A stretch of 64,000 nt of DNA. Source: Dyella jiangningensis (GTDB taxonomy: Bacteria; Pseudomonadota; Gammaproteobacteria; Xanthomonadales; Rhodanobacteraceae). Both the position numbers and the translations under genes were made by a program. Position 1 is the stretch's first letter, and every line of letters begins with the position of its first letter. The notes below the pieces were generated by a model. That model did no database searches, was not told the origin of the DNA, and saw only the letters and a program-made list of their open reading frames with translations. Location of the stretch: assembly GCF_003264855.1 (NCBI RefSeq), contig NZ_NFZS01000004.1, forward strand, positions 558,001 through 622,000, in the 5' to 3' direction. Of this stretch, positions 1 to 64,000 are shown piece by piece.

Positions 1-480
1 CATCACGGAGAGCTGGTCGACCATGCCCACGGCGGTGATCACCGAATCGAGCGAGAACACCGCGTCGAGCGCGACGATCTGCGCGACCACCAGCCAGAAG
101 CGCGCCGGTGCGCGCTTGGCGGCGTCATGGTGGTCGTCTGCCTCAAGCCGCTCGTGCAGCTCCACCGTCGCCTTGAACAGCAGGAAGGCACCACCCAGCA
201 GCAGGATGATGTCGCGCCACGACAATGACAGCGCGCCCCATTCGAGAATGGGCGCGGTGAGCTTCACCAGCCAGGACATCGCCCCCAGCAGGACCAGGCG
301 CATGACCAGCGCCAGCAACAGGCCCAGCACGCGGGCATGGTCGCGCTTCTTGGCCGGCAGCTTGTCGGCGAGGATCGCGATGAAGACGAGGTTGTCGATG
401 CCGAGCACGATCTCCAGCACCACCAGGGTGAGGAGTCCTGCCCACGCAGTAGGGTCGGCCAGCCAATCGAAAGCGAACAT
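1..480 (-). CDS. TerC-family integral membrane protein (3' end outside window)
   Basis: The first 160 residues are visible; the gene runs off the left edge of the window. It opens with a membrane segment carrying [17 protein letters not shown] and later has [18 protein letters not shown]. These paired acidic, Asn/Ser-containing membrane motifs are typical of the TerC/YgdQ/YoaE family, whose members are linked to metal (manganese, tellurite) handling in the inner membrane. Between them lie hydrophobic segments and a charged loop ([12 protein letters not shown]). Because the C-terminus is missing, I cannot tell whether CBS or CorC domains follow, as in YoaE. It is transcribed away from the CPBP gene. 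A TATAGT -10-like hexamer lies at 525-530 on the minus strand, and the leader has an odd Shine-Dalgarno arrangement described separately. Confidence 0.88.
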
Positions 481-484
481 GGGT

Positions 485-511
485 CGGCGCTCGGCGCGCC
501 GTTTTCCTCCT
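485..511 (-). promoter_or_regulatory. Shine-Dalgarno separated from the TerC start by a 6-bp hairpin
   Basis: On the minus strand a strong AGGAGG (506-511) lies 25 nt before the ATG at 480, too far for normal use. The spacer contains a perfect 6-bp stem, CGGCGC / GCGCCG (496-501 with 485-490), with a 5-nt loop. Folding the stem leaves 4 nt on each side, an effective spacing of 8 nt. No alternative in-frame start codon lies between the AGGAGG and the ATG. The pairing is seen in the sequence; its role in translation is inference. Confidence 0.45.
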
Positions 512-691
512 TGGAACTGCCGCCACTATACAGGGCGACCGCGTGAACACGGCGAAAGCCGCTACGTCGACCGTGCCAAAGGACAGGATTGCGCCCGCGC
601 CGCGGCAGGGACTAGCGTGGTTCCGTCAGGCGACGAGCGCGTTGCGCCCTGGCGGATCGACCTGCACGCGCGCCTGCTGGACCCGCCATCG

Positions 692-1510
692 ATGGATGCG
701 AACCGATTGAAATACGCCTCTGATTCGCCGCCATCCCTGTCCTTCCCGACGCCGGCGCCAACCGCCTGGCATGCTTTCGGACTCATCGCGCTGTACTTCG
801 CCTTGCAGCTCGCGGTGGGCGGCCTCATCGGGCTCACGGCCGGTGTGGCCATCGTGCTGCAGCATGGCGGAGGCCTGGGCGACGTGGTCCACCAGGCCCG
901 CGCCTGGCTGGGCCAATCCAATGCCAGCGCCACGGCAGTGATGGCCACGCTGGTGGTGTCCGCGTCACTGATCGTGCATCTCGCCCACCGACGCTGGCCA
1001 TTGCTCTGGCATCGCGGCGACCTTCCGGGATTGGGATTCACCCCGACGCGGGCGCCGACGCTGTATGCCGTTGCCGTCGTGCTCGGCATGCTCATGCCTT
1101 TCATCGGCGGCCTGCTGACGCAATGGCTGGCTCAAGGCCATGAAGTCAGCCAGGACATCAAGCAGCTCGGCGCGCACATCTCGCCACTGCTGCGGTTGCC
1201 GTTGGCACTGCTCGTCGTCAGCGTGGGACCTCTGGTGGAGGAGCTCTTGTTCCGCGGCGTGCTGCTTTCGGCGATCAGTCGCCATGTAGGCAGTGGCTGG
1301 GCCATCGTCATCACGGCCGTGCTGTTCGCCTGCGTGCACCTGCCCGACCTGTCGTTCCTCTGGTACGCGCTGCCGAACCTCGCGCTGCTGGGTCTGGTGC
1401 TCGGCTGGCTGCGCGTACAGTCCGGCTCGATCTGGCCGGCCGTACTGGCTCACGGTGCGAACAACCTGCTCGCCGTGGTGTCGTGGTTCATGATGATGCC
1501 GGGCAACTGA
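692..1510 (+). CDS. CPBP-family intramembrane glutamic endopeptidase
   Basis: This 272-residue polytopic membrane protein has the three signature motifs of the CPBP (Abi, Rce1-like) family near its C-terminus: EELLFR at about residue 182, F-x3-H in LFACVHLP, and H-x3-N in AHGANN. The Glu, His and Asn residues form the intramembrane active site in this family. Substrates of bacterial members are mostly unknown. The reading frame is open far upstream, but that part is an antisense shadow of the TerC gene, so the ATG at 692, just before the first hydrophobic segment, is the likeliest start. It is convergent with maf. Family assignment is firm; the cellular role is unknown. Confidence 0.9.
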   Translation: MDANRLKYASDSPPSLSFPTPAPTAWHAFGLIALYFALQLAVGGLIGLTAGVAIVLQHGGGLGDVVHQARAWLGQSNASATAVMATLVVSASLIVHLAHRRWPLLWHRGDLPGLGFTPTRAPTLYAVAVVLGMLMPFIGGLLTQWLAQGHEVSQDIKQLGAHISPLLRLPLALLVVSVGPLVEELLFRGVLLSAISRHVGSGWAIVITAVLFACVHLPDLSFLWYALPNLALLGLVLGWLRVQSGSIWPAVLAHGANNLLAVVSWFMMMPGN

Positions 1511-1531
1511 AGCGACGATCGCGGCAGCGTT

Positions 1532-2104
1532 TCATCCATGGCGTATCACGCCATGCGCGCGCAATAACCTCGCCGTTTCGAACACCGGCAAACCCATGAC
1601 GCCCGAGTGGCTGCCATCGAGGTGTTCGACCAGCTTCGCTCCGTGTCCCTGGATCGCATACGCGCCCGCCTTGCCGAACGGTTCGCCGGTGGCGATGTAG
1701 GCGGCGATGACGGCGTCGTCGAGTTCGGGCATGCGTACGCGCGACAGGCTGGTGTCGCTCCACTCGCCCTTGCGGCCCACCAGCCAGATGGTGGAAATCA
1801 CTTCGTGTACGCGCGCCGACAACCTGCGCAGCATCGCAGCGGCATCGGCGGCGTCGGCGGGTTTGCCGAAGACTTCGTCGTCGAGCACCACCTCGGTATC
1901 GGCCCCGAGCACGACGGCCTGCGGATCGTTCAACGCGGCATAGCCCGCCAGCGCTTTCTCGCGTGCCACGCGACTGACGTACTCGCGCGGCGCTTCGGCC
2001 AGCGCACGCTGTTCCGGCACGTTGACATCGACCACCTGGAACTCGACGCCGATCTGCTCGAGCAATTGACGGCGTCGGGGCGACTGCGAGGCGAGATAGA
2101 GCAT
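1532..2104 (-). CDS. maf: Maf-family nucleoside triphosphate pyrophosphatase
   Basis: A 190-residue protein of normal Maf length. It begins LYLASQSPRRRQLLEQIG, the substrate-binding SxSPRR motif, followed by ARxKA (VAREKA), GADTEVVLD and GKP. Maf proteins hydrolyse dTTP/UTP or modified nucleotides to monophosphates and pyrophosphate in the cytoplasm, cleaning the nucleotide pool; overexpression inhibits septation. In related bacteria the gene follows rlmH directly. Here a CoA transferase and an acetyltransferase lie between them on the same strand. The ATG at 2104 precedes the family N-terminus exactly. Which Maf subgroup (dTTP/UTP or m7GTP) it belongs to cannot be decided by eye. Confidence 0.94.
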   Translation of the reverse strand: MLYLASQSPRRRQLLEQIGVEFQVVDVNVPEQRALAEAPREYVSRVAREKALAGYAALNDPQAVVLGADTEVVLDDEVFGKPADAADAAAMLRRLSARVHEVISTIWLVGRKGEWSDTSLSRVRMPELDDAVIAAYIATGEPFGKAGAYAIQGHGAKLVEHLDGSHSGVMGLPVFETARLLRAHGVIRHG

Positions 2105-2136
2105 GGCTGACGCGCGACCGATGACGTAAGGAGGCC

Positions 2137-3648
2137 CTAAGGTCGCATATCGCCGGTCTCGAGGAAACGCTGGTGCCAGGCCAACGCCTCGCTCAACAGG
2201 TGCGGCGTGTGCTTGCCACGGCTGTCATGCAGCGCGCGGTTGAAGTAATCCTGCAACAACGGGCGGTAATCCGGATGCGCGCAGCGCTCGATGACGACCT
2301 TGGCGCGCTGCCGCGGCGACAGCCCGCGCAGGTCGGCAAGGCCCTGCTCGGTGACCACCACGGCGACGTCGTGCTCGGTATGGTCGACGTGGCTCACCAT
2401 CGGCACGATGCACGACACCGCGCCGTTCTTGGCCGTGCTCGGCGTGAGGAAGCACGACATGAAACCGTTGCGCGCGAAATCGCCCGAACCGCCGATGCCG
2501 TTGATGATGCTGGTGCCGGCCACATGCGTGGAATTGATGTTGCCGTAGATATCGGCCTCCACCATGCCGTTCATGGCGATGCAGCCGAGTCGGCGCACCA
2601 GTTCCGGATGGTTGGAGATCTCCTGGGTGCGCAGGATGATGCGCTTGCGGAAGAACTCGATGTCGGCGAGGAAGCGCTCGATGCCGGCGGGACTCAGCGA
2701 GAACGACGTCGCCGACGCCACCGAAAGCACGTCGTTCGCGAGCAGGTCGAGCATGCCATCCTGGATCACCTCGGTGAATGCGGTGAGCCCCTTGAAGCCA
2801 CCATCGCGCAGACCACCCAGCACGGCGTTGGCGATGTTGCCCACGCCCGACTGAAGCGGCAGCAGCTGCGGCGAAAGCCGACCCTTGGCGATCTCGTGGC
2901 GGAAGAACTCGATCAGGTGTCCCGCGATCTGCCGTGAGCAGTCGTCCGGAGGAGAAAACGCGCTGTTGCGATCCGGTGCGTTGGTCTCGACCACGGCGAT
3001 CACCTTGTCCGGATCGAGCCGCAGGTACGGCTCGCCGATGCGGTCGTCCGGTTTCAGCAGCGGGATCGGCTTGCGATTTGGCGGCAGTGCGGTGCCGTAG
3101 TACACGTCGTGCATGCCCTCCATTTCCATCGGCTGCCAATGATTGACCTCGACGATCACCTTGTCCGCGAGATCGAGCCAGGTCTTGTTGTTGCCCACCG
3201 ACGACGATGGCAACAAGCGACCATCGGGCATGATGGCGGTGGCTTCGACCACGGCGAGGTCGAGCTTGCCGAAGAAGCCGAACCACGCGTACTGCGCAAC
3301 ATGGCTGAGATGGATGTCCAGATAGTCCATCTCGCCACGGTTGATGCGCGCACGAAGCTCGGGATCCGACTGGTAAGGCAGGCGCAGGTCGATGCCGTCG
3401 GCGCGTGCGAGCGCACCATCCAGCTCGGGCGCCGTGGATGCACCGGTGAGCACGCGCACGCGGAACGACTCGCCGCGCTCGTGCGTCGCCACCATGCGCG
3501 CCGCCAGCGCCTGCGGCACGGCTTTCGGATAACCCGCGCCGGTGAAGCCGCTCATGCCGATCGTCATGCCGTGGTCGACCAGCTCCGCGGCCTTGGTCGC
3601 CGTCATGACCTTGGCTCCGAGCCCGGCGTGGCGAATGCGATGGTCCAT
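2137..3648 (-). CDS. acetyl-CoA hydrolase / succinyl-CoA:acetate CoA-transferase family
   Basis: A 503-residue cytoplasmic enzyme of the Ach1/Cat1/AarC family, full length for the group. The segment FTEVIQDGML near residue 291 carries the glutamate that forms the enzyme-CoA thioester in this family, and a glycine-rich stretch (NGIGGSGDFARNG) follows. Such enzymes swap CoA between acetyl-CoA and succinate or related acids and help recycle acetate. The frame continues upstream of 3648, but an AGGAG sits about 10 nt before this ATG, giving MDHRIRHAG as the N-terminus. It lies between the acetyltransferase and maf on the same strand. The exact acyl donor and acceptor cannot be read from the sequence. 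Confidence 0.9.
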   Translation of the reverse strand: MDHRIRHAGLGAKVMTATKAAELVDHGMTIGMSGFTGAGYPKAVPQALAARMVATHERGESFRVRVLTGASTAPELDGALARADGIDLRLPYQSDPELRARINRGEMDYLDIHLSHVAQYAWFGFFGKLDLAVVEATAIMPDGRLLPSSSVGNNKTWLDLADKVIVEVNHWQPMEMEGMHDVYYGTALPPNRKPIPLLKPDDRIGEPYLRLDPDKVIAVVETNAPDRNSAFSPPDDCSRQIAGHLIEFFRHEIAKGRLSPQLLPLQSGVGNIANAVLGGLRDGGFKGLTAFTEVIQDGMLDLLANDVLSVASATSFSLSPAGIERFLADIEFFRKRIILRTQEISNHPELVRRLGCIAMNGMVEADIYGNINSTHVAGTSIINGIGGSGDFARNGFMSCFLTPSTAKNGAVSCIVPMVSHVDHTEHDVAVVVTEQGLADLRGLSPRQRAKVVIERCAHPDYRPLLQDYFNRALHDSRGKHTPHLLSEALAWHQRFLETGDMRP

Positions 3649-3741
3649 GGTGGTTGCTCCTGAAGTGCAATCCACTCATGGTAGCGCCCGGTCCCGTCAA
3701 ACTCTTGGCAAGCTAGACCATGGTCTGAGGCAGGATTTCGC

Positions 3742-4191
3742 TTACAAAGCGATGCTGTACTCGCGAAACTCCTGATCCCGTTTCCACCCCAGCGACTCGT
3801 ACAGCCGTTGCGCCGCTTCATTCGTGTGCGCCGTGGTGAGCGACATGCCCACGGCACCGGCGGCACGCGAGAAATCCATCGCCTCGTGAATCAACGCCGC
3901 AGCCACCCCGCCTCGTCGCGCATTCGCTGCGACAAAAAGATCGTTGAGCAGGTAGGTGCGTGCGGCGCGCACGGACGAAAACAGGGGATAGAGCTGGGTA
4001 AAACCTACGCCGCGCCCTTCCTCGTCGATCGCCAGCAGGATCACCGACTCAAGGTGCCGGAAACGTTCGAGCAAGAAATGTCTCGCCAGCTCGGAATCGG
4101 CGGGCTTGCCATAGAACTGGCGATACGCATCGAACAGCGGCGCAACGAGGTCGACGTCGTGGATGGTGGCCTGGCGCACCGTGAAGGACAT
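3742..4191 (-). CDS. GNAT-family N-acetyltransferase
   Basis: A 149-residue GNAT protein starting MSFTVRQATIHDVD. It shows the acetyl-CoA-binding A-motif region (LFVAANARRGGVAAALIHEA) and the C-terminal motif B segment TAHTNEAAQRLYESLGW typical of N-acetyltransferases. The substrate is unknown. A longer frame reaches 4257, but the ATG at 4191 matches where GNAT domains begin. It is read in the same direction as rlmH upstream and the CoA transferase downstream, with about 90 bp or more on each side, so an operon is possible but not tight. Confidence 0.85.
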   Translation of the reverse strand: MSFTVRQATIHDVDLVAPLFDAYRQFYGKPADSELARHFLLERFRHLESVILLAIDEEGRGVGFTQLYPLFSSVRAARTYLLNDLFVAANARRGGVAAALIHEAMDFSRAAGAVGMSLTTAHTNEAAQRLYESLGWKRDQEFREYSIAL

Positions 4192-4317
4192 GGGCCGGTC
4201 CCGAGAGGCTGAAGTGGGCGCAGTATGCGGCAGCATGCCGGGCCGGCATATGACCACTTTCCACGCAAAATGGCCGTCGTGGTCGATGGCCCGCAGGTGC
4301 GTGGCGGAGGCCCGCGA

Positions 4318-4788
4318 TCAGGCGCGATGGTACGGATGTCCGGAAAGCAGCGTGGTGGCGCGATAGAGCTGTTCGGCCAGGACCAGACGCACGAGCATGT
4401 GCGGCAGCGTCAGCGGTCCCAGCGACCAGCTCTGGTCGGCTCGCGCGAGCACCTCGGGCGCATGGCCGTCCGGCCCGCCAATGAGGAATGCGAGGTCGCG
4501 TCCCGACATCCGCCATTTCGCCAACTGCGCGGCGAGATCTTCGCTGGACCACGTCTTGCCACGGCCATCCAGCGCAACGACGTGGATGTCGCGCGGCAGG
4601 GCGGCGAGGATCGCCGCGCCTTCGTCCTGGATGGCCCGAGCATCGTCGCGTCCCTTGCCGCGCACGCCGGGTTTCAGCTCGATGAGTTCGAGCGGCAAGT
4701 CGTGCGACAGTCGTTTGCGGTACTCGGCGAACCCTTCCGCCACCCAGGCGGGCATGCGTTCACCGACGGCAATCAGGCGCGCACGCAT
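4318..4788 (-). CDS. rlmH: 23S rRNA (pseudouridine1915-N3)-methyltransferase RlmH
   Basis: A 156-residue protein, the usual RlmH length. It begins MRARLIAVGERMPAWV and shows the SPOUT-fold signatures: LDGRGKTWSSEDLA, then FLIGGPDGH, then WSLGPLTLPHMLVRLVLAEQLYRA with the C-terminal HPYH. RlmH methylates pseudouridine 1915 in helix 69 of 23S rRNA on assembled 70S ribosomes using S-adenosylmethionine. It lies 85 bp downstream of rsfS, the standard partner, and is probably cotranscribed with it. Confidence 0.97.
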   Translation of the reverse strand: MRARLIAVGERMPAWVAEGFAEYRKRLSHDLPLELIELKPGVRGKGRDDARAIQDEGAAILAALPRDIHVVALDGRGKTWSSEDLAAQLAKWRMSGRDLAFLIGGPDGHAPEVLARADQSWSLGPLTLPHMLVRLVLAEQLYRATTLLSGHPYHRA

Positions 4789-4873
4789 GCGTCTTCACCG
4801 AAAAGCGGGGAAACAAAGAGAACCGCCGCGCGCATCCGAAGGCGCGCGGCAACGACCGCCATGGCGCGGGACA

Positions 4874-5266
4874 TCAGCCCACGCTGGCGACTTCGGCGTC
4901 CATTTCGCGGTCACCGACGGTCCACAGCCTTTCCAGGCCATAGAACTCGCGGATGCGCGGAAGCATGACGTGGACGATCACGTCACCCAGGTCCACCAGT
5001 ACCCATTCGGCTTCCTGCTCGCCTTCCACGCCAAGCGGCATCACGCCCGCCTTCTTGGCGAACTTGACGACTTCGTCGGCGATGGATTTCACATGGCGCG
5101 CGGAAGTGCCGGAGGCAATGACCAGCAGATCGGCGATGGAGGTCTTGCCGCGGACGTCGATCTCACGAATGTCCTTGGCCTTCAGTTCGTCCAGCGCGTC
5201 GAGGACTTGCTGGCGAATGACCGCCGTGGTGGCGGATTTGGTGCTGCGCGGGGAAGTCTGACTCAA
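4874..5266 (-). CDS. rsfS: ribosomal silencing factor RsfS
   Basis: A 130-residue RsfS/YbeB/Iojap protein. The core runs from about residue 17 (VLDALDELKAKDIREIDV) through TSIADLLVIASGTSARHVKSIAD to EWVLVDLGDVIVHVMLPRIREFYGLERLW. The family binds ribosomal protein L14 and blocks subunit joining when nutrients are short. It precedes rlmH as usual, but nadD, its normal upstream neighbour, is 7.1 kb away. A TATACT -10-like hexamer at 5314-5319 (minus strand), inside a GGGGC...GCCCC palindrome, suggests its own promoter, with a TTGACG 20 bp further upstream that is spaced too widely to be convincing. Confidence 0.96.
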   Translation of the reverse strand: MSQTSPRSTKSATTAVIRQQVLDALDELKAKDIREIDVRGKTSIADLLVIASGTSARHVKSIADEVVKFAKKAGVMPLGVEGEQEAEWVLVDLGDVIVHVMLPRIREFYGLERLWTVGDREMDAEVASVG

Positions 5267-5341
5267 GTGCGGTTGCCTCGATGCATGATCGATGCGCGGA
5301 ATGGCGCGGGGGCAGTATACCGCCCCACTCTGAAGCCCACG

Positions 5342-6409
5342 TCAAGCCAGGCTGGCGCGAGCCTGGGCGTATTCCGCAAGCAAGATCGCGACCAATTCCG
5401 CGGCCGGCATGGCACGGGACAGGCTCGCCGCCTGGCCGCACCACTCGGATACCAGATCGCTCCGGCCCGCAGCGGCCGCGGCCTTGCGCAAGGGCGACGT
5501 GAGCGCGTTCATGACGGGATAGGCGGGGAAAGCCCCTGCCTTCGACTCCATCGCCTCCACGTAGGTATTGCGCCGGCCCCGCGCCGCGCGGCCGGAAAAG
5601 CTGCGAATGGTGGTGACGCGCGTGTCCTCGGTAGTGGGGATGTCCTGCTTCCAGGCGGACGCGGCAGCAGATTCCGGGCAGGCCAGGAATGCGGTGCCCA
5701 GTTGGCTGACGGCCGCACCCAGCATTTCGGCTGCCAGCATGCCCCGCCCGTCCATGATGCCGCCGCCGGCGATCAGGGGCACGTCCACCGCGCGCGCCGC
5801 CAGCCGGATCAGGGCAAACAGCCCGATCATGGCCTCCTCCGGCTCGTGCAGGAAGGTGCCGCGATGGCCGCCTGCCTCCGCACCCTGCAGGCTGATGGCG
5901 TCCACGTCCAGCGCTGCCCAGGCACGCACCTCCGCCAACGAGGTCGCATTGCCGACGACGGCGATATCGCGGCGCTTCAGTTCATCCACCTGCCTCGGCG
6001 TAAGGAGATTGAAGGTGAAGCTCGCCACGGCGGGGCGCGCCTCGCACAGCGCGGCGAACTGATCGGAAAAGCGCGGCGACCAGCGTTCCGGCCGGGTCGT
6101 GCGCGCGGCGAGCCCTTCGTGCTCCATCAGCGCATCCAGCGCGGCGCGCGCATGATCGATGGCGGCTTCATCCGCCTGCACGTCATCCGGCAGCGCGAAC
6201 AGGTTGAGCGCGAACGGACGGTCGGTCGCCGCACGGATCTTTGCCGCATCGTCGAGGATGGCCTGTGGCGCGAGATAACCCACGCCATGCGAACCCAGCC
6301 CACCGGCACGGGACACGGCTGCCACCAGCGCGGGTGTCGAGGCGCCCGACATGGGGGCGAGAACGATCGGCTGGGTGATACCCAGGCGTTGCAGCAGACC
6401 GTGGGGCAT
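5342..6409 (-). CDS. nitronate monooxygenase (2-nitropropane dioxygenase family)
   Basis: A 355-residue FMN-dependent TIM-barrel enzyme. The N-terminal PIVLAPMSGASTPALVAAVSRAGGLG is the flavin-binding opening of the family, and ISLQGAEAGGHRG (around residue 190) and LIAGGGIMDGRG are the later phosphate-binding motifs. Nitronate monooxygenases oxidise alkyl nitronates, including the toxin propionate-3-nitronate, to carbonyl compounds. Some relatives with this fold are enoyl-ACP reductases, but GAEAGGHRG favours the nitronate group. The ATG at 6409 begins MPHGLLQRLGITQPIV, matching the family start; the in-frame upstream extension lacks family features. The gene ends 75 bp before rsfS. Confidence 0.9.
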   Translation of the reverse strand: MPHGLLQRLGITQPIVLAPMSGASTPALVAAVSRAGGLGSHGVGYLAPQAILDDAAKIRAATDRPFALNLFALPDDVQADEAAIDHARAALDALMEHEGLAARTTRPERWSPRFSDQFAALCEARPAVASFTFNLLTPRQVDELKRRDIAVVGNATSLAEVRAWAALDVDAISLQGAEAGGHRGTFLHEPEEAMIGLFALIRLAARAVDVPLIAGGGIMDGRGMLAAEMLGAAVSQLGTAFLACPESAAASAWKQDIPTTEDTRVTTIRSFSGRAARGRRNTYVEAMESKAGAFPAYPVMNALTSPLRKAAAAAGRSDLVSEWCGQAASLSRAMPAAELVAILLAEYAQARASLA

Positions 6410-6470
6410 GACGCGTGCTCCGTCGCGTGGACGATGCGCCATTACACCATGCCCTCATGACCACACGACC

Positions 6471-6502
6471 AAAAAAACAAGGCTCCCGCGGGGGGAGCCT
6501 TG
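6471..6502 (-). terminator. Rho-independent terminator for the heptad-repeat gene
   Basis: A perfect 10-bp inverted repeat (6478-6487 with 6493-6502, arms CAAGGCTCCC / GGGAGCCTTG) has a 5-nt loop and is followed on the minus strand by seven T residues (6471-6477). It lies 19 bp after the stop of the 6522-6860 gene. Confidence 0.93.
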
Positions 6503-6521
6503 CATGGCGATGCAATGGGAA

Positions 6522-6860
6522 TCAGTGACCGCTGGTGGAGGATGACGCCGGCTCGCTGCTCTTCTTGTGCTTCTTGTGGTGCGAGCTGCTCTTGTTGGTG
6601 TCGCTCTTCATCGAATCATTGGCGGACTTCATTTCATCCGCGTTGGATTTCATGGCATCGGAGTTGGACTTCATCGCATCGGAATTCGATTTCATCGCAT
6701 CGGAATTTGACTTCATGGCATCCGAGTTGGACTTCATCGCGTCCTTGCTGGTGTCCTGGGCGGACTGCGGCGACGTGCTCTGCGCCATGACAGGTGACAC
6801 GGCGAAGCCAAGAGCGACGGCAGTGGCGAGGGCGAGTACGGCGTAACGGGAAACTTTCAT
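6522..6860 (-). CDS. secreted heptad-repeat protein (DAMKSNx repeats)
   Basis: A 112-residue protein with a clear Sec signal (MKVSRYAVLALATAVALGF, cleavage near VMAQ). The mature part is low complexity. DAMKSNS recurs every seven residues, degenerating to DEMKSAN and DSMKSDT, and a basic, Ser/His-rich tail (SSSHHKKHKKSSE) follows. No enzyme motif is visible. It resembles the pentapeptide-MXKDX group of small exported proteins by its regular Met-Lys-Asp spacing, but the period is seven. The ATG at 6860 starts the signal peptide; the frame upstream is noncoding in character. A terminator follows. I see no SigF-type promoter before it, unlike its neighbour at 7231. Function unknown. Confidence 0.8.
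   Translation of the reverse strand: MKVSRYAVLALATAVALGFAVSPVMAQSTSPQSAQDTSKDAMKSNSDAMKSNSDAMKSNSDAMKSNSDAMKSNADEMKSANDSMKSDTNKSSSHHKKHKKSSEPASSSTSGH
6643..6747 (-). repeat. five tandem 21-bp coding repeats
   Basis: Five consecutive 21-bp units (6643, 6664, 6685, 6706, 6727) encode the DAMKSNx heptads. They differ at few positions, mostly synonymous (GAT/GAC, GCG/GCA/GCC, TCG/TCC), so recent copying has been followed by silent drift with the protein sequence kept. Confidence 0.85.
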
Positions 6861-7230
6861 GAGTACGTGTCTCCTGAAGCGGTGAGGTAACCGTGCGGCC
6901 GCGCCGCACTTCCATGGAACGGCCGGCACCACTCTTCCAGAGAGGCCCGACGATCCGGCACCGGCTCACGTCGGTTCCGGCCATGCCACATCAGCAGTCC
7001 TGCCCGATGCGAACGATCCATCCCTGGTTCGAGAAGCCATGTCGCCGGGCCAGCCCCTGTCGCACTCGCCCGAAACGGCCTAAAGCCTATACCCATGCCC
7101 GAGGCCGAAATGCGACCTGCCGACACCTTCGTTCAGCGTCAATATCGACAGACCGCACATGTTCAAGCGGGTTTGCTGCGGTGCTCACGCCTCGTGCAAA
7201 GCCGCGTTTTCTTGCGGTGACGCGCCAAGG
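6861..7230. other. intergenic region between the two repeat-protein genes
   Basis: This 370-bp stretch holds the leader of the heptad-repeat gene, including an AGGAG at 6871-6875 (minus strand), 10 nt before the ATG at 6860. I see no convincing ORF, no terminator for the MXKDX gene upstream and no match to GTAACC-N16-CGAA. Confidence 0.5.
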
Positions 7231-7509
7231 TCACTGGCCACCGGACACGCCAGCGGCATGGTCGCCGCCGCCGTCCTTCTTCATGGCGTCGCCGTGGTGC
7301 ATCGCATCACCCTTTTTCATGGCGTCAGGCTTTTTCATGCTGTCGTGTTTCATGCCTGAAGCATCTTTCTTCATCATCATGTCGCCGCTTTTCATCGCGT
7401 CCGGCTTCATGGCGCTGCCGGCGCTCGCCGGTTGCATGGCGTCCTGCGCGGAAGCGATCGACACGCAGGCGAACGAAGCTGCAAGAACCAGCGAAAGCAA
7501 GGTCTTCAT
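7231..7509 (-). CDS. pentapeptide MXKDX-repeat exported protein
   Basis: A 92-residue protein with a Sec signal peptide (MKTLLSLVLAASFACVSIA, cleavage near ASAQ). The mature part repeats Met-x-Lys-x-Asp-like units (AMKPDAMKSGDMMMKKD, MKHDSMKKPDAMKKGDAMHHGDAMKKD) and ends Gly/His-rich. This matches the pentapeptide MXKDX repeat family, small exported proteins often found with DUF1109/NrsF anti-sigma genes. The Met, His and Asp density would suit metal binding or acting as an oxidisable methionine sink, but that is inference. It lies 71 bp downstream of nrsF and has its own perfect SigF-type promoter (7559-7584), so it is a probable regulon member. Confidence 0.85.
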   Translation of the reverse strand: MKTLLSLVLAASFACVSIASAQDAMQPASAGSAMKPDAMKSGDMMMKKDASGMKHDSMKKPDAMKKGDAMHHGDAMKKDGGGDHAAGVSGGQ

Positions 7510-7558
7510 GGGAACTCTCCTGAGAAATGGACGGTGCGGTATTCACCGCATGTCTTCC

Positions 7559-7584
7559 TTCGCTGCGACGGCGAGGAGGGTTAC
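7559..7584 (-). promoter_or_regulatory. SigF-type ECF promoter for the MXKDX-repeat gene
   Basis: On the minus strand GTAACC (7579-7584) is followed after exactly 16 bases by CGAA (7559-7562), a perfect match to the consensus I recall for Caulobacter SigF promoters. The -10 lies about 50 bp before the ATG at 7509. The -35 element overlaps the TAA stop codon of nrsF. Confidence 0.75.
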
Positions 7585-8240
7585 TTCAACGCCGGCTGCA
7601 GCAGGCGACCGCCCATCAACGCATTCGCCAGCACCACGATGCCGACGGCGATGGCGTGGGTGACGAGGTCAGTGGCCGCGACGGCGAAGCCGTGGCAGAT
7701 TTCCAGCAGCGCCGCCGACGCCGCCGCACTGGCAAGCCCGATCATCACCGCCGTCAACACCGGCCGCAGCGGGCAGGCACGGCGCAGCAGCCATACCAGC
7801 AGCGCAGAGAGCGGCAGTGACAGGCTGATGATGAACATCAGGCAGTCGCCGGACTGATGCGCGGTCGCCACCGTCGCTCCCGGCACGACGATGTCGCGCA
7901 GGCACCCCAGACCGCTGGCGCCCACCCATAGCAGGAGGCCAGGCAACGGCAGCCACGCCCATCCGGCGGGCCGCCCGGGAACGCCAAGCGTGAACGCTGC
8001 CCATGCCGCCGACACGGCAGTGATCAGCGCACCGACGCCCGCCACGGCGATGTCGGGCTCCGCCACCCAGCGACGAAGCATGTGCTCGGCACCGTAGTGC
8101 CACAGCAGCGCCAGTGCGATCGCCGCCACCGCCAGCAGCCAGCCGGCCGTGCGCAGCCAGGGCGGCGGCAGGCGCCGCACCGGGGTCAGCTGCACGCCCA
8201 GCGACTGGATCAGTGACTCGGGGAGTCGCGACTCGGACAT
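7581..8240 (-). CDS. nrsF: NrsF-type (DUF1109) membrane anti-sigma factor
   Basis: A 219-residue protein with a short cytosolic N-terminus (MSESRLPESLIQSLGVQLTP) followed by about six hydrophobic segments, the layout of the NrsF/DUF1109 family. NrsF proteins hold their cognate ECF sigma factor at the membrane and release it under metal or oxidative stress; cysteines are important in the Caulobacter protein. Here Cys occurs in LGCLRD, SGDCLM, RRACPL and EICHGF. The gene starts 4 nt after the sigma factor stop, so the two are surely cotranscribed. Identification rests on topology, conserved opening and gene context. Confidence 0.87.
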   Translation of the reverse strand: MSESRLPESLIQSLGVQLTPVRRLPPPWLRTAGWLLAVAAIALALLWHYGAEHMLRRWVAEPDIAVAGVGALITAVSAAWAAFTLGVPGRPAGWAWLPLPGLLLWVGASGLGCLRDIVVPGATVATAHQSGDCLMFIISLSLPLSALLVWLLRRACPLRPVLTAVMIGLASAAASAALLEICHGFAVAATDLVTHAIAVGIVVLANALMGGRLLQPALK

Positions 8241-8244
8241 GTGC

Positions 8245-8823
8245 TCAGGATTCTCCGTGGAAACGGCTGCGCAGCGCCTTCATGGCGCGGTGCAGGTTCA
8301 CTTTCAGCGCCCCCGACTGGCGCCCGGTCTGTGCGGAGGCTTCCGCCAGCGAGCGCTCCTTGAGGCCCAGTTGCTCGACGGCTTCACGCTGTCCCGGCGG
8401 CAACGTCGCGATGGCCTCGTGCAGGCGGCGCACCGCCTGTGCGCGCTCAGTGGCGTCGGCGGCATCGTGCTCGTCGGGGTGCAGGTCGTAGGCGCGCTCG
8501 TCATGCAGTTCGCGATGCCCCCGTCGTCCCTGGCTACGCAGCGCGTCGATGGCGCGGCGCGCGGCGATGGCCGACAGCCATGCGTCGTACGAACGGCTCG
8601 GATCGTAGGTATGGCGCACGCGATGCACGGTGAGCAGGGTTTCCTGCACCACATCGTCCGCCAGATCCGCATCGACGCCCTGGCGCCGCGCCGCGCTACG
8701 GATCAGCGGCACCGACTCGGCGAGCACACGCTCGTAGGCCTGCCGGTCGCCGCCCTGCGCCGCCGCCATCCAGGCCGCCCGCCGCCGCTCCGGCACATCG
8801 GTGGCGCTTTCAGCGTCGCTCAC
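8245..8823 (-). CDS. ECF sigma factor (SigF-like, paired with NrsF)
   Basis: An RNA polymerase sigma factor with region 2 around DADLADDVVQETLLTVHRVRHTYDP-type sequence (DDVVQETLL, then SYDAWLSAIAARRAIDALR) and region 4 around LPPGQREAVEQLGLKERSLAEASAQTG ending in HRAMKALR. It lacks regions 1 and 3, as ECF factors do. The start is uncertain. GTG at 8823 puts 18 residues before the conserved AWMAAAQ and is preferred by homologue layout; ATG at 8871 or 8901 is possible, and none has a good Shine-Dalgarno. The promoter at 8930-8955 rules out a start at 8961. The gene is followed by nrsF after 4 nt. Confidence 0.88.
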   Translation of the reverse strand: MSDAESATDVPERRRAAWMAAAQGGDRQAYERVLAESVPLIRSAARRQGVDADLADDVVQETLLTVHRVRHTYDPSRSYDAWLSAIAARRAIDALRSQGRRGHRELHDERAYDLHPDEHDAADATERAQAVRRLHEAIATLPPGQREAVEQLGLKERSLAEASAQTGRQSGALKVNLHRAMKALRSRFHGES

Positions 8824-8929
8824 GGCAAAGTCGGTCCCAGCCCAGACAGGAAGGACGCTATCTAGAACCATCGAACGGGTAGCGGTCAAGGCGGCGCTCA
8901 TGAAAAGGGGTCGGGTGGCCTCTGGGTTA

Positions 8930-8955
8930 TTCGGCGCCCTCGCCGTTTTTGTTAC
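8930..8955 (-). promoter_or_regulatory. SigF-type ECF promoter for the sigma-nrsF operon
   Basis: On the minus strand GTAACA (8950-8955) and CGAA (8930-8933) are separated by exactly 16 bases, differing from GTAACC-N16-CGAA at one base. It precedes every plausible start of the sigma gene, implying positive autoregulation. Confidence 0.68.
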
Positions 8956-9039
8956 CTCCACCGCAGGTTATCGCGGCTGCCCCACGATGTTTCAGAAACG
9001 TCTCATGGGACGGACGGAGCGCGATTGGCCTAATGCGGC

Positions 9040-9055
9040 GCCCGCTTCGGCGGGC
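9040..9055 (+). other. UUCG tetraloop hairpin in the outer-membrane protein leader
   Basis: GCCCGC-TTCG-GCGGGC forms a perfect 6-bp stem with an extra-stable UUCG loop, 24 bp before the ATG at 9080. No T-run follows, so it is more likely to be an mRNA-stabilising leader structure than a terminator. Confidence 0.5.
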
Positions 9056-9079
9056 CTACCCCACCGCAAGGAACGCTCC

Positions 9080-9730
9080 ATGAAAAAGATCCTGCTGGCC
9101 CTGGCATTCGCCGCGGTCTCCATCCCGGTCGCGTCTCAGGCGAGCCAGAGCAACGGCATCAGCTACAACTACGTGCAGCTCGACTACGCCAATATCAGCC
9201 AGTCGGGCCATGACTTCGTCGCCGATGGCGGCATCCTTTCCGGCTCCTACAGCTTCGCCGATCACTACCAGGTGTTCGGCAGCTACAGCGACCTGCGCTC
9301 GGACACCGATCGGTACCCGCTCGGCTTCGATAATTACACCTACACCACGAAGAGCACCGACAAGCCCTGGACGCTCGGCGTCGGCTATTTCACTGCCCTG
9401 AGCGACCGCGCCGACTGGGTCACCCAGCTGTCCTACACGCGCGACCGCTACACGCATCGCGTGTGCCTGGACGACTACGGGTGCGACCGATTCCACAACC
9501 GCTTCAACATGTGGTCGGTCAATACCGGCGTGATGGGCCATATCACCGACAAGCTCATCGGCAATGCCTATATCGGCTACAGCAATGGCGGCAAGGGCGT
9601 GATGGGCAACGTCTTCGGCGATTTCGGCCTGATGTATGCCTTCAACACGACCTGGGCAGTCGAAGGCGGCGTGCGCCTGGACAACAACAGCGCGGAAACC
9701 TTCACCCTGGGCGTCCGCGCCAGCTTCTGA
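9080..9730 (+). CDS. small outer-membrane beta-barrel protein
   Basis: A 216-residue protein with a signal peptide (MKKILLALAFAAVSIPVASQ, cleavage near SQAS). The mature part consists of alternating hydrophobic/polar strands with many aromatic residues (YNYVQLDYANIS, YQVFGSYSDL, WTLGVGYFTAL, WVTQLSYTRDRY) and ends with a terminal phenylalanine (LGVRASF), as beta-barrel proteins recognised by the BAM complex do. The family resembles OmpA-like/porin-like barrels of xanthomonads, but I cannot name it. RBS-like AAGGAA precedes the ATG at 9080. It is divergent from the sigma factor gene and has its own strong terminator. Two cysteines (CLDDYGC) could form a loop disulfide. Confidence 0.85.
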   Translation: MKKILLALAFAAVSIPVASQASQSNGISYNYVQLDYANISQSGHDFVADGGILSGSYSFADHYQVFGSYSDLRSDTDRYPLGFDNYTYTTKSTDKPWTLGVGYFTALSDRADWVTQLSYTRDRYTHRVCLDDYGCDRFHNRFNMWSVNTGVMGHITDKLIGNAYIGYSNGGKGVMGNVFGDFGLMYAFNTTWAVEGGVRLDNNSAETFTLGVRASF

Positions 9731-9753
9731 TCCACCTGGCGCATTCGAAACCG

Positions 9754-9780
9754 AGCCCGGCACACGCCGGGCTTTTTTTT
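9754..9780 (+). terminator. Rho-independent terminator of the outer-membrane protein gene
   Basis: A perfect 8-bp stem AGCCCGGC / GCCGGGCT (9754-9761 with 9766-9773) has the loop ACAC and is followed by eight T residues ending at 9780. Confidence 0.95.
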
Positions 9781-9858
9781 CGCGCGGGCATGACAGGCGG
9801 CCACACCGGGAGGATGCTGCAGCAGAGGGCTGGCGCCGTTTTGCCAGCGTGGCGACCT

Positions 9859-9884
9859 GTAACCGCCGGGCCACGCCCGGCGAA
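9859..9884 (+). promoter_or_regulatory. SigF-type ECF promoter for dipZ-msrB
   Basis: GTAACC (9859-9864) and CGAA (9881-9884) are separated by exactly 16 bases, a perfect match to the SigF-type consensus. The -10 lies 33 bp before the dipZ ATG, leaving a short leader. It is downstream of the strong terminator at 9780, so dipZ needs a promoter here. Confidence 0.77.
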
Positions 9885-9917
9885 TACGTTCATGACTCCC
9901 TGACGGATGCTGCCCGC

Positions 9918-11639
9918 ATGCTTGTGCTGATCCTGGCTTACCTAGGTGGTGTGCTGACCATTCTCAGCCCATGCATCCTGCCGGTGCTGCCGTTCGTGTT
10001 TGCCCGGGCCGATCGCCCCTTCGCGCGCAATGGCCTGCCGATGTTGCTGGGCATGGCGCTCACCTTCGCCCTGGTGGCCACGCTGGCGGCGGTCGGCGGC
10101 GGCTGGGCGATCCGCGCCAACCAATATGGCCGCATCGTCGCCATGATCGTGCTGGCGGTGCTGGGCCTGACCTTGCTGTCGAGCCATCTGGCCGAATGGA
10201 TCAGCCGGCCGTTCGTGGCGCTGGGCAACAAGCTGACCCAGCGCTCGGATGCCGAGGGCGATTCGGCATGGTCCGCCGCCGGGCTGGGTGTGGCTACCGG
10301 CCTGCTCTGGGCGCCATGTGCGGGTCCGATCCTCGGCCTGTTGCTCACGGGTGCGGCGCTCAACGGCGCCAGCGTGCAGACCACGCTGCTGCTGCTCACC
10401 TATGCGGCCGGTGCGGCCACATCGTTGGCATTGGCACTCGCCGTCGGCGGTCGTGTGTTCGCATTGATGAAGCGTTCGCTGGGTGCGGGTGAATGGGTGC
10501 GACGCGCGCTGGGCGCGTTGGTGCTCGTCGGCGTCGCGGCGATCGCGCTGGGCGTCGATACCGGCCTGCTGACCCGCGTGTCGCTTGCGAGCACCGGCGG
10601 CATCGAACAGAAGCTGATCGATGCGGTGCGCCCTGCACCGGCACCGCAACCCGTGGCGAAAGCGGGCGAACCGCTGCCGGTCGAAGGCGAGCTGCCTTCG
10701 CTGGCCGGCGCCACGCAATGGATCAACAGCGTGCCGCTCACCGCCCAGTCCTTGCGCGGCAAGGTGGTGCTGGTCGATTTCTGGACCTATTCCTGCATCA
10801 ACTGCATCCGCTCGTTGCCCTACGTGCGCGGCTGGGCCGACAAGTACAAGGACCACGGCCTCGTCGTGATCGGCGTGCACGCGCCGGAGTTCGCCTTCGA
10901 GAAGGAGCCGCAGAACGTCATCAAGGCGGTGAAGGATCTCGGTGTCGACTACCCGGTGGCGCTCGACAACGACTACGCGATATGGAAAGGCTTCAGCAAC
11001 GAATACTGGCCCGCGCATTACTTCATCGACGCCCAGGGACGCATCCGTCATCACCATTTTGGCGAAGGCGAGTACGACCAGAGCGAGGACGTGATCCGTC
11101 AACTGCTCACCGAAGCGGGCCAGAAAAACCTCCCCGGAGGCTACGTGCAAGCCGGCGCGCAGGGCGCGGAAGCGGCCGGCTCGGGCGATGCGCAGCGTTC
11201 GCCGGAAACCTACGTCGGCTATGCGCGCGCCGAGAACTTCGCCAGTGGCCAGGTGGCGCACGATGACGCGTGGAACTACCACGCACCCGCCACGCTCATG
11301 GCCAACCAGTGGGCGCTCGACGGTCATTGGACCGTGCGCGAAGAAAGCGCGCGGCTGGACAGCGCCAACGGCCGCATCGTCTATCGCTTCCGCGGACGCG
11401 ACCTGCACCTGGTGCTGGGTCCCTCGTCGGATGGAAAACCCGTGCGATTCCGCGTGACCATCGACGGCAAGGCCCCGTCTGCGGACCACGGCATGGACAC
11501 CGACGCCGACGGCAACGGCACCGTGACCTCGCAACGCCTGTACCAGCTGGTGCGCCAGGCCGGCGGTACGGGTGAACGCACCTTCGAAATCACCTTCCTC
11601 GATCCGGGCGTGCAGGCCTACGCCTTTACGTTCGGCTGA
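9918..11639 (+). CDS. dipZ: DipZ-type fusion: CcdA/DsbD membrane domain + thioredoxin-like + C-terminal domain
   Basis: A 573-residue protein in three parts. Residues 1-250 are a CcdA/DsbD-like membrane domain with its paired cysteines in LSPCILPVLPF and LLWAPCAGPILG. Residues 250-430 are a periplasmic redoxin domain with CxxC in WTYSCINCIRSLPY (about residue 291). Residues 430-573 form the beta-rich DipZ C-terminal domain. Such proteins carry electrons from cytosolic thioredoxin across the inner membrane to periplasmic thiol targets. The ATG at 9918 starts the first membrane segment; the longer frame upstream is not coding. The downstream gene msrB begins 28 bp later, so the likely client is the exported methionine sulfoxide reductase. 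A SigF-type promoter precedes it. Confidence 0.93.
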   Translation: MLVLILAYLGGVLTILSPCILPVLPFVFARADRPFARNGLPMLLGMALTFALVATLAAVGGGWAIRANQYGRIVAMIVLAVLGLTLLSSHLAEWISRPFVALGNKLTQRSDAEGDSAWSAAGLGVATGLLWAPCAGPILGLLLTGAALNGASVQTTLLLLTYAAGAATSLALALAVGGRVFALMKRSLGAGEWVRRALGALVLVGVAAIALGVDTGLLTRVSLASTGGIEQKLIDAVRPAPAPQPVAKAGEPLPVEGELPSLAGATQWINSVPLTAQSLRGKVVLVDFWTYSCINCIRSLPYVRGWADKYKDHGLVVIGVHAPEFAFEKEPQNVIKAVKDLGVDYPVALDNDYAIWKGFSNEYWPAHYFIDAQGRIRHHHFGEGEYDQSEDVIRQLLTEAGQKNLPGGYVQAGAQGAEAAGSGDAQRSPETYVGYARAENFASGQVAHDDAWNYHAPATLMANQWALDGHWTVREESARLDSANGRIVYRFRGRDLHLVLGPSSDGKPVRFRVTIDGKAPSADHGMDTDADGNGTVTSQRLYQLVRQAGGTGERTFEITFLDPGVQAYAFTFG

Positions 11640-11667
11640 TCCACGCCACCGCGTGATGGAGGCAACC

Positions 11668-12288
11668 ATGTCTCGCACCAAGGACATCGTGATGATGGAA
11701 CGCCGCCGCTTCCTGCGCGCGGCACTCGCCGGCGGCGTCATGGCCGCGGCGGGCACATGGCTGTTGCCCGGCTTTCTCAGGCGCGGCGTGTCATCGGGAG
11801 AGGCCATGGCCGCGACGCCTGCGGCGTCAGGCGAGGATATGTTGCTCGAGTGCTTTGCCGACGATGGCCGGCATCTCGGCTCCTGCCATGTGCGCAAGCT
11901 CGTCCTCAACGATGCACAATGGCATCAGCGGCTTTCCGATGATGCGTATTACGTGATGCGTCGCGAAGGCACCGAGCGCGCTTTCAGCGGGCAGCACGAG
12001 AAGCCATCAGTACCCGGCCTCTATCGATGCCCTGCCTGTGACACGGCCTTGTTCGACGCCGCCACGCAGTTCGACTCCGGCACGGGATGGCCGAGCTTCT
12101 GGCAGCCGATCGCCAAGAAGAACGTCATCGAAAAACGCGACCGCAGCTTTGGCTGGGAACGCATGGCCGTGAGCTGCGCCGGTTGTGACAGCCATCTCGG
12201 GCATGTGTTCGATGATGGCCCGCCGCCGACCGGGTTGCGTTACTGCATGAACTCGGTGGCATTGCGGTTCGTGCCACGCACGTCGTGA
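11668..12288 (+). CDS. msrB: Tat-exported peptide-methionine (R)-S-oxide reductase MsrB
   Basis: A 206-residue MsrB with an N-terminal twin-arginine signal (ERRRFLRAALAGG, then a hydrophobic stretch to about residue 35). The catalytic domain has the two zinc CxxC pairs (CPACD, CAGCD), GWPSFW, and the catalytic cysteine in RYCMNSVALRF (about residue 192). It reduces methionine-R-sulfoxide in proteins, here on the periplasmic side. GGAGG 6 nt before the ATG at 11668 sets the start; two further Met codons follow before the Arg motif. It forms a bicistron with dipZ, the likely electron source. Normal cytosolic MsrB lacks the leader. Confidence 0.95.
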   Translation: MSRTKDIVMMERRRFLRAALAGGVMAAAGTWLLPGFLRRGVSSGEAMAATPAASGEDMLLECFADDGRHLGSCHVRKLVLNDAQWHQRLSDDAYYVMRREGTERAFSGQHEKPSVPGLYRCPACDTALFDAATQFDSGTGWPSFWQPIAKKNVIEKRDRSFGWERMAVSCAGCDSHLGHVFDDGPPPTGLRYCMNSVALRFVPRTS

Positions 12289-12303
12289 GGCCGCGCGCGC
12301 TTT

Positions 12304-12386
12304 TGTAGGAGCGCACCCAGTGCGCGAAAAGCCTACGGAGCGGAGACGTTGCAGTTCTGCGGTCGCGCACTGGGTGCGCTCCTACA
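12304..12386. repeat. REP-like palindromic repeat, family A (complete pair)
   Basis: Two perfect 24-bp inverted arms (12304-12327 and 12363-12386), reading TGTAGGAGCGCACCCAGTGC... and its complement, flank a 35-bp spacer. Each arm has its own core GCGCAC-CCA-GTGCGC. It sits between the convergent msrB and nadD genes and could act as a bidirectional terminator. Relatives lie at 17698, 30588 and 37028. Confidence 0.88.
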
Positions 12387-12400
12387 GACGAAGAAAGAGC

Positions 12401-13039
12401 TCAGGCCTTGCGGTAAGGCGCGAGAATCGATGGATCGTCGAACAATCCGCATGGCAGCAGATAGCGCGGATCGCGGCCTTCGGCCAGGAGCTCGCGGACG
12501 CGCGTCGCCGAAATCTCCAGCGGCGTGACGGAGAGCTCCATCACCTTGCCTGTCGGCAGGACACGCAGAGCGGATGCATCATCGATGAGTCGCGGTCCGA
12601 TGGCGGTCAACAGCTCGTCGGACCAGGCGACGTCCACGCCGGGGCGGCTTAGCACGCCGATATGAGCCACATCGAACAGCTCGCGCCAGCGATGCCATGA
12701 CGGCAGGCCAGCGAAGGCATCCGCGCCCAACAGCAATACCAGCGGGCGATCGCCCTCTTCCTTCCTCAGCTCTGCCAGCGTGTCGATCGTGTAGGACGGG
12801 CCGCTTCGCTCGAGTTCGCGCGTGTCGAGCGTGAGACGCGACTGCTTCTGCAAAGCCGCTTTCAGCATCGCCACACGCTGTTGCGCATTCGCCAGTGGCG
12901 ACGGCCGGTGCGGCGGCACGCTGGCCGGCATCAGGCGTACTTCGGCATCGAGCAGCTCGGAAGCTTCCCAGGCCACGCTGAGATGGCCCAGGTGGATGGG
13001 GTCGAAGGTGCCGCCGAAGATGGCGAGAGGACGGCTCAT
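12401..13039 (-). CDS. nadD: nicotinate-nucleotide adenylyltransferase NadD
   Basis: A 212-residue nucleotidyltransferase with the N-terminal GGTFDPIHLGHLSVA, whose GxFxPxHxGH signature binds ATP, and the C-terminal EISATRVRELLAEGRDPRYLLP (the ISSTxxR-type motif). It makes nicotinate adenine dinucleotide from nicotinate mononucleotide and ATP in NAD synthesis. It follows holA on the same strand after 178 bp containing repeats. Its usual downstream neighbour rsfS has been displaced by the stress block. Confidence 0.96.
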   Translation of the reverse strand: MSRPLAIFGGTFDPIHLGHLSVAWEASELLDAEVRLMPASVPPHRPSPLANAQQRVAMLKAALQKQSRLTLDTRELERSGPSYTIDTLAELRKEEGDRPLVLLLGADAFAGLPSWHRWRELFDVAHIGVLSRPGVDVAWSDELLTAIGPRLIDDASALRVLPTGKVMELSVTPLEISATRVRELLAEGRDPRYLLPCGLFDDPSILAPYRKA

Positions 13040-13054
13040 CCTCGTTCCTTGGGG

Positions 13055-13085
13055 TGATGCGAAGCTGGCCCCAGGGGAGAAAGGG
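13055..13085 (+). repeat. dispersed repeat family B copy (GCGAAGCTGGCCCC)
   Basis: TGATGCGAAGCTGGCCCCAG followed by GGGAGAAAGGG resembles the copies at 26001-26050 and 29781-29821 and the inverted copy at 34351-34412, all built around (A)CGCGAAGCTAGTCCC. Confidence 0.6.
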
Positions 13086-13166
13086 TCGAGGTGACTTGAC
13101 GCCTCGCGTCGAAGTTGATTGCCAAAACCATGCGCAGGCGATGATGGACCGACGCGAGCACCCGCC

Positions 13167-13201
13167 CCTCACCCCAGCCCTCTCCCCGGAGGGGAGAGGG
13201 A
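13167..13201. repeat. CCCTCTCCCC/GGGGAGAGGG palindrome
   Basis: CCCTCTCCCC-GGA-type arms (CTCTCCCCGGAGGGGAGAG) form a perfect stem in the holA-nadD gap, preceded by CCCCTCACCCCAG. It is a shorter variant of the pyrimidine/purine arms that flank family B repeats elsewhere in the window. Confidence 0.65.
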
Positions 13202-13217
13202 GAAGAGAAGTGCGTCG

Positions 13218-14228
13218 TCACGCGAGTGCCTGTGCCGCGCGCGGCTCGGCGATCGCGGCGATCAGGCGTTCCGCCTCGAGCCACGCATCGCCCTGCTCGC
13301 GGCCTTTGGCCATGCGGTCGATGCGGGCGGCGCGGGCAAGGCATTGCAGCCAGTGTTCGCGCGGTGCGCGGCGCAGCGCCTTGCGGAACAGTTGTTCGCG
13401 CGCGGGCCACAGGCGTTCGGCGCGCGCCTGCGCGGCGAAGTCGCGCGCATTCGCCAGACGGAGGGCGAGCTGCAGCTGGTTCACCAGCCAGCCCATCAGC
13501 GCGATCAGTTCATCGCCCTCCGCATGCAGGCCATGCAGGATGCGCAAGGCGCGTCCGCCTTCGCCTGCAAACGCGGCGTCGGTGAGCTTGAAGGCGTCGT
13601 AGCGTGCACTGTCGGCGACCAGGTTTTCCATTTCCGCCGCGTCGATCTTGCCCTGGCCGTGCAGCACGACCAGCTTGTCGATTTCCTGCGCGGCGGCGAG
13701 CAGGTTGCCTTCGACGCGCTCGGCCAGAAGCGCCGCGGCGTCCGGCGTGGCGGAGAGACCGCGCGAAGCCAGTCGCGCACTGATCCATGCAGCCCATTCG
13801 TTGGGGCGCGGCGCATTGAAGGCCACCATCGTGCCGGCGGCATCGAGGTTTTTGGTCCACGCGCCTTCGTGCTTGTTGCTCCACTCGGTGGCGGTGATCA
13901 GCAAGGTAACGTCGGGCGGCGGATTGGCGCAGAACTCGTTGATGGCCTTGGCGCCCTCGGTGCCGGGACGACCGGTCGGAAGGCGAAGGTCCAGCAGGCG
14001 GCGTGTCGCGAACAGGGACATCCCGGCGGCGGAACGCGCCAGGTCATCCCAGTCGAAATGGTTGCCGACGTCGAGCACTTCGCGCTCGGCATAACCGAGC
14101 TTCCGCGCCTGCGCTCGCAGGGCGTCGGCGGCCTCCAGCACCAGCAATTCCTCGCCGACCAACAGATAGACCGGCTGCAGGTGGTCCGCCGTCAGCGACT
14201 TCTGCCATTGGGCGGCATTGAGCGGCAT
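13218..14228 (-). CDS. holA: DNA polymerase III subunit delta HolA
   Basis: A 336-residue clamp-loader subunit of normal length. It begins MPLNAAQWQKSLTADHLQPVYLLVGEELLVLEAADALRA-type sequence, with the degenerate nucleotide-binding opening (YLLVGEE) typical of delta. Further matches are the middle LLITATEWSNK segment and the C-terminal helical domain (NLLAAAQEIDKLVVL). Delta opens the beta sliding clamp as part of the clamp loader. It starts 6 nt before lptE ends, in the order lptE-holA-nadD, a conserved cell-envelope/replication cluster. Confidence 0.95.
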   Translation of the reverse strand: MPLNAAQWQKSLTADHLQPVYLLVGEELLVLEAADALRAQARKLGYAEREVLDVGNHFDWDDLARSAAGMSLFATRRLLDLRLPTGRPGTEGAKAINEFCANPPPDVTLLITATEWSNKHEGAWTKNLDAAGTMVAFNAPRPNEWAAWISARLASRGLSATPDAAALLAERVEGNLLAAAQEIDKLVVLHGQGKIDAAEMENLVADSARYDAFKLTDAAFAGEGGRALRILHGLHAEGDELIALMGWLVNQLQLALRLANARDFAAQARAERLWPAREQLFRKALRRAPREHWLQCLARAARIDRMAKGREQGDAWLEAERLIAAIAEPRAAQALA

Positions 14229-14234
14229 GGCGGC

Positions 14235-17587
<3,353 letters not shown>

Positions 17588-17697
17588 TCAGTCGGCAATG
17601 ACTGATGGTGAACGCGGCAGACTAGCAGAAATGGCGTCAAATCGTCCCGCAGAGGCGGTTTGCACCGATGCGGAACGGAGCTGGGCCGAAGCTGCGG

Positions 17698-17721
17698 TCG
17701 CGCACGGGGTGCGCTCCTACA
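17698..17721 (-). repeat. REP-like repeat family A (single arm)
   Basis: One arm, TCGCGCACGGGGTGCGCTCC..., lies between leuS and pqiC and matches the right arm at 12363-12386 with one change (GGG for TGG). A decayed left half may lie at 17645-17690 (CGGAACGGAGC...GCTGCGG matches the spacer of the complete copies). Confidence 0.75.
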
Positions 17722-17736
17722 GAGACGCCGGTGCTG

Positions 17737-18351
17737 TCAGGCGCCGGGGCAACGGGCGGATTGGCCGTTGGCGAGGGCGCCGGCGGCCGCACCGATCTCG
17801 CCGGCCAGACGGTCGATGGCCTGCTGGTGGCCCTGCACCAGCGTGTCGTAGCCCTCGCCCACGGTTTCGCTGATGCGACTCGTGCAGGCCAGCGGCTCGC
17901 CACCTTTCAGCGGACGCACGCTCCATGCGGCATCGAGGTAGGCGTAACTGCCGGGCACGGAATCGAAGCGCCGCACATCGACCTTGATGCGTACGGTGGC
18001 CTTGCCCTGGGCAGGCAGGCCAGTGATGTCCTGCGCGTGGAAATCGCGCGTCAGGTCGGCCGACAGCGCGCCGCGCACTTCATCGCCCAGCGGTGCGATC
18101 CAGCGTTGGCCCTGCAGCACCGCCACGCCTTGCCCGCCCTGGCGCACCACCAGTTGCGGCAGGTCGACCTGGGCCGGCACGGTCACAGGCAGCAGTTCGA
18201 ACTGGAAGGGCTGCGCCGTGGGCGCGACGGTCGCCTCGGTGCCGGGGGCCGGCACCAGGGTGAAGTAGCGGATGGGCGGGGCCGAGCTGCACGCACCCAC
18301 GGCCAGTGCAAGCAGGGCCACGCCCAGGTTCAGGGTTCGGGCACGGATCAT
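17737..18351 (-). CDS. pqiC: PqiC outer-membrane lipoprotein of the Pqi lipid-transport system
   Basis: A 204-residue lipoprotein with lipobox AVGACSS and a mature start PPIRYFTLVPAP, the typical ABC-type transport auxiliary lipoprotein (PqiC/YmbA) opening with the conserved YFTL. It is the outer-membrane partner of PqiB and is thought to dock the MCE tunnel at the outer membrane. The ATG at 18351 overlaps the pqiB stop (ATGA), so translation is coupled. It is the last gene of pqiA-pqiA-pqiB-pqiC. Confidence 0.92.
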   Translation of the reverse strand: MIRARTLNLGVALLALAVGACSSAPPIRYFTLVPAPGTEATVAPTAQPFQFELLPVTVPAQVDLPQLVVRQGGQGVAVLQGQRWIAPLGDEVRGALSADLTRDFHAQDITGLPAQGKATVRIKVDVRRFDSVPGSYAYLDAAWSVRPLKGGEPLACTSRISETVGEGYDTLVQGHQQAIDRLAGEIGAAAGALANGQSARCPGA

Positions 18352-20021
18352 GGCTTGCTCCCTTGTGTCGGCGCGGCCGGCGGTGGCGGCGCGGGCTGCA
18401 GCTTGTCGTCGGCGCGGCGTCCGCGCAGCAGCGCGTCCGGATGATCGCCGAGGTAATCGGTAAGCACGCGCAGCGAACGCGCGGCGCGCTGCAGTTCCTG
18501 CAGGCTGCCGCCGAGGTTCTGCTGCAATGGCGCATCCGGCGCGAAGGCGCTGTTGGCCGTGCCCAGCGTCTGCTGCGCGCCCTTGAGCGTGTTGGTCACT
18601 TCCGGCAATACGTTGCCGTTGACCTGCTTGAGCGTGCGATTGAGTTCGCCCAGCGACTGGTCGAGGTTCTTGCCGATGCTGTCGAACGGCACCTTCTGCA
18701 GCTTGCCCACGATATCGGCGATCTGCTGTTGGATCTTGTCCAGGTCACCCGGTGCGGTGGGAATTTCCAGCGGCTTGGCGGTGCCGTCGAAGGCCACCTT
18801 CGGCGCCTTCGGCAGGAAGTCCATCGCGATGTAGAGCTGGCCGGTCAGCAGGTTGCCGGTGCGCGCCTGCGCACGCAAGCCGTGTTCGACCAGGCGGCCC
18901 ATCATCTGGGACATCTGCTCGTCATCGCCACGCTCCCTCGCCAGCGCCACCAGCTTGTCGTGGGCCTTGCCCAGTCGGGCCGGATAGACCACGGCACCGA
19001 CGATGGTCGGGAAGGTCTGGGTCTTCTCGTCGAAATCGAGGTTGATCGACACCACGCGTCCGAACGGCACGCCGAGGAACTCGACCGGCGCATCCACCGC
19101 TAGCCCGCGCAGTGATTGCTCGAAGCGCATGCGGATGTACTTGGGCTCGCCGTCCGGTGGCGCCATCGCGGTGGCGCGATCGTTGAACAGGCGATAGGCG
19201 GCATCTTCCTGCGCAGGCGTGGCGTCGTGCGGCCCGGGCGGGTCCTGGAACGCCACGCCACCCGCCAGCACCGTGGCCAGCGACTGCGTGTTCACCTTCA
19301 GGCCGTCCGCGCCCAGCGACACATCCACGCCGCTGGCGTTCCAGAAGCGCGACGAGGTGGTGACGAACTGATCGTTCGGCGCGTCCACGAAGATCTGCAG
19401 GGTGACGCCCTTGCCGTCCTTGTCCAGGTGATAGGTCGACACGCGGCCGACCTGGATGCGCCTGTAGTACACGGGCGAACCGATGTCCAACGACCCCAGG
19501 TCATCCGAATGCAGGTCGAAGGTCTTGCCCGGTGCACCATGGGTGACCGGCGGCGGATTCTCCAGGCCGGTGAACTCGCTCTTGGGCTCGCTCGACTCGC
19601 CGACGTCCGCACCGATGAAGGCGCCGGAAAGCAGCGTATCGATGCCGGACACGCCACCCAGGCCGATGCGCGGACGCACCACCCAGAAGCGCGTGTCCGC
19701 CGTGGCGAAACCCTGCGCGCTCTTCTCCAGCGCGACCTTGGCGATGACGCGCGAACGGTCCTCGCTGAGCCGCACGGCGGTCACGCGGCCAATGGTCACG
19801 TTCTTGTACTTCACGACCGTCTTGCCAGGATCGAGCCCTTCGGCGCTGAGGAAACTGATACTCACCGTGGGGCCCGCCTCGATCCATGCATGGATCACCA
19901 GCGAAAGGCCGACCAGCGCCGCGATGATCGGCACCAGCCACACGATCGACGCGTTGACGCGTGGTCGGCGGACGACGGGTTCTGGCAAGTCGTCGGTGAT
20001 CGGCTTTTTGTCGTCAGTCAT
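18348..20021 (-). CDS. pqiB: PqiB MCE-domain intermembrane transport protein
   Basis: A 557-residue protein with one N-terminal membrane helix (ASIVWLVPIIAALVGLSLVI, residues 24-43) followed by three MCE/MlaD domains (each around G-x-V-x-G-x-V, for example YKNVTIGRVTAVRL, YYRRIQVGRVSTYHL, FLGVPFGRVVSI) and a C-terminal helical region. PqiB hexamers form a tunnel through the periplasm that carries lipids between the membranes. The start MTDDKKPITDD at 20021 overlaps the preceding pqiA by 8 nt. The Pro-rich tail (QPAPPPPAAP) is unusual but short. Confidence 0.95.
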   Translation of the reverse strand: MTDDKKPITDDLPEPVVRRPRVNASIVWLVPIIAALVGLSLVIHAWIEAGPTVSISFLSAEGLDPGKTVVKYKNVTIGRVTAVRLSEDRSRVIAKVALEKSAQGFATADTRFWVVRPRIGLGGVSGIDTLLSGAFIGADVGESSEPKSEFTGLENPPPVTHGAPGKTFDLHSDDLGSLDIGSPVYYRRIQVGRVSTYHLDKDGKGVTLQIFVDAPNDQFVTTSSRFWNASGVDVSLGADGLKVNTQSLATVLAGGVAFQDPPGPHDATPAQEDAAYRLFNDRATAMAPPDGEPKYIRMRFEQSLRGLAVDAPVEFLGVPFGRVVSINLDFDEKTQTFPTIVGAVVYPARLGKAHDKLVALARERGDDEQMSQMMGRLVEHGLRAQARTGNLLTGQLYIAMDFLPKAPKVAFDGTAKPLEIPTAPGDLDKIQQQIADIVGKLQKVPFDSIGKNLDQSLGELNRTLKQVNGNVLPEVTNTLKGAQQTLGTANSAFAPDAPLQQNLGGSLQELQRAARSLRVLTDYLGDHPDALLRGRRADDKLQPAPPPPAAPTQGSKP

Positions 20022-20637
20022 CGAAGTCCCTGCCATCCCAGATCAGTCGGGGGTCGAACGTCATCGAGGCCAGCATGGTAATGACTACCGTGAGGCCGAA
20101 GTACACCACGCCAGGCAAAGGCTCCACCTGGCTGAAGAAACCGAACTGGACCAACGCCGTGAGCAAGGCCACCACGAAGACGTCCAGCATCGACCAATAG
20201 CCGATGAACTCCACCAGCCGGTACAGCTTGGAACGCTGTCGCTGGGCCCACCGGCTGCCCCTCTGCGCGCTGATCAGCAGCAGGCTGAGGGCGAAGAATT
20301 TCAGCACCGGTACCACGATGCTGGCGGTGAACACGATGACGGCCAGGTCGGGCGAACCCTTCACCCACAGCTCGATGATGCCGCTGAGAATGGTGTTGTC
20401 GTCCACGTCACCCACGCTCACCGTGCGCATGATCGGCAGCACGTTGGCCGGAATGTAGAAGATGAAGGCGGCGATCAGCAGTGCCCAGGTGCGGCTGTAG
20501 CTCGCGGTCTTGCGCTTGTGCAACGAAGACCCGCAGCGTGGGCAGGCAGCATCGGGCGCCTCGACATCACGGCAGACCATGCCGCACACGTGGCAGCCGA
20601 CCAGGCCCAGGTCGCTGGCGCGAGGCAGCCCGCTCAC
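20014..20637 (-). CDS. pqiA: PqiA-like protein, second half (GTG start)
   Basis: A 207-residue protein matching the C-terminal half of E. coli PqiA. It has an N-terminal zinc ribbon (CHVCGMVCRDVEAPDAACPRC, listed here by its Cys spacing CxxC...CxxC) and four membrane segments, including IPANVLPIMRTVSVGD. The GTG at 20637 overlaps the TGA of the preceding pqiA half as GTGA, so it is translated by coupling. The open frame extends much further upstream, but that part is antisense-like shadow of the first half. PqiA proteins sit in the inner membrane and are thought to feed lipids to PqiB. Confidence 0.92.
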   Translation of the reverse strand: MSGLPRASDLGLVGCHVCGMVCRDVEAPDAACPRCGSSLHKRKTASYSRTWALLIAAFIFYIPANVLPIMRTVSVGDVDDNTILSGIIELWVKGSPDLAVIVFTASIVVPVLKFFALSLLLISAQRGSRWAQRQRSKLYRLVEFIGYWSMLDVFVVALLTALVQFGFFSQVEPLPGVVYFGLTVVITMLASMTFDPRLIWDGRDFDD

Positions 20638-21275
20638 GCTGGAGTTTCCTCGGTGACGTCCCACAGGCGTCGCACGTCGATGCTCGAGAAGGCGGTAATG
20701 ATCAGCATCAGCACGCCATAGGCGAAGATGCCCGGATTCGGGATCACATCGAAATACATGTGGGCCTTGACGATGGCCACCAATGCGCCGAGCACGAACA
20801 CCTCGCTCATGGTCCACGGCCCGATGCGATACAGCGTCACCATGGCCCAGCGGAATCCAGGTGCGCGCCGCCCGGATCGCGCGTACAGCGACACCCAACC
20901 CAACAGCACCATCTTGACGATGGGGAAGAAGAACAGCGTGGCGGCCGCCAGCACGGCCACCACCTGCGCATGTTCGCGCCACATCATCACGATGCAGCCC
21001 CACAAGGTGGTGCTGATCAGCGTCCCGTTGAGGCCCAGAGTGACGATGGGCCAGATGTTGGCCTGGATGAAGGCGATCATGGCCGTCACCACCAGCGCCA
21101 GGATGGCGTTGACCGACAGGCTGTGATGGCGCGCCAGGATGGCGTCGCAACGCACGCAGCGCGCCACCTCGCCGCACGCGAGTTCGCGCCTGCGGTAGAC
21201 GGTATCGCAGTGCTCGCAGATCCACAGCGTGGGTGGGGCGATGCCGGTTTTGACGCCTTGCGCGGGCATGGTCAT
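20634..21275 (-). CDS. pqiA: PqiA-like protein, first half
   Basis: A 213-residue protein equivalent to the N-terminal half of E. coli PqiA: a zinc ribbon (CEHCDTVYRRRELACGEVAR then CVRCD), then four membrane segments with ANIWPIVTLGLNG, where the conserved proline-rich IWPIVT motif of the family is visible. It heads the pqi operon. Start codons at 21275 and 21269 (MTMPAQG) are both possible; neither has a good Shine-Dalgarno. It is divergent from the thioredoxin-like gene at 21489. Confidence 0.92.
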   Translation of the reverse strand: MTMPAQGVKTGIAPPTLWICEHCDTVYRRRELACGEVARCVRCDAILARHHSLSVNAILALVVTAMIAFIQANIWPIVTLGLNGTLISTTLWGCIVMMWREHAQVVAVLAAATLFFFPIVKMVLLGWVSLYARSGRRAPGFRWAMVTLYRIGPWTMSEVFVLGALVAIVKAHMYFDVIPNPGIFAYGVLMLIITAFSSIDVRRLWDVTEETPA

Positions 21276-21488
21276 GCGGGGATTTTCGCAAATATTGCGG
21301 GCCAACGCCGATAGGACCTTGGGCACCCTTTACATGCGCCCGCCTGAAGCGATCGTAAGTGGCCAGGGACTGCACGGATGTCGATCGCCATCGCGTCATG
21401 CCGCCGTGAAAGGGGCCGGAACAGGCTTAACCCTTGATATGCTGGGCTTTGCCCTGATGTGTGGGCCATTCGTCAACGGGAGTTTCCA

Positions 21489-22358
21489 GTGAGTGCCACG
21501 ACCGCCGATACGCATGTCTTCGACGTGCGCGAGGACAACTTCGAAGCCGAGGTGCTGCAGGCCTCGCTGACCACGCCCATCCTGGTGGACTTCTGGGCGA
21601 CCTGGTGTGGCCCGTGCAAGACCCTCGGCCCGATGCTCGAAAAGCTGGCTGGCGAATTCAACGGCGCCTTCCGCCTGGCCAAGGTCGACGTGGACAAGTC
21701 CCAGCAACTGGCCGGCATGTTCGGCATCCGCAGCATTCCCACCGTGATGCTGGTGAAGGACGGTCAGATCGTCGACGGCTTCGCCGGCGCCCTGCCCGAG
21801 GGCCAGCTCCGCGAGTTCCTGCTGCGCCATGTGCAGCCCCAGGACGGTGAAGCCGCCAACGACGACGGCGAAACGGCCGTGCAGGAGACGCCCGAGGAAG
21901 CCATCAGCCGCATCCAGCAGGCAATCGCCGCAGAGCCCGAGCGGACCGAGCTGAAGCTCGATCTCGCCCTGGCGCTGATGTGGGCCGGCAATGTGGAGTC
22001 GGCGGAAGCCGAGCTCGCCGCCCTTCCCGCCAACCTGGCCACCGACCCGCGCGCCGTGCGCCTGCGCAGCCAGCTCGACCTGGCGCGTGCGCTCAAGGGA
22101 GCGCCATCCATGGCCGAACTGCAGCAGCGCATCCAGGCCAACGCGGCCGACTGGGAAGCACGCGACCTGCTCGGTGTGCGCCTGTTGCTGGACGGCGATG
22201 CCGAGGCCGGACTGGACCAGTTCCTCGCCACGCTGGAAAAGGCCCGCGACTGGAACGACGGCCAGGCGAAGAAGCGCCTGCTGGCCGCCTTCTCCACGCT
22301 GGATGACGCGGAACTCGTCGGCCGCTACCGCCGGCGGATGGCGTCGTTGCTGTTCTGA
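21489..22358 (+). CDS. cnoX: CnoX/YbbN-like thioredoxin-TPR co-chaperone
   Basis: A 289-residue protein with an N-terminal thioredoxin fold (residues 10-110, FWATWCGPCKTLGPM with intact CGPC at about residue 38) and a C-terminal TPR region (ALALMWAGNVESAEAELAAL and repeats). This is the CnoX layout, a holdase that passes clients to GroEL/DnaK. E. coli CnoX lacks the first active-site Cys, but here both are present, so redox activity is likely, as described for some alphaproteobacterial relatives. The start is GTG at 21489 with GGGAG 7 nt upstream; an ATG at 21459 is in frame but lacks a Shine-Dalgarno. Confidence 0.9.
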   Translation: MSATTADTHVFDVREDNFEAEVLQASLTTPILVDFWATWCGPCKTLGPMLEKLAGEFNGAFRLAKVDVDKSQQLAGMFGIRSIPTVMLVKDGQIVDGFAGALPEGQLREFLLRHVQPQDGEAANDDGETAVQETPEEAISRIQQAIAAEPERTELKLDLALALMWAGNVESAEAELAALPANLATDPRAVRLRSQLDLARALKGAPSMAELQQRIQANAADWEARDLLGVRLLLDGDAEAGLDQFLATLEKARDWNDGQAKKRLLAAFSTLDDAELVGRYRRRMASLLF

Positions 22359-22398
22359 GCGAAGCCGTTCGCTTCGCCTGTGATCCCATTCCGCTAAC

Positions 22399-22438
22399 CG
22401 CCTCATGACGCTCCGGCACGCAGGAGCGTCATGAGGCG
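22399..22438. terminator. 16-bp perfect inverted repeat between convergent genes
   Basis: Positions 22399-22414 pair perfectly with 22423-22438 around an 8-nt loop (arm CGCCTCATGACGCTCC on the minus strand). It lies between the 3' ends of the CnoX-like gene and the S9 peptidase gene. No clear T-run flanks it, so a bidirectional hairpin terminator or mRNA-end stabiliser is likelier than a classical terminator. Confidence 0.7.
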
Positions 22439-22443
22439 TTCGC

Positions 22444-24435
22444 TCAAGGCGAGCCCGCACCCGCAGACTGGCCGCCCAGGTTGCGATCGAGGAACTGGGT
22501 CACCCGTTCGAACAGTTCGGCCTGGTTCTTCTCGTCATAGAAGCCATGGCCTTCGTCTGACTTGTACAGCCACTCGTGGGCAATGCCGCGCTTCTGCAGC
22601 GCCGCGTGCAGGCTCTCGCCATGCTGCGGCGGCACGCGGGTGTCCTGGCCACCTACAATCAGCATCACGTTGGCCTTGAGGCTGTCGAGCTGGTTGACGG
22701 GCGAACGCGCAGCCAGCGTGGTCGCGTCGCTGCCCAGTGAGTAGCGCAGAAAGCTCTTGCCCGCAACCTGATCCGAAATGTCACCCTTGGAATACATCAG
22801 GGGCAGGTCGTAGACGCCGACATAGCCGATGGCGCAGCGATAGAGGTCCGGTTCCTTCACGGCTCCTTCGAGCGCAGCATAGCCACCATAGCTGCCGCCG
22901 TAGATGCAGATGCGCCCCGCATCCGTGATGCCCTGCTGGATGGCCCAATGCGTGGCGTCGGTCAGGTCATCCTGCATCTTGCCACCCCATTCGCCATAAC
23001 CTGCTTTCACGAATGCGCGACCGTAGCCGCTGGAGCCACGATAGTTCACTTGCAGCACGGCGTAGCCATGCGTGGCGAGCGCCTGGACATAGGGGTCGTA
23101 AGCCCATTCATCGCGCACGCCGAAGGGACCGCCGTGCACATAGACCACCAGTGGCTGATGCTTGGACTTCTCCTTGCCCGGTGGCGTGCTCAGGTAGCCA
23201 TGCAGCGTAAGGCCATCGCGCGCCTTGAACTCCACGGGCTCCATGGAGGCCATCAGGTCCGGCTTGATCCATGGCGCTCGCTGCAGCAATACCGACGCGT
23301 TGCCTGTTGCCGCGTCCCACAGGTAGAACGTACCGGGATCCATGTCCGACGATGCCAACGCCACCGCTTTGCTGCCGTCGTCCGTGCTCGAAACGATGCG
23401 CACGCTCTCGCCCGGAAACTGCTTGGACATGCCAACGATTGCCTTCATCGTGTCAGACCCGGCGACGATCGCCTCGGTGGTCGGCATCGCCGGCATCGAG
23501 TTCACGCCGACGACGTCCAGCCCATCCAGGCTGTAGACGAGGCCGTCCAACCCCGCAACGGCACTGCTCCAAACGGGTTTTTCCAGCATGGCCTGCGTCG
23601 CCACGTCCCACTGGCACAAGGCGCTGGCCGCACCGGGCACGGTGCAGGACATGTATACGTGGCTGTCGTCCCGGCTGAACGTATAGGGCACCGGCACGTC
23701 TTTTTCATCGGTGCCCTGGAACAGCAGCGTCCACGGCTTGCCATCGCCATCGCGGTAAAACACCTGCAAGTGGGCGCGGCTGTCCCAACCAAAAGCAAAC
23801 CGCACCACGCCCTTGTTGTCGGTGACAAACTCCGCGTTGCGCACGGGAGCGGTCGCAATCGGATGCTTGCTGCCGTCGCGCACGTCCATCATGTAGACCT
23901 TGGTGAAATCGCCGTCCGCACCACTGTTCCACGGCGTGACACCGATCAGCACGTGATCTTCGTCGTTGCGCAGGGTATCGATGATTTCACCGGTAGCTCG
24001 CTCCGGTTCGCGCTGCTGGATATGCGTCGCCTTGACCGGACCGCCTGCGCGGTAGCCGAACAACAGTTCCGACCCCGAGCCGTCGCCGTTGATCGCGAAG
24101 ATTTCGCCTGTGGAGAACGGGCGATCCCAGCCAGCCACCTTGGTGCCTTCGGTGTAGAGCACGCGATGATCGTTGGCCCACCACAGATCAACCACCTGGT
24201 TGCCTTCGCGCGGCCGGACCATGTTGCCTTTCTGCTTGACCAGGTCCACCAGCGCCAGCATGGGCTTGCCGTTGACCACCGTGGTGGCGGCAAGGTAACG
24301 CCCATCGGGCGAGATCTTTACCTTGTCGTACTGCATGTGACGCGCGAGATCGGCGAACGGCACGCTTCCCGCGAGCGCCTGGCCCGACAACAGACAAAGC
24401 GCGCAGACCACTGCGCGCCTGAGCAGCTTCTTCAT
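22444..24435 (-). CDS. exported S9-family prolyl oligopeptidase-like peptidase
   Basis: A 663-residue protein with a Sec signal (MKKLLRRAVVCALCLLSGQA, cleavage after ALA). An N-terminal beta-propeller-like region is followed by an alpha/beta-hydrolase domain. The triad is visible: Ser in GGSYGGYAALE (about 514), Asp in VGGQDTRVPP (about 595), His in SDEGHGFYD (about 629). This is the S9C/acylaminoacyl-peptidase group, abundant in xanthomonads, which degrades peptides in the periplasm. It starts with an AGGGGAGAA-type Shine-Dalgarno and is convergent with the CnoX-like gene. Confidence 0.93.
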   Translation of the reverse strand: MKKLLRRAVVCALCLLSGQALAGSVPFADLARHMQYDKVKISPDGRYLAATTVVNGKPMLALVDLVKQKGNMVRPREGNQVVDLWWANDHRVLYTEGTKVAGWDRPFSTGEIFAINGDGSGSELLFGYRAGGPVKATHIQQREPERATGEIIDTLRNDEDHVLIGVTPWNSGADGDFTKVYMMDVRDGSKHPIATAPVRNAEFVTDNKGVVRFAFGWDSRAHLQVFYRDGDGKPWTLLFQGTDEKDVPVPYTFSRDDSHVYMSCTVPGAASALCQWDVATQAMLEKPVWSSAVAGLDGLVYSLDGLDVVGVNSMPAMPTTEAIVAGSDTMKAIVGMSKQFPGESVRIVSSTDDGSKAVALASSDMDPGTFYLWDAATGNASVLLQRAPWIKPDLMASMEPVEFKARDGLTLHGYLSTPPGKEKSKHQPLVVYVHGGPFGVRDEWAYDPYVQALATHGYAVLQVNYRGSSGYGRAFVKAGYGEWGGKMQDDLTDATHWAIQQGITDAGRICIYGGSYGGYAALEGAVKEPDLYRCAIGYVGVYDLPLMYSKGDISDQVAGKSFLRYSLGSDATTLAARSPVNQLDSLKANVMLIVGGQDTRVPPQHGESLHAALQKRGIAHEWLYKSDEGHGFYDEKNQAELFERVTQFLDRNLGGQSAGAGSP

Positions 24436-24778
24436 ACGTTCTCCCCTGTGACGCCCCGCCCCCAGACGGTCGCGTTGAACCCGCAGTATAAGTAGCGGAT
24501 CGCAAGTTCATAAGGGGATGGACGCCCTGGACGGCGTAGGCCTGGGCAATGCCAGCGCATGCCGGCACAGCCATCCAACGGCGCCAGTTTCCTCCATGGG
24601 AGAAGAGACGCCAGTCGGCCACCTTCAGGCGGCAGACGAGGCGAAGCCCATCGGCCACGGGAGCCGGCGAATGGCCGCACAACCGCTTTACGCTATGCAG
24701 CGGAAGGCAGGATCAACCTGTTGGTCCTTGCCAACGGTGGGCAGCTCGACCACCCACTCGTCCGAGACCAGGCTCAGC
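24436..24778. other. intergenic region before the S9 peptidase gene
   Basis: A 343-bp gap between the prpF 3' end and the start of the S9 peptidase (both minus strand). It carries the S9 promoter region, with a TATACT hexamer near 24484-24489 on the minus strand. I see no convincing ORF, terminator or RNA gene. Confidence 0.45.
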
Positions 24779-25968
24779 TCAGAACGAACCGCCCGGCACA
24801 CGCACCCAGCCTTCCATCAGTACGCGTGCGCTGCGGCTCATGATGGCCTTGGTGACGGTCCATGTACCGTCCACCAGCTGCGCCTCTGCACCCACGCGCA
24901 GCGTGCCCGAGGGATGCCCGAAACGCACGGCCTGACGCTCGCCGCCGCCAGCGGCAAGGTTCACCAGGGTGCCCGGAATCGCAGCCGCCGTACCGATGGC
25001 CACTGCGGCAGTGCCCATCATGGCGTGATGCAGCTTGCCCATCGACATCGCGCGCACCAGCAGGTCGACGTCGCCGGCGTCCACCGGCTTGCCGCTCGAC
25101 GCGACGTAGTCGGCCGGCTTGGCGACGAACGCGATCTTCGGCGTGTGCTGGCGCGTGGCGATCTCGTCGAGCGACTTGATCAGGCCCATGCGCAAGGCGC
25201 CGTGCGCGCGGATGGTCTCGAACATCGCCAGCGCCCTGGCGTCGCTATTGATCGCATCCTGCAGCTCGGTGCCGCTGTAGCCGATCGCGGAAGCCTCCAC
25301 GAAGATCGTCGGGATGCCGGCGTTGATCATGGTGGCCTTGAGCGTGCCGATGCCCGGGACCTCCAGGTCGTCGACAAGATGTCCCGTCGGGAACATCGCG
25401 CCGCCGGCACCCTCTTCTTCGGCCGCCGGATCCATGAATTCCAGCTGCACTTCGGCCGCCGGGAAGGTCACGCCGTCGAGTTCGAAGTCACCGGTTTCCT
25501 GCACCTCACCGTTCGTCATCGGCACGTGCGCGATGATGGTCTTGCCGATATTGGCCTGCCAGATGCGCACGGTGGCGATGCCGTCGTGCGGCACGCGCGC
25601 CGGATCGACGAGGCCGCCGGCGATCGCGAACGGGCCGACCGCCGCCGAGAGGTTGCCGCAGTTGCCGCTCCAGTCGACGAAGGCCTTGTCGATCGCGACC
25701 TGGCCGAACAGGTAATCCACGTCGTGATCCGGGCGACTGCTCTTCGAGACGATCACCGTCTTGCTCGTACTGGACGTGGCGCCGCCCATCCCGTCGATCT
25801 GCTTGCCGTACGGATCGGGGCTGCCGATCACGCGCAGCAGCAGCGCGTCGCGCGCGGCGCCGGGCGCCTGCGCGGATCCGGCAGATCCTGCAGCCGGAAG
25901 AACACGCCCTTGCTGGTGCCGCCGCGCATGTAGGTGGCGGGAATCCGGATCTGGGGTTGGTGGCTCAT
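24779..25968 (-). pseudogene. prpF: PrpF-like aconitate isomerase, one-base frameshift near codon 32
   Basis: The gene should start at the ATG at 25968 (AGGA Shine-Dalgarno; MSHQPQIRIPATYMRGGTS and KGVFFRLQDLPDP), but this frame soon runs out of homology and hits a stop. From about 25871 the correct continuation (AQAPGAARDALLLRVIGSPD, then YGKQIDGMGGATSSTSK) is in the next frame, and it stays open to the end. The span of 1190 nt is one short of a multiple of three, and adding one base in CCGGATCC-GCGCAGG restores a 396-residue PrpF. PrpF works with AcnD in the 2-methylcitrate cycle, isomerising the trans product made by AcnD. This is either a real inactivation, a sequencing error in a GC-rich run, or less likely recoding. 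Confidence 0.85.
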
Positions 25969-26000
25969 GGGCAATCCTGTATTCATGCGATGCGATCATC

Positions 26001-26050
26001 TCCCCTCTCCCCTTGTGGCGACGCGAAGCTAGTCCCGCGGGAGAGAGGGG
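26001..26050 (+). repeat. dispersed repeat family B copy between acnD and prpF
   Basis: TCCCCTCTCCCC (26001-26012) and GGGAGAGAGGGG (26039-26050) flank a core GGCGACGCGAAGCTAGTCCC. The core is shared with 29781-29821, with 13055-13085 and, inverted, with 34351-34412. It occupies most of the 89-bp acnD-prpF gap. Confidence 0.78.
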
Positions 26051-26057
26051 CTTTGGT

Positions 26058-28652
26058 TCACGCTGCCTGTGACGCCTCGATGAAGTCCTGCGCAAAACGC
26101 TGCAACACACCGCCTGCTTCGTAGATCGACACTTCTTCCGCGGTATCCAGGCGACACGTCACCGGTACCTCGACGCGTTCGCCGTTCCTGCGATGGATGA
26201 CCAGCGTGAGGTCTGCGCGCGGCGTGCGCTCGCCAATCACGTCGAAGGTCTCCGTGCCATCGATGCCCAGCGTCTTGCGGTTGGTGCCGGGCTTGAATTC
26301 CAGCGGCAGCACGCCCATGCCGATCAGGTTGGTGCGGTGGATGCGCTCGAAGCCTTCGGCCACGATCGCCTCCACGCCAGCAAGACGCACGCCCTTCGCC
26401 GCCCAGTCGCGCGACGAACCCTGGCCGTAGTCGGCGCCCGCGATCACGATCAGCGGCTGCTTGCGGTCCATGTACGTCTCGATCGCCTCCCACATGCGCA
26501 TGACCTTGCCTTCCGGCTCCACGCGGGCCAACGAACCCTTCTTCACTTCGCCATCGACCACCGCCATTTCGTTGATGAGCGTGGGATTGGCGAAGGTGGC
26601 GCGCTGCGCGGTGAGGTGGTCGCCGCGGTGCGTCGCGTACGAGTTGAAGTCCTCTTCCGGCAGGCCCATCTTCGCGAGGTATTCGCCCGCCGCGCTGTCC
26701 GGCAGGATCGCGTTCGACGGCGACAGGTGGTCGGTCGTGATGTTGTCGCCGAGCACCGCGAGCGGACGCATGCCCTTCAGCGTGCGCTCGCCCGCCAGCG
26801 CGCCTTCCCAGTACGGCGGACGGCGGATGTAGGTGCTCTGCGCGCGCCAGTCGTAGAGCGGCGCGGCGCGGTTGCCGGTGTGGCCGGCACGCGCGAACAT
26901 CGGCTCGTAGACCTTGCGGAACTGCTCGGGCTTCACGCTCGACGCGACGATCGCGTCGATTTCCTCGTCGCTCGGCCAGATGTCCTTCAAGGTCACCGGC
27001 TTGCCGTCCGGGTCGTGGCCGAGCACGTCCTGCTCGATGTCGAAGCGGATCGTGCCGGCGATCGCATATGCGACGACGAGCGGCGGCGAGGCGAGGAACG
27101 CCTGCTTCGCATACGGATGGATGCGGCCGTCGAAGTTGCGGTTGCCGGACAGCACGGCCGTCGCGTAGAGGTCGCGCTCGACGATTTCCTGCTGGATCTT
27201 CGGATCGAGCGCACCGGACATCCCGTTGCAGGTCGTGCACGCGAACGCGACGATGCCGAAGCCGAGTTTCTCGAGCTCGGGCAGCAGGTTCGCTTCCTCC
27301 AGGTACAGCTCCACGGCCTTCGAGCCCGGCGCGAGCGAGCTCTTCACCCACGGCTTGCGCGTGAGGCCGCGCGCGTTCGCATTGCGCGCGAGCAGCGCCG
27401 CCGCGATCACGTTGCGCGGGTTGCTGGTGTTCGTGCAGCTCGTGATGGCGGCGATGATCACCGCGCCGTCGGGCATCTGGCCCGGCTGCTCCTTCCATTC
27501 GCCCGCGATACCGCGCGCGGCGAGGTCGGACGTCGGCAGCCGCTTGTGCGGATTCGACGGGCCGGCCATGTTACGCACGACGCTCGACAGGTCGAACGTC
27601 AGCGTGCGCTCGTACTGCGCCGCGTCCAGCGTGTCGGCCCACAGGCCGGCAGCCTTGGCATAGGTTTCGACCAGCTTCACCTGCTCATCGCTGCGGCCGG
27701 TGAGGCGCAGATAGTCGAGCGTCTGGCCGTCGATGAAGAACATCGCGGCCGTGGCGCCGTATTCGGGCGCCATGTTCGAGATGGTCGCGCGATCGCCGAG
27801 CGTGAGGCTCGACGCGCCTGCGCCGCGGAATTCCAGATACGCGCCGACCACCTTCTCCTTGCGCAGGAATTCGGTCAGCGCGAGCACGATGTCGGTCGCG
27901 GTGATGCCGGGCTGGCGCTTGCCGGTCAGCTCGACGCCGACGATGTCGGGCAGGCGCATCCACGATGCGCGGCCGAGCATCACGTTCTCCGCCTCCAGGC
28001 CGCCGACGCCGATCGCGATCACGCCGAGCGCATCGACGTGCGGCGTGTGGCTGTCGGTGCCGACGCAGGTGTCCGGATAGGCGACGCCGTCCTGCACCTG
28101 GATCACCGGCGACATCTTCTCCAGATTGATCTGATGCATGATGCCGTTGCCCGGCGGAATCACGTCGACGTTCTCGAACGCCTTCTTCGTCCAGTTGATG
28201 AAGTGGAAGCGGTCTTCGTTGCGGCGATCTTCGATCGCGCGGTTCTTCGCGAACGCATCCGGATCGAAGCCGCCGCACTCCACCGCGAGCGAGTGATCGA
28301 CGATCAGCTGCACCGGCACGACCGGGTTCACCTTGGCCGGATCGCCGCCGCGCTCCGCGATTGCGTCGCGCAGGCCGGCGAGGTCGACGAGCGCGGTCTG
28401 GCCGAGGATGTCGTGACACACGACGCGCGCCGGGAACCACGGAAAATCGCGCTCGCGCTTGCGCTCGACGATCTGCTTCAGCGAATCGGCGAGCATCGCC
28501 GGATCGCAGCGGCGCACGAGGTTCTCGGCGAGCACGCGCGAGGTGTACGGCAGCGCGTCATAGGCACCCGGCTGGATCGCCTCCACGGCGGCGCGCGCAT
28601 CGAAATAATCCAGCGACGTGCCGGGAAGGGATTGGCGGTAGGTGTTGTTCAT
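26058..28652 (-). CDS. acnD: Fe/S-dependent 2-methylisocitrate dehydratase AcnD
   Basis: An 864-residue aconitase-family enzyme. Family landmarks include DSHTPHVDALGVIAIGVGG, CTSCTN-type cluster ligands (ITSCTNTSNPRNV and FACTTCNGMSG), GSNRNFDGR-type sequence (GNRNFDGRIHP) and the C-terminal swivelling domain (GADYGQGSSRDWAAKG). The length and the pairing with prpF identify AcnD rather than AcnA/AcnB. It dehydrates 2-methylcitrate in propionyl-CoA breakdown. prpB and prpC, its usual neighbours, are not in this window. By eye its codon choice (many CTC, TCG and ATC codons, CpG-rich) looks more like Burkholderia than its neighbours. Confidence 0.95.
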   Translation of the reverse strand: MNNTYRQSLPGTSLDYFDARAAVEAIQPGAYDALPYTSRVLAENLVRRCDPAMLADSLKQIVERKRERDFPWFPARVVCHDILGQTALVDLAGLRDAIAERGGDPAKVNPVVPVQLIVDHSLAVECGGFDPDAFAKNRAIEDRRNEDRFHFINWTKKAFENVDVIPPGNGIMHQINLEKMSPVIQVQDGVAYPDTCVGTDSHTPHVDALGVIAIGVGGLEAENVMLGRASWMRLPDIVGVELTGKRQPGITATDIVLALTEFLRKEKVVGAYLEFRGAGASSLTLGDRATISNMAPEYGATAAMFFIDGQTLDYLRLTGRSDEQVKLVETYAKAAGLWADTLDAAQYERTLTFDLSSVVRNMAGPSNPHKRLPTSDLAARGIAGEWKEQPGQMPDGAVIIAAITSCTNTSNPRNVIAAALLARNANARGLTRKPWVKSSLAPGSKAVELYLEEANLLPELEKLGFGIVAFACTTCNGMSGALDPKIQQEIVERDLYATAVLSGNRNFDGRIHPYAKQAFLASPPLVVAYAIAGTIRFDIEQDVLGHDPDGKPVTLKDIWPSDEEIDAIVASSVKPEQFRKVYEPMFARAGHTGNRAAPLYDWRAQSTYIRRPPYWEGALAGERTLKGMRPLAVLGDNITTDHLSPSNAILPDSAAGEYLAKMGLPEEDFNSYATHRGDHLTAQRATFANPTLINEMAVVDGEVKKGSLARVEPEGKVMRMWEAIETYMDRKQPLIVIAGADYGQGSSRDWAAKGVRLAGVEAIVAEGFERIHRTNLIGMGVLPLEFKPGTNRKTLGIDGTETFDVIGERTPRADLTLVIHRRNGERVEVPVTCRLDTAEEVSIYEAGGVLQRFAQDFIEASQAA

Positions 28653-29274
28653 GATGTGGGAACCCTGGAATGACGTTCGGCGGACCGCAGCTCACGACAC
28701 ACGGCACGCACCCGCCGACTGCGCGCGCCGCTGCTCGATCGGCACGTGCGGCTCGCCTCGTTGGCCTTGGCCGCGCACGCCGGGACGGGTAAACATGCCG
28801 CCGCTCGATACCCGACGAGCAGGGCAACCCCATGCATCGGCGATCACGGCGAGACCTCACCCGCGACGAAGACGCGATGACCGATCCGCGTCTTCAGCCC
28901 AACATTGTAATGCCCCACCCCAGCGGTTCCCAAACGAGGCCAGCGCGTTCGCCACTCGATGATGGCACTGGAATCGCGCCATCGCAGGCGTCACGGGCAA
29001 CCCGCTCGAATCCGTCCACGTTAGTTTCGACCAAGGTATGAGTCGTCCTGCTCCTTCGAGGCCGACACCGGCAATGGATCGCTCCCGTTTCGCCGACATC
29101 ACCGCCGCTGCCTGGTATGGCACAGCCCCTCCTCTCCCTTCGTGAGCTACGGGCGCATGGGGACGATAGCGCCCGGATTGGCTTTCACCCCCCTCTGATC
29201 GGGTGGTAGCCCGGAAAACATACGCATCCGTATGTTTGAGGTATCTTAGGCGTCCCTTTCCCGATCTTCTGTCC
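28653..29274. other. divergent intergenic region, acnD / DUF4442 gene
   Basis: A 622-bp gap holding the promoters of acnD (leftward) and the DUF4442 gene (rightward). Small open frames exist on both strands but have no Shine-Dalgarno, signal peptide or recognisable motif. The one clear element is the palindrome at 29216-29237. No PrpR-type regulator gene is present. Confidence 0.5.
29216..29237. promoter_or_regulatory. 22-bp perfect palindrome, operator-like
   Basis: AAACATACG-CATC-CGTATGTTT is a perfect 9-bp inverted repeat with a 4-nt centre, 38 bp before the ATG of the DUF4442 gene. The form (half-sites ending in TACG/CGTA) suits a TetR-family dimer. With no T-run and only 41% GC in a GC-rich region, it is more likely an operator than a terminator. 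Inference. Confidence 0.55.
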
Positions 29275-29748
29275 ATGCGCGCCTCCACTTTCCGTCGCCT
29301 GATGAACCTGTGGCCGCCGTTCTTCTTCAACAGCATCCGGGTGCAGCACGTGGCCGAAGACTGGTCGGAGGTGAAGGTGGTGCTGCGGCTGCGGCCGTGG
29401 AACCGCAACTACGTGCGCACGCAATTCGGCGGCAACCTGTTCGCGATGACCGATCCCTTCTGGATGCTGCTGGCGATGCACCAGCTGGGCAACGACTACT
29501 ACGTGTGGGACAAGGCCGGCGCCATCGAATTCGTGGCGCCGGGACGCGAAGACGTCTATGCGCACTTCAAGCTCGATGCGGCCACTGTCGATGAATTGCG
29601 CACCGCGGCCGCCAACGGCCAGAAAGTGCTGCGCTGGTTCGAGGTCGATGTGACGACCGCGAGCGGCGAGGTCGTGGCTCGCGTAAGCAAGCAGTTGTAC
29701 GTCAGGCTGAAGCCCAAGGCGCGCGCGGAAAGCCCGGCCAGCCCCTGA
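29275..29748 (+). CDS. DUF4442 hotdog-fold (thioesterase-like) protein
   Basis: A 157-residue protein with NRNYVRTQFGGNLFAMTDPFWMLL, the DUF4442/YiiD-C signature of the hotdog-fold superfamily (listed by its central QFGGNLFAMTDP motif), followed by AIEFVAPGREDVYAHFKL. Relatives bind or cleave acyl-CoA thioesters. The ATG at 29275 gives MRASTFRRLMNLWPPFFF; an upstream extension would run through the palindrome and is unlikely. The palindrome 38 bp upstream suggests repression by a TetR-type, perhaps lipid-sensing, regulator. Substrate unknown. Confidence 0.86.
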   Translation: MRASTFRRLMNLWPPFFFNSIRVQHVAEDWSEVKVVLRLRPWNRNYVRTQFGGNLFAMTDPFWMLLAMHQLGNDYYVWDKAGAIEFVAPGREDVYAHFKLDAATVDELRTAAANGQKVLRWFEVDVTTASGEVVARVSKQLYVRLKPKARAESPASP

Positions 29749-29780
29749 CCATCCAGGCAACACTGGCTTAGCGGACGTCT

Positions 29781-29821
29781 TCCCTACGACGCAAAGCTAG
29801 TCTCCGTGGGAGAATGCGGGG
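29781..29821 (+). repeat. dispersed repeat family B copy
   Basis: TCCCTACGACGCAAAGCTAG then TCTCCGTGGGAGAATGCGGGG matches the core GACGCGAAGCTAGTCCC...GGGAGA of the copy at 26001-26050 with a few changes. It lies just before the DUF502 gene. Confidence 0.68.
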
Positions 29822-29847
29822 TCCCCTTTGGCTCTCGGCATTTGCCC

Positions 29848-30522
29848 ATGAAGCGCTTTCGCGTCAAACGCTATCTGATCACCGGCTTGCTCACCGTCAT
29901 TCCGCTGTGGGTGACGTGGGTGGTGTTCAAGTTCGTGCTGAGCCTGCTTGCAGGCATTGGCGCGCCATTGGTCACGACCTTGCTCGGATCGTTTTCGCCG
30001 CGCTCGCCCAAGGCAGAGGCCGCGCTCAACAGCGATGCCGCTCTCTTCGTACTGGCGCTGTTGCTGACGCTGCTCGTGCTCTACGTGATCGGCTGGCTCG
30101 CCAATCGCGTGATCGGCCAGCGCCTGATCGATGGGTTCGATGCACTGCTGGCGCGCATTCCGTTGGTGCAGACCATCTATGGCGGCACCAAGAAATTGAT
30201 GGCCGTGCTTCAGCAGAAGCCGTCAGGCGTGCAGCGCGTGGTGCTGATCGATTTTCCCCGCAAGGGCATGAAGGTGGTCGGCTTCGTGACGCGCCTGATG
30301 ACCGAAGAAGGCACCGGTCGCGAGATGGCGGCCGTCTATATCCCGACCACGCCCAACCCGACGGGCGGCTATCTCGAAGTGGTGGCCGTGGACGAACTGA
30401 CACCGACGGACTGGACCATGGACCAGGCCATGGCGTTCATCATCTCCGGTGGCGCCGTGGCTCCGGATACGTTGCCGGCGCCGCCTTCGTCGCTGCGTGA
30501 CGAACACCAGGGCAATGCGTAA
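29848..30522 (+). CDS. DUF502-family inner-membrane protein
   Basis: A 224-residue protein starting MKRFRVKRYLITGLLTVIPL with two N-terminal membrane helices (about 10-35 and 65-90), the DUF502 layout, followed by a cytosolic domain containing IPLVQTIYGGTKKLMAVLQQ and VYIPTTPNPTGGYLEVV, both typical of the family. The function is unknown; some members are linked to membrane lipid or leaf-like barrier phenotypes. The ATG at 29848 begins the basic leader; an upstream in-frame extension overlaps the family B repeat and is unlikely. Confidence 0.88.
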   Translation: MKRFRVKRYLITGLLTVIPLWVTWVVFKFVLSLLAGIGAPLVTTLLGSFSPRSPKAEAALNSDAALFVLALLLTLLVLYVIGWLANRVIGQRLIDGFDALLARIPLVQTIYGGTKKLMAVLQQKPSGVQRVVLIDFPRKGMKVVGFVTRLMTEEGTGREMAAVYIPTTPNPTGGYLEVVAVDELTPTDWTMDQAMAFIISGGAVAPDTLPAPPSSLRDEHQGNA

Positions 30523-30587
30523 GGCCACGGCTAGATCGGACCATGGCGGCGCTCGAGCGCAGACGGCAGTGATCTGACGCGTAGCAG

Positions 30588-30611
30588 TCGCGCACAGGGT
30601 GCGCTCCCACA
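30588..30611 (-). repeat. REP-like repeat family A (single arm)
   Basis: TCGCGCACAGGGTGCGCTCC followed by CACA matches the family A arm with two changes and keeps the GCGCAC-NNN-GTGCGC core. It lies between the convergent DUF502 and multicopper oxidase genes. Confidence 0.72.
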
Positions 30612-30636
30612 TTAAGGGTATGTGCCTTGTCGAGTG

Positions 30637-32244
30637 TCAGGCCAGGACTTCGAATGGCCGCATCATTTCGTTGGATGCGTGTTCCAGCAGATGGCAATGC
30701 CACACGTAACGGCCGGTATAACCGTCGAAGGTGATGATGTAGCGCGTGACCATGCCGGGATAGACCTGCGCGGTATCCTTCCAGCCCGCTTCGTGCGTCG
30801 GCGGTGGTTGCGCGGGCCCGGTATAGCGCAAGGTTTTTGATTCGAGGTAGGCGTTCACGTCGAACGGACGCCGATCGAGAATCTGGAAGCGCACCAGATG
30901 CAGGTGGATCGGGTGCGTGTCGCCGGTGAGGTTCACCAGGCTCCAGATTTCCGTGCTGCCCAGCCTGGGTTTCTCGCTTACCGGATCTTGCCAACGCTTG
31001 CCGTCGAGCAGCATCAGCATCGGCTCCGCCACGCAATCGGAATATTCGTCGATGCTCAGCACGCGCGTCATGTTCGCCGTGCTTTCCGCCACGCGTGGCA
31101 CATCGCGCAACACGGCGGGCACGCGGCTGACGTCGTCCTCCTTGGCGGCGGCGATGTCGAAACGCATCAGCGGCAGGCTGTCGTTCATCAGTTCGACCTG
31201 GCTACCGGCCAAGTTCGCAAAGTCGACCACCAGGTCCGCACGCTCGCCTGGCGCAAGGAACAGGCTGGTCTGCGTGACAGGTGACGACAGCAACCCCTGG
31301 TCGCTGCCGATCTGCAGGAAGGGCCGTTGTCCGCGCAGGCTCAGCCGGAAGAAACGGCCATTGGCCGCATTGAGCACGCGGAATCGATAGCGTCGCGCAC
31401 GCACGTCGAGCTTGGGCAGCACCGCGCCGTTCACCAGCATGACGTTGCCGAACACCTCGGGCACCCACGGCGCATCGCTGACACCCGAGACCGGGTAATA
31501 CAACTGGCCATCTTCCGTGAGCAGGCGATCGCTCAGCATCAGCGGCCATTCGAATTCGCCAGCTGGCAAGCCCAGCGATGCCTCATGCTCATCGCGCAAC
31601 AGATACATGCCGAGCATGCCGGCATACAGATTCAGGCGTTCGATACCCATGGTGTGGTCGTGGTACCAGAGCGTGGCGGCGTCCTGTCCATTCGGATAAT
31701 CCTGCCGGCGCGATTGGCCAGGCACGAACCAATCGGTGGGGTAGCCATCTGCTGATGCGGGCACACGGGCGCCATGCACGTGTACGACACTGCGCACTTC
31801 CGGTATGTCGGCCTCGGCGCCGCAGACGTGATGATCGATCGGCAGAAAATGCTTGGCCGGCAAGTGACTGATCCACTCCACTTTCAACGCGCTGCCGCTT
31901 CGGGCTTCGATGGTCGGGCCGGGAAAGCTGCCGCCGTACGTCCACAGGCGCGTGGGAGGTAAGTCGCGGTGCAGGCGCTGCGTGGTTTCACGCATCGCGA
32001 TGCGCAGCACCTCGCCGTGTGAGGCGCGCAGACTCGGCGGCAAAGGCAGAGGATCGACAAAAGGTGTAAGTCGCGAAGGGTCGAGCAGGCGAGGCACGGC
32101 CGTCTGATCGGCAATGTCGTGCCGGCACAGGCCGCTGCTTTTTCTCGGCATGGCCATGTGCATGGGCGCGCCCCACGCGCGCAACATGCCCGTGCCGGCC
32201 ATCAGACCGATGCTCTGGAGAAAACGACGACGCGATGCTGGCAC
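30637..32244 (-). CDS. Tat-exported CotA/bilirubin-oxidase-type multicopper oxidase
   Basis: A 535-residue multicopper oxidase with a twin-arginine signal (SRRRFLQSIGLMAG). All four copper-binding segments are visible: HVHGAR, WYHDHTMG, HPIHLHL and WHCHLLEHASNEMMRPFEV, the last with the Cys-His bridge and the type 1 Met. The three cupredoxin domains are of the CotA/bilirubin oxidase kind rather than CopA or CueO, with no Met-rich insert. It oxidises phenolic or metal substrates with reduction of oxygen to water. The start chosen is GTG at 32244, with AGAGGAG about 10 nt upstream; a longer frame to 32289 would start inside the terminator stem. Confidence 0.93.
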   Translation of the reverse strand: MPASRRRFLQSIGLMAGTGMLRAWGAPMHMAMPRKSSGLCRHDIADQTAVPRLLDPSRLTPFVDPLPLPPSLRASHGEVLRIAMRETTQRLHRDLPPTRLWTYGGSFPGPTIEARSGSALKVEWISHLPAKHFLPIDHHVCGAEADIPEVRSVVHVHGARVPASADGYPTDWFVPGQSRRQDYPNGQDAATLWYHDHTMGIERLNLYAGMLGMYLLRDEHEASLGLPAGEFEWPLMLSDRLLTEDGQLYYPVSGVSDAPWVPEVFGNVMLVNGAVLPKLDVRARRYRFRVLNAANGRFFRLSLRGQRPFLQIGSDQGLLSSPVTQTSLFLAPGERADLVVDFANLAGSQVELMNDSLPLMRFDIAAAKEDDVSRVPAVLRDVPRVAESTANMTRVLSIDEYSDCVAEPMLMLLDGKRWQDPVSEKPRLGSTEIWSLVNLTGDTHPIHLHLVRFQILDRRPFDVNAYLESKTLRYTGPAQPPPTHEAGWKDTAQVYPGMVTRYIITFDGYTGRYVWHCHLLEHASNEMMRPFEVLA

Positions 32245-32275
32245 GATCGAACGACTCCTCTTGCGGAAATGACGA

Positions 32276-32302
32276 AAGCGCCCCGGCACGGCCGGGGCGC
32301 TT
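32276..32302 (-). terminator. terminator hairpin after the secreted phosphoesterase gene
   Basis: A perfect 12-bp stem AAGCGCCCCGGC / GCCGGGGCGCTT (32276-32287 with 32291-32302) with a 3-nt loop lies 22 bp after the phosphoesterase stop. On the minus strand it runs into TTTCGTC, a weak T-tract, so some read-through into the multicopper oxidase gene is possible. Confidence 0.8.
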
Positions 32303-32323
32303 GATCACGCGCTGATCAGTCGA

Positions 32324-34009
32324 TCAACCGCGATGGCCATCGGACGTGCTGGCCCACGGCAAGGACGGCTTCACCGGCTGGCCGGTCTGCTCGTCCAGCA
32401 GCAACTTGCGATGCACGGTGAACGGCTGGAAGAAGTCGAACATATGCTCCAGCGAGCCGGCTTGCGCGTCGAACGAACCGCCACCGAGGCGCTTGCCGTG
32501 CAACCAGTTGTCCTCAATGAAGCGCGTGATCGAGGACTGGTCCGTCACCGTGTGGTCCACATGGTTGCTGCGCGCCCAGGGCGAGATCACCAGCAACGGC
32601 AAGCGAGGGCCATAGCCGCAACGACCCTGTACCGGCTTGCCCTTGCTGTCCGTGCCCGCCAGCGTGCCGCGCGCCTTGCACACGCCGGCGCCATCCAGGG
32701 CATCCGCTTCCGACGTCGACGCATTCACGCGCGGCGCCGCCTGATGGTCGTACCAACCGTCGGAGTCGTCATAAGCGATGACCACGGCGGTATCACGCCA
32801 CTCCGGCTGCTGCTGCAGGAAGTTGATCACGTGCACGATGAACTGCTGCTCGTCGAGCGGATCGGAGTAACCCGCGTGGCCATCCTGGTAGCCCGGCGCC
32901 TTGAGGAAGCTCACCGCCGGGAAATTGCCCGCCTCGACTGCGGCATAGAAGTCCGCCATGTCGTACTGATGGTTCGCCGCATCGCCCTGGCGACCGATCA
33001 TCGACACCGACGTGGGACGCGCATGCGTCGGGTTGGCAGTCGAGGCGTAGTACTGGAACGGCTGGTGATGGGGGATGTAATCCGCCTTCTTGACGTTGGT
33101 GACGGCGGAAACCGTGGAGCGCTTGCAACCCGTGGTGCCGTTGGCGTTCACCTGCGACAGGTCGAAACCACCCTCGAAGAAGCCCCAGCTCACGTGCGCA
33201 TCGTTGAGCATGTCGCCGACGTTGCGGCCGCTCATCTGCACCTGGTTGCCGGTCGGCGAGGAACACACGTCGCCGATCGGATCGGCATCGCCGATCAGGG
33301 TAAGTCCACCCTGCCCGTCATCGATCTCTTCGCCGGTGCCGTTGAGCGTCTGCGTGATGCCGTTGGTCTGACCCGAGATCAGGTTGAGCGCACCCGGCGT
33401 GGACGGGCCAAACGTGGTGTTGTAGCTGTTGTCGCTCATGGCGAACCATTGCGCGTAGTTCCACAGCGCGGTGACCGTGTTGCCGTCGTAATAGCCCATG
33501 ACCTGGCCGATGCCGTTTTCATCGGCAGGCGCACCGGGCAGCGTTTCGCCCGTGCCGGTGTACTTGGGAAAAAGATCCATCGCGCCGCCATTGAACGCCT
33601 GCTGCTCCGGACCGTAATCGTGATCCTGATCGGCGGTGGCCGACTGCGCACGCGAGAGACGGAACGGATTGATCGCACCCGCGCCATTCGCACTGTTCTG
33701 CTGGTTCGGATTGTGGTTGAGCAGGCTGGCGGTCAGGCCATTGGCCTTCGGCGTGAACGGCCGCGCGTAGAACGTCGGCTCACCCGGCGCATTGGCGGCA
33801 TACGGATAGGCGCCGAAGTAGTGATCATAGGAAACGTTCTCCTGGAAGATCACCACGAGATGCTTGATGGGCGTGGACGTGTGGTCGTCCTTGTCGCGAT
33901 GCCAGGAAGCGTTCGACGCTTCTTCGGCATGCACGGGAATCTGGGCAAGCGATACGGCGGACAGGCTGAGAACACACGCGGCAATGCAGACGGCGAGGTG
34001 ATTTCGCAT
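32324..34009 (-). CDS. secreted phosphoesterase, phospholipase C / acid phosphatase AcpA family
   Basis: A 561-residue protein with a Sec signal (MRNHLAVCIAACVLSLSAVS, cleavage near VHA). The mature protein opens with IKHLVVIFQENVSYDHYFGAYP, the metal-binding motif of the phosphoesterase family that includes phospholipase C and Francisella AcpA. The likely nucleophile is in TTFGPSTPGALNLISGQTNG, and late metal ligands are in IAYDDSDGWYDH and SPWARSNHVDHT. It releases phosphate from phospholipids or phosphomonoesters outside the cytoplasm. AGGGAG precedes the ATG at 34009. A Pho box upstream suggests induction on phosphate starvation. Phospholipase versus phosphatase cannot be separated by eye. 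Confidence 0.92.
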   Translation of the reverse strand: MRNHLAVCIAACVLSLSAVSLAQIPVHAEEASNASWHRDKDDHTSTPIKHLVVIFQENVSYDHYFGAYPYAANAPGEPTFYARPFTPKANGLTASLLNHNPNQQNSANGAGAINPFRLSRAQSATADQDHDYGPEQQAFNGGAMDLFPKYTGTGETLPGAPADENGIGQVMGYYDGNTVTALWNYAQWFAMSDNSYNTTFGPSTPGALNLISGQTNGITQTLNGTGEEIDDGQGGLTLIGDADPIGDVCSSPTGNQVQMSGRNVGDMLNDAHVSWGFFEGGFDLSQVNANGTTGCKRSTVSAVTNVKKADYIPHHQPFQYYASTANPTHARPTSVSMIGRQGDAANHQYDMADFYAAVEAGNFPAVSFLKAPGYQDGHAGYSDPLDEQQFIVHVINFLQQQPEWRDTAVVIAYDDSDGWYDHQAAPRVNASTSEADALDGAGVCKARGTLAGTDSKGKPVQGRCGYGPRLPLLVISPWARSNHVDHTVTDQSSITRFIEDNWLHGKRLGGGSFDAQAGSLEHMFDFFQPFTVHRKLLLDEQTGQPVKPSLPWASTSDGHRG

Positions 34010-34090
34010 GGAAGGCTCCCTACGGTCGCGATGAAGCGCCCCCCTGTGGAATGTCCCAGTTGCAGGTCATCCCAAGCGCCGGATTCGCGA

Positions 34091-34124
34091 ACGATAGGCG
34101 TCGAAGGTGACAGGCGAATAACAG
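34091..34124 (-). promoter_or_regulatory. Pho box with -10 for the secreted phosphoesterase gene
   Basis: On the minus strand CTGTTAT-TCGC-CTGTCAC (34107-34124) matches the two PhoB heptamers 6/7 and 7/7, with the correct 11-bp heptamer period. A TATCGT -10 (34091-34096) lies 10 bp further on, where Pho-box promoters place it. It is about 100 bp before the ATG at 34009. Confidence 0.72.
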
Positions 34125-34144
34125 GAAAACGACGCGTTTTCCTG
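34122..34144. promoter_or_regulatory. 9-bp inverted repeat abutting the Pho box
   Basis: CAGGAAAAC-GACGC-GTTTTCCTG is a perfect 9-bp inverted repeat that shares its CAG/CTG end with the upstream edge of the Pho box. It could be a second operator on the same promoter. No T-run follows on either strand. Confidence 0.45.
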
Positions 34145-34350
34145 CGATTCCTTCCACAGCACTGGTTGAAGCGCAGCCGCGGTCCGCATCATGTTTAGGG
34201 GGCAGGCGACGCTAGACTCCTCGCATCGCGAACCATTGCGCCGCAGTGGTTCATGTGATGCCGGACATCAGGATGTCCGTGCAGCTGCCATGAAGAACCC
34301 GCGGATGAGCGTGCTGGCGGAGCGCGAGATGAAGGGTTACGCAAGCGCCG

Positions 34351-34412
34351 CACCCTCTCCCCAGCCCCTCTCTCCCACGGGACTACCTTCGGGTCGCCGA
34401 GGGGAGAGGGGC
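34351..34412 (-). repeat. dispersed repeat family B copy (inverted orientation)
   Basis: CCCCTCTCTCCC...CGGGACTACCTTCGGGTCGCC...GGGGAGAGGGG (abbreviated) is the reverse complement of the 26001-26050 element: the core here reads GGCGACCCGAAGGTAGTCCC on the minus strand. The arms pair as a long imperfect stem. Confidence 0.75.
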
Positions 34413-34433
34413 TTAAGTGCCTGGCGGAGAAAT

Positions 34434-34454
34434 CCTTCTCCCTCCGGGAGAAGG
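34434..34454. repeat. 9-bp perfect hairpin CCTTCTCCC/GGGAGAAGG
   Basis: Positions 34434-34442 pair with 34446-34454 around TCC. It follows the family B copy and is followed by GCCGGCAGGCGGATGAGGG, possibly the end of a composite element. Confidence 0.6.
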
Positions 34455-34834
34455 TGCCGGCAGGCGGATGAGGGTGCGGGCGGAGCGAAAAAGGCACTCT
34501 GCTTCCGCGAGGATGGTTGCTTTCGTGGCAGCGGGCGTCGACGCACAGACTCAGGAGCACGTGATCTCCCTGCGGGCAGCTGATGGCCTGCCCGGAGTCG
34601 CCCGATTCCTGATCGGGAGTCGGCTGGCCCGGGGTGTGGACTCGACGCCCTCAACGAGTACGTCCCAACCGGCTCTGTCGCCGGCTTGCGGCCCCCGCCC
34701 CTGACCTTTGACACTGTCTGCACCGTGACCTCCGGCCTAGCCTGATCAGTCACTATTGCCAATTCGGTCGCTGCGCAGCACGTGGCCGCCGGCATCACTT
34801 AGCGCCCGCTGGGCGAACCACGAGAGGGAATCCC

Positions 34835-36946
34835 ATGACCAAACCGTATCTGAAGCCCCTGGCGCTCGCCGTCAGTCTGGCCCTGTCGCTCACCGCCTGC
34901 GGCAAGCATGAGCAGGCCGAGCAGACCGCCCAGGCCCCTGCCCCCGCCTCGACCGCACCCGCCGCGGCTCCCGCGCCGAAAGTGTTCGACGTGGCCGAGC
35001 TGGGCGACAACGCCGAGGCCTGCCAGGACTTCAACGGTTTCGTCAACGCGAAGTGGGTGGCCGCCAACCCGATCCCGAACGACCGCACCCGCTGGGGCGC
35101 GTTCGACAAACTGGCTGAGGACAGCCTCAACACCCAGCACGAGATCGTCGACGCCGCCGCCAAGGACGCCGCCAACGCCAAGGCCGGGTCGATCGAGCAG
35201 AAGATCGGCTACCTGTACGCCTCGGGCATGGACGACGACGCCATCGAGAAGGCTGGCTACGAGCCGATCAAGCCCAAGCTCGACGCCATCGCCGCGCTGA
35301 AGAACAGCAAGGACGTGGCCAACTACCTCGTGCAGAACTTCGCTGACGGCGACATGCAGGTGTTCGAGTTCGGCTCGGGCGCCGACTTCAAGAACGCCAA
35401 GATGCAGATCGCCTACACGCAGCAGGCGGGCCAGGGTCTGCCGACCAAGGACTACTACCTCAACGACAAGTACAAGGACATCCGAGACGCCTATGTGGCC
35501 CACGTGGCCCAGGCGCTGCAGCTGACCGGCGTGTCCGAAGCCGATGCCAAGAAGCAGGCCGCCCAGGTGCTCGCCTTCGAAACCGAGCTGGCCAAGGCCT
35601 CGCTGGCCCCGGTGGAAATGCGCACCCCGGAAAACCAGTACCACTTCGTCACCGTGAAGGAAGCGGACAAGATCACCCCGCACTTCAGCTGGGAAGATTT
35701 CTTCAAGGCCCAGGGCGTGACCGTCGACAAGGGCTTCTCGCTGTCGCAGCCGAAGTTCATGGCCGAGTTCGACAAGCTGCTCGCCAGCGCGCCGATCGAC
35801 CAGTGGCAGGCCTACCTGCGCTTCCACACCATCAGCGATGCCTCGCCGTACCTCAGCAAGGCGTTCCAGGACAACAAGTTCGACTTCTACGGCAAGACCC
35901 TCGCCGGCCAGCCGGAACAGAAGCCGCGCTGGAAGCGCGTATTGGGCGGCGTCAACAGTTCCATGGGTGAAGCACTCGGCCAGCTGTACGTGGCCAAGAT
36001 GTTCACGCCGGAAGCCAAGGAGCGCGCACAGGTGCTGGTCGACAACGTGCGCAACGCCCTCAAGGCGCGCATCGAGAACCTCGACTGGATGAGTGACGAG
36101 ACCAAGCAGAAGGCCATCGCCAAGTGGAACACCTTCCTGCCGAAGATCGGCTACCCGGACAAGTGGCGTGACTGGTCGGGCCTGGACATCAAGCAGGGCG
36201 ACTACTACGGCAACGTCATGTCCGCCGCCAAGTTCAACTACCAGTACGACCTCAGCAAGATCGGCAAGCCGACCGACCGCCTGGAATGGGGCATGACCCC
36301 GCAGACGGTCAACGCCTATTACAACCCGACCGACAACACCATCAACTTCCCGGCCGCGATCCTGCAGCCGCCGTTCTTCTACGCCAACGGCGACGACGCG
36401 ATCAACTACGGTGGTATTGGTGCCGTCATCGGCCACGAAGCCAGCCACGGCTTCGATGACGAAGGCAGCCAGTTCGACGGCGAAGGCAACAACGCCAACT
36501 GGTGGACCAAGGCCGATCGCGAGAAGTTCGATGAGCGCAGCGGCAAGCTGGTCGCCCAGTTCGACGACTACACCCCGATCAAGGACAAGCCGGATGCACA
36601 CGTCAACGGCAAGCTGACCCTGGGCGAGAACATCGGCGACCTCGGCGGCCTGAACTCGGCCTATGACGCGCTGCAGATGGCGCTGAAGAAGAACCCGCAG
36701 GAAGCCGGCGAAAAGATCGACGGCTACACGCAGGACCAGCGCTTCTTCCTCAACTGGGCCCGTGTGTGGCGCGGCAACATCCGCGAGAAGGAAGCGCTGC
36801 TGCGTCTGAACACCGACCCGCACGCTCCCGCTTCGCTGCGTGCGATCGGCGCTCCATCCAACATGGAAGCCTTCGCCACCGCGTTCCAGTGCAAGCCGAC
36901 CGACCCGATGGTGCGTCCGTCCGACAAGCAAGTGAAGATCTGGTAA
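34835..36946 (+). CDS. M13-family (neprilysin/PepO-like) zinc metallopeptidase lipoprotein
   Basis: A 703-residue protein with a lipoprotein signal (lipobox SLTAC before GKHEQAEQ) and an Ala/Pro linker, then the M13 N-domain and catalytic domain. The zinc motif HEASH lies in VIGHEASHGFDDEGSQFD (about residue 533), the third ligand Glu is in GENIGDLGGL, and the usual C-terminal CKPTDPMVRP...W is intact. The family cleaves peptides of up to about 40 residues outside the cytoplasm. It has GAGAGGGA 7 nt before the ATG and a strong terminator after the stop, so it is a single-gene unit. Confidence 0.95.
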   Translation: MTKPYLKPLALAVSLALSLTACGKHEQAEQTAQAPAPASTAPAAAPAPKVFDVAELGDNAEACQDFNGFVNAKWVAANPIPNDRTRWGAFDKLAEDSLNTQHEIVDAAAKDAANAKAGSIEQKIGYLYASGMDDDAIEKAGYEPIKPKLDAIAALKNSKDVANYLVQNFADGDMQVFEFGSGADFKNAKMQIAYTQQAGQGLPTKDYYLNDKYKDIRDAYVAHVAQALQLTGVSEADAKKQAAQVLAFETELAKASLAPVEMRTPENQYHFVTVKEADKITPHFSWEDFFKAQGVTVDKGFSLSQPKFMAEFDKLLASAPIDQWQAYLRFHTISDASPYLSKAFQDNKFDFYGKTLAGQPEQKPRWKRVLGGVNSSMGEALGQLYVAKMFTPEAKERAQVLVDNVRNALKARIENLDWMSDETKQKAIAKWNTFLPKIGYPDKWRDWSGLDIKQGDYYGNVMSAAKFNYQYDLSKIGKPTDRLEWGMTPQTVNAYYNPTDNTINFPAAILQPPFFYANGDDAINYGGIGAVIGHEASHGFDDEGSQFDGEGNNANWWTKADREKFDERSGKLVAQFDDYTPIKDKPDAHVNGKLTLGENIGDLGGLNSAYDALQMALKKNPQEAGEKIDGYTQDQRFFLNWARVWRGNIREKEALLRLNTDPHAPASLRAIGAPSNMEAFATAFQCKPTDPMVRPSDKQVKIW

Positions 36947-36974
36947 TTCCCGGCCGGTCCGCGTGACCTACCCG

Positions 36975-37005
36975 AAGGCGCCGCGCGCAAACGCGGCGCC
37001 TTTTT
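36975..37005 (+). terminator. Rho-independent terminator of the M13 peptidase gene
   Basis: An 11-bp stem (36975-36985 AAGGCGCCGCG with 36992-37002) with a 6-nt loop runs into TTTTT ending at 37005, 29 bp after the stop. Confidence 0.93.
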
Positions 37006-37027
37006 CGTTGGAGACCATGCGCTTCCT

Positions 37028-37110
37028 TGTAGGAGCGCACCCAGTGCGCGAAAAGCCAACGGAGCGGTGACGCCGTAACGCCGCGGTCGCCCACTTGGTG
37101 GGCTCCTACA
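37028..37110. repeat. REP-like palindromic repeat, family A (complete pair)
   Basis: The left arm (37028-37051) is identical to that at 12304-12327; the right arm (37087-37110) differs from its complement at three positions. The 35-bp spacer also resembles that of the first copy (GCCAACGGAGCGG...GCGG versus GCCTACGGAGCGG...GCGG), so the whole 83-bp unit is the repeat. It lies between the convergent M13 and ketopantoate-reductase genes. Confidence 0.86.
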
Positions 37111-37204
37111 ACAGATATCGCGGGCCCGACGCCTGGATTTCCTTCGCGACAACACCACGGCCGGCATACGGCATGCCGACAAAGTCGCCGCACACCGCGC
37201 GACT

Positions 37205-38134
37205 TCAGCCGCTACCGTCACGCCTCGCTTCGTACGCCTTCAGGTGCGTATAGGCCGTACGCAGCATCGCCAGCGACTCCGCCTCCTCGCCTGCACGGGC
37301 CAGCATGTCGCCGATCACATGGTCGGCTTCGATCTGTCCGCCCTGTTCAAGGTCGCGCATCATCGACGCGCTCAGCTTCGAGCCCTTTTCCGTAAGCACG
37401 CTGCAGGCTCGCGCGAGCACCGCGTCGGAGGGTGCATGCTGATTGCGCGCCGCAACGCGCCGGCAGTCTTCCAGCAGTTGCAGCGCCGCCGCTTCGCCGC
37501 CGGCCGCCGCCATGATGTCGCCTACCGGCGCACGCATCAGGCAGGTGATGCCCGCGAGCGAGGCGAGAAACACCCACTTGTCCCACATGTCCTGCAGGAT
37601 CGTCGTGCTGAGCCTCGGCTCGAACTTCGCCTGCGACATGGCTGCGAGCACGCGCTCCACACGCCCCGAACGCGAACCATCGCGCTCACCGAACGTGAGC
37701 GAATGCGATTGGTTGAGATGATGCACGACACCCTGCTTGTCGAGCGTCGCCGCGATGACGCACTGCCCGCCCAGCACGTGCCCTGCACCGAAACGCCCGT
37801 CCAGCACATCGAGATGCCGCATGCCGTTGAGCAACGGAACGATCATCGTGTCGGGCCCGACCGCAGGCGCCATGTCTTCGATCACCTGCGGCAGGTGATA
37901 GGCCTTGCAGCTCACGACAATGAGATCGAAAGGTTCGCGCAGCCCGCCGGCCTGCACCGTCCGCGGCGCGGGCAGCTCGACATTGCCGAGTGCGCTGCGG
38001 ATCACCAGCCCATGCTCCGCCAACTGCGCAGAGCGATGCGCCCGCACCAGAAAGGTAACGTCCTGGCCGGCCTGCAGCAGACGCCCGCCAAAATAGCCAC
38101 CGGTCGCGCCGGCTCCCACGATCAAGATGCGCAT
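37205..38134 (-). CDS. panE: ketopantoate reductase family (PanE/ApbA) oxidoreductase
   Basis: A 309-residue protein with an N-terminal Rossmann fold (MRILIVGAGATGGYFGGRLLQAG) and the PanE segment VSCKAYHLPQVIEDMAP with the catalytic Lys (CKAY). LLNGMRHLDVL and DKWVFLASLAGITCLMRAPVGDI follow; in these the conserved Asn and Lys are placed as in PanE. It would reduce 2-dehydropantoate with NADPH in coenzyme A synthesis. Paralogues of this family act on other 2-oxo acids, so the symbol is provisional. GAGGG 8 nt before the ATG at 38134 sets the start. Confidence 0.85.
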   Translation of the reverse strand: MRILIVGAGATGGYFGGRLLQAGQDVTFLVRAHRSAQLAEHGLVIRSALGNVELPAPRTVQAGGLREPFDLIVVSCKAYHLPQVIEDMAPAVGPDTMIVPLLNGMRHLDVLDGRFGAGHVLGGQCVIAATLDKQGVVHHLNQSHSLTFGERDGSRSGRVERVLAAMSQAKFEPRLSTTILQDMWDKWVFLASLAGITCLMRAPVGDIMAAAGGEAAALQLLEDCRRVAARNQHAPSDAVLARACSVLTEKGSKLSASMMRDLEQGGQIEADHVIGDMLARAGEEAESLAMLRTAYTHLKAYEARRDGSG

Positions 38135-38247
38135 GTCGCCGCCCTCAAAAAAGATCACGGGGCCGAGACTAGCTCATGCCCCGTGATGGGTGTTGCCATG
38201 AAGGTGGTGGCGACTTGCGGAAAGCGGCTTCCTGACAATTGATGCCT

Positions 38248-38709
38248 TTACCAGCAATCGCTTAGCGCACCGGTACCGCTCTTCGTGCGGGCGCCGGTCT
38301 GGTCCAGTGTCAACGTCCCGCACTTGGTGTCGCGACTCAACTGGGCCCCGATCGGCGTCGCCGTAATGGTGTAGGTCGAGGTACCGAGATTCGCCAGCGT
38401 ATAGCTGTAATCTCTACCAGTCCGCTGCGCACTCGAGCAATCCAGCGCGGGAAGTGCAGCCAATTTATTGCCTGCCGCATCCTGGTCATATCGCAGGTTC
38501 GTCGTATAGAACCGCTCCATGTAATTGGAGTACTCCGACATGCAGCCCTCGCCTGCCACGCGTCGGGTCTTGGTGACGTAGCTCGAATACGAGGGAACGG
38601 CGATGGCCGCGAGGATCGCCACGATTGCCACCGTGATCAGCAGTTCGATCAGCGTAAAACCCCAGTGCGACCGGGGCCGTGATTGTCGAGCGTTCTGGCG
38701 TCTATTCAT
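38248..38709 (-). CDS. pilE: type IV minor pilin PilE
   Basis: A 153-residue prepilin with the cleavage site G-FTLIELLITVAIVAILAAIA (listed as GFTLIELL) at about residue 17, a long hydrophobic helix and a C-terminal disulfide pair (CGTLTL...SDCW). Position after pilY1 and size fit PilE, the minor pilin at the end of the operon. AGAGGA 5 nt before the ATG at 38709 sets the start; a Met six codons upstream is less likely. It is processed by PilD and helps start pilus assembly and tip display. Confidence 0.9.
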   Translation of the reverse strand: MNRRQNARQSRPRSHWGFTLIELLITVAIVAILAAIAVPSYSSYVTKTRRVAGEGCMSEYSNYMERFYTTNLRYDQDAAGNKLAALPALDCSSAQRTGRDYSYTLANLGTSTYTITATPIGAQLSRDTKCGTLTLDQTGARTKSGTGALSDCW

Positions 38710-38824
38710 GGCTTCCTCTGATTCCATTCCACTGAAGACCGGCTTGCCAACGCTTCGGTGGTGTCGTTTCCCATACGGTCGGCCAAAGCATCGGCCGACC
38801 GCCTCATTCGTTTCAGCACCGCAA

Positions 38825-41800
38825 TCAGAGCTTGACCTCGCGCCAAGACACTCGCGACGGGCTGGCGCCGCTCTGCGGATTCACCTTGCTGAGTGCGGCC
38901 GTGCCCTTCACGGTCTGGGTGACGATATAGGTCTGGCCGCCGTAACGGATCGTGGTCGGGCTACCCACCGCATCCATACGGATGCCGGAAACCGACGTTG
39001 AGGCCGAGCCCGAACCGTAGCTGCCGTTCGCATCCGGGAAGAAACCTTGCTTCAGGCCACCGCCCGACGCGGGATCAAAAGCCATGGTCCAGCCCGTCTG
39101 CAGACCCGGGTTGCAAGACACGGCGGAGATGGTCGGCGGCTCTGCCGTGCTGACCACCACCGAGCCGTCCACCATGACCGGGTTATAGATGATCTGCTCC
39201 TGGGTATCGGGGAGGTCGTAGTACCAGCCGAATTGGGTATTGTTCTTCGCACAGGTCGTGCTCCCGCTCCAGCACACCTGGCTGCCGGTGGGCAGCGAAC
39301 GATAGCCCAACACTTGGCCACTCGCTCCGGATGCCGTCTGCGTAGACGTCTGCGAGAGAAGGACCGAGCGCGCAATGCTCTGCGTGGGTGCCAGGCTGGC
39401 GTACTGGATAGTCGACGCCTTGTTCCACGCCGTCATGTCCCAATCCCAGATGCCGTAGAAGGTCTGCGTGCCCGACGCGTACGTATCACCGCCACTGGTC
39501 GTGGCCGGCGTCTTCTGGCCTGTGCCGAACAACACCATCACGCGGCTCGTACTGCCCGTCTGCACGGATGCAATCACCGGCGCTGTCGTAATGGGCTGCC
39601 GGTTCGGCGTGGTGGCCGCGTCCTTGGCAACAAAGAGTGGCGTAGCTGTCTTGTTGCCGAAGTTGGAGACGCTCCAGTTTGCACTTGAACTGTCCGTGAG
39701 ATCGAAACGCCAGACGTTACCTTGCACGTCGCCAGCGTATACGTAGTCGGTTACGTGATCCCCATCGAGATCAACCGTACTCACATAGGCAATGCCATTG
39801 GGGCTAGAGCTCGATCCCACGCCCGTGTCGAGGAACTGGTAGGTGACTTTGCCCGTCTTCGAATCCACCAAGCCGATGTAGATGCCGGCTGTCGAGGATC
39901 CGCCCAGACCGTTGCCGAAGATGATGGCCCACTGACCGTTATGCAGCCGCGCAATGGTCGGCGTACCCACCGTGTTGCCCAGGTGCGTGAGCGTGGAGCT
40001 GGTCCAGTCCCCGACAACGACCGCCGCGGCATTGGTTTCCTTGAAAGTTGAAGGGTCCGTGATATCGAGTGCATAGATCTCGGAGCCTGCGGAGCCCACG
40101 CCACCCACCAGCCACGTGTGCCACTTGCCGTTGTAGAACAGGTCACCCACCGCCGGCGTGGCATCCACCACGTAGTCGTGGGCATAGGTGGGACTGGTCA
40201 AGTCGGCCGCATACTTCGCCAGCTGTCCGGAGGGCATGAAGCCCAGGACCTCATTGCCATTGTTGGTGGTCGAGTCATAGGTCGTCGTGCCACTGACCGT
40301 CTTGTAGGAGCCCGCACTGAAGCCATGCAGGAACCCATCGTTCGCGCCCACGTACACGACGTTGAGGCGCGATGCGTAGGTCGTGGCGAAACTGCTATAG
40401 CTCTGCGCTCCCGATGCATTCTCCGGCGCACTTGATGGGTTGCCATACAGGAAGTCGTTGAACGCATCCGGGTAGTTGCCGGGCGTCGGCGAACCCACCC
40501 AGGTCGGGCTGGAATTGATGATGTCGCCAAGCACGCCATTGCGCGCGCGCAGCGTTCCCGGCGGACTCTGCAACTGCTCCGTCGAACGGTCGCCACGCAA
40601 CCAGGCAACACGCGTCGAGCCGGCGCTATCCGTGCCGTTGAGCGCCGTCGTCTGACTGGTGTTGAGAGAACTCCACTGGAAAGCTTCGCCCTTGTTGGCG
40701 CTGTCATCCCAGCTCATCAGTACGCGATTGCTCGGCGATTCGGCCGTGATGGTATTTATGGGCGTGCCATCGGCCTTGGTGCCCATGGAGGGACAGCCAC
40801 CGCCGGTCAGGACGCACTTGGCATCCCAGTTGGCGTTCGACGATACGCTGACCACGCCATTGGTTGTCACCACCGGCGCGGAGACCAACGAGCCCCACCA
40901 GTTGTCCGACGAGTAAGAGGCGAGGTAGATCTGCGTGCCAATCCTCACCTGACCCGACTGCACCGTGTTGGCGCCGGCACTGCTGTTGGACTGCAGGGGC
41001 ACAGCCGAGAAGCAGGTGATTTCATGGACATTGTTGCTGCCGCCCGTACCCGCGGAAAAGCCGAAGCGGAACAGCGAAGGAATCGCGCCATTGCTCTTGG
41101 TGATGTCCGCATTGGTGAGAACGGGCTTGTACACGCCGTTGTTGTAGCTATAGGAGAAGTTCAGCAGACCCGATGCTGAAATCACCAACTTGTACGTAAT
41201 CGGCCATGCGTTCTGCGAGTAGTCCGAATTGAGTCGTGTCTTGGCCGAGTTGGAGGCGATGAGCTGGGTGCCGCTCAGGTAATTGCCATTCTTGTCGAAC
41301 CCGCCCGGAAGCACGGCATAGCCGCCAGGAATCACGTTGTAGTTATAGGTAATGTTCTTGAGGTTCTTCGACGCGTTCGTACCGCTCGACACGTACTGCC
41401 CGCTCTTGCAAGCGGCTTGGACCTTGGTCTTCCGGTTGCTGCTGCTGTCGCTGGTCGTGTAGTAGCTGGAATTCTGGCTGTTCAACCAGGCGAAGTTCGT
41501 ATTGCCGGCACCGCGAAGACCGATGCGCTCGGGCTGGTACTGCGCGCCGGTGCCTGCGCCAATGCTGTTGTTAGCCGTGGATTGCGCGAACGTATTCGAC
41601 CCGTTCGTCGTTGTTCCGGACGTCGTGTTGTTCGTGTTGTAGATGCCGCTGCTGGTGTTGTCGCCCGAGTTGAGAAAGTTGCCGAACTCGTCGACACCCA
41701 AACCCAGGTAGGCATTCGCAAGACCATCGTAGGTGTCGTTGCCGTTCGAGCAGCTATAGCCCATGCTGCCGCCCAGGCCACCGGCGACCGTCGGCATCGT

Positions 41801-42199
41801 CGCGCCGCCGTCCGTCAGCAGGAAGGAAATACCGTCCGCACCGTTCTTGGCCGAACCGTCCGCGCTGCCACCATAGGTGTAGGTGGTAAATGTCACCTGC
41901 AGACCTTGGTTGCTGGGAAAGGTGAAATTGGAAAGGATGGCGCCCGTCTGGTTGTTCTGCGCGGGGGTGAGTCGCAACGCGCCGTAGCCCGCGGCGTCCG
42001 CGTTGGCGATCATGGACGAACTGCATTTGGGAATGCTGCCGGTGCCATCGCCCGCGGTAAGGCACGCATCGTTCAACGCGACCCATTTCAGGGTCGATGT
42101 CTTTCCAGAGAAGTTATCCGTGTAGGTCACCGCACTTGCTGCACTGGATGCCAGCAAGCCCGCAAGAACGCACGTCAGCTTCATGTTTTTCGTAGACAT
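38825..42199 (-). CDS. pilY1: PilY1-type pilus tip adhesin with lectin-like N-terminus
   Basis: A 1124-residue exported protein (signal MKLTCVLAGLLASSAASA). Residues 25-400 resemble an L-type (legume-like) lectin sandwich: GADGISFLLTDGG, YLGLGVDEFGNF, FRFGFSAGTGGSNNVHEI. The C-terminal half is the PilY1 beta-propeller, with NVVYVGANDGFLHGFSAG, and the calcium loop DLDGDHVTDYVYAGD at about residue 810. PilY1 caps the pilus, promotes adhesion and surface sensing, and opposes PilT retraction through calcium binding. The usual von Willebrand A domain is not apparent. The start MSTKNMKLT at 42199 has GGAAAG about 9 nt upstream. It lies between pilX and pilE. Confidence 0.9.
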   Translation of the reverse strand: MSTKNMKLTCVLAGLLASSAASAVTYTDNFSGKTSTLKWVALNDACLTAGDGTGSIPKCSSSMIANADAAGYGALRLTPAQNNQTGAILSNFTFPSNQGLQVTFTTYTYGGSADGSAKNGADGISFLLTDGGATMPTVAGGLGGSMGYSCSNGNDTYDGLANAYLGLGVDEFGNFLNSGDNTSSGIYNTNNTTSGTTTNGSNTFAQSTANNSIGAGTGAQYQPERIGLRGAGNTNFAWLNSQNSSYYTTSDSSSNRKTKVQAACKSGQYVSSGTNASKNLKNITYNYNVIPGGYAVLPGGFDKNGNYLSGTQLIASNSAKTRLNSDYSQNAWPITYKLVISASGLLNFSYSYNNGVYKPVLTNADITKSNGAIPSLFRFGFSAGTGGSNNVHEITCFSAVPLQSNSSAGANTVQSGQVRIGTQIYLASYSSDNWWGSLVSAPVVTTNGVVSVSSNANWDAKCVLTGGGCPSMGTKADGTPINTITAESPSNRVLMSWDDSANKGEAFQWSSLNTSQTTALNGTDSAGSTRVAWLRGDRSTEQLQSPPGTLRARNGVLGDIINSSPTWVGSPTPGNYPDAFNDFLYGNPSSAPENASGAQSYSSFATTYASRLNVVYVGANDGFLHGFSAGSYKTVSGTTTYDSTTNNGNEVLGFMPSGQLAKYAADLTSPTYAHDYVVDATPAVGDLFYNGKWHTWLVGGVGSAGSEIYALDITDPSTFKETNAAAVVVGDWTSSTLTHLGNTVGTPTIARLHNGQWAIIFGNGLGGSSTAGIYIGLVDSKTGKVTYQFLDTGVGSSSSPNGIAYVSTVDLDGDHVTDYVYAGDVQGNVWRFDLTDSSSANWSVSNFGNKTATPLFVAKDAATTPNRQPITTAPVIASVQTGSTSRVMVLFGTGQKTPATTSGGDTYASGTQTFYGIWDWDMTAWNKASTIQYASLAPTQSIARSVLLSQTSTQTASGASGQVLGYRSLPTGSQVCWSGSTTCAKNNTQFGWYYDLPDTQEQIIYNPVMVDGSVVVSTAEPPTISAVSCNPGLQTGWTMAFDPASGGGLKQGFFPDANGSYGSGSASTSVSGIRMDAVGSPTTIRYGGQTYIVTQTVKGTAALSKVNPQSGASPSRVSWREVKL

Positions 42200-42253
42200 G
42201 ATTCTTTCCATCATGTTGGCTGGCGCCGATACGGACTCGGCGATCCTGGTCGA

Positions 42254-42832
42254 TTAGCGGCGATAGACGGTCTGCAGCACCACGGTGGCGCGGTCACCCA
42301 CGGTCGTATCGCCGCTGCGGGCGGTGATGCGATAGAAATCGGCGGTATTGAGGGCGCCGCACGGCGAATAGCCCGAACAGTTGGAGAGCTGGTGCACGCT
42401 CGGCGGCGGTATCGTGAAGTTACCCAGGTACTCGACCACGTACTGTGGGGGACTGGCTGCCAACGCGCCTGGATCGAAACCCGTCTTCTGGACCGGCTTA
42501 ATGACGGCGGTCGAGTCGGTAAACGGATTGGGGACGCATTTGGTGGTGCTACTTGGTGAGCAATCGCGGAACACGGAGGGCGACGCGGCGCTCTGGACGT
42601 CTGCCTCACCCTGACGCAACGCCGCTTCCGCTGCCTGGAACGCGACTTCGCGATCGTAAAAGTTGCCCGTCATCTTCTGCTGCATGATCGTGCCACGCAC
42701 GGCAGCCAGGCCAACAAGCGTAATCACGACCAGCAGCACCAGGGCCACGATAAGTGCCACGCCTCGCTGGTCACGACCAGATGAATGGCGATGGGCGGGA
42801 CCACTGGAGACAGAAATCGAATGCTGGTTCAT
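42254..42832 (-). CDS. pilX: pilus assembly protein PilX
   Basis: A 192-residue protein with a basic N-terminus (SGRDQRGVALIVALVLLVVI) forming one N-terminal helix without the usual Glu5 prepilin motif, as in PilX, then TIMQQKMTGNFYDREVAFQAAEAALR, the typical PilX stretch (here abbreviated as NFYDREVAFQAAEAALR). It is a minor pilin of the priming complex. It begins 1 nt after the pilW stop and is followed by pilY1 after 54 bp. Confidence 0.92.
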   Translation of the reverse strand: MNQHSISVSSGPAHRHSSGRDQRGVALIVALVLLVVITLVGLAAVRGTIMQQKMTGNFYDREVAFQAAEAALRQGEADVQSAASPSVFRDCSPSSTTKCVPNPFTDSTAVIKPVQKTGFDPGALAASPPQYVVEYLGNFTIPPPSVHQLSNCSGYSPCGALNTADFYRITARSGDTTVGDRATVVLQTVYRR

Positions 42833-42833
42833 C

Positions 42834-43892
42834 TCAGTTCACCCGGTTGCGCAAGGTTGCGGTGATGGCGACGTTTCGCATCAGCGCCTGCGCCTGGCCC
42901 TGCACATCCGTACCGGCGCGCGCATCATCGCTTTGCACCGTCAGCTGAACCTGGACAGCCGTCACACCCGCCCAGCTGGTGACGGATGCTGGTGCAACGA
43001 ACGAGGTCGTACCAGACTGCAAATACGTGATCTTCATATCCGTCACATTGCGTACCATCTCCTGGAAACTGTTTGCCTTCACCGCCCCAGCACCGTCGTT
43101 GCTCAGTGAAACGCGATAGAGCGATTTGCCACCCGCAGGATTGACGCCGATATACCAATCGACCGCGGATAGCTTGGCGATCAAGGCGCTTTGCCCGAAC
43201 GTATAGGGATTGCCGCTGGCCACGCAGACGCCCGGATAGCCGAGGCCCGTGGAGCAGTTGTTTGTCGCGTCGTAGGTGATGGTCTTGGTGGAATCGGTGT
43301 ACGTAGTGGTCTTGAGGATGGTCGCGTGATCGGGATCGCACACGACGATGATATCGCCGCCCTGCAGATCGCCTGCCGACCCGTTGATCGTGAAATTGGG
43401 CGTTGCTGCAGACGGCGAATGAACGTTCACGCTCATGGTGGTGTCGGCCGCACCCAGGAGCTCGATGGAATCGGTCGTACTCACCCGGTTGGTTTCCGCC
43501 GTTCCGCTGGCGACGGCCGGATCTGTGGTGCCACGCGCATAACCGACGATGGCATTGCCCCAGTTGGCCCACCAGTCGGTGCCGCCGTTGGCGGGACCGT
43601 TCTTGAGCACGCTGGTGAAACGCGCATTGTTGTTACAGCCGGTGAGCTGCGCATTGCGGATGTCATGCGCCAGCAGTTCGACGGCCAGCCGCGTGCTTTC
43701 CTGCACATCGCCCAATGCATTGTTGGTGCGATAGGTCTGCTGGTTGGCGAGAAACACGCTGGTCACGCCACCGATGACGATGAGGCCAAGCAGCATCGCC
43801 ACCATCAGCTCGATCAGCGTAAAGCCCCGATGGCCTTCCCTGGTCGAGACGCGCCGGCGGCCGCCATCATGGTTGACGTCGCGGACGCTCAT
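42834..43892 (-). CDS. pilW: minor pilin PilW
   Basis: A 352-residue prepilin with cleavage motif GFTLIELMVAMLLGLIVIGG near residue 24 and the PilW-specific continuation VTSVFLANQQTYRTNNALGD. It is larger than other minor pilins, as PilW usually is. The ATG at 43892 overlaps the pilV stop as ATGA, with AAGGGG upstream. With FimT, PilV, PilX and PilE it forms the tip-priming complex that carries PilY1. Confidence 0.93.
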   Translation of the reverse strand: MSVRDVNHDGGRRRVSTREGHRGFTLIELMVAMLLGLIVIGGVTSVFLANQQTYRTNNALGDVQESTRLAVELLAHDIRNAQLTGCNNNARFTSVLKNGPANGGTDWWANWGNAIVGYARGTTDPAVASGTAETNRVSTTDSIELLGAADTTMSVNVHSPSAATPNFTINGSAGDLQGGDIIVVCDPDHATILKTTTYTDSTKTITYDATNNCSTGLGYPGVCVASGNPYTFGQSALIAKLSAVDWYIGVNPAGGKSLYRVSLSNDGAGAVKANSFQEMVRNVTDMKITYLQSGTTSFVAPASVTSWAGVTAVQVQLTVQSDDARAGTDVQGQAQALMRNVAITATLRNRVN

Positions 43893-44419
43893 AGAATCCC
43901 CTTGGTGATGACGCTCTGGCTGGTGTTGTTGTTGATCGCACCCGCCTTGGTATCGTCGAAGGAGACCGTGATCGTGCACAGGCCGCTGCTCTTGCAGTCG
44001 ATCACGCCGCTGGTGGTCGATACCGCACCGCCCAACGCGGGGATGGCGAGCTGAGTGGTGCACCATTGATTGAGCTGGTAGCCAGCCAACGTGCCATCTG
44101 TTGCAGGGCATTTGTCCGCGGTGATGGTCCGGTTGTAGACGCCACCTGTCGCATTGACGATATCAGCGCGCATCGCATCCTGGATCGAGTGCGCGGCAAT
44201 CGTCGCCATAGTGCGCGCCATGGAACTGTTATTGGTGGATAGCGAGCGCGCCTGCAGCGCTGCCATGCCGAGGAACGCGATCGAAAGGACCAGGACGGCG
44301 ATCATCACTTCGATCAGGCCCACGCCGGCCTGGCGTGCCCGGGTTGAAGACAGGCGGCTCTTGATGCCCTCGTTGCGCTCAAACGCCGACATCGGGGCCG
44401 AGGTACCGATGCTGCTCAT
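43889..44419 (-). CDS. pilV: minor pilin PilV
   Basis: A 176-residue prepilin with cleavage motif GVGLIEVMIAVLVLSIAFLG near residue 32 and the PilV-like ALQARSLSTNNSSMARTMA. The ATG at 44419 overlaps the fimT stop as ATGA. The open frame extends further upstream but inside fimT, so it is not used. Cysteine pairs (TADKCP, QWCTTQ, DCKSSGLC) suggest disulfides in the head domain. Confidence 0.92.
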   Translation of the reverse strand: MSSIGTSAPMSAFERNEGIKSRLSSTRARQAGVGLIEVMIAVLVLSIAFLGMAALQARSLSTNNSSMARTMATIAAHSIQDAMRADIVNATGGVYNRTITADKCPATDGTLAGYQLNQWCTTQLAIPALGGAVSTTSGVIDCKSSGLCTITVSFDDTKAGAINNNTSQSVITKGIL

Positions 44420-45057
44420 GGGCAGGCCCCATTTGACGGTGTTACCTGAATGATCGAGCCACTGGTGATCGTGATGGTGCGGATGTTCTGGAAGGTGCCG
44501 TTCAACGAGCTCGTACAAATGATCGCAATGGTGTCGCCCGAAGGGGTCGTTTGCCCCGCCTTCTGGCCCACCCCCTGGCTGGTAAAGCGCAAAGCGGTCA
44601 CACTGCCCTTGAACTGCAGCGGCGTCGTGATACTGCTCACGGCACCCAGCACTCTGGTGGCCGTGCCATCGGCTTTCATGACATAGACAGCCCCTGGTTG
44701 GACTTCCGTGCTGCATGCGGCGCCCAGCGTATCGGTCTGGTTGTTCGCCGACACGTCGCTGCAGAACTGCGAACCAGCATTGCGCTTCACCGCTTCCATG
44801 CGCGCCACGTTGATGGCGGCGACCACGTCGTTGGTGGCCGTGGTAAGGCGACTGGACAGCGTCAGCTGGCGAAAGCTGGGGATGGCAATGACCAGCAGTA
44901 TGCCTGCCACGGTAAGCGCGACCATCAGCTCAATAATGGTGAATCCAAGGTGGCGTCCACGCGTCGCCGCGGCATGCTCCGTAGCGTCTGCCGGCGCGGC
45001 AAGCCCGTCCCCTACCAGGGCCAGCACAACGCTTCGCTGGCGCGAAAAGACCTGCAT
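44416..45057 (-). CDS. fimT: GspH/FimT-family pseudopilin FimT
   Basis: A 213-residue prepilin with cleavage motif GFTIIELMVALTVAGILLVIA at about residue 38 (shown as GFTIIELMV) and the FimT/GspH head (SSRLTTATNDVVAAINVARMEAVKR). The 37-residue leader is unusually long for a prepilin; in-frame GTG codons inside it offer shorter starts, but AGGGGAAA lies just before the ATG at 45057. It is the first gene of the minor-pilin operon, divergent from rapA. Confidence 0.9.
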   Translation of the reverse strand: MQVFSRQRSVVLALVGDGLAAPADATEHAAATRGRHLGFTIIELMVALTVAGILLVIAIPSFRQLTLSSRLTTATNDVVAAINVARMEAVKRNAGSQFCSDVSANNQTDTLGAACSTEVQPGAVYVMKADGTATRVLGAVSSITTPLQFKGSVTALRFTSQGVGQKAGQTTPSGDTIAIICTSSLNGTFQNIRTITITSGSIIQVTPSNGACP

Positions 45058-45384
45058 GGCATTTCCCCTGTTTCCCTGGCCGGCACTGTACCCAGCAACC
45101 CCGATTAGCCAAGTAACTATCCGACAAAGAGTAGGTTTTTCCTGACGAGTGGTTCATGCCGCCTCACAAAATTGGACGGCAATCACACACTAGAGCTCTG
45201 GCTGACGATCGATTCCGTGTGGCCTCGGCACCCCTCGGTCGACCCCACCTCCGTGAACGGAATGTGCACGTTTCCATGTCCTCTGCTCGCCGTGCCACGG
45301 GCCTCATCGCCATCCACAAGCCTAGGCACGGCTTGCCACTGGGCGGATAATTGGCGGCCCTTGCAACTGGCGGCTGCCCCACTG
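45058..45384. other. divergent promoter region, fimT / rapA
   Basis: A 327-bp gap between the two start codons. I looked for a sigma-54 element before fimT: GGCTAATCGGGGTTGC has GG and GC 12 bases apart instead of 10, so it does not qualify. No terminator or RNA gene is visible. The rapA frame is open upstream through this region but shows no coding character. Confidence 0.45.
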
Positions 45385-48225
45385 ATGTTCGTTCCCGGTC
45401 AACGATGGATCTCCACCGCCGAGCCAGAGCTCGGCCTTGGCACCGTGCTGCGCGTCGAAGGACGCGGGGTGCAGGTGCTGTTTGCGAAGGCGGGGGTGCT
45501 GCGCCCGTATGCCGTCGATTCGGCGCCGCTGGTGCGCGCGGAGTTTCGTCCCGGCCAGCGCGTGGCCGGCAAGGGCATCGCTTTCCTGGTCGAGCGCGTG
45601 GAAGTGCGGGAAAGCCTGCTGGTCTACCGCGGCGAGGGGCGCGAACTGGAGGAAGGGCAGCTCGACGACGAGCAGAGCGTCAGCCAGGCCGATGACCGCC
45701 TGATCGGCGGCCGCACCGACCCGCCGTCCCATTTCGAACTGCGCCTGGAAGGCCTGCGCCGCCGTGCCGATGCCCGCCGTTCGCCGGCCTGGGGCTTGGG
45801 CGCCTCCCGCATCGGCCTGGTGCCGCATCAGTTGCGCGTGGCCGGCATCGCCTCCGCGCGCCGCCCTCCTCGCGTGTTGCTGGCCGACGAGGTGGGCCTG
45901 GGCAAGACCATCGAGGCGGGCATGATCATGGCCCGCCAGCTCGCCACCGGCCGCGCCGAGCGCGCCCTGATCCTGCTGCCCGACACCCTGGTCTACCAGT
46001 GGTTCGTCGAGTTGCTGCGCCGCTTCAACCTCAGCTTCGCCATCTACGACGAAGAGCGCTGCGAGGCGCTGGAGCAGTCCGGCGACGGCCGCAACCCGTT
46101 CGAGGACGAACAGCTGGTCATCGCCGACTTCAGCTTCCTGGAACAGTCGCCGCGACGCGCGCAGCAGTTGCTCGAAGCCTCCTGGGACCTGCTGGTGGTC
46201 GACGAGGCGCATCATCTGGCCTGGACGCCCGAAGCCGCGAGCCCGCGCTACACGCTGGTGGAGAAGCTCGCCGCGGCCACGCCGGGCGTCATCCTGCTCA
46301 CGGCCACGCCGGAACAGCTGGGCCGCAGCGGCCACTTCGCCCGACTGCGCCTGCTCGACCCGCAGCGCTATCACGACCTGGACATCTACCTGTCCGAGTC
46401 GGACAAATTCCACAACCTCTCCCGCATCGCCGACCGGTTGCTGGAAAACCAGTCGCTGGACGGTCCGCAGCGCGCCATCCTGCAGGAGGCGTTTGCCGGT
46501 GATGAAAGCCTGCTGGCGCGGCTCGCCGATGCGACCAAGCCGGAGAACATGCGCGAGATCCTCGCGGCGCTGATCGATCGCCACGGCACCGGCCGTGCGA
46601 TGTTCCGCAATCGCCGCGCGAGCATCGGCGGCTTTCCCAAGCGCCTGCCGGTGTGGCATCTGCTCGACGCCGATTCGCTCAGCGAAGATCGCCGACAGAC
46701 GCTGCTGGCCGAATTCCATGCGGACATCCAGCAACCGCCGCCGGCCATCGAAGTTGATTACGCCAGCGACCCGCGTCTCGACGCGCTGGTCAACCTGCTC
46801 GATGCGCACCCGCAGGACAAGTTCCTGCTGATCTGCCGCAGCCAGGCCAAGGTGCTCGCGCTCGAGGAAGCCCTGCGCACGCGCAGCGGCGTGGGCGTGG
46901 CGCGCTTCCATGAAGGCCTGGGCATCGTGCAGCGCGATCGCAACGCGGCGTACTTCGCCCAGCCCGACGGCGCGCGCCTGCTGCTGTGTTCGGAAATCGG
47001 TTCGGAAGGCCGCAACTTCCAGTTCGCGCATCGCCTGGTGCTGTGGGATCTCCCGCTGGATCCGGATCTGCTGGAACAGCGCATCGGTCGCCTCGATCGC
47101 ATCGGCCAGAAGCACGACATCAGCATCCATATCCTCGCCGTGGCCGACAGCGCGCAGCACGTGCTGGCGCGCTGGTACGACGAGGGCGTGGACGCGTTCC
47201 GCTCCAGCCCCGCCGATGGCCGCGAACTGCTGCGCCGTTTCGGCGAATCGCTCGCCCGCCTCGCCGACGAGCATGCACGCGACGACGACAACCGCGACCA
47301 GGAGCTCGACGTGCTGCTCGCGGAAACACGCGGCGCACACGAGGAAATGGCCGCCCTGATCCGTGACGGCCGCGACCATCTGCTCGAACTGGCCGCCAGC
47401 CGCGACTTGCACGCGGACGAACTGCAGCAGGCTTTCACCCGCGAAGACCACGATCCGGGCCGCGACGGTTTCATCCAGGCATTGCTGGAACGCTTCGGCA
47501 TCCACACCGAAGAGCTGGGCGGCAAGGTGTTGCTGCTCGATCCGCAGTATCTCTCCACCGATGCCCTGCCCGGTTTCGCCGAGGGTCCGCAAGCCGTCAC
47601 GTTCGCACGCGACGTGGCGCTGGCGCGTGAGGAACTGCCGCTGCTGCGCCTCGATCACCCGATGGTGCAAGGTGCGCTCGACCTCACGCTGTCCAACGAA
47701 CAAGGCAACGCCGCGTTCCTGGTGGATGACGCGCTGCCGCCGCGCAGCGCGCTGCTGCAGGCGGTGTTCCTGCTCGAATGCGTGGCGGATCGTCGTCTGG
47801 ATGCGGAGCGCTTCCTGCCCACGCAGCCAGTCATGGTGACCGTCGACACGCGCCTCGCCGAGCGCGCGGACTTCCGCCCGAGCGAAGTCGCGCTGCGCAA
47901 GGCCGCCGACCGCACGATCGAAGTGCCCCGCTACCGCAAGTTCCTCGCCAAGCTCGTGCCGCCGATGCTGGAGAAGGCCGAAACCATCGCGCAGGAGCGT
48001 TCGCAGGCCCATGTCACGGAGGCCGTGACCCAGGCCACCGAGACGCTCGATGCCGAGCTGTCGCGCCTGATCGGCCTGCGTGCCGTCAACCCGGCGATCA
48101 GCGAATCGGAAATCGCCGCCATCGCCGACGAGCGCACCGCCTTGCTGAAGGCGTTGCCGGAATCGCGACTGCGACTGGACGCCGTGCGCTTCGTGGTGAG
48201 CCCGGACTTCCTGGCCCTGCGCTGA
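45385..48225 (+). CDS. rapA: RNA polymerase-associated ATPase RapA
   Basis: A 946-residue Swi2/Snf2-family protein close to the E. coli RapA length. It begins MFVPGQRWISTAEPELGLGT, the RapA N-terminal domain opening. Walker A is LADEVGLGKTIEAG (about residue 168), the DEAH box is VVDEAHHLAW (about 272), motif III is ILLTATPEQLG, and the helicase C part includes LLLCSEIGSEGRNFQ and EQRIGRLDRIGQ. RapA remodels post-termination RNA polymerase and allows recycling. The ATG at 45385 matches the family start exactly; a longer in-frame extension is noncoding. Confidence 0.96.
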   Translation: MFVPGQRWISTAEPELGLGTVLRVEGRGVQVLFAKAGVLRPYAVDSAPLVRAEFRPGQRVAGKGIAFLVERVEVRESLLVYRGEGRELEEGQLDDEQSVSQADDRLIGGRTDPPSHFELRLEGLRRRADARRSPAWGLGASRIGLVPHQLRVAGIASARRPPRVLLADEVGLGKTIEAGMIMARQLATGRAERALILLPDTLVYQWFVELLRRFNLSFAIYDEERCEALEQSGDGRNPFEDEQLVIADFSFLEQSPRRAQQLLEASWDLLVVDEAHHLAWTPEAASPRYTLVEKLAAATPGVILLTATPEQLGRSGHFARLRLLDPQRYHDLDIYLSESDKFHNLSRIADRLLENQSLDGPQRAILQEAFAGDESLLARLADATKPENMREILAALIDRHGTGRAMFRNRRASIGGFPKRLPVWHLLDADSLSEDRRQTLLAEFHADIQQPPPAIEVDYASDPRLDALVNLLDAHPQDKFLLICRSQAKVLALEEALRTRSGVGVARFHEGLGIVQRDRNAAYFAQPDGARLLLCSEIGSEGRNFQFAHRLVLWDLPLDPDLLEQRIGRLDRIGQKHDISIHILAVADSAQHVLARWYDEGVDAFRSSPADGRELLRRFGESLARLADEHARDDDNRDQELDVLLAETRGAHEEMAALIRDGRDHLLELAASRDLHADELQQAFTREDHDPGRDGFIQALLERFGIHTEELGGKVLLLDPQYLSTDALPGFAEGPQAVTFARDVALAREELPLLRLDHPMVQGALDLTLSNEQGNAAFLVDDALPPRSALLQAVFLLECVADRRLDAERFLPTQPVMVTVDTRLAERADFRPSEVALRKAADRTIEVPRYRKFLAKLVPPMLEKAETIAQERSQAHVTEAVTQATETLDAELSRLIGLRAVNPAISESEIAAIADERTALLKALPESRLRLDAVRFVVSPDFLALR

Positions 48226-48242
48226 TCCGCTGCATGTGCCTG

Positions 48243-48269
48243 GCGGAAGCGCACGCGGTGCGCTTCCGC
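48243..48269. terminator. 12-bp perfect hairpin between convergent rapA and permease genes
   Basis: GCGGAAGCGCAC-GCG-GTGCGCTTCCGC pairs perfectly (48243-48254 with 48258-48269). It has no T-run, but sits exactly between the two 3' ends and contains the GCGCAC-NNN-GTGCGC core of repeat family A. Confidence 0.65.
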
Positions 48270-48280
48270 TCTCGCAGGCC

Positions 48281-49654
48281 TCACGCCGTCGCTGGCACCG
48301 CCGCCATGCGGCCATCCACGCCGAACAGCCTGTAGGCCACGCTGAGCAGCGCGATCCACGCCACGCCGACATAAAGCGCCACGCGCGTATCCGGGCTGAC
48401 GCCCAGCATAACCAGCACGAACGCGAAAAAGGCCAGGCACAACACGCCAGTGAACGGCCACCAGCGAAGTCGGAAGCCCGAAGGCACTTCGCCGCCCAGC
48501 CGCATGCGGCGACGAAAGCTGTAATGCGCCAGCAGCACCATCGTCCACGTCCACACCGTGTTGAACGACAGGATCGACATCATCATGCCGAACACCTTGG
48601 CCGGCAGCAGGTAGTTGAGCAGCACGGCCAGCAGCAAGACCGCCAGCGTCGCCAGGATGGCGCGCAGCGGCACGCCGTGCGCATTGACCCTGCCCAGTGC
48701 CGATGGCGCCTGGCCCTTGCTGGCGAGGCTGTACAGCATGCGGCTGCCGCTGAACGTGGTGCTGTTGAAACCCGACAAGGCCGCCGTGATCACCACGAAA
48801 TTGATCAGGCCAGCCGCCTGCGGAATGCCGAGCTTCGCGAATGTCGTGACGAACGGGCTGCCGTGTTCGCCGAGGCCTGTCCACGGATAGATCGCCATGA
48901 TCACGAACAGCGCTCCCACGTAAAAGATGAGGATGCGCCACAGCACCGAATTCACCGCGCGCGGAATGGTGCGCTCCGGCTGCGCGGCCTCGCCCGCCGC
49001 GATACCCACGGTTTCCACGCCGCCAAAGGAGAACACCACCACCGGCAAGGCGAGCACCATGCCCATCACCCCGTGTGGAAACCACCCTCCGTGTGACCAG
49101 AGGTTGGAAAGCCCGGTGGGTTGCCCTCCGTTGCCCCAGCCAAGGAAGATGATGGCCAGCCCGCCGACGATCATCGCCAGCACGGTCACGACCTTCACGA
49201 GGGTGAACCAGAATTCCATCTCGCCGTAGATCCGCACGCTCAACAGATTGAGTCCACCGATCATCAGCACGCTGCCGAGCACCCAGATCCAACGCGGCCA
49301 ATCGGGAAACCACGCCTGCATATACGCGCCGACGGCAGTGGCTTCGGCCATGCCGACGCCGACCATCAGCAGCCAGTAGTTCCAACCGGTGAGATAGCCG
49401 GCGAACGATCCAAGGTAACGCTGCGCATACACGCTGAACGACCCGGCGACCGGATCGTGCACCGTCATCTCGCCCAGCGCGCGCATGATGATGAAGATCA
49501 TCACGCCGCCGACCATGTAGGCGAAGAGCACCGACGGGCCCGCGAGCTTGATGGCGTCGGCGGAGCCGAGGAACAGGCCTGCGCCGATGGCCATGCCAAG
49601 CGCCATGAACGTGATGTGGCGCGGCGTGAGGCGGCGCTGCAGATGCTGGGTCAT
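48281..49654 (-). CDS. APC-family amino-acid permease
   Basis: A 457-residue transporter with about 12 membrane segments. The N-terminal RRLTPRHITFMALGMAIGAGLFLGSA, with the substrate-binding GAGLFLG turn, and the conserved RALGEMTVHDPVAGSF match the amino-acid transporter group of GabP/ProY/AnsP/CycA-like permeases. It imports an amino acid with protons; which one is not readable. Closest by eye are the ProY-like members. The gene ends against rapA and is followed upstream by the rhomboid gene on the same strand (26 bp between). Confidence 0.92.
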   Translation of the reverse strand: MTQHLQRRLTPRHITFMALGMAIGAGLFLGSADAIKLAGPSVLFAYMVGGVMIFIIMRALGEMTVHDPVAGSFSVYAQRYLGSFAGYLTGWNYWLLMVGVGMAEATAVGAYMQAWFPDWPRWIWVLGSVLMIGGLNLLSVRIYGEMEFWFTLVKVVTVLAMIVGGLAIIFLGWGNGGQPTGLSNLWSHGGWFPHGVMGMVLALPVVVFSFGGVETVGIAAGEAAQPERTIPRAVNSVLWRILIFYVGALFVIMAIYPWTGLGEHGSPFVTTFAKLGIPQAAGLINFVVITAALSGFNSTTFSGSRMLYSLASKGQAPSALGRVNAHGVPLRAILATLAVLLLAVLLNYLLPAKVFGMMMSILSFNTVWTWTMVLLAHYSFRRRMRLGGEVPSGFRLRWWPFTGVLCLAFFAFVLVMLGVSPDTRVALYVGVAWIALLSVAYRLFGVDGRMAAVPATA

Positions 49655-49679
49655 GTCGATCGAACGGAATACGTGAAGG

Positions 49680-50330
49680 TCAACGCCAGAGCTGGCGACT
49701 CGGCTTGATCGGCAACTTGCCGCGCCAGTACTGGATCAGCAGGAAGCCGCCCAGCATGCCGCCGAGGTGGGCGAAATGCGCGATGCCGGATTGGGTGCCG
49801 GTAACACCCAGCACCAGCTCGAACAGCGCATACAGGGTAACGAACAACCAGGCGGAAATCGGAATGGGCAGGAAGATCAGCATCATCTTCTCGTGCGGAA
49901 ACAGCATGCCGAACGCGAGCAGGATGCCGAAGATCGCTCCCGAGGCTCCCAGCGTCGGATAGAACCCGCCGGTGAACCACTGCACCACCATCAGTTGCGC
50001 CAGCGCCGCCATCAACAGGCAGACGAAGTAATACACGACGAAATTGCGTGGCCCGAACACCCGCTCGATCTGCCCGCCGAACATGAACAGCGCCAGCATG
50101 TTGGACAGCAGGTGCAAGGTGTTGCCGTGCATGAAGGCGTAGGACACCAGCTGCCACGGGCGAAAACCGATCGATATCAGCCCTTCCGGCAGCTGCTCTA
50201 CCCTATCAGGCCCCCAGGGCCACAAGGCGAAATGCAGGATCAGGGTGTAACCCATCACCTGCTGCAACAGGAAGACCGCGACATTGGCGATCAGGAGGTT
50301 GCGGGTGACGACAGGCAGGTCGAACGGCAT
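49680..50330 (-). CDS. rhomboid-family intramembrane serine protease
   Basis: A 216-residue protein with six predicted membrane segments. The catalytic serine is in GASGAIFGILLAFG (about residue 128), the catalytic histidine in IAHFAHLGGMLGG (about 188), and the family segment HGNTLHLLSNMLALFMFG is intact. It cleaves single-pass membrane substrates. The ATG at 50330 (MPFDLPVVTRNLL) is the natural start; upstream frame is noncoding. No clear Shine-Dalgarno is present, so the start is the weakest part of the call. Confidence 0.92.
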   Translation of the reverse strand: MPFDLPVVTRNLLIANVAVFLLQQVMGYTLILHFALWPWGPDRVEQLPEGLISIGFRPWQLVSYAFMHGNTLHLLSNMLALFMFGGQIERVFGPRNFVVYYFVCLLMAALAQLMVVQWFTGGFYPTLGASGAIFGILLAFGMLFPHEKMMLIFLPIPISAWLFVTLYALFELVLGVTGTQSGIAHFAHLGGMLGGFLLIQYWRGKLPIKPSRQLWR

Positions 50331-50746
50331 GGGAACACTTCGGGGGACGGTTCCCACAAGCGTAACCGCGCGGGGCGCAGCCGTCACGCTCGTGACTCCA
50401 TGGAATCGCGCCGGCATGGCCGCGCCTGCGCCCCGCCTGCTCTCGATTCCAGCAAGAGACGAGATGCCGGTTGCCGGCGGCAACACGGCCGTTTCCATCG
50501 CAGCGAAAAGCAAATGGACGTCCATTTGAAAATTCCGTCAGGCGAAACGTCAGCAGCCCCCAGCCTCGTCCCATGACGGGATATCGTCGCGGCAGCCGCA
50601 TCTCGCCCCTGCTGTAAGCCGCATGCAAGCCTCGGAAAGAACGGCAAATTCTTGCGAATGTCGCAAGATGGAGGCGTGCCTTTCGGTACGCTTGAAGCGG
50701 CCGTGCGACACGCTAGATTGTGCGTTCCGCACCACCTGGAATCCTT
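50331..50746. other. divergent intergenic region, rhomboid / M28 peptidase
   Basis: A 416-bp gap between two start codons. It holds the inverted repeat at 50650-50668 and promoters I cannot place precisely. No ORF with a ribosome site or motif is visible. Confidence 0.45.
50650..50668. promoter_or_regulatory. 8-bp inverted repeat TCTTGCGA-ATG-TCGCAAGA
   Basis: A perfect 8-bp inverted repeat with a 3-nt centre lies 79 bp before the M28 peptidase ATG. It could be a dimer-binding operator or a small leader hairpin. Confidence 0.4.
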
Positions 50747-52378
50747 ATGCGTCGCGCAGGGATGATGTTGCTGCTGTGCATCGCGCTAACCGCATGCCAA
50801 CGCCATCAGACAAACAACGGCACGGCCGATGCGCTGTCTTCGGCGGCGAGCTTTTCGCCGGGCATCGTCCTGGACGACGTCAGGCAGCACATGAAGGCGC
50901 TGTCGTCGGACGAACTGCTAGGCCGCACGGTGGGCGGCGAGGCGGAGCAGCGCACGACCGCGTATCTCGTCCAGCAGTTCACGCGCATCGGACTGGCTCC
51001 GGGCAACAACGGCAGCTGGCTGCAAACGGTGCCCTACGTGGCGGCGACGCTGCAGCAACCTGAGCAGGTCAAGCTTTCGATCCACGGCGAAACCGGCAGC
51101 GACGAGTTCGCCTTCGGCAAGGACATGGTGGTCGGCACGCTGGCGGAGCAACCGCACTCCGCGCTGGACGCATCGCCGCTGGTGTTCGTGGGCTACGGCA
51201 TCAACGCGCCGGGCGAGCAATGGAACGATTACGCCGACGTCGACCTCAAGGGCAAGACCGTCATCATCCTCGTCAACGATCCGGGCTGGGCGAACCAGGA
51301 TCCCCGCCTGTTCAGGGGCCGCGAATACACGTATTTCGGCCGCTGGACCTACAAGTTCGAGGAAGCCGCGCGCCGGGGCGCAGCCGCGGCCTTCATCGTG
51401 CACGACATGGACGGCGCCGGGTATCCGTGGTCCGTCGTGCGGGATGGATGGTCGATGGCGAGGCCGGATCTTCCCATGGCCGATGATGCGGGACGACAGC
51501 GCCTGCCTGTGGCCGGATGGATCACCACCGCCGCGGCGCAAAAGCTGTTCGGCCTGTCCGGTGCGGATTTCGATGCCTTGAAGAAGCAGGCATCGCAGCG
51601 AGGCTTCAGGCCGGTGCCCTTGCATGCCACGCTCAGCGTCGCCTTTGACAGCACCATCCGCCGCGGCGAGTCGCACAACGTCGTGGCTCGCCTCGACGGC
51701 AGCAAGCGTCCGGGCGAAGCCATCGTCTACTCCGCCCATTGGGATCATGTGGCGGCAGCTGGCGAAGGCCCGCACGGCACGATCGACAACGCCACCGGTG
51801 TCGCGGGCTTGCTGGAAATTGCCGAGGCGTTCGCGCATCGCGCACCCAAGCCTCATCGCTCGGTGCTTTTCATCGCGACCACGCTCGACGAAACCGGTTT
51901 GATCGGCGCGCGCTACTACGTCGGTCATCCGCTGGTGCCGCTCTCCAATACGGTGGCCGACATCAATCTCGACCTGCTGCCCACGGATGGCCCGGCCAGT
52001 GCGCTGGCGGTGATTGGCTTCGGCCAGTCGCAACTCGACGACTACCTGGCCGATGCGGCGCACACCCAACGACGCAAGGTCATGCCCGACGTCGAGCCGG
52101 AAAAGGGCTTGTTCTTCCGCTCCGACCAGCTCAGCTTCGCCCGTGCTGGCGTTCCCGTGCTGTACGTACGTTCCGCCGCGTCGCAACCCGATGCCGGCAC
52201 CGACGACGGCGTGCCCGCCGCGCTCGACCGCTACAACCCGCGCTGGGACCTGTCGGGCACGGTGGAAGACGTCCGCGCGCTGTTCATGGTGGGAAGTCGC
52301 CTCTCGATGGAGGACAGCTATCCGCAGTGGAAGCCGGGCAGCGATTACCAGCGTCCGCAGAGCATGCGCGGGCTCTGA
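50747..52378 (+). CDS. M28-family metallopeptidase lipoprotein
   Basis: A 543-residue protein with a lipoprotein signal (MRRAGMMLLLCIALTAC, then QRHQTNN), a PA-domain insert (PLVFVGYGINAPGEQWNDYAD) and an M28 catalytic domain. Zinc ligands are seen in SAHWDHVAA (about 330), GTIDNATGVAGLLE, TLDETGLIG (canonical TEEE/TxEE has DE here) and INLDLLP. The last ligand position, normally His in SDH, reads Gln (FRSDQLSFARAGVP, about 458). The fold is clear, but activity may be altered. The start at 50747 puts the lipobox at residue 17. Confidence 0.9.
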   Translation: MRRAGMMLLLCIALTACQRHQTNNGTADALSSAASFSPGIVLDDVRQHMKALSSDELLGRTVGGEAEQRTTAYLVQQFTRIGLAPGNNGSWLQTVPYVAATLQQPEQVKLSIHGETGSDEFAFGKDMVVGTLAEQPHSALDASPLVFVGYGINAPGEQWNDYADVDLKGKTVIILVNDPGWANQDPRLFRGREYTYFGRWTYKFEEAARRGAAAAFIVHDMDGAGYPWSVVRDGWSMARPDLPMADDAGRQRLPVAGWITTAAAQKLFGLSGADFDALKKQASQRGFRPVPLHATLSVAFDSTIRRGESHNVVARLDGSKRPGEAIVYSAHWDHVAAAGEGPHGTIDNATGVAGLLEIAEAFAHRAPKPHRSVLFIATTLDETGLIGARYYVGHPLVPLSNTVADINLDLLPTDGPASALAVIGFGQSQLDDYLADAAHTQRRKVMPDVEPEKGLFFRSDQLSFARAGVPVLYVRSAASQPDAGTDDGVPAALDRYNPRWDLSGTVEDVRALFMVGSRLSMEDSYPQWKPGSDYQRPQSMRGL

Positions 52379-52426
52379 ACACGCGTTCCAACGGCAGCAC
52401 AACTTTCCGCGCCGTAGAATGCCGCC

Positions 52427-53068
52427 ATGAGCGTTTCACCACGCCAGGTGCACCTAGCGGGCGCGACCGGCCTTACCGGCCAGTGGGTGCTTGCGCTCCT
52501 GCTCGATGATCCTGGCGTGGAGCGCGTGGTCGCTCCCACCCGCCATCCCCTGAGCCCGCACCCCAAACTGGGGAATCCGGTAGGCATGGTCAGCCACTTG
52601 ATCTGCCAGCTGCAGGGGCCCGTAGACACCGTGTTCTGCTGCCTGGGCACCACCATCCGGCAAGCCGGATCGCGCGAAGCCTTCCGCATGGTGGACTACG
52701 ACTTGCCGCTGATGCTTGGAAAGCACGCTCTCGCACTCGGTGCACGCCATTACATCGTGATCAGCGCGCTGGGCGCGGACCCGGCCTCTCGCCTGTTCTA
52801 CAACCGCACCAAGGGCGAGCTGGAACTGGCCCTGCAAAAACAGGGTTGGCCGCAGCTGACCATCGTGCGTCCCTCGCTGCTGCTTGGCGCACGACACAAG
52901 CCGCGCCTGGGCGAAGTGTTCGCCGCACCGTTCTCGCGCATCCTGCCCGGGCGCTGGCGGGGCATCGAGGCGTCGACCGTGGCCTGCGCCATGGTGAGGC
53001 TCGCGAAGACGCCAGGCGAAGGCGTACGCATCGTGGAATCGGACGAGCTCCAGGTTCTCGGCCACTGA
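52427..53068 (+). CDS. atypical short-chain dehydrogenase / NAD(P)-binding protein
   Basis: A 213-residue Rossmann-fold protein with the nucleotide motif [14 protein letters not shown] at the N-terminus, then [16 protein letters not shown] and a YNRTKGELE segment carrying the Y-x3-K pair of the SDR family. It resembles the small HTATIP2/TIP30-like and NmrA-like atypical SDRs found next to envelope genes in gammaproteobacteria. Substrate unknown. It starts 48 bp after the M28 stop on the same strand and is followed by a terminator hairpin shared with the convergent NlpC/P60 gene. Confidence 0.85.
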
Positions 53069-53077
53069 ACCGGTATC

Positions 53078-53106
53078 AAAAAAAGGCCGCCCATCGGGCG
53101 GCCTTT
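53078..53106 (-). terminator. Rho-independent terminator of the NlpC/P60 gene (bidirectional)
   Basis: An 11-bp stem AAAGGCCGCCC / GGGCGGCCTTT (53082-53092 with 53096-53106) has a 3-nt loop. On the minus strand it runs into seven T residues, ending at 53078; on the plus strand it gives only TTTGAC. Confidence 0.92.
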
Positions 53107-53127
53107 GACTGACGGAGATACGGGAAC

Positions 53128-53844
53128 TCAGCTGCTGCGGGCAAGCGCGTCGGGACGCTTGGCACCGGCGAAACGCTTGGCCCAGTAGGACTCGTCGAGG
53201 CTGTCCACGCGCACGGTCTTGCCGCGCGAGGGCGAGTGGATGAACTGGCCGTTGGCGATATAGATGCCCACGTGCGAGATGCGACCCTGGCCACGCTTGC
53301 CTGCGGTGCGGAAGAACACCAGGTCGCCCGGCTTCATGTCGTCGCGATTGACCTTCAGGCCAGCGAGGAACTGCGAAGCGGAATTGGTCGGCAGGTCCAG
53401 GCCCACGGCGTGGGCGAACACGTAGCGGACGAAGCCGCTGCAATCGAAACCGGTGGAAGGATCGCGGCCGCCGCGCACGTAACGAATGTCGCGCAGCTTC
53501 ATGGCCAGGCTGATCAGGGTCTTGCGCAGATCGGAGGTGTCGTTGGCGAGCGAGGCGACGTTGTCCACGCCATTGCCCGGCATGCCGTCGGCATCCAGAT
53601 CGTCTTCTTCGATGGCCCAGCCCGAGGGCTTGGACTTGGACTGCGCGAGAGCCGGCTGGGCCGGAAGCGCCGCCTGCGTGAGGCTGGCCGCCGGGGCAAA
53701 CACGGCAAGCGTACCCATCAGGTTGGGAGCGAGGGTGGCGATCGGGGCGTTGGCCTGGCCATTGAGCGGCTCGGCGAAAAGCGGAAGGGACGTGAGCAGT
53801 GCACCAGCAAGCGCAGCGGCAGCAAACAATCGCTTCGTTGGCAT
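53128..53844 (-). CDS. NlpC/P60 (C40) peptidoglycan hydrolase
   Basis: A 238-residue secreted protein (signal MPTKRLFAAAALAGALLTSL, cleavage near LFA). An Ala/Pro-rich linker leads to the C40 domain: DCSGFVRYVF with catalytic Cys (about residue 132), LPTNSASQFLAG, DLVFFRTAG, and HVGIYIANGQFIHSPSRG with the catalytic His. It cuts bonds in peptidoglycan stem peptides during wall turnover. The ATG at 53844 has AAGGGA upstream; an in-frame TTG at 53853 is too close to that site. A terminator follows, and the gene stands alone. Confidence 0.94.
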   Translation of the reverse strand: MPTKRLFAAAALAGALLTSLPLFAEPLNGQANAPIATLAPNLMGTLAVFAPAASLTQAALPAQPALAQSKSKPSGWAIEEDDLDADGMPGNGVDNVASLANDTSDLRKTLISLAMKLRDIRYVRGGRDPSTGFDCSGFVRYVFAHAVGLDLPTNSASQFLAGLKVNRDDMKPGDLVFFRTAGKRGQGRISHVGIYIANGQFIHSPSRGKTVRVDSLDESYWAKRFAGAKRPDALARSS

Positions 53845-54093
53845 GTGGGACAAATCCCTTTGCAGTTCGTGGAGTTATGTCGTTGGCAGGTGCCGCCGAC
53901 GTGATGGCCATGTGAACTTAGCAAAGGGATATAGGCCGTATGTTCGATCGAGGTTAACTGAACTCTGTCGTTTCGAAACTTGGCACGGCCCATGCTTCAT
54001 ACATAACAGACTGATCCATAAGCATAAAGGGTCAAAATGTGACTACTTTTTGACCAATTAGTGAACTAATTATTCAGTTCAGTTCCGTATGTT

Positions 54094-54810
54094 TCAGACG
54101 TGCGTCACATCCCGGCGGCCAAAGATCGCAGTGCCGATGCGGACCTCGGTGGCGCCTTCGGCGATGGCGAGCGAAAAGTCCCCGCTCATCCCCATCGAAA
54201 GCCGAGGCAATTCATGGCCTTGCATTTCGGCCGCATCGCGTAGCTCGCGCAGCCGGCGGAAACAGGCACGTACCGCCTCGGGGTCATCGGACTGCACGGC
54301 CATGGTCATCAACCCACGCACGCGCAGCGTGTCATAGGCACGCAAGGCCTCCAGGAAGGCCGGCAGATCAGCCGGCGACAGGCCCTGCTTGCTCTCCTCC
54401 GGCGAGGTCTTCACTTCGATCAGCACGTCGATCGCGCGGCCTTCGATCATGAGGCGCTTGTGCAACGCTTCGGCCAGGTCGATGCGGTCGAGCGATTGCA
54501 CTTCGCTGGCGAGCCGCGCGACATCCTTGGCCTTGTTCGTCTGCAGGTGGCCGATCACCACCCATTCGATGTCTTCACCGGCGAGTGCTTCGGCCTTGGC
54601 GCGGATTTCCTGCACCTTGTTCTCGCCAAAGCGCTTCAAGCCCAGCGCCATCGCGGCGCGCACGACTTCCGGCCCGAAGGTCTTGCTGACGGGCAGGATC
54701 GACACGTCCGAGGGATCGCGGCCGGCATCGCGACAGGCGGCATCGACGCGCCCGCGTACAGACGCCCAGTTGGCGGCAAGGTAAGCGTGGTCAGTGGAAG
54801 CAGTCGTCAT
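54094..54810 (-). CDS. yggS: YggS-family pyridoxal phosphate homeostasis protein
   Basis: A 238-residue PLP-binding protein with the Lys of [14 protein letters not shown] (about residue 39), [29 protein letters not shown], and the C-terminal [24 protein letters not shown], all signatures of YggS/PROSC/PLPBP. It has no known catalytic activity and buffers free PLP, affecting amino-acid pools. The ATG at 54810 fits the family N-terminus; a longer frame to 54852 has an alternative Met. comEA or pilT neighbours, common elsewhere, are not adjacent here. Confidence 0.95.
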
Positions 54811-54902
54811 CGCGGATCGCCCGGCAGGTGGCTGCGCAGGCATCGGCGGCACTACGCGGCGAAGGAAGCGGCGGCCCCGGAACGCCCGGGGCCGCGTGGA
54901 AC

Positions 54903-56327
54903 TCAGCCCTTGGCGCCCTGCGCGTAGTGGCGCGCCACCACGTCCGCCACCACCATCGACACCTTCTTGCCGGTCGGAATGTGCAGGAATTCGTTCGGAC
55001 CATGCGCGTTCGAGTGCGGGCCGAGCACACCGGTGATGAGGAACTGCGCCTTCGGGAACTTCTCGCCCAACATGCCCATGAACGGAATGCTGCCACCTTC
55101 GCCCATGTACGCCGCCGGCGCCCCGAAGTAGGTCTGCGACGCGCTGGCCACGGCATCCTCAAGCCACGGCGAGAGCTGCGGCGCGTTCCAGCCGCTGCCA
55201 TCCTTCTCCAGCTTGAAGGTGACCTTGGCGCCGTACGGCGGATCCTTCTCCAGCAGTTGCTTGACGAACTGGCCAGCCTTGGCGCCCGACAGCGTCGGCG
55301 GTACGCGCAGGCTGAGCTTCACCGCGGTCTTGGGGCGCAATACGTTGCCGGCGCTTTCCAGCGGCGGCAGGCCATCGGCGCCGGTCACGGCGAGCTGCGG
55401 ACGCCAGGTGCGGTTGAGCACCAGCTCGGTGAGGTCTTCGGTGACCGGCTTCATGCCCTCGACGAACGGAAACTTGTCGTACACCGCCGTGCCCAGCACG
55501 TCGGCCGACTTCTTCGCCTGCTCGATGCGCTGCGTCGGAATATCGACGTAGAGCTCCTTGGGCTTGATCGTGCCGGTCTGTGGGTCTTCCAGGCGGCTCA
55601 GCAGCTCGCGCAGGATGCGGAAGCTCGAGGGCACCACACCGGAGGCGTCGCCCGAATGCACGCCCTCCTCCAATACCTGCACGGTGAGTTCGCCGCCGGT
55701 CATGCCACGCAGCGAGGTGGTGAGCCACAGCTGGTCGTAGTTGCCGCAGCCGGAATCGAGGCACACCACCAGCGACGGATTGCCGATGCGGTCGGCCAGG
55801 TGATCGACGTAGAACGGCAGGTCATAGCTGCCCGATTCCTCGCAGGTTTCGATCAGCACCACGCAGCGCGCGTGCGGAATACCCTGCTCGTGGAGCGCCA
55901 GCAGCGCGGCCAGCGAACCGAAAATGGCGTAGCCGTCGTCGGCACCGCCGCGGCCGTAGAGCTTGTCGCCCTTCAGCACCGGCGTCCACGGGCCGAGGCC
56001 TTCGGCCCAGCCGGTCATTTCCGGCTGCTTGTCGAGGTGGCCATACAGCACGACGGTGTCGTCGCCCGTGCCTGGCACTTCGATGTAGATGAGCGGCGTG
56101 CGGCCTTCCAGGCGCACGACTTCGAGCGTCGCGCCGGGCAGCGACGGCAGCTTGCTGCGCGCCCAGGTCTCCATCAGCTTCACCGCGGCGTCCATGTAGC
56201 CGTGTTCCACCCACTTGGGATCGAACATCGGCGACTTGTTGGGGATGCGGATGTACTCCACCAGCTGCGGCACGATCTCGTCATCCCACAGTCCGCTGAT
56301 GAAACGGTTGAGGCGAGCGGTATCCAT
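54903..56327 (-). CDS. M20-family dipeptidase (CNDP/carnosinase-like)
   Basis: A 474-residue zinc peptidase. Metal ligands are in VVLYGHLDKQPE (His and Asp), YGRGGADDGYAIFG, CEESGS (Glu pair, with catalytic acid) and LDSGCGNYDQ, and the C-terminal His is in GPHSNAHGPNEF. The lid domain lies between about residues 210 and 330. This is the M20 dipeptidase group related to CNDP and PepV. It cleaves dipeptides in the cytoplasm; no signal peptide is present. AGGAG about 8 nt before the ATG at 56327 excludes the longer in-frame extension. Confidence 0.94.
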   Translation of the reverse strand: MDTARLNRFISGLWDDEIVPQLVEYIRIPNKSPMFDPKWVEHGYMDAAVKLMETWARSKLPSLPGATLEVVRLEGRTPLIYIEVPGTGDDTVVLYGHLDKQPEMTGWAEGLGPWTPVLKGDKLYGRGGADDGYAIFGSLAALLALHEQGIPHARCVVLIETCEESGSYDLPFYVDHLADRIGNPSLVVCLDSGCGNYDQLWLTTSLRGMTGGELTVQVLEEGVHSGDASGVVPSSFRILRELLSRLEDPQTGTIKPKELYVDIPTQRIEQAKKSADVLGTAVYDKFPFVEGMKPVTEDLTELVLNRTWRPQLAVTGADGLPPLESAGNVLRPKTAVKLSLRVPPTLSGAKAGQFVKQLLEKDPPYGAKVTFKLEKDGSGWNAPQLSPWLEDAVASASQTYFGAPAAYMGEGGSIPFMGMLGEKFPKAQFLITGVLGPHSNAHGPNEFLHIPTGKKVSMVVADVVARHYAQGAKG

Positions 56328-56541
56328 GGGGCGACTCCTGCAGCGAAAGGAAAGTCGCCATTGTATCAGCGCAGCCGAGAAGCCCGCCGGGCCCCACACG
56401 CCATGCTCCCCAGGCGCACACGCTTGCCGCGTCATCCCTCATATAGCCATGGCCGTCGGCCTACTGCCGGATGGCCCATACCCGGGCAGAGTCGCTGCGC
56501 GGTCCAAAACGGAGGCCGCTTCATTCCACAGGGAGAATCAC

Positions 56542-56880
56542 ATGCGCAACAAGATCGTCGCCATGCTCGTCAGCCTGGCCATGGCCCTTCCCGCCTTCGC
56601 GGCCACGCCGGTCAACGTCAACAAGGCCGATGCGGCCACCTTGGCCAAGTCGCTCGACGGCATCGGCCACAGCAAGGCCGAGGCCATCGTGGCCTGGCGC
56701 GAGGAACACGGCCCCTTCAAAAACGTGGACGACCTCGGGCAAGTGAAGGGCATCGGTCCCGCCACGCTGGAGCGCAACCGTAGCGCCATCCTGCTGGACG
56801 ATGCAGCGGGCACCAGCAAGGCTGCCAAGCCGGCGGCGCCCGCCAAAGCCAAGGCGGCAGCCAAAGCCACCGGCGAATAA
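56542..56880 (+). CDS. comEA: ComEA-like helix-hairpin-helix exported protein
   Basis: A 112-residue protein with a signal peptide (MRNKIVAMLVSLAMALPAFA) and a ComEA domain: VNVNKADAATLAKSLDGIG then HSKAEAIVAWREEHGPFKNVDDLGQVKGIG, i.e. two helix-hairpin-helix motifs that bind DNA without sequence preference. A short Ala/Lys tail follows. In naturally competent bacteria ComEA pulls incoming DNA into the periplasm, so the pilus genes in this window would be partners. GGGAGAA 8 nt before the ATG sets the start. Confidence 0.95.
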   Translation: MRNKIVAMLVSLAMALPAFAATPVNVNKADAATLAKSLDGIGHSKAEAIVAWREEHGPFKNVDDLGQVKGIGPATLERNRSAILLDDAAGTSKAAKPAAPAKAKAAAKATGE

Positions 56881-56985
56881 TCAAACCTATCAGCCACTTG
56901 CGTTTAGGAAACCTTTCCGGTCGGGTCTGGCACACCCGACCGGATGGGCCTACACTCGGCCGCCTTGATGTAGGTTAGGGGCGAC

Positions 56986-57465
56986 ATGATCCTTCCGCGT
57001 TACCGCATTGCCGCGTCGGAAATCGTCGGGGCGGGACAGGGGTTGTTCCTGGAAGAAGACGTTGCGACGGGGCAGATTGTCACGGCGCCGGACGCCATTG
57101 ACCGCACCTACCGCTATCAGGACCTCGTCGGCTCGCCGGAGCTTTCGGCACAGCTGTACGCCAGCGCGCGCTGGTTCGAAGACCGCTACACGGTGTCTCC
57201 CGACTGGCCCGACGAGTGCTACATCAACCACAGCTTCGAACCGACGGGGCTGTGGCATCTCGGTTTCGTGTTTGCCACGCGCGACTTGCCTGCGGGCACC
57301 GAGATCACGGTGGATTACCGCCACCTGTTGCCGCCCGGCGAAGAAGAAGCCTTTGTCGATACCGCGACCGGACGCAGGATTGTCGGCCTGCCCTGGATCG
57401 AAAGCCTCGCCACCAGTACGCATGCCCTCGCTGCGCTGCTGTCTGGCACCCGACTTGCTTGTTGA
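56986..57465 (+). CDS. SET-domain protein
   Basis: A 159-residue protein made almost entirely of a SET domain: IVGAGQGLFLEEDVATGQIV, then YINHSFEPTGLWHLGFVFA with the N-H-S motif (about residue 80), and GTEITVDYRHLLPPGEE (about 105), the E-x-T-x-D-Y element. Bacterial SET proteins of this size transfer a methyl group from S-adenosylmethionine to lysines. Post-SET cysteines are absent. It is separated by 5 bp from the acetyltransferase gene, so the two are probably cotranscribed. Target unknown. Confidence 0.88.
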   Translation: MILPRYRIAASEIVGAGQGLFLEEDVATGQIVTAPDAIDRTYRYQDLVGSPELSAQLYASARWFEDRYTVSPDWPDECYINHSFEPTGLWHLGFVFATRDLPAGTEITVDYRHLLPPGEEEAFVDTATGRRIVGLPWIESLATSTHALAALLSGTRLAC

Positions 57466-57470
57466 AGACC

Positions 57471-58010
57471 ATGATCGATATACCCGTCATCGAAACGGCG
57501 CGCCTGCGCCTTACCGCTCTCGCCGAGCGGCATTTCGAGGATTACGCCTGCATGCTCGCGGACCCGGCCAGCACCCGCTGGATCGGCGACGGCCAGCCGC
57601 TGGACCGCACCAATGCCTGGCGTTCGCTCGCCATGCTGATCGGCCATTGGCAGCTTCGCGGCTACGGCATGTGGGCGCTGGAGCTGAAAGACACCGGTGA
57701 GTTCATCGGCCGCGCCGGCCTGATGCGCCCGGAGGGCTGGCCGGACCTCGAACTGGGCTGGATGCTCAAGCCGCAGTTCCGCCACCACGGCTACGCCACC
57801 GAAGCCGGCAACGCCATCCTGGACTTCGCCTGGCATGCGTTGAGCGTCCAGCGCGTGATCAGCCTGGTGAGGATCGGCAACGAAGCCTCCGACCGCGTCG
57901 CCGAACGGCTGGGCGGCGAGCACATCGAGGACATGGACTTCTTCGGCGCCAACAACCACGTGTTCGCGTACTACCCGCCGCTTCCCGAGAAGCGACGCGC
58001 CTGGGCATGA
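57471..58010 (+). CDS. RimJ/RimL-type GNAT acetyltransferase
   Basis: A 179-residue GNAT protein starting MIDIPVIETARLRLTALAER, the ETxRLxLR opening of the RimJ/RimL group, with LELGWMLKPQFRHHGYATEAG at the acetyl-CoA-binding motif and SLVRIGNEASDRVAERLG near the C-terminus. Members acetylate protein N-termini or small amines. The frame upstream is inside the SET gene, so the ATG at 57471 is used. Its stop overlaps the start of the next gene as ATGA. Confidence 0.92.
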   Translation: MIDIPVIETARLRLTALAERHFEDYACMLADPASTRWIGDGQPLDRTNAWRSLAMLIGHWQLRGYGMWALELKDTGEFIGRAGLMRPEGWPDLELGWMLKPQFRHHGYATEAGNAILDFAWHALSVQRVISLVRIGNEASDRVAERLGGEHIEDMDFFGANNHVFAYYPPLPEKRRAWA

Positions 58011-58576
58011 GCCAGCTCAACCGCCTCCCGTCGGAAACGCTGCAGGCACGGCCGTGTGCCGACGGCGGCGTGACGATCACGGAGGTGGCCAGCAGTTCCC
58101 CAGGCGACGACTGGCAGTGGCAGCTGACCCTGGTCGACATCGGCCGGGACGTGGAATTTCCGTCGCATACGGACATCCGCAGGCAGTTTGTGCCGCTGGA
58201 CGCCGCCGTCTCGGCCACCTTTCCGGACGGCCGCACCCTGCACCTGAAGCGGTTCGACGTGGCGCATTTCGACCGCACGAACGCCCCCGAGGGCTGCCAC
58301 CCCGAATCGCCTACCCGCGCCTTCAGCCTCAAGCTGCGCAACGATACCCAGGGCGAGCTGATCGTGCGTCCGCTGAACGGCACGATGGTGCTGCTGGCGC
58401 CCGGCGGCTGGCGCTGGTTCGTCCTGCTGCTTTCCGGCCAGGCCAAGGTCGTGGCCGACCATCGCACGCATGACCTGCTCCAGAACGACATGCTGTGGAT
58501 CGACCCGATCCCTGGCCACCCGGTGCGGATCGAGGGCGGCGGGGAAATCGTGCTCGCGCGGCTGCCGATCCTCTGA
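58007..58576 (+). CDS. HutD/Ves-family cupin-like protein
   Basis: A 189-residue protein with the HutD pattern: an N-terminal Leu/Pro-rich opening, then DDWQWQLTLVDIGRDVEFPSH, LKRFDVAHFDR and ALPGGWRW-type (LLAPGGWRWFVLLLSGQAKV) sequence of the double-cupin HutD/Ves fold. HutD is found with histidine-utilisation genes and may limit formylglutamate or urocanate accumulation; Ves is cold-induced. No hut genes are in this window. It is translationally coupled to the acetyltransferase. Confidence 0.85.
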   Translation: MSQLNRLPSETLQARPCADGGVTITEVASSSPGDDWQWQLTLVDIGRDVEFPSHTDIRRQFVPLDAAVSATFPDGRTLHLKRFDVAHFDRTNAPEGCHPESPTRAFSLKLRNDTQGELIVRPLNGTMVLLAPGGWRWFVLLLSGQAKVVADHRTHDLLQNDMLWIDPIPGHPVRIEGGGEIVLARLPIL

Positions 58577-58605
58577 CGCGACCGCTGCTAGACGAGCGCG
58601 CGTGG

Positions 58606-59511
58606 TCAGAAACTGGAGCGTCGTGCGCCGCCGAGTGAACGGGCCACTTCCGCGAGTGCGAGCAGGCGCGCGATGCGCGTCCATCCCAGCGCGACGACCA
58701 CCAGCGCACTGAGCGCGAATCCCAGCAGCAGACCCTGCGTGCCCACGGACAACGTATGCGCGCGCGCCAGTCCGAGCGAAAACGCCAGCGCGAAACCGAT
58801 TGCCGTCACCAGCAGGTAGACGAACAAGGTCGAGAAGGGACGACGCAGCAATTGCACGAGCCCGCGCACCATGGCCAGGGAAGCCGAGCGCAGCGAGGCA
58901 TCGGCGATGAAGGCCGCGCGCGCCGATTCCATCCAGGCCTGTGCCAGCGCGATCACCGCACCGGCCCACCACCACGCCATGTGTTGCGCGGCGATCGCGC
59001 GGGATTCGAGCACGGCAGCATCGGATGCATCGTCCGCCCGGTCAAGCCCGAGCTGGACCAGATAGCCGGCAGCGACATAGGGCAAGACCGACCACAGCAG
59101 CAGCCGGAACATCCGCCCGTATTCCGCCAGTCCGCCCTGCAAGAGCGGACCAAAACCCAGGGCGCGACCGGCGCGGCCACTGGCCACCACCATGCCGTTG
59201 AGCCAGGGCAGCAACAGCAACGCAAGCAGCAGGCTCGCAGCCAGCGCGCCGTGCAAGGTCGCATGCTGGGGCACCAGCGCACGCAGCACGTCGCCAAACA
59301 TCAGCACGTCGAACTGCTGCGCCCACGCACGGGCATGCGTGGAGTGGTTCAACAGCGCCCCCAGCGATTGCAGCAAGGGCAGCGCAGCCACCGCCACCGG
59401 CAAGAGCAGGAGCAATACCCACAACAGCAGTAGCCGCCACTGCAGCGCCGAGAACAATGCGCCGAACACGTCGCCGAGATCCACACGGCGGGAACTCTTG
59501 TAGGCCATCAC
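58606..59511 (-). CDS. polytopic membrane protein of unknown function
   Basis: A 301-residue protein with about six to seven hydrophobic segments (for example LLLLWVLLLLLPVAVAALPL, SLLLALLLLPWLNGMVVASG, FVYLLVTAIGFALAFSLGL). I do not recognise a family motif. The ATG at 59511 overlaps the stop of the M1 peptidase gene as ATGA, so the two are coupled. By layout it may be the membrane partner of the peptidase, as in some xanthomonad aminopeptidase loci, but this is inference. Confidence 0.8.
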   Translation of the reverse strand: MMAYKSSRRVDLGDVFGALFSALQWRLLLLWVLLLLLPVAVAALPLLQSLGALLNHSTHARAWAQQFDVLMFGDVLRALVPQHATLHGALAASLLLALLLLPWLNGMVVASGRAGRALGFGPLLQGGLAEYGRMFRLLLWSVLPYVAAGYLVQLGLDRADDASDAAVLESRAIAAQHMAWWWAGAVIALAQAWMESARAAFIADASLRSASLAMVRGLVQLLRRPFSTLFVYLLVTAIGFALAFSLGLARAHTLSVGTQGLLLGFALSALVVVALGWTRIARLLALAEVARSLGGARRSSF

Positions 59512-61718
59512 AGCGTCACCAGGAATGCGTAGAAAGCCTGCAGCGCGGCGGCGACATCGGCCGTCCAGCGCCGCGAGGCGGAAGCATCGGATTTCACCGT
59601 GCGGCTGTCGTTGAGCTTGTTCGCATCAAGCAGGATGTTCTGCTCGCGATCGAGTTCGGCCGAAACCACCTTGGTAGGCCGGGTGAATACGAAGCGCGCC
59701 CAGCGGCGGGCATCGTCCCACCGCACATCCTCGTGGCTGCCATCGGCAAAGGACACGCGCAGCACCTGCGGCACCGGTGCGCCTTCCCGCACGACCGTCA
59801 CCGTGCCGCGCCACAGGTAAGGACCCGGTCCGTTTTCCTTCGCATCGGGGTGCGCCTTTTTCCATGCATCGTGCTGCTTGTCGACCTGTGCATCGCGGTC
59901 GTCGCTCGACAGTTCGCTGCGCTGCCCCTGTTTCACCCAGCTGCCGGCTTGCGGCGTCACTTCCTGGTTGTCGATGGCATCGACGCGATCATCGATGTGT
60001 GCCGTGCCATAGACGAACTGGTCGAACACTTCATTCACGGCGCGTGCGTTGCCCGACACGTCGATCAGCGTCTTGCGCAGATCCGCCACCGACGGATGTC
60101 GGAAGTGCCAGCGCCGGTAGTACTCCTTGAAGCCATGCTCCATCACGCTCTTGCCGAGGCGCTCTTCCAGATCATGCATGGCCGTCGCGGTGCGCGAGTA
60201 GACCGTGCCATAGCTGGTGCTGGAGTAACGATCCCAGCTGTTCTCTCCCAGCGGGTCGTAAGGCCTGGCGAGACCGGCGTAGAGACGCTCCACGCTGAAC
60301 ACGTCCGCCGACGGCGTGATGTCGGCGCGACGCAGCCACGAACTGGGCGTGAGGATGCGCTGGTTGCGCTCCCGCAACATGCGGTTGTCCCAATACTCGT
60401 TCATGCCTTCGTCGAGCATCGGCTCCTCGAATTCGTTCGAGGCGAGCAGGCCGTAGAAATAACCGTGACCGAACTCGTGGATGGTGACGAAATCGATGTT
60501 CCACTGGTCGGAGGTCCGGCTGTCGATCTCCTTGTAGCCTTCGGCGGTGAAGAAGGTCGGGTACTCCATGCCGCCCGCTTCGTCCGCGTTGTACGGCGGC
60601 ACCACCGCCGTCGCCGTGCGATACGGATACGCGCCCAGCGTTTCGGAAAAATAGCTGAGCGAATCGGTGGTCGCCTTGAGCACCGGTTGTGCGCTGGCGA
60701 TGTATTCGGGCGGATAAATCACCCGCACGGCGACCTTCGGGCTGCCCGGTCCTTGCCAGGTCGTATCCAGCGTCCGGTAACCCTTGGCCGCCACCCATGC
60801 GAAGTCGTGCACGTCGCCCTGCATGAAGTGATAAGTGGTCTTGTCACCGGCCCGCTCGGGCTGGCCCTGCAACTCACCGACGGCGCCGACGGTGTAGTCC
60901 GAAGGCACGGTGAGGCGCACGTCGAAGTTGCCGAAGTCGGCGTAGAACTCGCTGTTGAAATGGAACTCGTGCACGTTCCACTGCACCTGCGTGGCGCCGC
61001 GTTCACCGGGCAATTCCAGCACGCCGATCTTGGGAAACCACTGCCCGACGAGATTGAAGTCGCCCCACCAGCCCGTGCGCTCCACCACGCGCGGCAACTG
61101 GCTGGTGAAATCGATATCGAGCGTGAGCGTGCCGCCGGCGGGCACCGGCTCGGCGAGGTCGATGCATGCCACGGTCTGGTCGGTCGCCGGGCCGTCGTCG
61201 GGATGCACGAAGCTCCACTTCAAGGCGGCGCTGCCCTGCTGCACGCTCTTGAGGTCGATCCAGCCCCATTCGCCTTTTTTCAGCGCCGCCGCGCCACGCG
61301 AATGCCCATGCGCGGTGAGCACGCTGCGCTCGGTAAAGAAGGTGCTGCCTTCGTTCTGGAAGGCATTGAGGTAAAGATGCAGATAAATGCGGTTGACCGG
61401 CTGGCCACTGCGGTTGCGCCAGGTGAGCTGCTCGGTGCCGCTCACGCGGTGCCTGGCTGCATCGAGTTCCGCGTCGATGCGATAGCCGACCACACGATCG
61501 GAAAGCGTCGGTTCGCTGCCGTTGCGGATACCGCCCCATGCATCGTCGGCGCTGGGTTCGCGCGGTGCAGCGGCATGCGCCTTGGCGAGAGGAATCAACG
61601 GTGGTGGCGTGTGCGCCGCTGCCGGCGTTTCTTGTTGCGCATGGACCGCCAGGGGCCATGCCAGACACCACGCCACCGCCAGCCAGCGGCCGCGCCTGCT
61701 TCCCCTCAACATCACCAT
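59508..61718 (-). CDS. exported M1-family metallopeptidase
   Basis: A 736-residue protein with a signal peptide (WLAVAWCLAWPLAVHAQ, cleavage after HAQ). The M1 core is complete: exopeptidase-type motif GGMEYPTFF (GAMEN variant), zinc site TIHEFGHGYFYG with the third ligand Glu 18 residues on (FEEPMLDEGMNEYWD; HEFGH at about residue 412), and the later Tyr in AHIDDR-type helical region. M1 enzymes remove N-terminal residues from peptides; this one acts in the periplasm. The start at 61718 has GGGGGAGGG upstream; the in-frame extension upstream is unlikely. Confidence 0.93.
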   Translation of the reverse strand: MVMLRGSRRGRWLAVAWCLAWPLAVHAQQETPAAAHTPPPLIPLAKAHAAAPREPSADDAWGGIRNGSEPTLSDRVVGYRIDAELDAARHRVSGTEQLTWRNRSGQPVNRIYLHLYLNAFQNEGSTFFTERSVLTAHGHSRGAAALKKGEWGWIDLKSVQQGSAALKWSFVHPDDGPATDQTVACIDLAEPVPAGGTLTLDIDFTSQLPRVVERTGWWGDFNLVGQWFPKIGVLELPGERGATQVQWNVHEFHFNSEFYADFGNFDVRLTVPSDYTVGAVGELQGQPERAGDKTTYHFMQGDVHDFAWVAAKGYRTLDTTWQGPGSPKVAVRVIYPPEYIASAQPVLKATTDSLSYFSETLGAYPYRTATAVVPPYNADEAGGMEYPTFFTAEGYKEIDSRTSDQWNIDFVTIHEFGHGYFYGLLASNEFEEPMLDEGMNEYWDNRMLRERNQRILTPSSWLRRADITPSADVFSVERLYAGLARPYDPLGENSWDRYSSTSYGTVYSRTATAMHDLEERLGKSVMEHGFKEYYRRWHFRHPSVADLRKTLIDVSGNARAVNEVFDQFVYGTAHIDDRVDAIDNQEVTPQAGSWVKQGQRSELSSDDRDAQVDKQHDAWKKAHPDAKENGPGPYLWRGTVTVVREGAPVPQVLRVSFADGSHEDVRWDDARRWARFVFTRPTKVVSAELDREQNILLDANKLNDSRTVKSDASASRRWTADVAAALQAFYAFLVTL

Positions 61719-61849
61719 GCTGCCCTCCCCCGAAGGAACGCGCAGCGTGAGGCATCGGCGCGCAGCGCTCCTATAGGCCAAAGGTCATGGTTGGCGTACG
61801 CGTCGAGGCAAGCGTGAGGCGCTGTTCCGGCCGTGGGCCCCGCTGACGA

Positions 61850-63484
61850 TCAGTACACGTCACGACGGTAACGTCCCTGCTCGCGAAGCGCTTCCACGGT
61901 TTCGTCCCCCAGCGCTTCGCGCAGCGCGGCATCGACGCCCGGCGCCATGCCCGCCAGGCTGCCGCATACATAGATGGCGGCACCGTCCTCCATCCATGTG
62001 CGCAGCACGTCGGCGGCTTCGCGCAAGCGATCCTGCACGTATACGCGCTGCCCGCCATCGCGCGACCAGGCCAGGTCGAGGCGTTCGACAGCGCCTTGCC
62101 GCCGCCACTGTTCGATCTCGTCGCGGTGATAGAAATCGCGGGCCTGCTGCCTCTCGCCGAACAGCAACCAGTTGCGCAGATGCCCTCGCGCGATGCGCGA
62201 CTTGAGCAGGGCGCGCAAGCCGGCGAGGCCTGTGCCGTTGCCGATCAGGATCAGTGGACGCCCATCTTCCGGCACGTGGAAACCGGCATTGGCGCGTATG
62301 CGCAAGGCGATCTCGCCGCCCACTGCCGCGTGTTGCGTGAGCCAACCCGAACCGATGCCCACGGCGCCGTCATCGCGCTGCATGCGCCGCACCAGCAAAT
62401 GGAGCGCGCCATCGGAAGGCAGCGATGCGATGGAATATTCGCGATGCGGCAACGGCTGCAGGCCGGCGACGATCGTCCCGGGTGCCTGCCCCGAGATCTC
62501 GGCATCCGGCGGCAGGTGGCTGCCCGCCAACCACTCGCGCAGCGTCGCGCGACGATCGTGATGCGCAACAACGGAACCGCCGTCGAGCCCTTCCGCTGCC
62601 AGCCACCGGTCCACCTCGGCATCGGCGTGGCGCGGCCCGATCTCCACCAGGTCTCCCGCCTGCCAGGTCATCTGGCTCTGCAGCGGTCGAAGCGCGAGAT
62701 GAAAACACGGACCGCCAAGACTCTCCGGGTTGAGCAGGCGCCGCTCGACCAGCTGCCAGCGCTGATAATCGGGCCGCTGCCAGTCCGGCAATTCCGCCAC
62801 GCCGGTGAACAGCGCAAGATGGTGTTGCCAATGACGGAGTGCGGCGGCATCACCGTTGTCCACTTCCACGGCGTCGAACATCGGCGTAGCACCACTGCGC
62901 TGCAGCCAATGCTGCAATTGCCGCCCGAAGCCACAGAAATCGTCGTAATCGCTGTCGCCCAACGACAGCAACCCATAATGCAACTGCGCGAGCGCCATGG
63001 GCTCGCGCATCCTGTGCGTGACGAAACGTGCCGCACCGTCGGGCGCGTCGCCTTCACCGGTGGTGCTCACCACGAACAACATGTGACGGGCGTGCTGGAG
63101 CATGTCGTCATCCAGCGCACCAAGCTCCAGCAGGCGCGCGCGCTTGCCTGCCTGCCGCAGGCTTTGCATCGTCTGTTGCGCCAGTTGCTCCGCGGTGCCG
63201 GTCTGGCTGGCGAACACCACCAGGGTGTCATCCGGCTGCGGGATGGGCGCATGCGCCTGCGCGCTGCGTGCCGAACGACGCGACCAAGCCACCCGTGCGG
63301 TCAAACCGCTCCATACCAGCAACGCTGCGGTGGCCGCCAACCAGCGTGTGATGCCCGGCGCGTGCCATTCCCACTCGCCTGCCTGCATGCGCAGCAAGCA
63401 GGCCGCCAGGACGGCGAGCAATCCGCACAGCGCGATGTTGCCCCAGCCGAAGCGATCGACCGATGTCGTCGTTGATGCACTCAT
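61850..63484 (-). CDS. membrane-anchored flavodoxin-FNR diflavin reductase (CysJ-like)
   Basis: A 544-residue protein with two N-terminal membrane segments (about 14-30 and 45-63), a flavodoxin domain with the FMN phosphate loop VVFASQTGTAEQLAQQT and GLLSLGDSDYDDFCGFG, and an FNR-type FAD/NADPH domain (REYSIASLP, LILIGNGTGLAGLRALLKS, IYVCGSLAGMAPGVDAAL). The layout is that of the sulfite-reductase flavoprotein family fused to a membrane anchor. It passes electrons from NADPH to an acceptor at the membrane. The ATG at 63484 overlaps the stop of the apbE gene. The acceptor is probably encoded outside the window. Confidence 0.9.
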   Translation of the reverse strand: MSASTTTSVDRFGWGNIALCGLLAVLAACLLRMQAGEWEWHAPGITRWLAATAALLVWSGLTARVAWSRRSARSAQAHAPIPQPDDTLVVFASQTGTAEQLAQQTMQSLRQAGKRARLLELGALDDDMLQHARHMLFVVSTTGEGDAPDGAARFVTHRMREPMALAQLHYGLLSLGDSDYDDFCGFGRQLQHWLQRSGATPMFDAVEVDNGDAAALRHWQHHLALFTGVAELPDWQRPDYQRWQLVERRLLNPESLGGPCFHLALRPLQSQMTWQAGDLVEIGPRHADAEVDRWLAAEGLDGGSVVAHHDRRATLREWLAGSHLPPDAEISGQAPGTIVAGLQPLPHREYSIASLPSDGALHLLVRRMQRDDGAVGIGSGWLTQHAAVGGEIALRIRANAGFHVPEDGRPLILIGNGTGLAGLRALLKSRIARGHLRNWLLFGERQQARDFYHRDEIEQWRRQGAVERLDLAWSRDGGQRVYVQDRLREAADVLRTWMEDGAAIYVCGSLAGMAPGVDAALREALGDETVEALREQGRYRRDVY

Positions 63485-64000
63485 GACGCCAACGCGGCGG
63501 CGAACGCAGGCGACAGCCGTTCTTCGAGGCCGTTCGCGCCATGCAGGATGAACATCACCGCGAGCCCGCGCTCGCTCGCCCAAGGCAGCCCTTGCTCGGG
63601 ACCGAGCACGGTCATCAACGTGCCGATCGGATCCGCGTGCATGGCGTCACTCGCAAGCACGCTGACCGAAGCCACCTTGTGCGCCACCGGTCGGCCGGTG
63701 CGCGGATCGATGTGATGCGAATAGCGCACGTCGTCTGCGGTGAAGTGGCGACGATAGTCACCGGACGTGGCGATGGCGCGACCGCTCAACGTGAGCACCT
63801 GGCTGAGCTGGTCGGCATGTTCGACCGCGCCCCTCGCGGCGCCCGGACGTTCGACGCCAATGCGCCACGACGATCGATCCGGCTTGGTGCCCTTGCCCTT
63901 GAGCTCACCGCCCACTTCCACCAGCCAGGCGCCCATGCCGAGCCCGTCCAGGTACTGGCCCACCAGGTCGACGCTGTAGCCCTTCGCCACCGACGACAGA
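63481..64000 (-). CDS. apbE: FAD:protein FMN transferase ApbE (5' end outside window)
   Basis: The C-terminal 172 residues of an ApbE protein; the gene continues past the right edge. It has DLSSVAKGYSVDLVGQYLDG-type sequence (SSVAKGYSVDLVG), WLVEVGGELKGKG, SGDYRRHF, HHIDPRTGRPV and VLASDAMHADPIGTLMTVLG, all standard for FMN transferases. ApbE attaches FMN covalently to Ser or Thr of periplasmic electron-transfer domains. Its overlap with the diflavin reductase gene suggests both serve a membrane flavin electron chain, with the FMN acceptor (for example a PepSY or FMN-binding-domain protein) encoded upstream outside the window. Confidence 0.93.
   Translation of the reverse strand, partial: LSSVAKGYSVDLVGQYLDGLGMGAWLVEVGGELKGKGTKPDRSSWRIGVERPGAARGAVEHADQLSQVLTLSGRAIATSGDYRRHFTADDVRYSHHIDPRTGRPVAHKVASVSVLASDAMHADPIGTLMTVLGPEQGLPWASERGLAVMFILHGANGLEERLSPAFAAALAS

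Follow-up and report, generated by a model that had tools for sequence, protein, structure and literature searches.

The ECF sigma factor and NrsF-family gene pair of this soil Dyella (Rhodanobacteraceae) window—the whole 64-kb stretch of DNA analyzed here—shares one promoter element with a Met-rich peptide gene and with dipZ-msrB, as the earlier note had proposed, and the element is conserved across the family. Judged from the sequence, the locus appears to be an ECF16-type SigF/NrsF pair, and its targets appear to extend beyond the window into a real, larger SigF/NrsF regulon for the repair of methionine sulfoxide and thiols in the envelope. Defined by its promoters, this candidate regulon for methionine-sulfoxide repair in the envelope can be put directly to the test. 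We found no description of the Rhodanobacteraceae version, with its fused DipZ and MsrB, exported MsrA, catalase-family, and DsbD outputs, in the open-licence papers.

Genes and promoter elements of the locus

The features of the locus are as follows.

7231..7509, minus strand: MXKDX-like Met/Lys-rich peptide, 92 aa with 12 Met (composition; TIGR02953, 35.9 bits)
7559..7584, minus strand: SigF-type promoter of the Met-rich gene, GTAACC-N16-CGAA, exact
7581..8240, minus strand: NrsF-family membrane anti-sigma (predicted), 219 aa (PF06532, E 1.2e-18)
8245..8901, minus strand: ECF sigma factor, SigF-like, 218 aa (Sigma70_r2 and Sigma70_r4_2)
8930..8955, minus strand: SigF-type promoter of the sigma-nrsF operon, GTAACA-N16-CGAA, one mismatch
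9859..9884, plus strand: SigF-type promoter of dipZ-msrB, GTAACC-N16-CGAA, exact
9918..11639, plus strand: DipZ, 573 aa (PF02683, PF08534/PF00578, PF17991)
11668..12288, plus strand: MsrB, 206 aa (PF01641; TIGR00357 above cut-off)

The ECF sigma factor (regions 2 and 4; ATG at 8901) shares its operon with the gene for an NrsF/DUF1109 protein, and the PF06532 match bears out the sigma–anti-sigma pair first read from the sequence. Over 164 aa, the sigma factor shares 52% identity with one from Methylobacterium whose gene adjoins an NrsF gene. The product of 9918..11639, which we take to be DipZ (a name carried by no library match), combines a DsbD-type membrane core, a thioredoxin domain (CINC), and a Thioredoxin_10 C-terminus in a single chain, with cysteines at positions 19, 134, 293, and 296. 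By eye, MsrB starts with a twin-arginine-like leader.

The positions of the three elements, two exact and one with a single mismatch, were confirmed. Between the final base of the −10 element and the start codon there are 49 bp for the Met-rich gene, 28 bp for sigma, and 33 bp for dipZ; the range of 30–110 bp given previously is thus roughly right, with the sigma promoter falling just below it. The TAA stop codon of nrsF (7583–7581) lies inside the −35 element of the Met-rich promoter. A sigma-70 promoter scan of 6400–12400 found none. The consensus that the earlier note gave for Caulobacter SigF agrees with that printed in PMC3511200.

The Met-rich peptide behind its element is predicted to be exported, according to its signal-peptide-like N-terminus (a by-eye call), and is named MXKDX-like because it scores 35.9 bits against a TIGR02953 cut-off of 41. 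A second MXKDX-like gene (6522–6860) and an Ax21/OmpO-like gene (9080–9730) have no element in front, and both were excluded from the regulon. One MXKDX1-like gene (L053/L246) has no SigF-type site.

Conservation of the element

Is the element more than a chance match? Its frequency hardly distinguishes it. Allowing one mismatch, the window contains four matches, the fourth being GTGACC at 55441–55466, as compared to 1.53 expected, and 6 of 100 shuffles reach four; this excess is weak by itself. The genome-wide scan called for in the earlier note gave a count no higher than its control within error, with 10 perfect matches vs 7 for the pattern read backwards, and 21 vs 20 for the GTAACN form. 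The raw genome count was dropped as a regulon identifier, since the reversed control gives nearly equal numbers. In the same genome, the seven reversed-pattern places, which serve as a null set, all overlap mechanically called ORFs, and none lies directly before a panel gene; DoxX lies ~430 bp after one of them.

The promoter element stands above chance because it is conserved across genomes, not because it is frequent. We compared 80 Rhodanobacteraceae loci, from genomes that are related rather than independent. GTAACN-N16-CGAA precedes sigma in all 79 examinable loci, 48 of them with GTAACC. Before dipZ, the element occurs with the N16 spacer in 70 of 72 loci and with N15 in the other two. 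In the six loci where dipZ was not found, it lies directly before msrB (four perfect, two with one mismatch). A second set of relatives' loci carries it before sigma in 27 of 29. Permuted hexamers, used as a control, match in a mean of 0.00–0.02 loci, with a maximum of 2, and the motif columns are 95–98% alike vs 42–45% for the spacers.

The Met-rich gene is an optional part of the Rhodanobacteraceae version. A site with zero or one mismatch lies 3′ of nrsF in 18 of the 19 Rhodanobacteraceae loci with a Met-rich ORF there, and in 2 of the 60 loci without one.

Class of the pair and cysteines of NrsF

The ECF16 group consensus is tGTAACc-N16-CGAA, as quoted in the excerpted text of PMC3420878. 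An own-operon promoter of this type is found in the window (as GTAACA) and, as GTAACN-N16-CGAA, in 79/79 examinable loci. NrsF itself was found in 9 of 17 same-family genomes, one of the nine being remote, while among 14 control genomes only Caulobacter vibrioides has a PF06532 match. The NrsF of the window has cysteines at 113, 133, 156, and 182. In the family alignment, C133 is invariant and C182 is present in 12 of 14 rows; in the wider NrsF alignment, C182 is present in one of five rows and absent from the other four. By their similar spacing, C133 and C182 may correspond to the two conserved cysteines of Caulobacter NrsF (131 and 181) and of OsrA and AbcS (129 and 179).

Regulon members beyond the window

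How far does the candidate regulon reach? Exported msrA has a perfect element upstream in all 23 distinct NrsF-bearing genomes examined. The methionine sulfoxide reductases behind the element are MsrB, via dipZ in the window, and exported MsrA. In family genomes without a close NrsF, the element precedes none of the eight nearest exported-MsrA homologues, and in nine such genomes no DipZ match spans both halves. The elements therefore follow the sigma/NrsF pair. In addition, the element, with N16 or N15, lies upstream of a catalase-family gene in 20/20 Dyella genomes, and upstream of dsbD in this genome and two others.

Other sites are less constant. For cytosolic msrA, just 7 of 16 Dyella loci show a site, which makes it a lineage-specific target at most. 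The msrQP operon of this genome (C1:2341348) has no element upstream, which argues against MsrP/MsrQ (YedYZ) as the regulon reductase here; the element is present at msrQP in two family genomes (G002 and G022). Three sites of this genome failed to recur in the 10 genomes scanned; they precede DoxX (L008), a small exported ORF (L003), and, at a distance of 152 bp, an exported peroxiredoxin (L010). The site before a small membrane gene (L009) recurs only in G019, which is uninformative because the spacer is almost identical too, and that before a lactonase-like gene (L005) recurs in G002 (L346). All five are unproven as regulon members.

Proposed mechanism and alternatives

Building on the observed genes, domains, promoter elements, and their conservation, we consider it likely that the locus is a SigF/NrsF switch that responds to an envelope oxidant and controls a Met/Cys repair regulon.

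Signal: NrsF, the putative anti-sigma, would tether the sigma factor to the membrane. An oxidant in the envelope, with reactive chlorine or some other Met/Cys oxidant as the likeliest candidate, would act on NrsF and free the sigma factor.

Transcription: The freed sigma factor would transcribe from GTAACC-N15/16-CGAA its own operon and the genes for the exported Met-rich peptide, DipZ-MsrB, exported MsrA, the catalase-family enzyme, and DsbD.

Repair: Electrons from thioredoxin would cross the membrane via DipZ, with DsbD as a backup, to periplasmic MsrB and MsrA. Both enzymes would reduce the methionine sulfoxide of envelope proteins and, probably, that of the Met-rich peptide, which may serve as a rechargeable oxidant sink.

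We infer the sigma dependence, the signal, the localization, the electron route, and the sink role. Several observations were counted against the model: the departure of the own sigma promoter from GTAACC (GTAACA), the genome count no higher than its reversed control, the MXKDX1-like gene and the msrQP operon that lack a site, the patchy sites at cytosolic msrA, the three sites that did not recur, the incomplete conservation of C182, and the relatedness of the genomes compared.

A chance origin of the three matches, given GC-rich DNA, accords with the near-parity of the genome count with its reversed control and with the shuffles that reach four matches. Near-universal conservation, fixed spacing, diverged spacers, and permuted hexamers that almost never match make it highly improbable, and for the sigma and dipZ sites the conservation footprint already refutes it. 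A different possibility is that the elements are real, but a second ECF sigma factor shares or owns them, and SigF/NrsF controls only part of the set. The family has other ECF genes with the same element (G029 and G030), the sigma promoter of the window is off-consensus, and a second, unknown regulator acts on the Caulobacter sigF promoter (excerpts of PMC3511200). However, the 0/8 sites at exported-MsrA homologues and the lack of a two-half DipZ in nine genomes without a close NrsF weigh against a second owner, which we regard as unlikely.

Alternatively, the system could respond chiefly to heavy metals or copper, a role suggested for Caulobacter SigF; the MXKDX-like peptide would then bind metal, and Msr and DipZ would handle secondary thiol damage. 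Caulobacter SigF answers chromium and cadmium and controls DUF2282-DUF692-DUF2063-DoxX operons (excerpts of PMC3511200). Moreover, G029 and G030 carry the same element before DUF692/DUF2063 operons beside the other ECF genes, and perfect sites also occur in this Dyella genome, both close to a DUF692-DUF2063 pair and in front of DoxX. That pair, however, is located upstream of its site rather than behind it; conservation singles out MsrA, MsrB, DipZ, and the catalase-family gene as targets; and HOCl or H2O2 is the stimulus for the nearest relatives in print that have Msr outputs (PMC8315932 and PMC3420878). A primarily metal-directed role is quite improbable.

Comparison with known systems

The locus is well conserved and related to switches that have been investigated in other bacteria, which are compared here as the cited papers describe them. 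The earlier note reported no known description of the grouping, but pairs of the SigF/NrsF type that control Msr enzymes and MXKDX or Met-rich peptides have been published (PMC8315932, PMC3420878, PMC4623255). In Bradyrhizobium japonicum, the ECF16 pair EcfF-OsrA likewise has an NrsF-family anti-sigma and a GTAAC-type promoter, autoregulated there, and its regulon includes three Msr proteins, the DsbD-core membrane protein Bll1027, and the membrane-anchored thioredoxin Bll1026; the authors proposed that the latter two feed periplasmic Msr (PMC3420878). It differs in its alphaproteobacterial host, in its promoter, GTAAC(g,a)-N14-15-(c,t)CG(t,a), in dividing between two proteins the DsbD core and thioredoxin that Dyella joins in DipZ, and in several small hypothetical proteins for which we identified no counterparts here (PMC3420878). 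Brucella melitensis BcrS-AbcS with bcrXQP, also an ECF16 pair with an Msr output, is HOCl-induced, and GTAACC-N16-CGAA precedes both its sigma gene and the gene for a Met-rich MXKDX peptide; its Msr arm, in contrast, is MsrPQ-like (BcrQP), without DipZ-MsrB, and type IV secretion is also affected (PMC8315932).

Azospira suillum SigF-NrsF-YedYZ-MrpX shares the pair and a Met-rich peptide, periplasmic there and cycled by methionine sulfoxide reductase, but has the molybdenum enzyme YedYZ where Dyella has DipZ-MsrB; exported msrA and msrB are found as well on related islands (PMC4623255, PMC8315932). Caulobacter crescentus SigF-NrsF shares the pair and the promoter consensus, and its regulon includes a YedY gene and a DoxX gene, whereas its main targets are DUF2282-DUF692-DUF2063 operons, it responds to chromium and cadmium, and the excerpts report no msrA change and no strong sigF autoregulation under metal stress (PMC3511200). 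In Haemophilus influenzae, the ECF sigma factor RpoE2 controls periplasmic MsrAB and a DoxX-like operon under HOCl, but its anti-sigma, HrsE, is a 67-aa cytoplasmic protein, not NrsF (PMC7907618).

These comparisons raise an idea to which we give about an even chance: a thiol-driven SigF/NrsF methionine cycle (MsrA/MsrB, one-piece DipZ, DsbD backup, and catalase-family enzyme under the same switch) may replace the quinone-driven MsrPQ cycle. In it, the Met-rich peptide and the envelope proteins would form an oxidizable pool, which exported MsrA and MsrB would recharge with electrons from cytosolic thioredoxin. Rhodanobacteraceae lineages may shift between or combine both electron sources, and add or drop repair genes, via one 10-base promoter element. 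If so, regulon rewiring could be read from single promoter elements over dozens of genomes, and SigF/NrsF switches of a single kind would have two alternative outputs, one thiol-based (DipZ with MsrA/MsrB) and one molybdenum-based (MsrPQ). A block on the Methylobacterium plasmid NZ_CP099614, in the order MXKDX-sigma-NrsF-MsrB-MsrA-MsrQ-MsrP, resembles the Dyella system in MXKDX, sigma (52%), NrsF (53%), MsrB, and MsrA, and differs in including MsrQ and MsrP, with no DipZ annotated there. Perfect motifs precede its MXKDX gene and msrB, and its combination of MsrA, MsrB, and MsrPQ suggests such alternative outputs.

Promoter elements in the window and their chance frequency

The earlier note placed a SigF-type promoter element, GTAACC-N16-CGAA, perfectly at 7559-7584 (minus strand) and 9859-9884 (plus strand), and with one mismatch (GTAACA) at 8930-8955 (minus strand). 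Our scan of the window reproduced these positions and mismatch counts exactly. The surrounding genes, with the sigma, NrsF, DipZ and MsrB families taken from profile matches, are as follows.

Genes around the three promoter elements
8901-8245, minus strand: ECF sigma gene
8240-7581, minus strand: NrsF-family gene
7509-7231, minus strand: Met/Lys-rich peptide gene, product exported by prediction, MXKDX-like
9080-9730: Ax21/OmpO-like gene, between the sigma and dipZ groups
9918-11639, plus strand: dipZ
11668-12288, plus strand: msrB

The peptide is called MXKDX-like because its profile score (35.9 bits) lies below the MXKDX cut-off of 41. The -10 elements lie 49 bp (Met-rich gene), 28 bp (sigma) and 33 bp (dipZ) from the start codons. 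The TAA stop of nrsF falls inside the -35 of the Met-rich promoter, and this element is therefore partly under double constraint. At 12305-12386, 3′ of msrB, two tgtaggagcgcacccagtgcgc-like units in inverted orientation resemble an intergenic palindromic repeat.

At up to one mismatch, 1.53 matches are expected in the window. The frequency test suggested with the original proposal did not make the motif stand out genome-wide, with 10 perfect and 7 reversed occurrences in the 4.76 Mb genome. Unlike the raw count, the genes downstream of these matches are informative. Five of the ten perfect sites lie upstream of the Met-rich gene, dipZ-msrB, DsbD and both msrA genes found there; the other five precede DoxX, an exported peroxiredoxin, a small membrane gene, a lactonase-like gene and a small exported ORF that follows DUF692-DUF2063 genes. 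None of the seven reversed places is directly upstream of a panel gene, and all overlap mechanical ORFs.

Conservation of the promoters

The closest named relatives belong to Dyella, which places the window in that genus. NrsF of the window kind occurs in 20/20 Dyella genomes (this one counted), in 9/17 same-family genomes from other genera (one a remote member), and in 1/24 genomes from other families of the order. Around these NrsF genes, GTAACN-N16-CGAA precedes sigma in 27/29 loci, both misses being loci with the remote NrsF. Among the best 80 of 155 named loci, whose genomes are partly shared with the 29-locus set, it precedes sigma in all 79 examinable loci (the eightieth is truncated) and dipZ in 70/72, the remaining two carrying GTAACC-N15-CGAA; it stands directly before msrB in all six where dipZ was not found, and dipZ and msrB were both absent from the search results in two. 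Permuted hexamers matched on average in 0.00-0.02 loci and never in more than 2. Column agreement is 95-98% in the motif and 42-45% in the spacers, a footprint that rests on related, non-independent genomes.

The sixth -35 base of the sigma promoter (79 loci) is C in 48, G in 24, T in 6 and A in 1, while that of the dipZ promoter is C in 63/70; the putatively autoregulatory promoter is off-consensus more often than that of the target.

In the same best 80 of 155, 19 loci have a Met-rich ORF after nrsF, and 18 of these carry a site with at most one mismatch at that place; the single miss (L253) shows only the second, MXKDX2-type gene. Such a site is found in 2/60 loci without a Met-rich ORF, two of which hold fewer than 350 bases there; one further locus is truncated. 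One MXKDX1-like gene, at L053/L246 (D. jiangningensis), is without the site. A second peptide gene (6522-6860, minus strand), with regular seven-residue DAMKSNS units at 21-nt spacing, is conserved as a neighbour in most of the Dyella loci that were read and has no SigF-type element upstream.

The proposed wider regulon

Exported msrA carries a perfect site in 14/14 Dyella loci read (from 14 of 20 genomes) and in 10/10 diverse NrsF-bearing genomes; the two sets make up 23 distinct genomes. Of its nearest homologues in family genomes without close NrsF (seven from genomes without any NrsF match, one from a genome with remote NrsF), 0/8 have a site with at most one mismatch within 350 bp. DipZ had no match spanning both halves in nine family genomes without close NrsF; a 27% identical DsbD-core stretch adjoining the remote pair of one genome (G025) counts against this absence.

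The catalase-family gene (PF00199) has the element in 20/20 Dyella genomes, 15 at N16 and 5, including this genome, at N15, with GTAACT in one case of each spacing. DsbD has it in this genome, G006 and G019; cytosolic msrA in 7/16 loci (six perfect, one with one mismatch); and msrQP in G002 and G022. The msrQP upstream regions of G008 and this genome are without it.

At one G002 locus (L346), perfect elements stand back to back, 299-324 (minus) and 364-389 (plus), facing a lactonase-like gene (homologue of L005) one way and msrQ-msrP the other. In two family genomes without a match to the window NrsF (G030, L178; G029, L181), other ECF sigma genes adjoin DUF692/DUF2063 operons bearing the same element; these loci are a separate metal-peptide branch on the same promoter code.

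Proposed mechanism

Sigma release: Judging from the families involved, NrsF would keep sigma at the membrane until an oxidant releases it for transcription. C133 and C182 of the window NrsF are candidates for the published sensor cysteines, matched by position and spacing; C182 is missing in 2/14 family rows and 4/5 rows of a wider alignment.

Repair: DipZ has single cysteines in its membrane core (Cys 19, Cys 134) and CINC in its thioredoxin domain, and so could hand electrons taken from thioredoxin in the cytosol on to the exported MsrB and MsrA, whose leaders look, by eye, twin-arginine-like and lipobox-like, respectively. The Met-rich peptide probably serves as an oxidant sink that can be repaired, a role proposed for BcrX and MrpX by the authors of PMC8315932. 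We infer the sigma dependence, the inducing signal and the sink role of the regulon.

Known relatives

In the open-licence literature we found no description of dipZ and msrB with a sigma factor, nor of Rhodanobacter/Dyella NrsF, anti-sigma or Msr. The ECF16 pair EcfF-OsrA of B. japonicum is tied to three Msr genes and Bll1027/Bll1026, for which its authors propose an electron route (PMC3420878); that of Brucella to MsrPQ-like genes along with a Met-rich peptide of MXKDX type (PMC8315932); and that of Azospira and related islands to mrpX and yedYZ, some adding exported msrA and msrB (PMC4623255). A single block of a Methylobacterium plasmid (NZ_CP099614, L332 4915-9489) holds MXKDX, sigma, NrsF, MsrB, MsrA, MsrQ and MsrP; its sigma is 52% and its NrsF 53% identical to the Dyella pair, and perfect motifs stand upstream of MXKDX and msrB; M. 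bullatum has a similar block minus the MsrA. Given these parallels, the window system is a further case of the SigF/NrsF-Msr kind, distinguished by its fused DipZ, its catalase-family and DsbD outputs, and its conservation in Rhodanobacteraceae.

The plasmid pair is nearer to the Dyella pair than is a remote pair (L079; NrsF 38-39%) from another family within Dyella's own order. DsbD-core or CcdA genes also lie near NrsF or sigma genes in the distant loci L334 (3127-11903, a Burkholderia contaminans plasmid), L080 and L340, which suggests that this link is recurrent.
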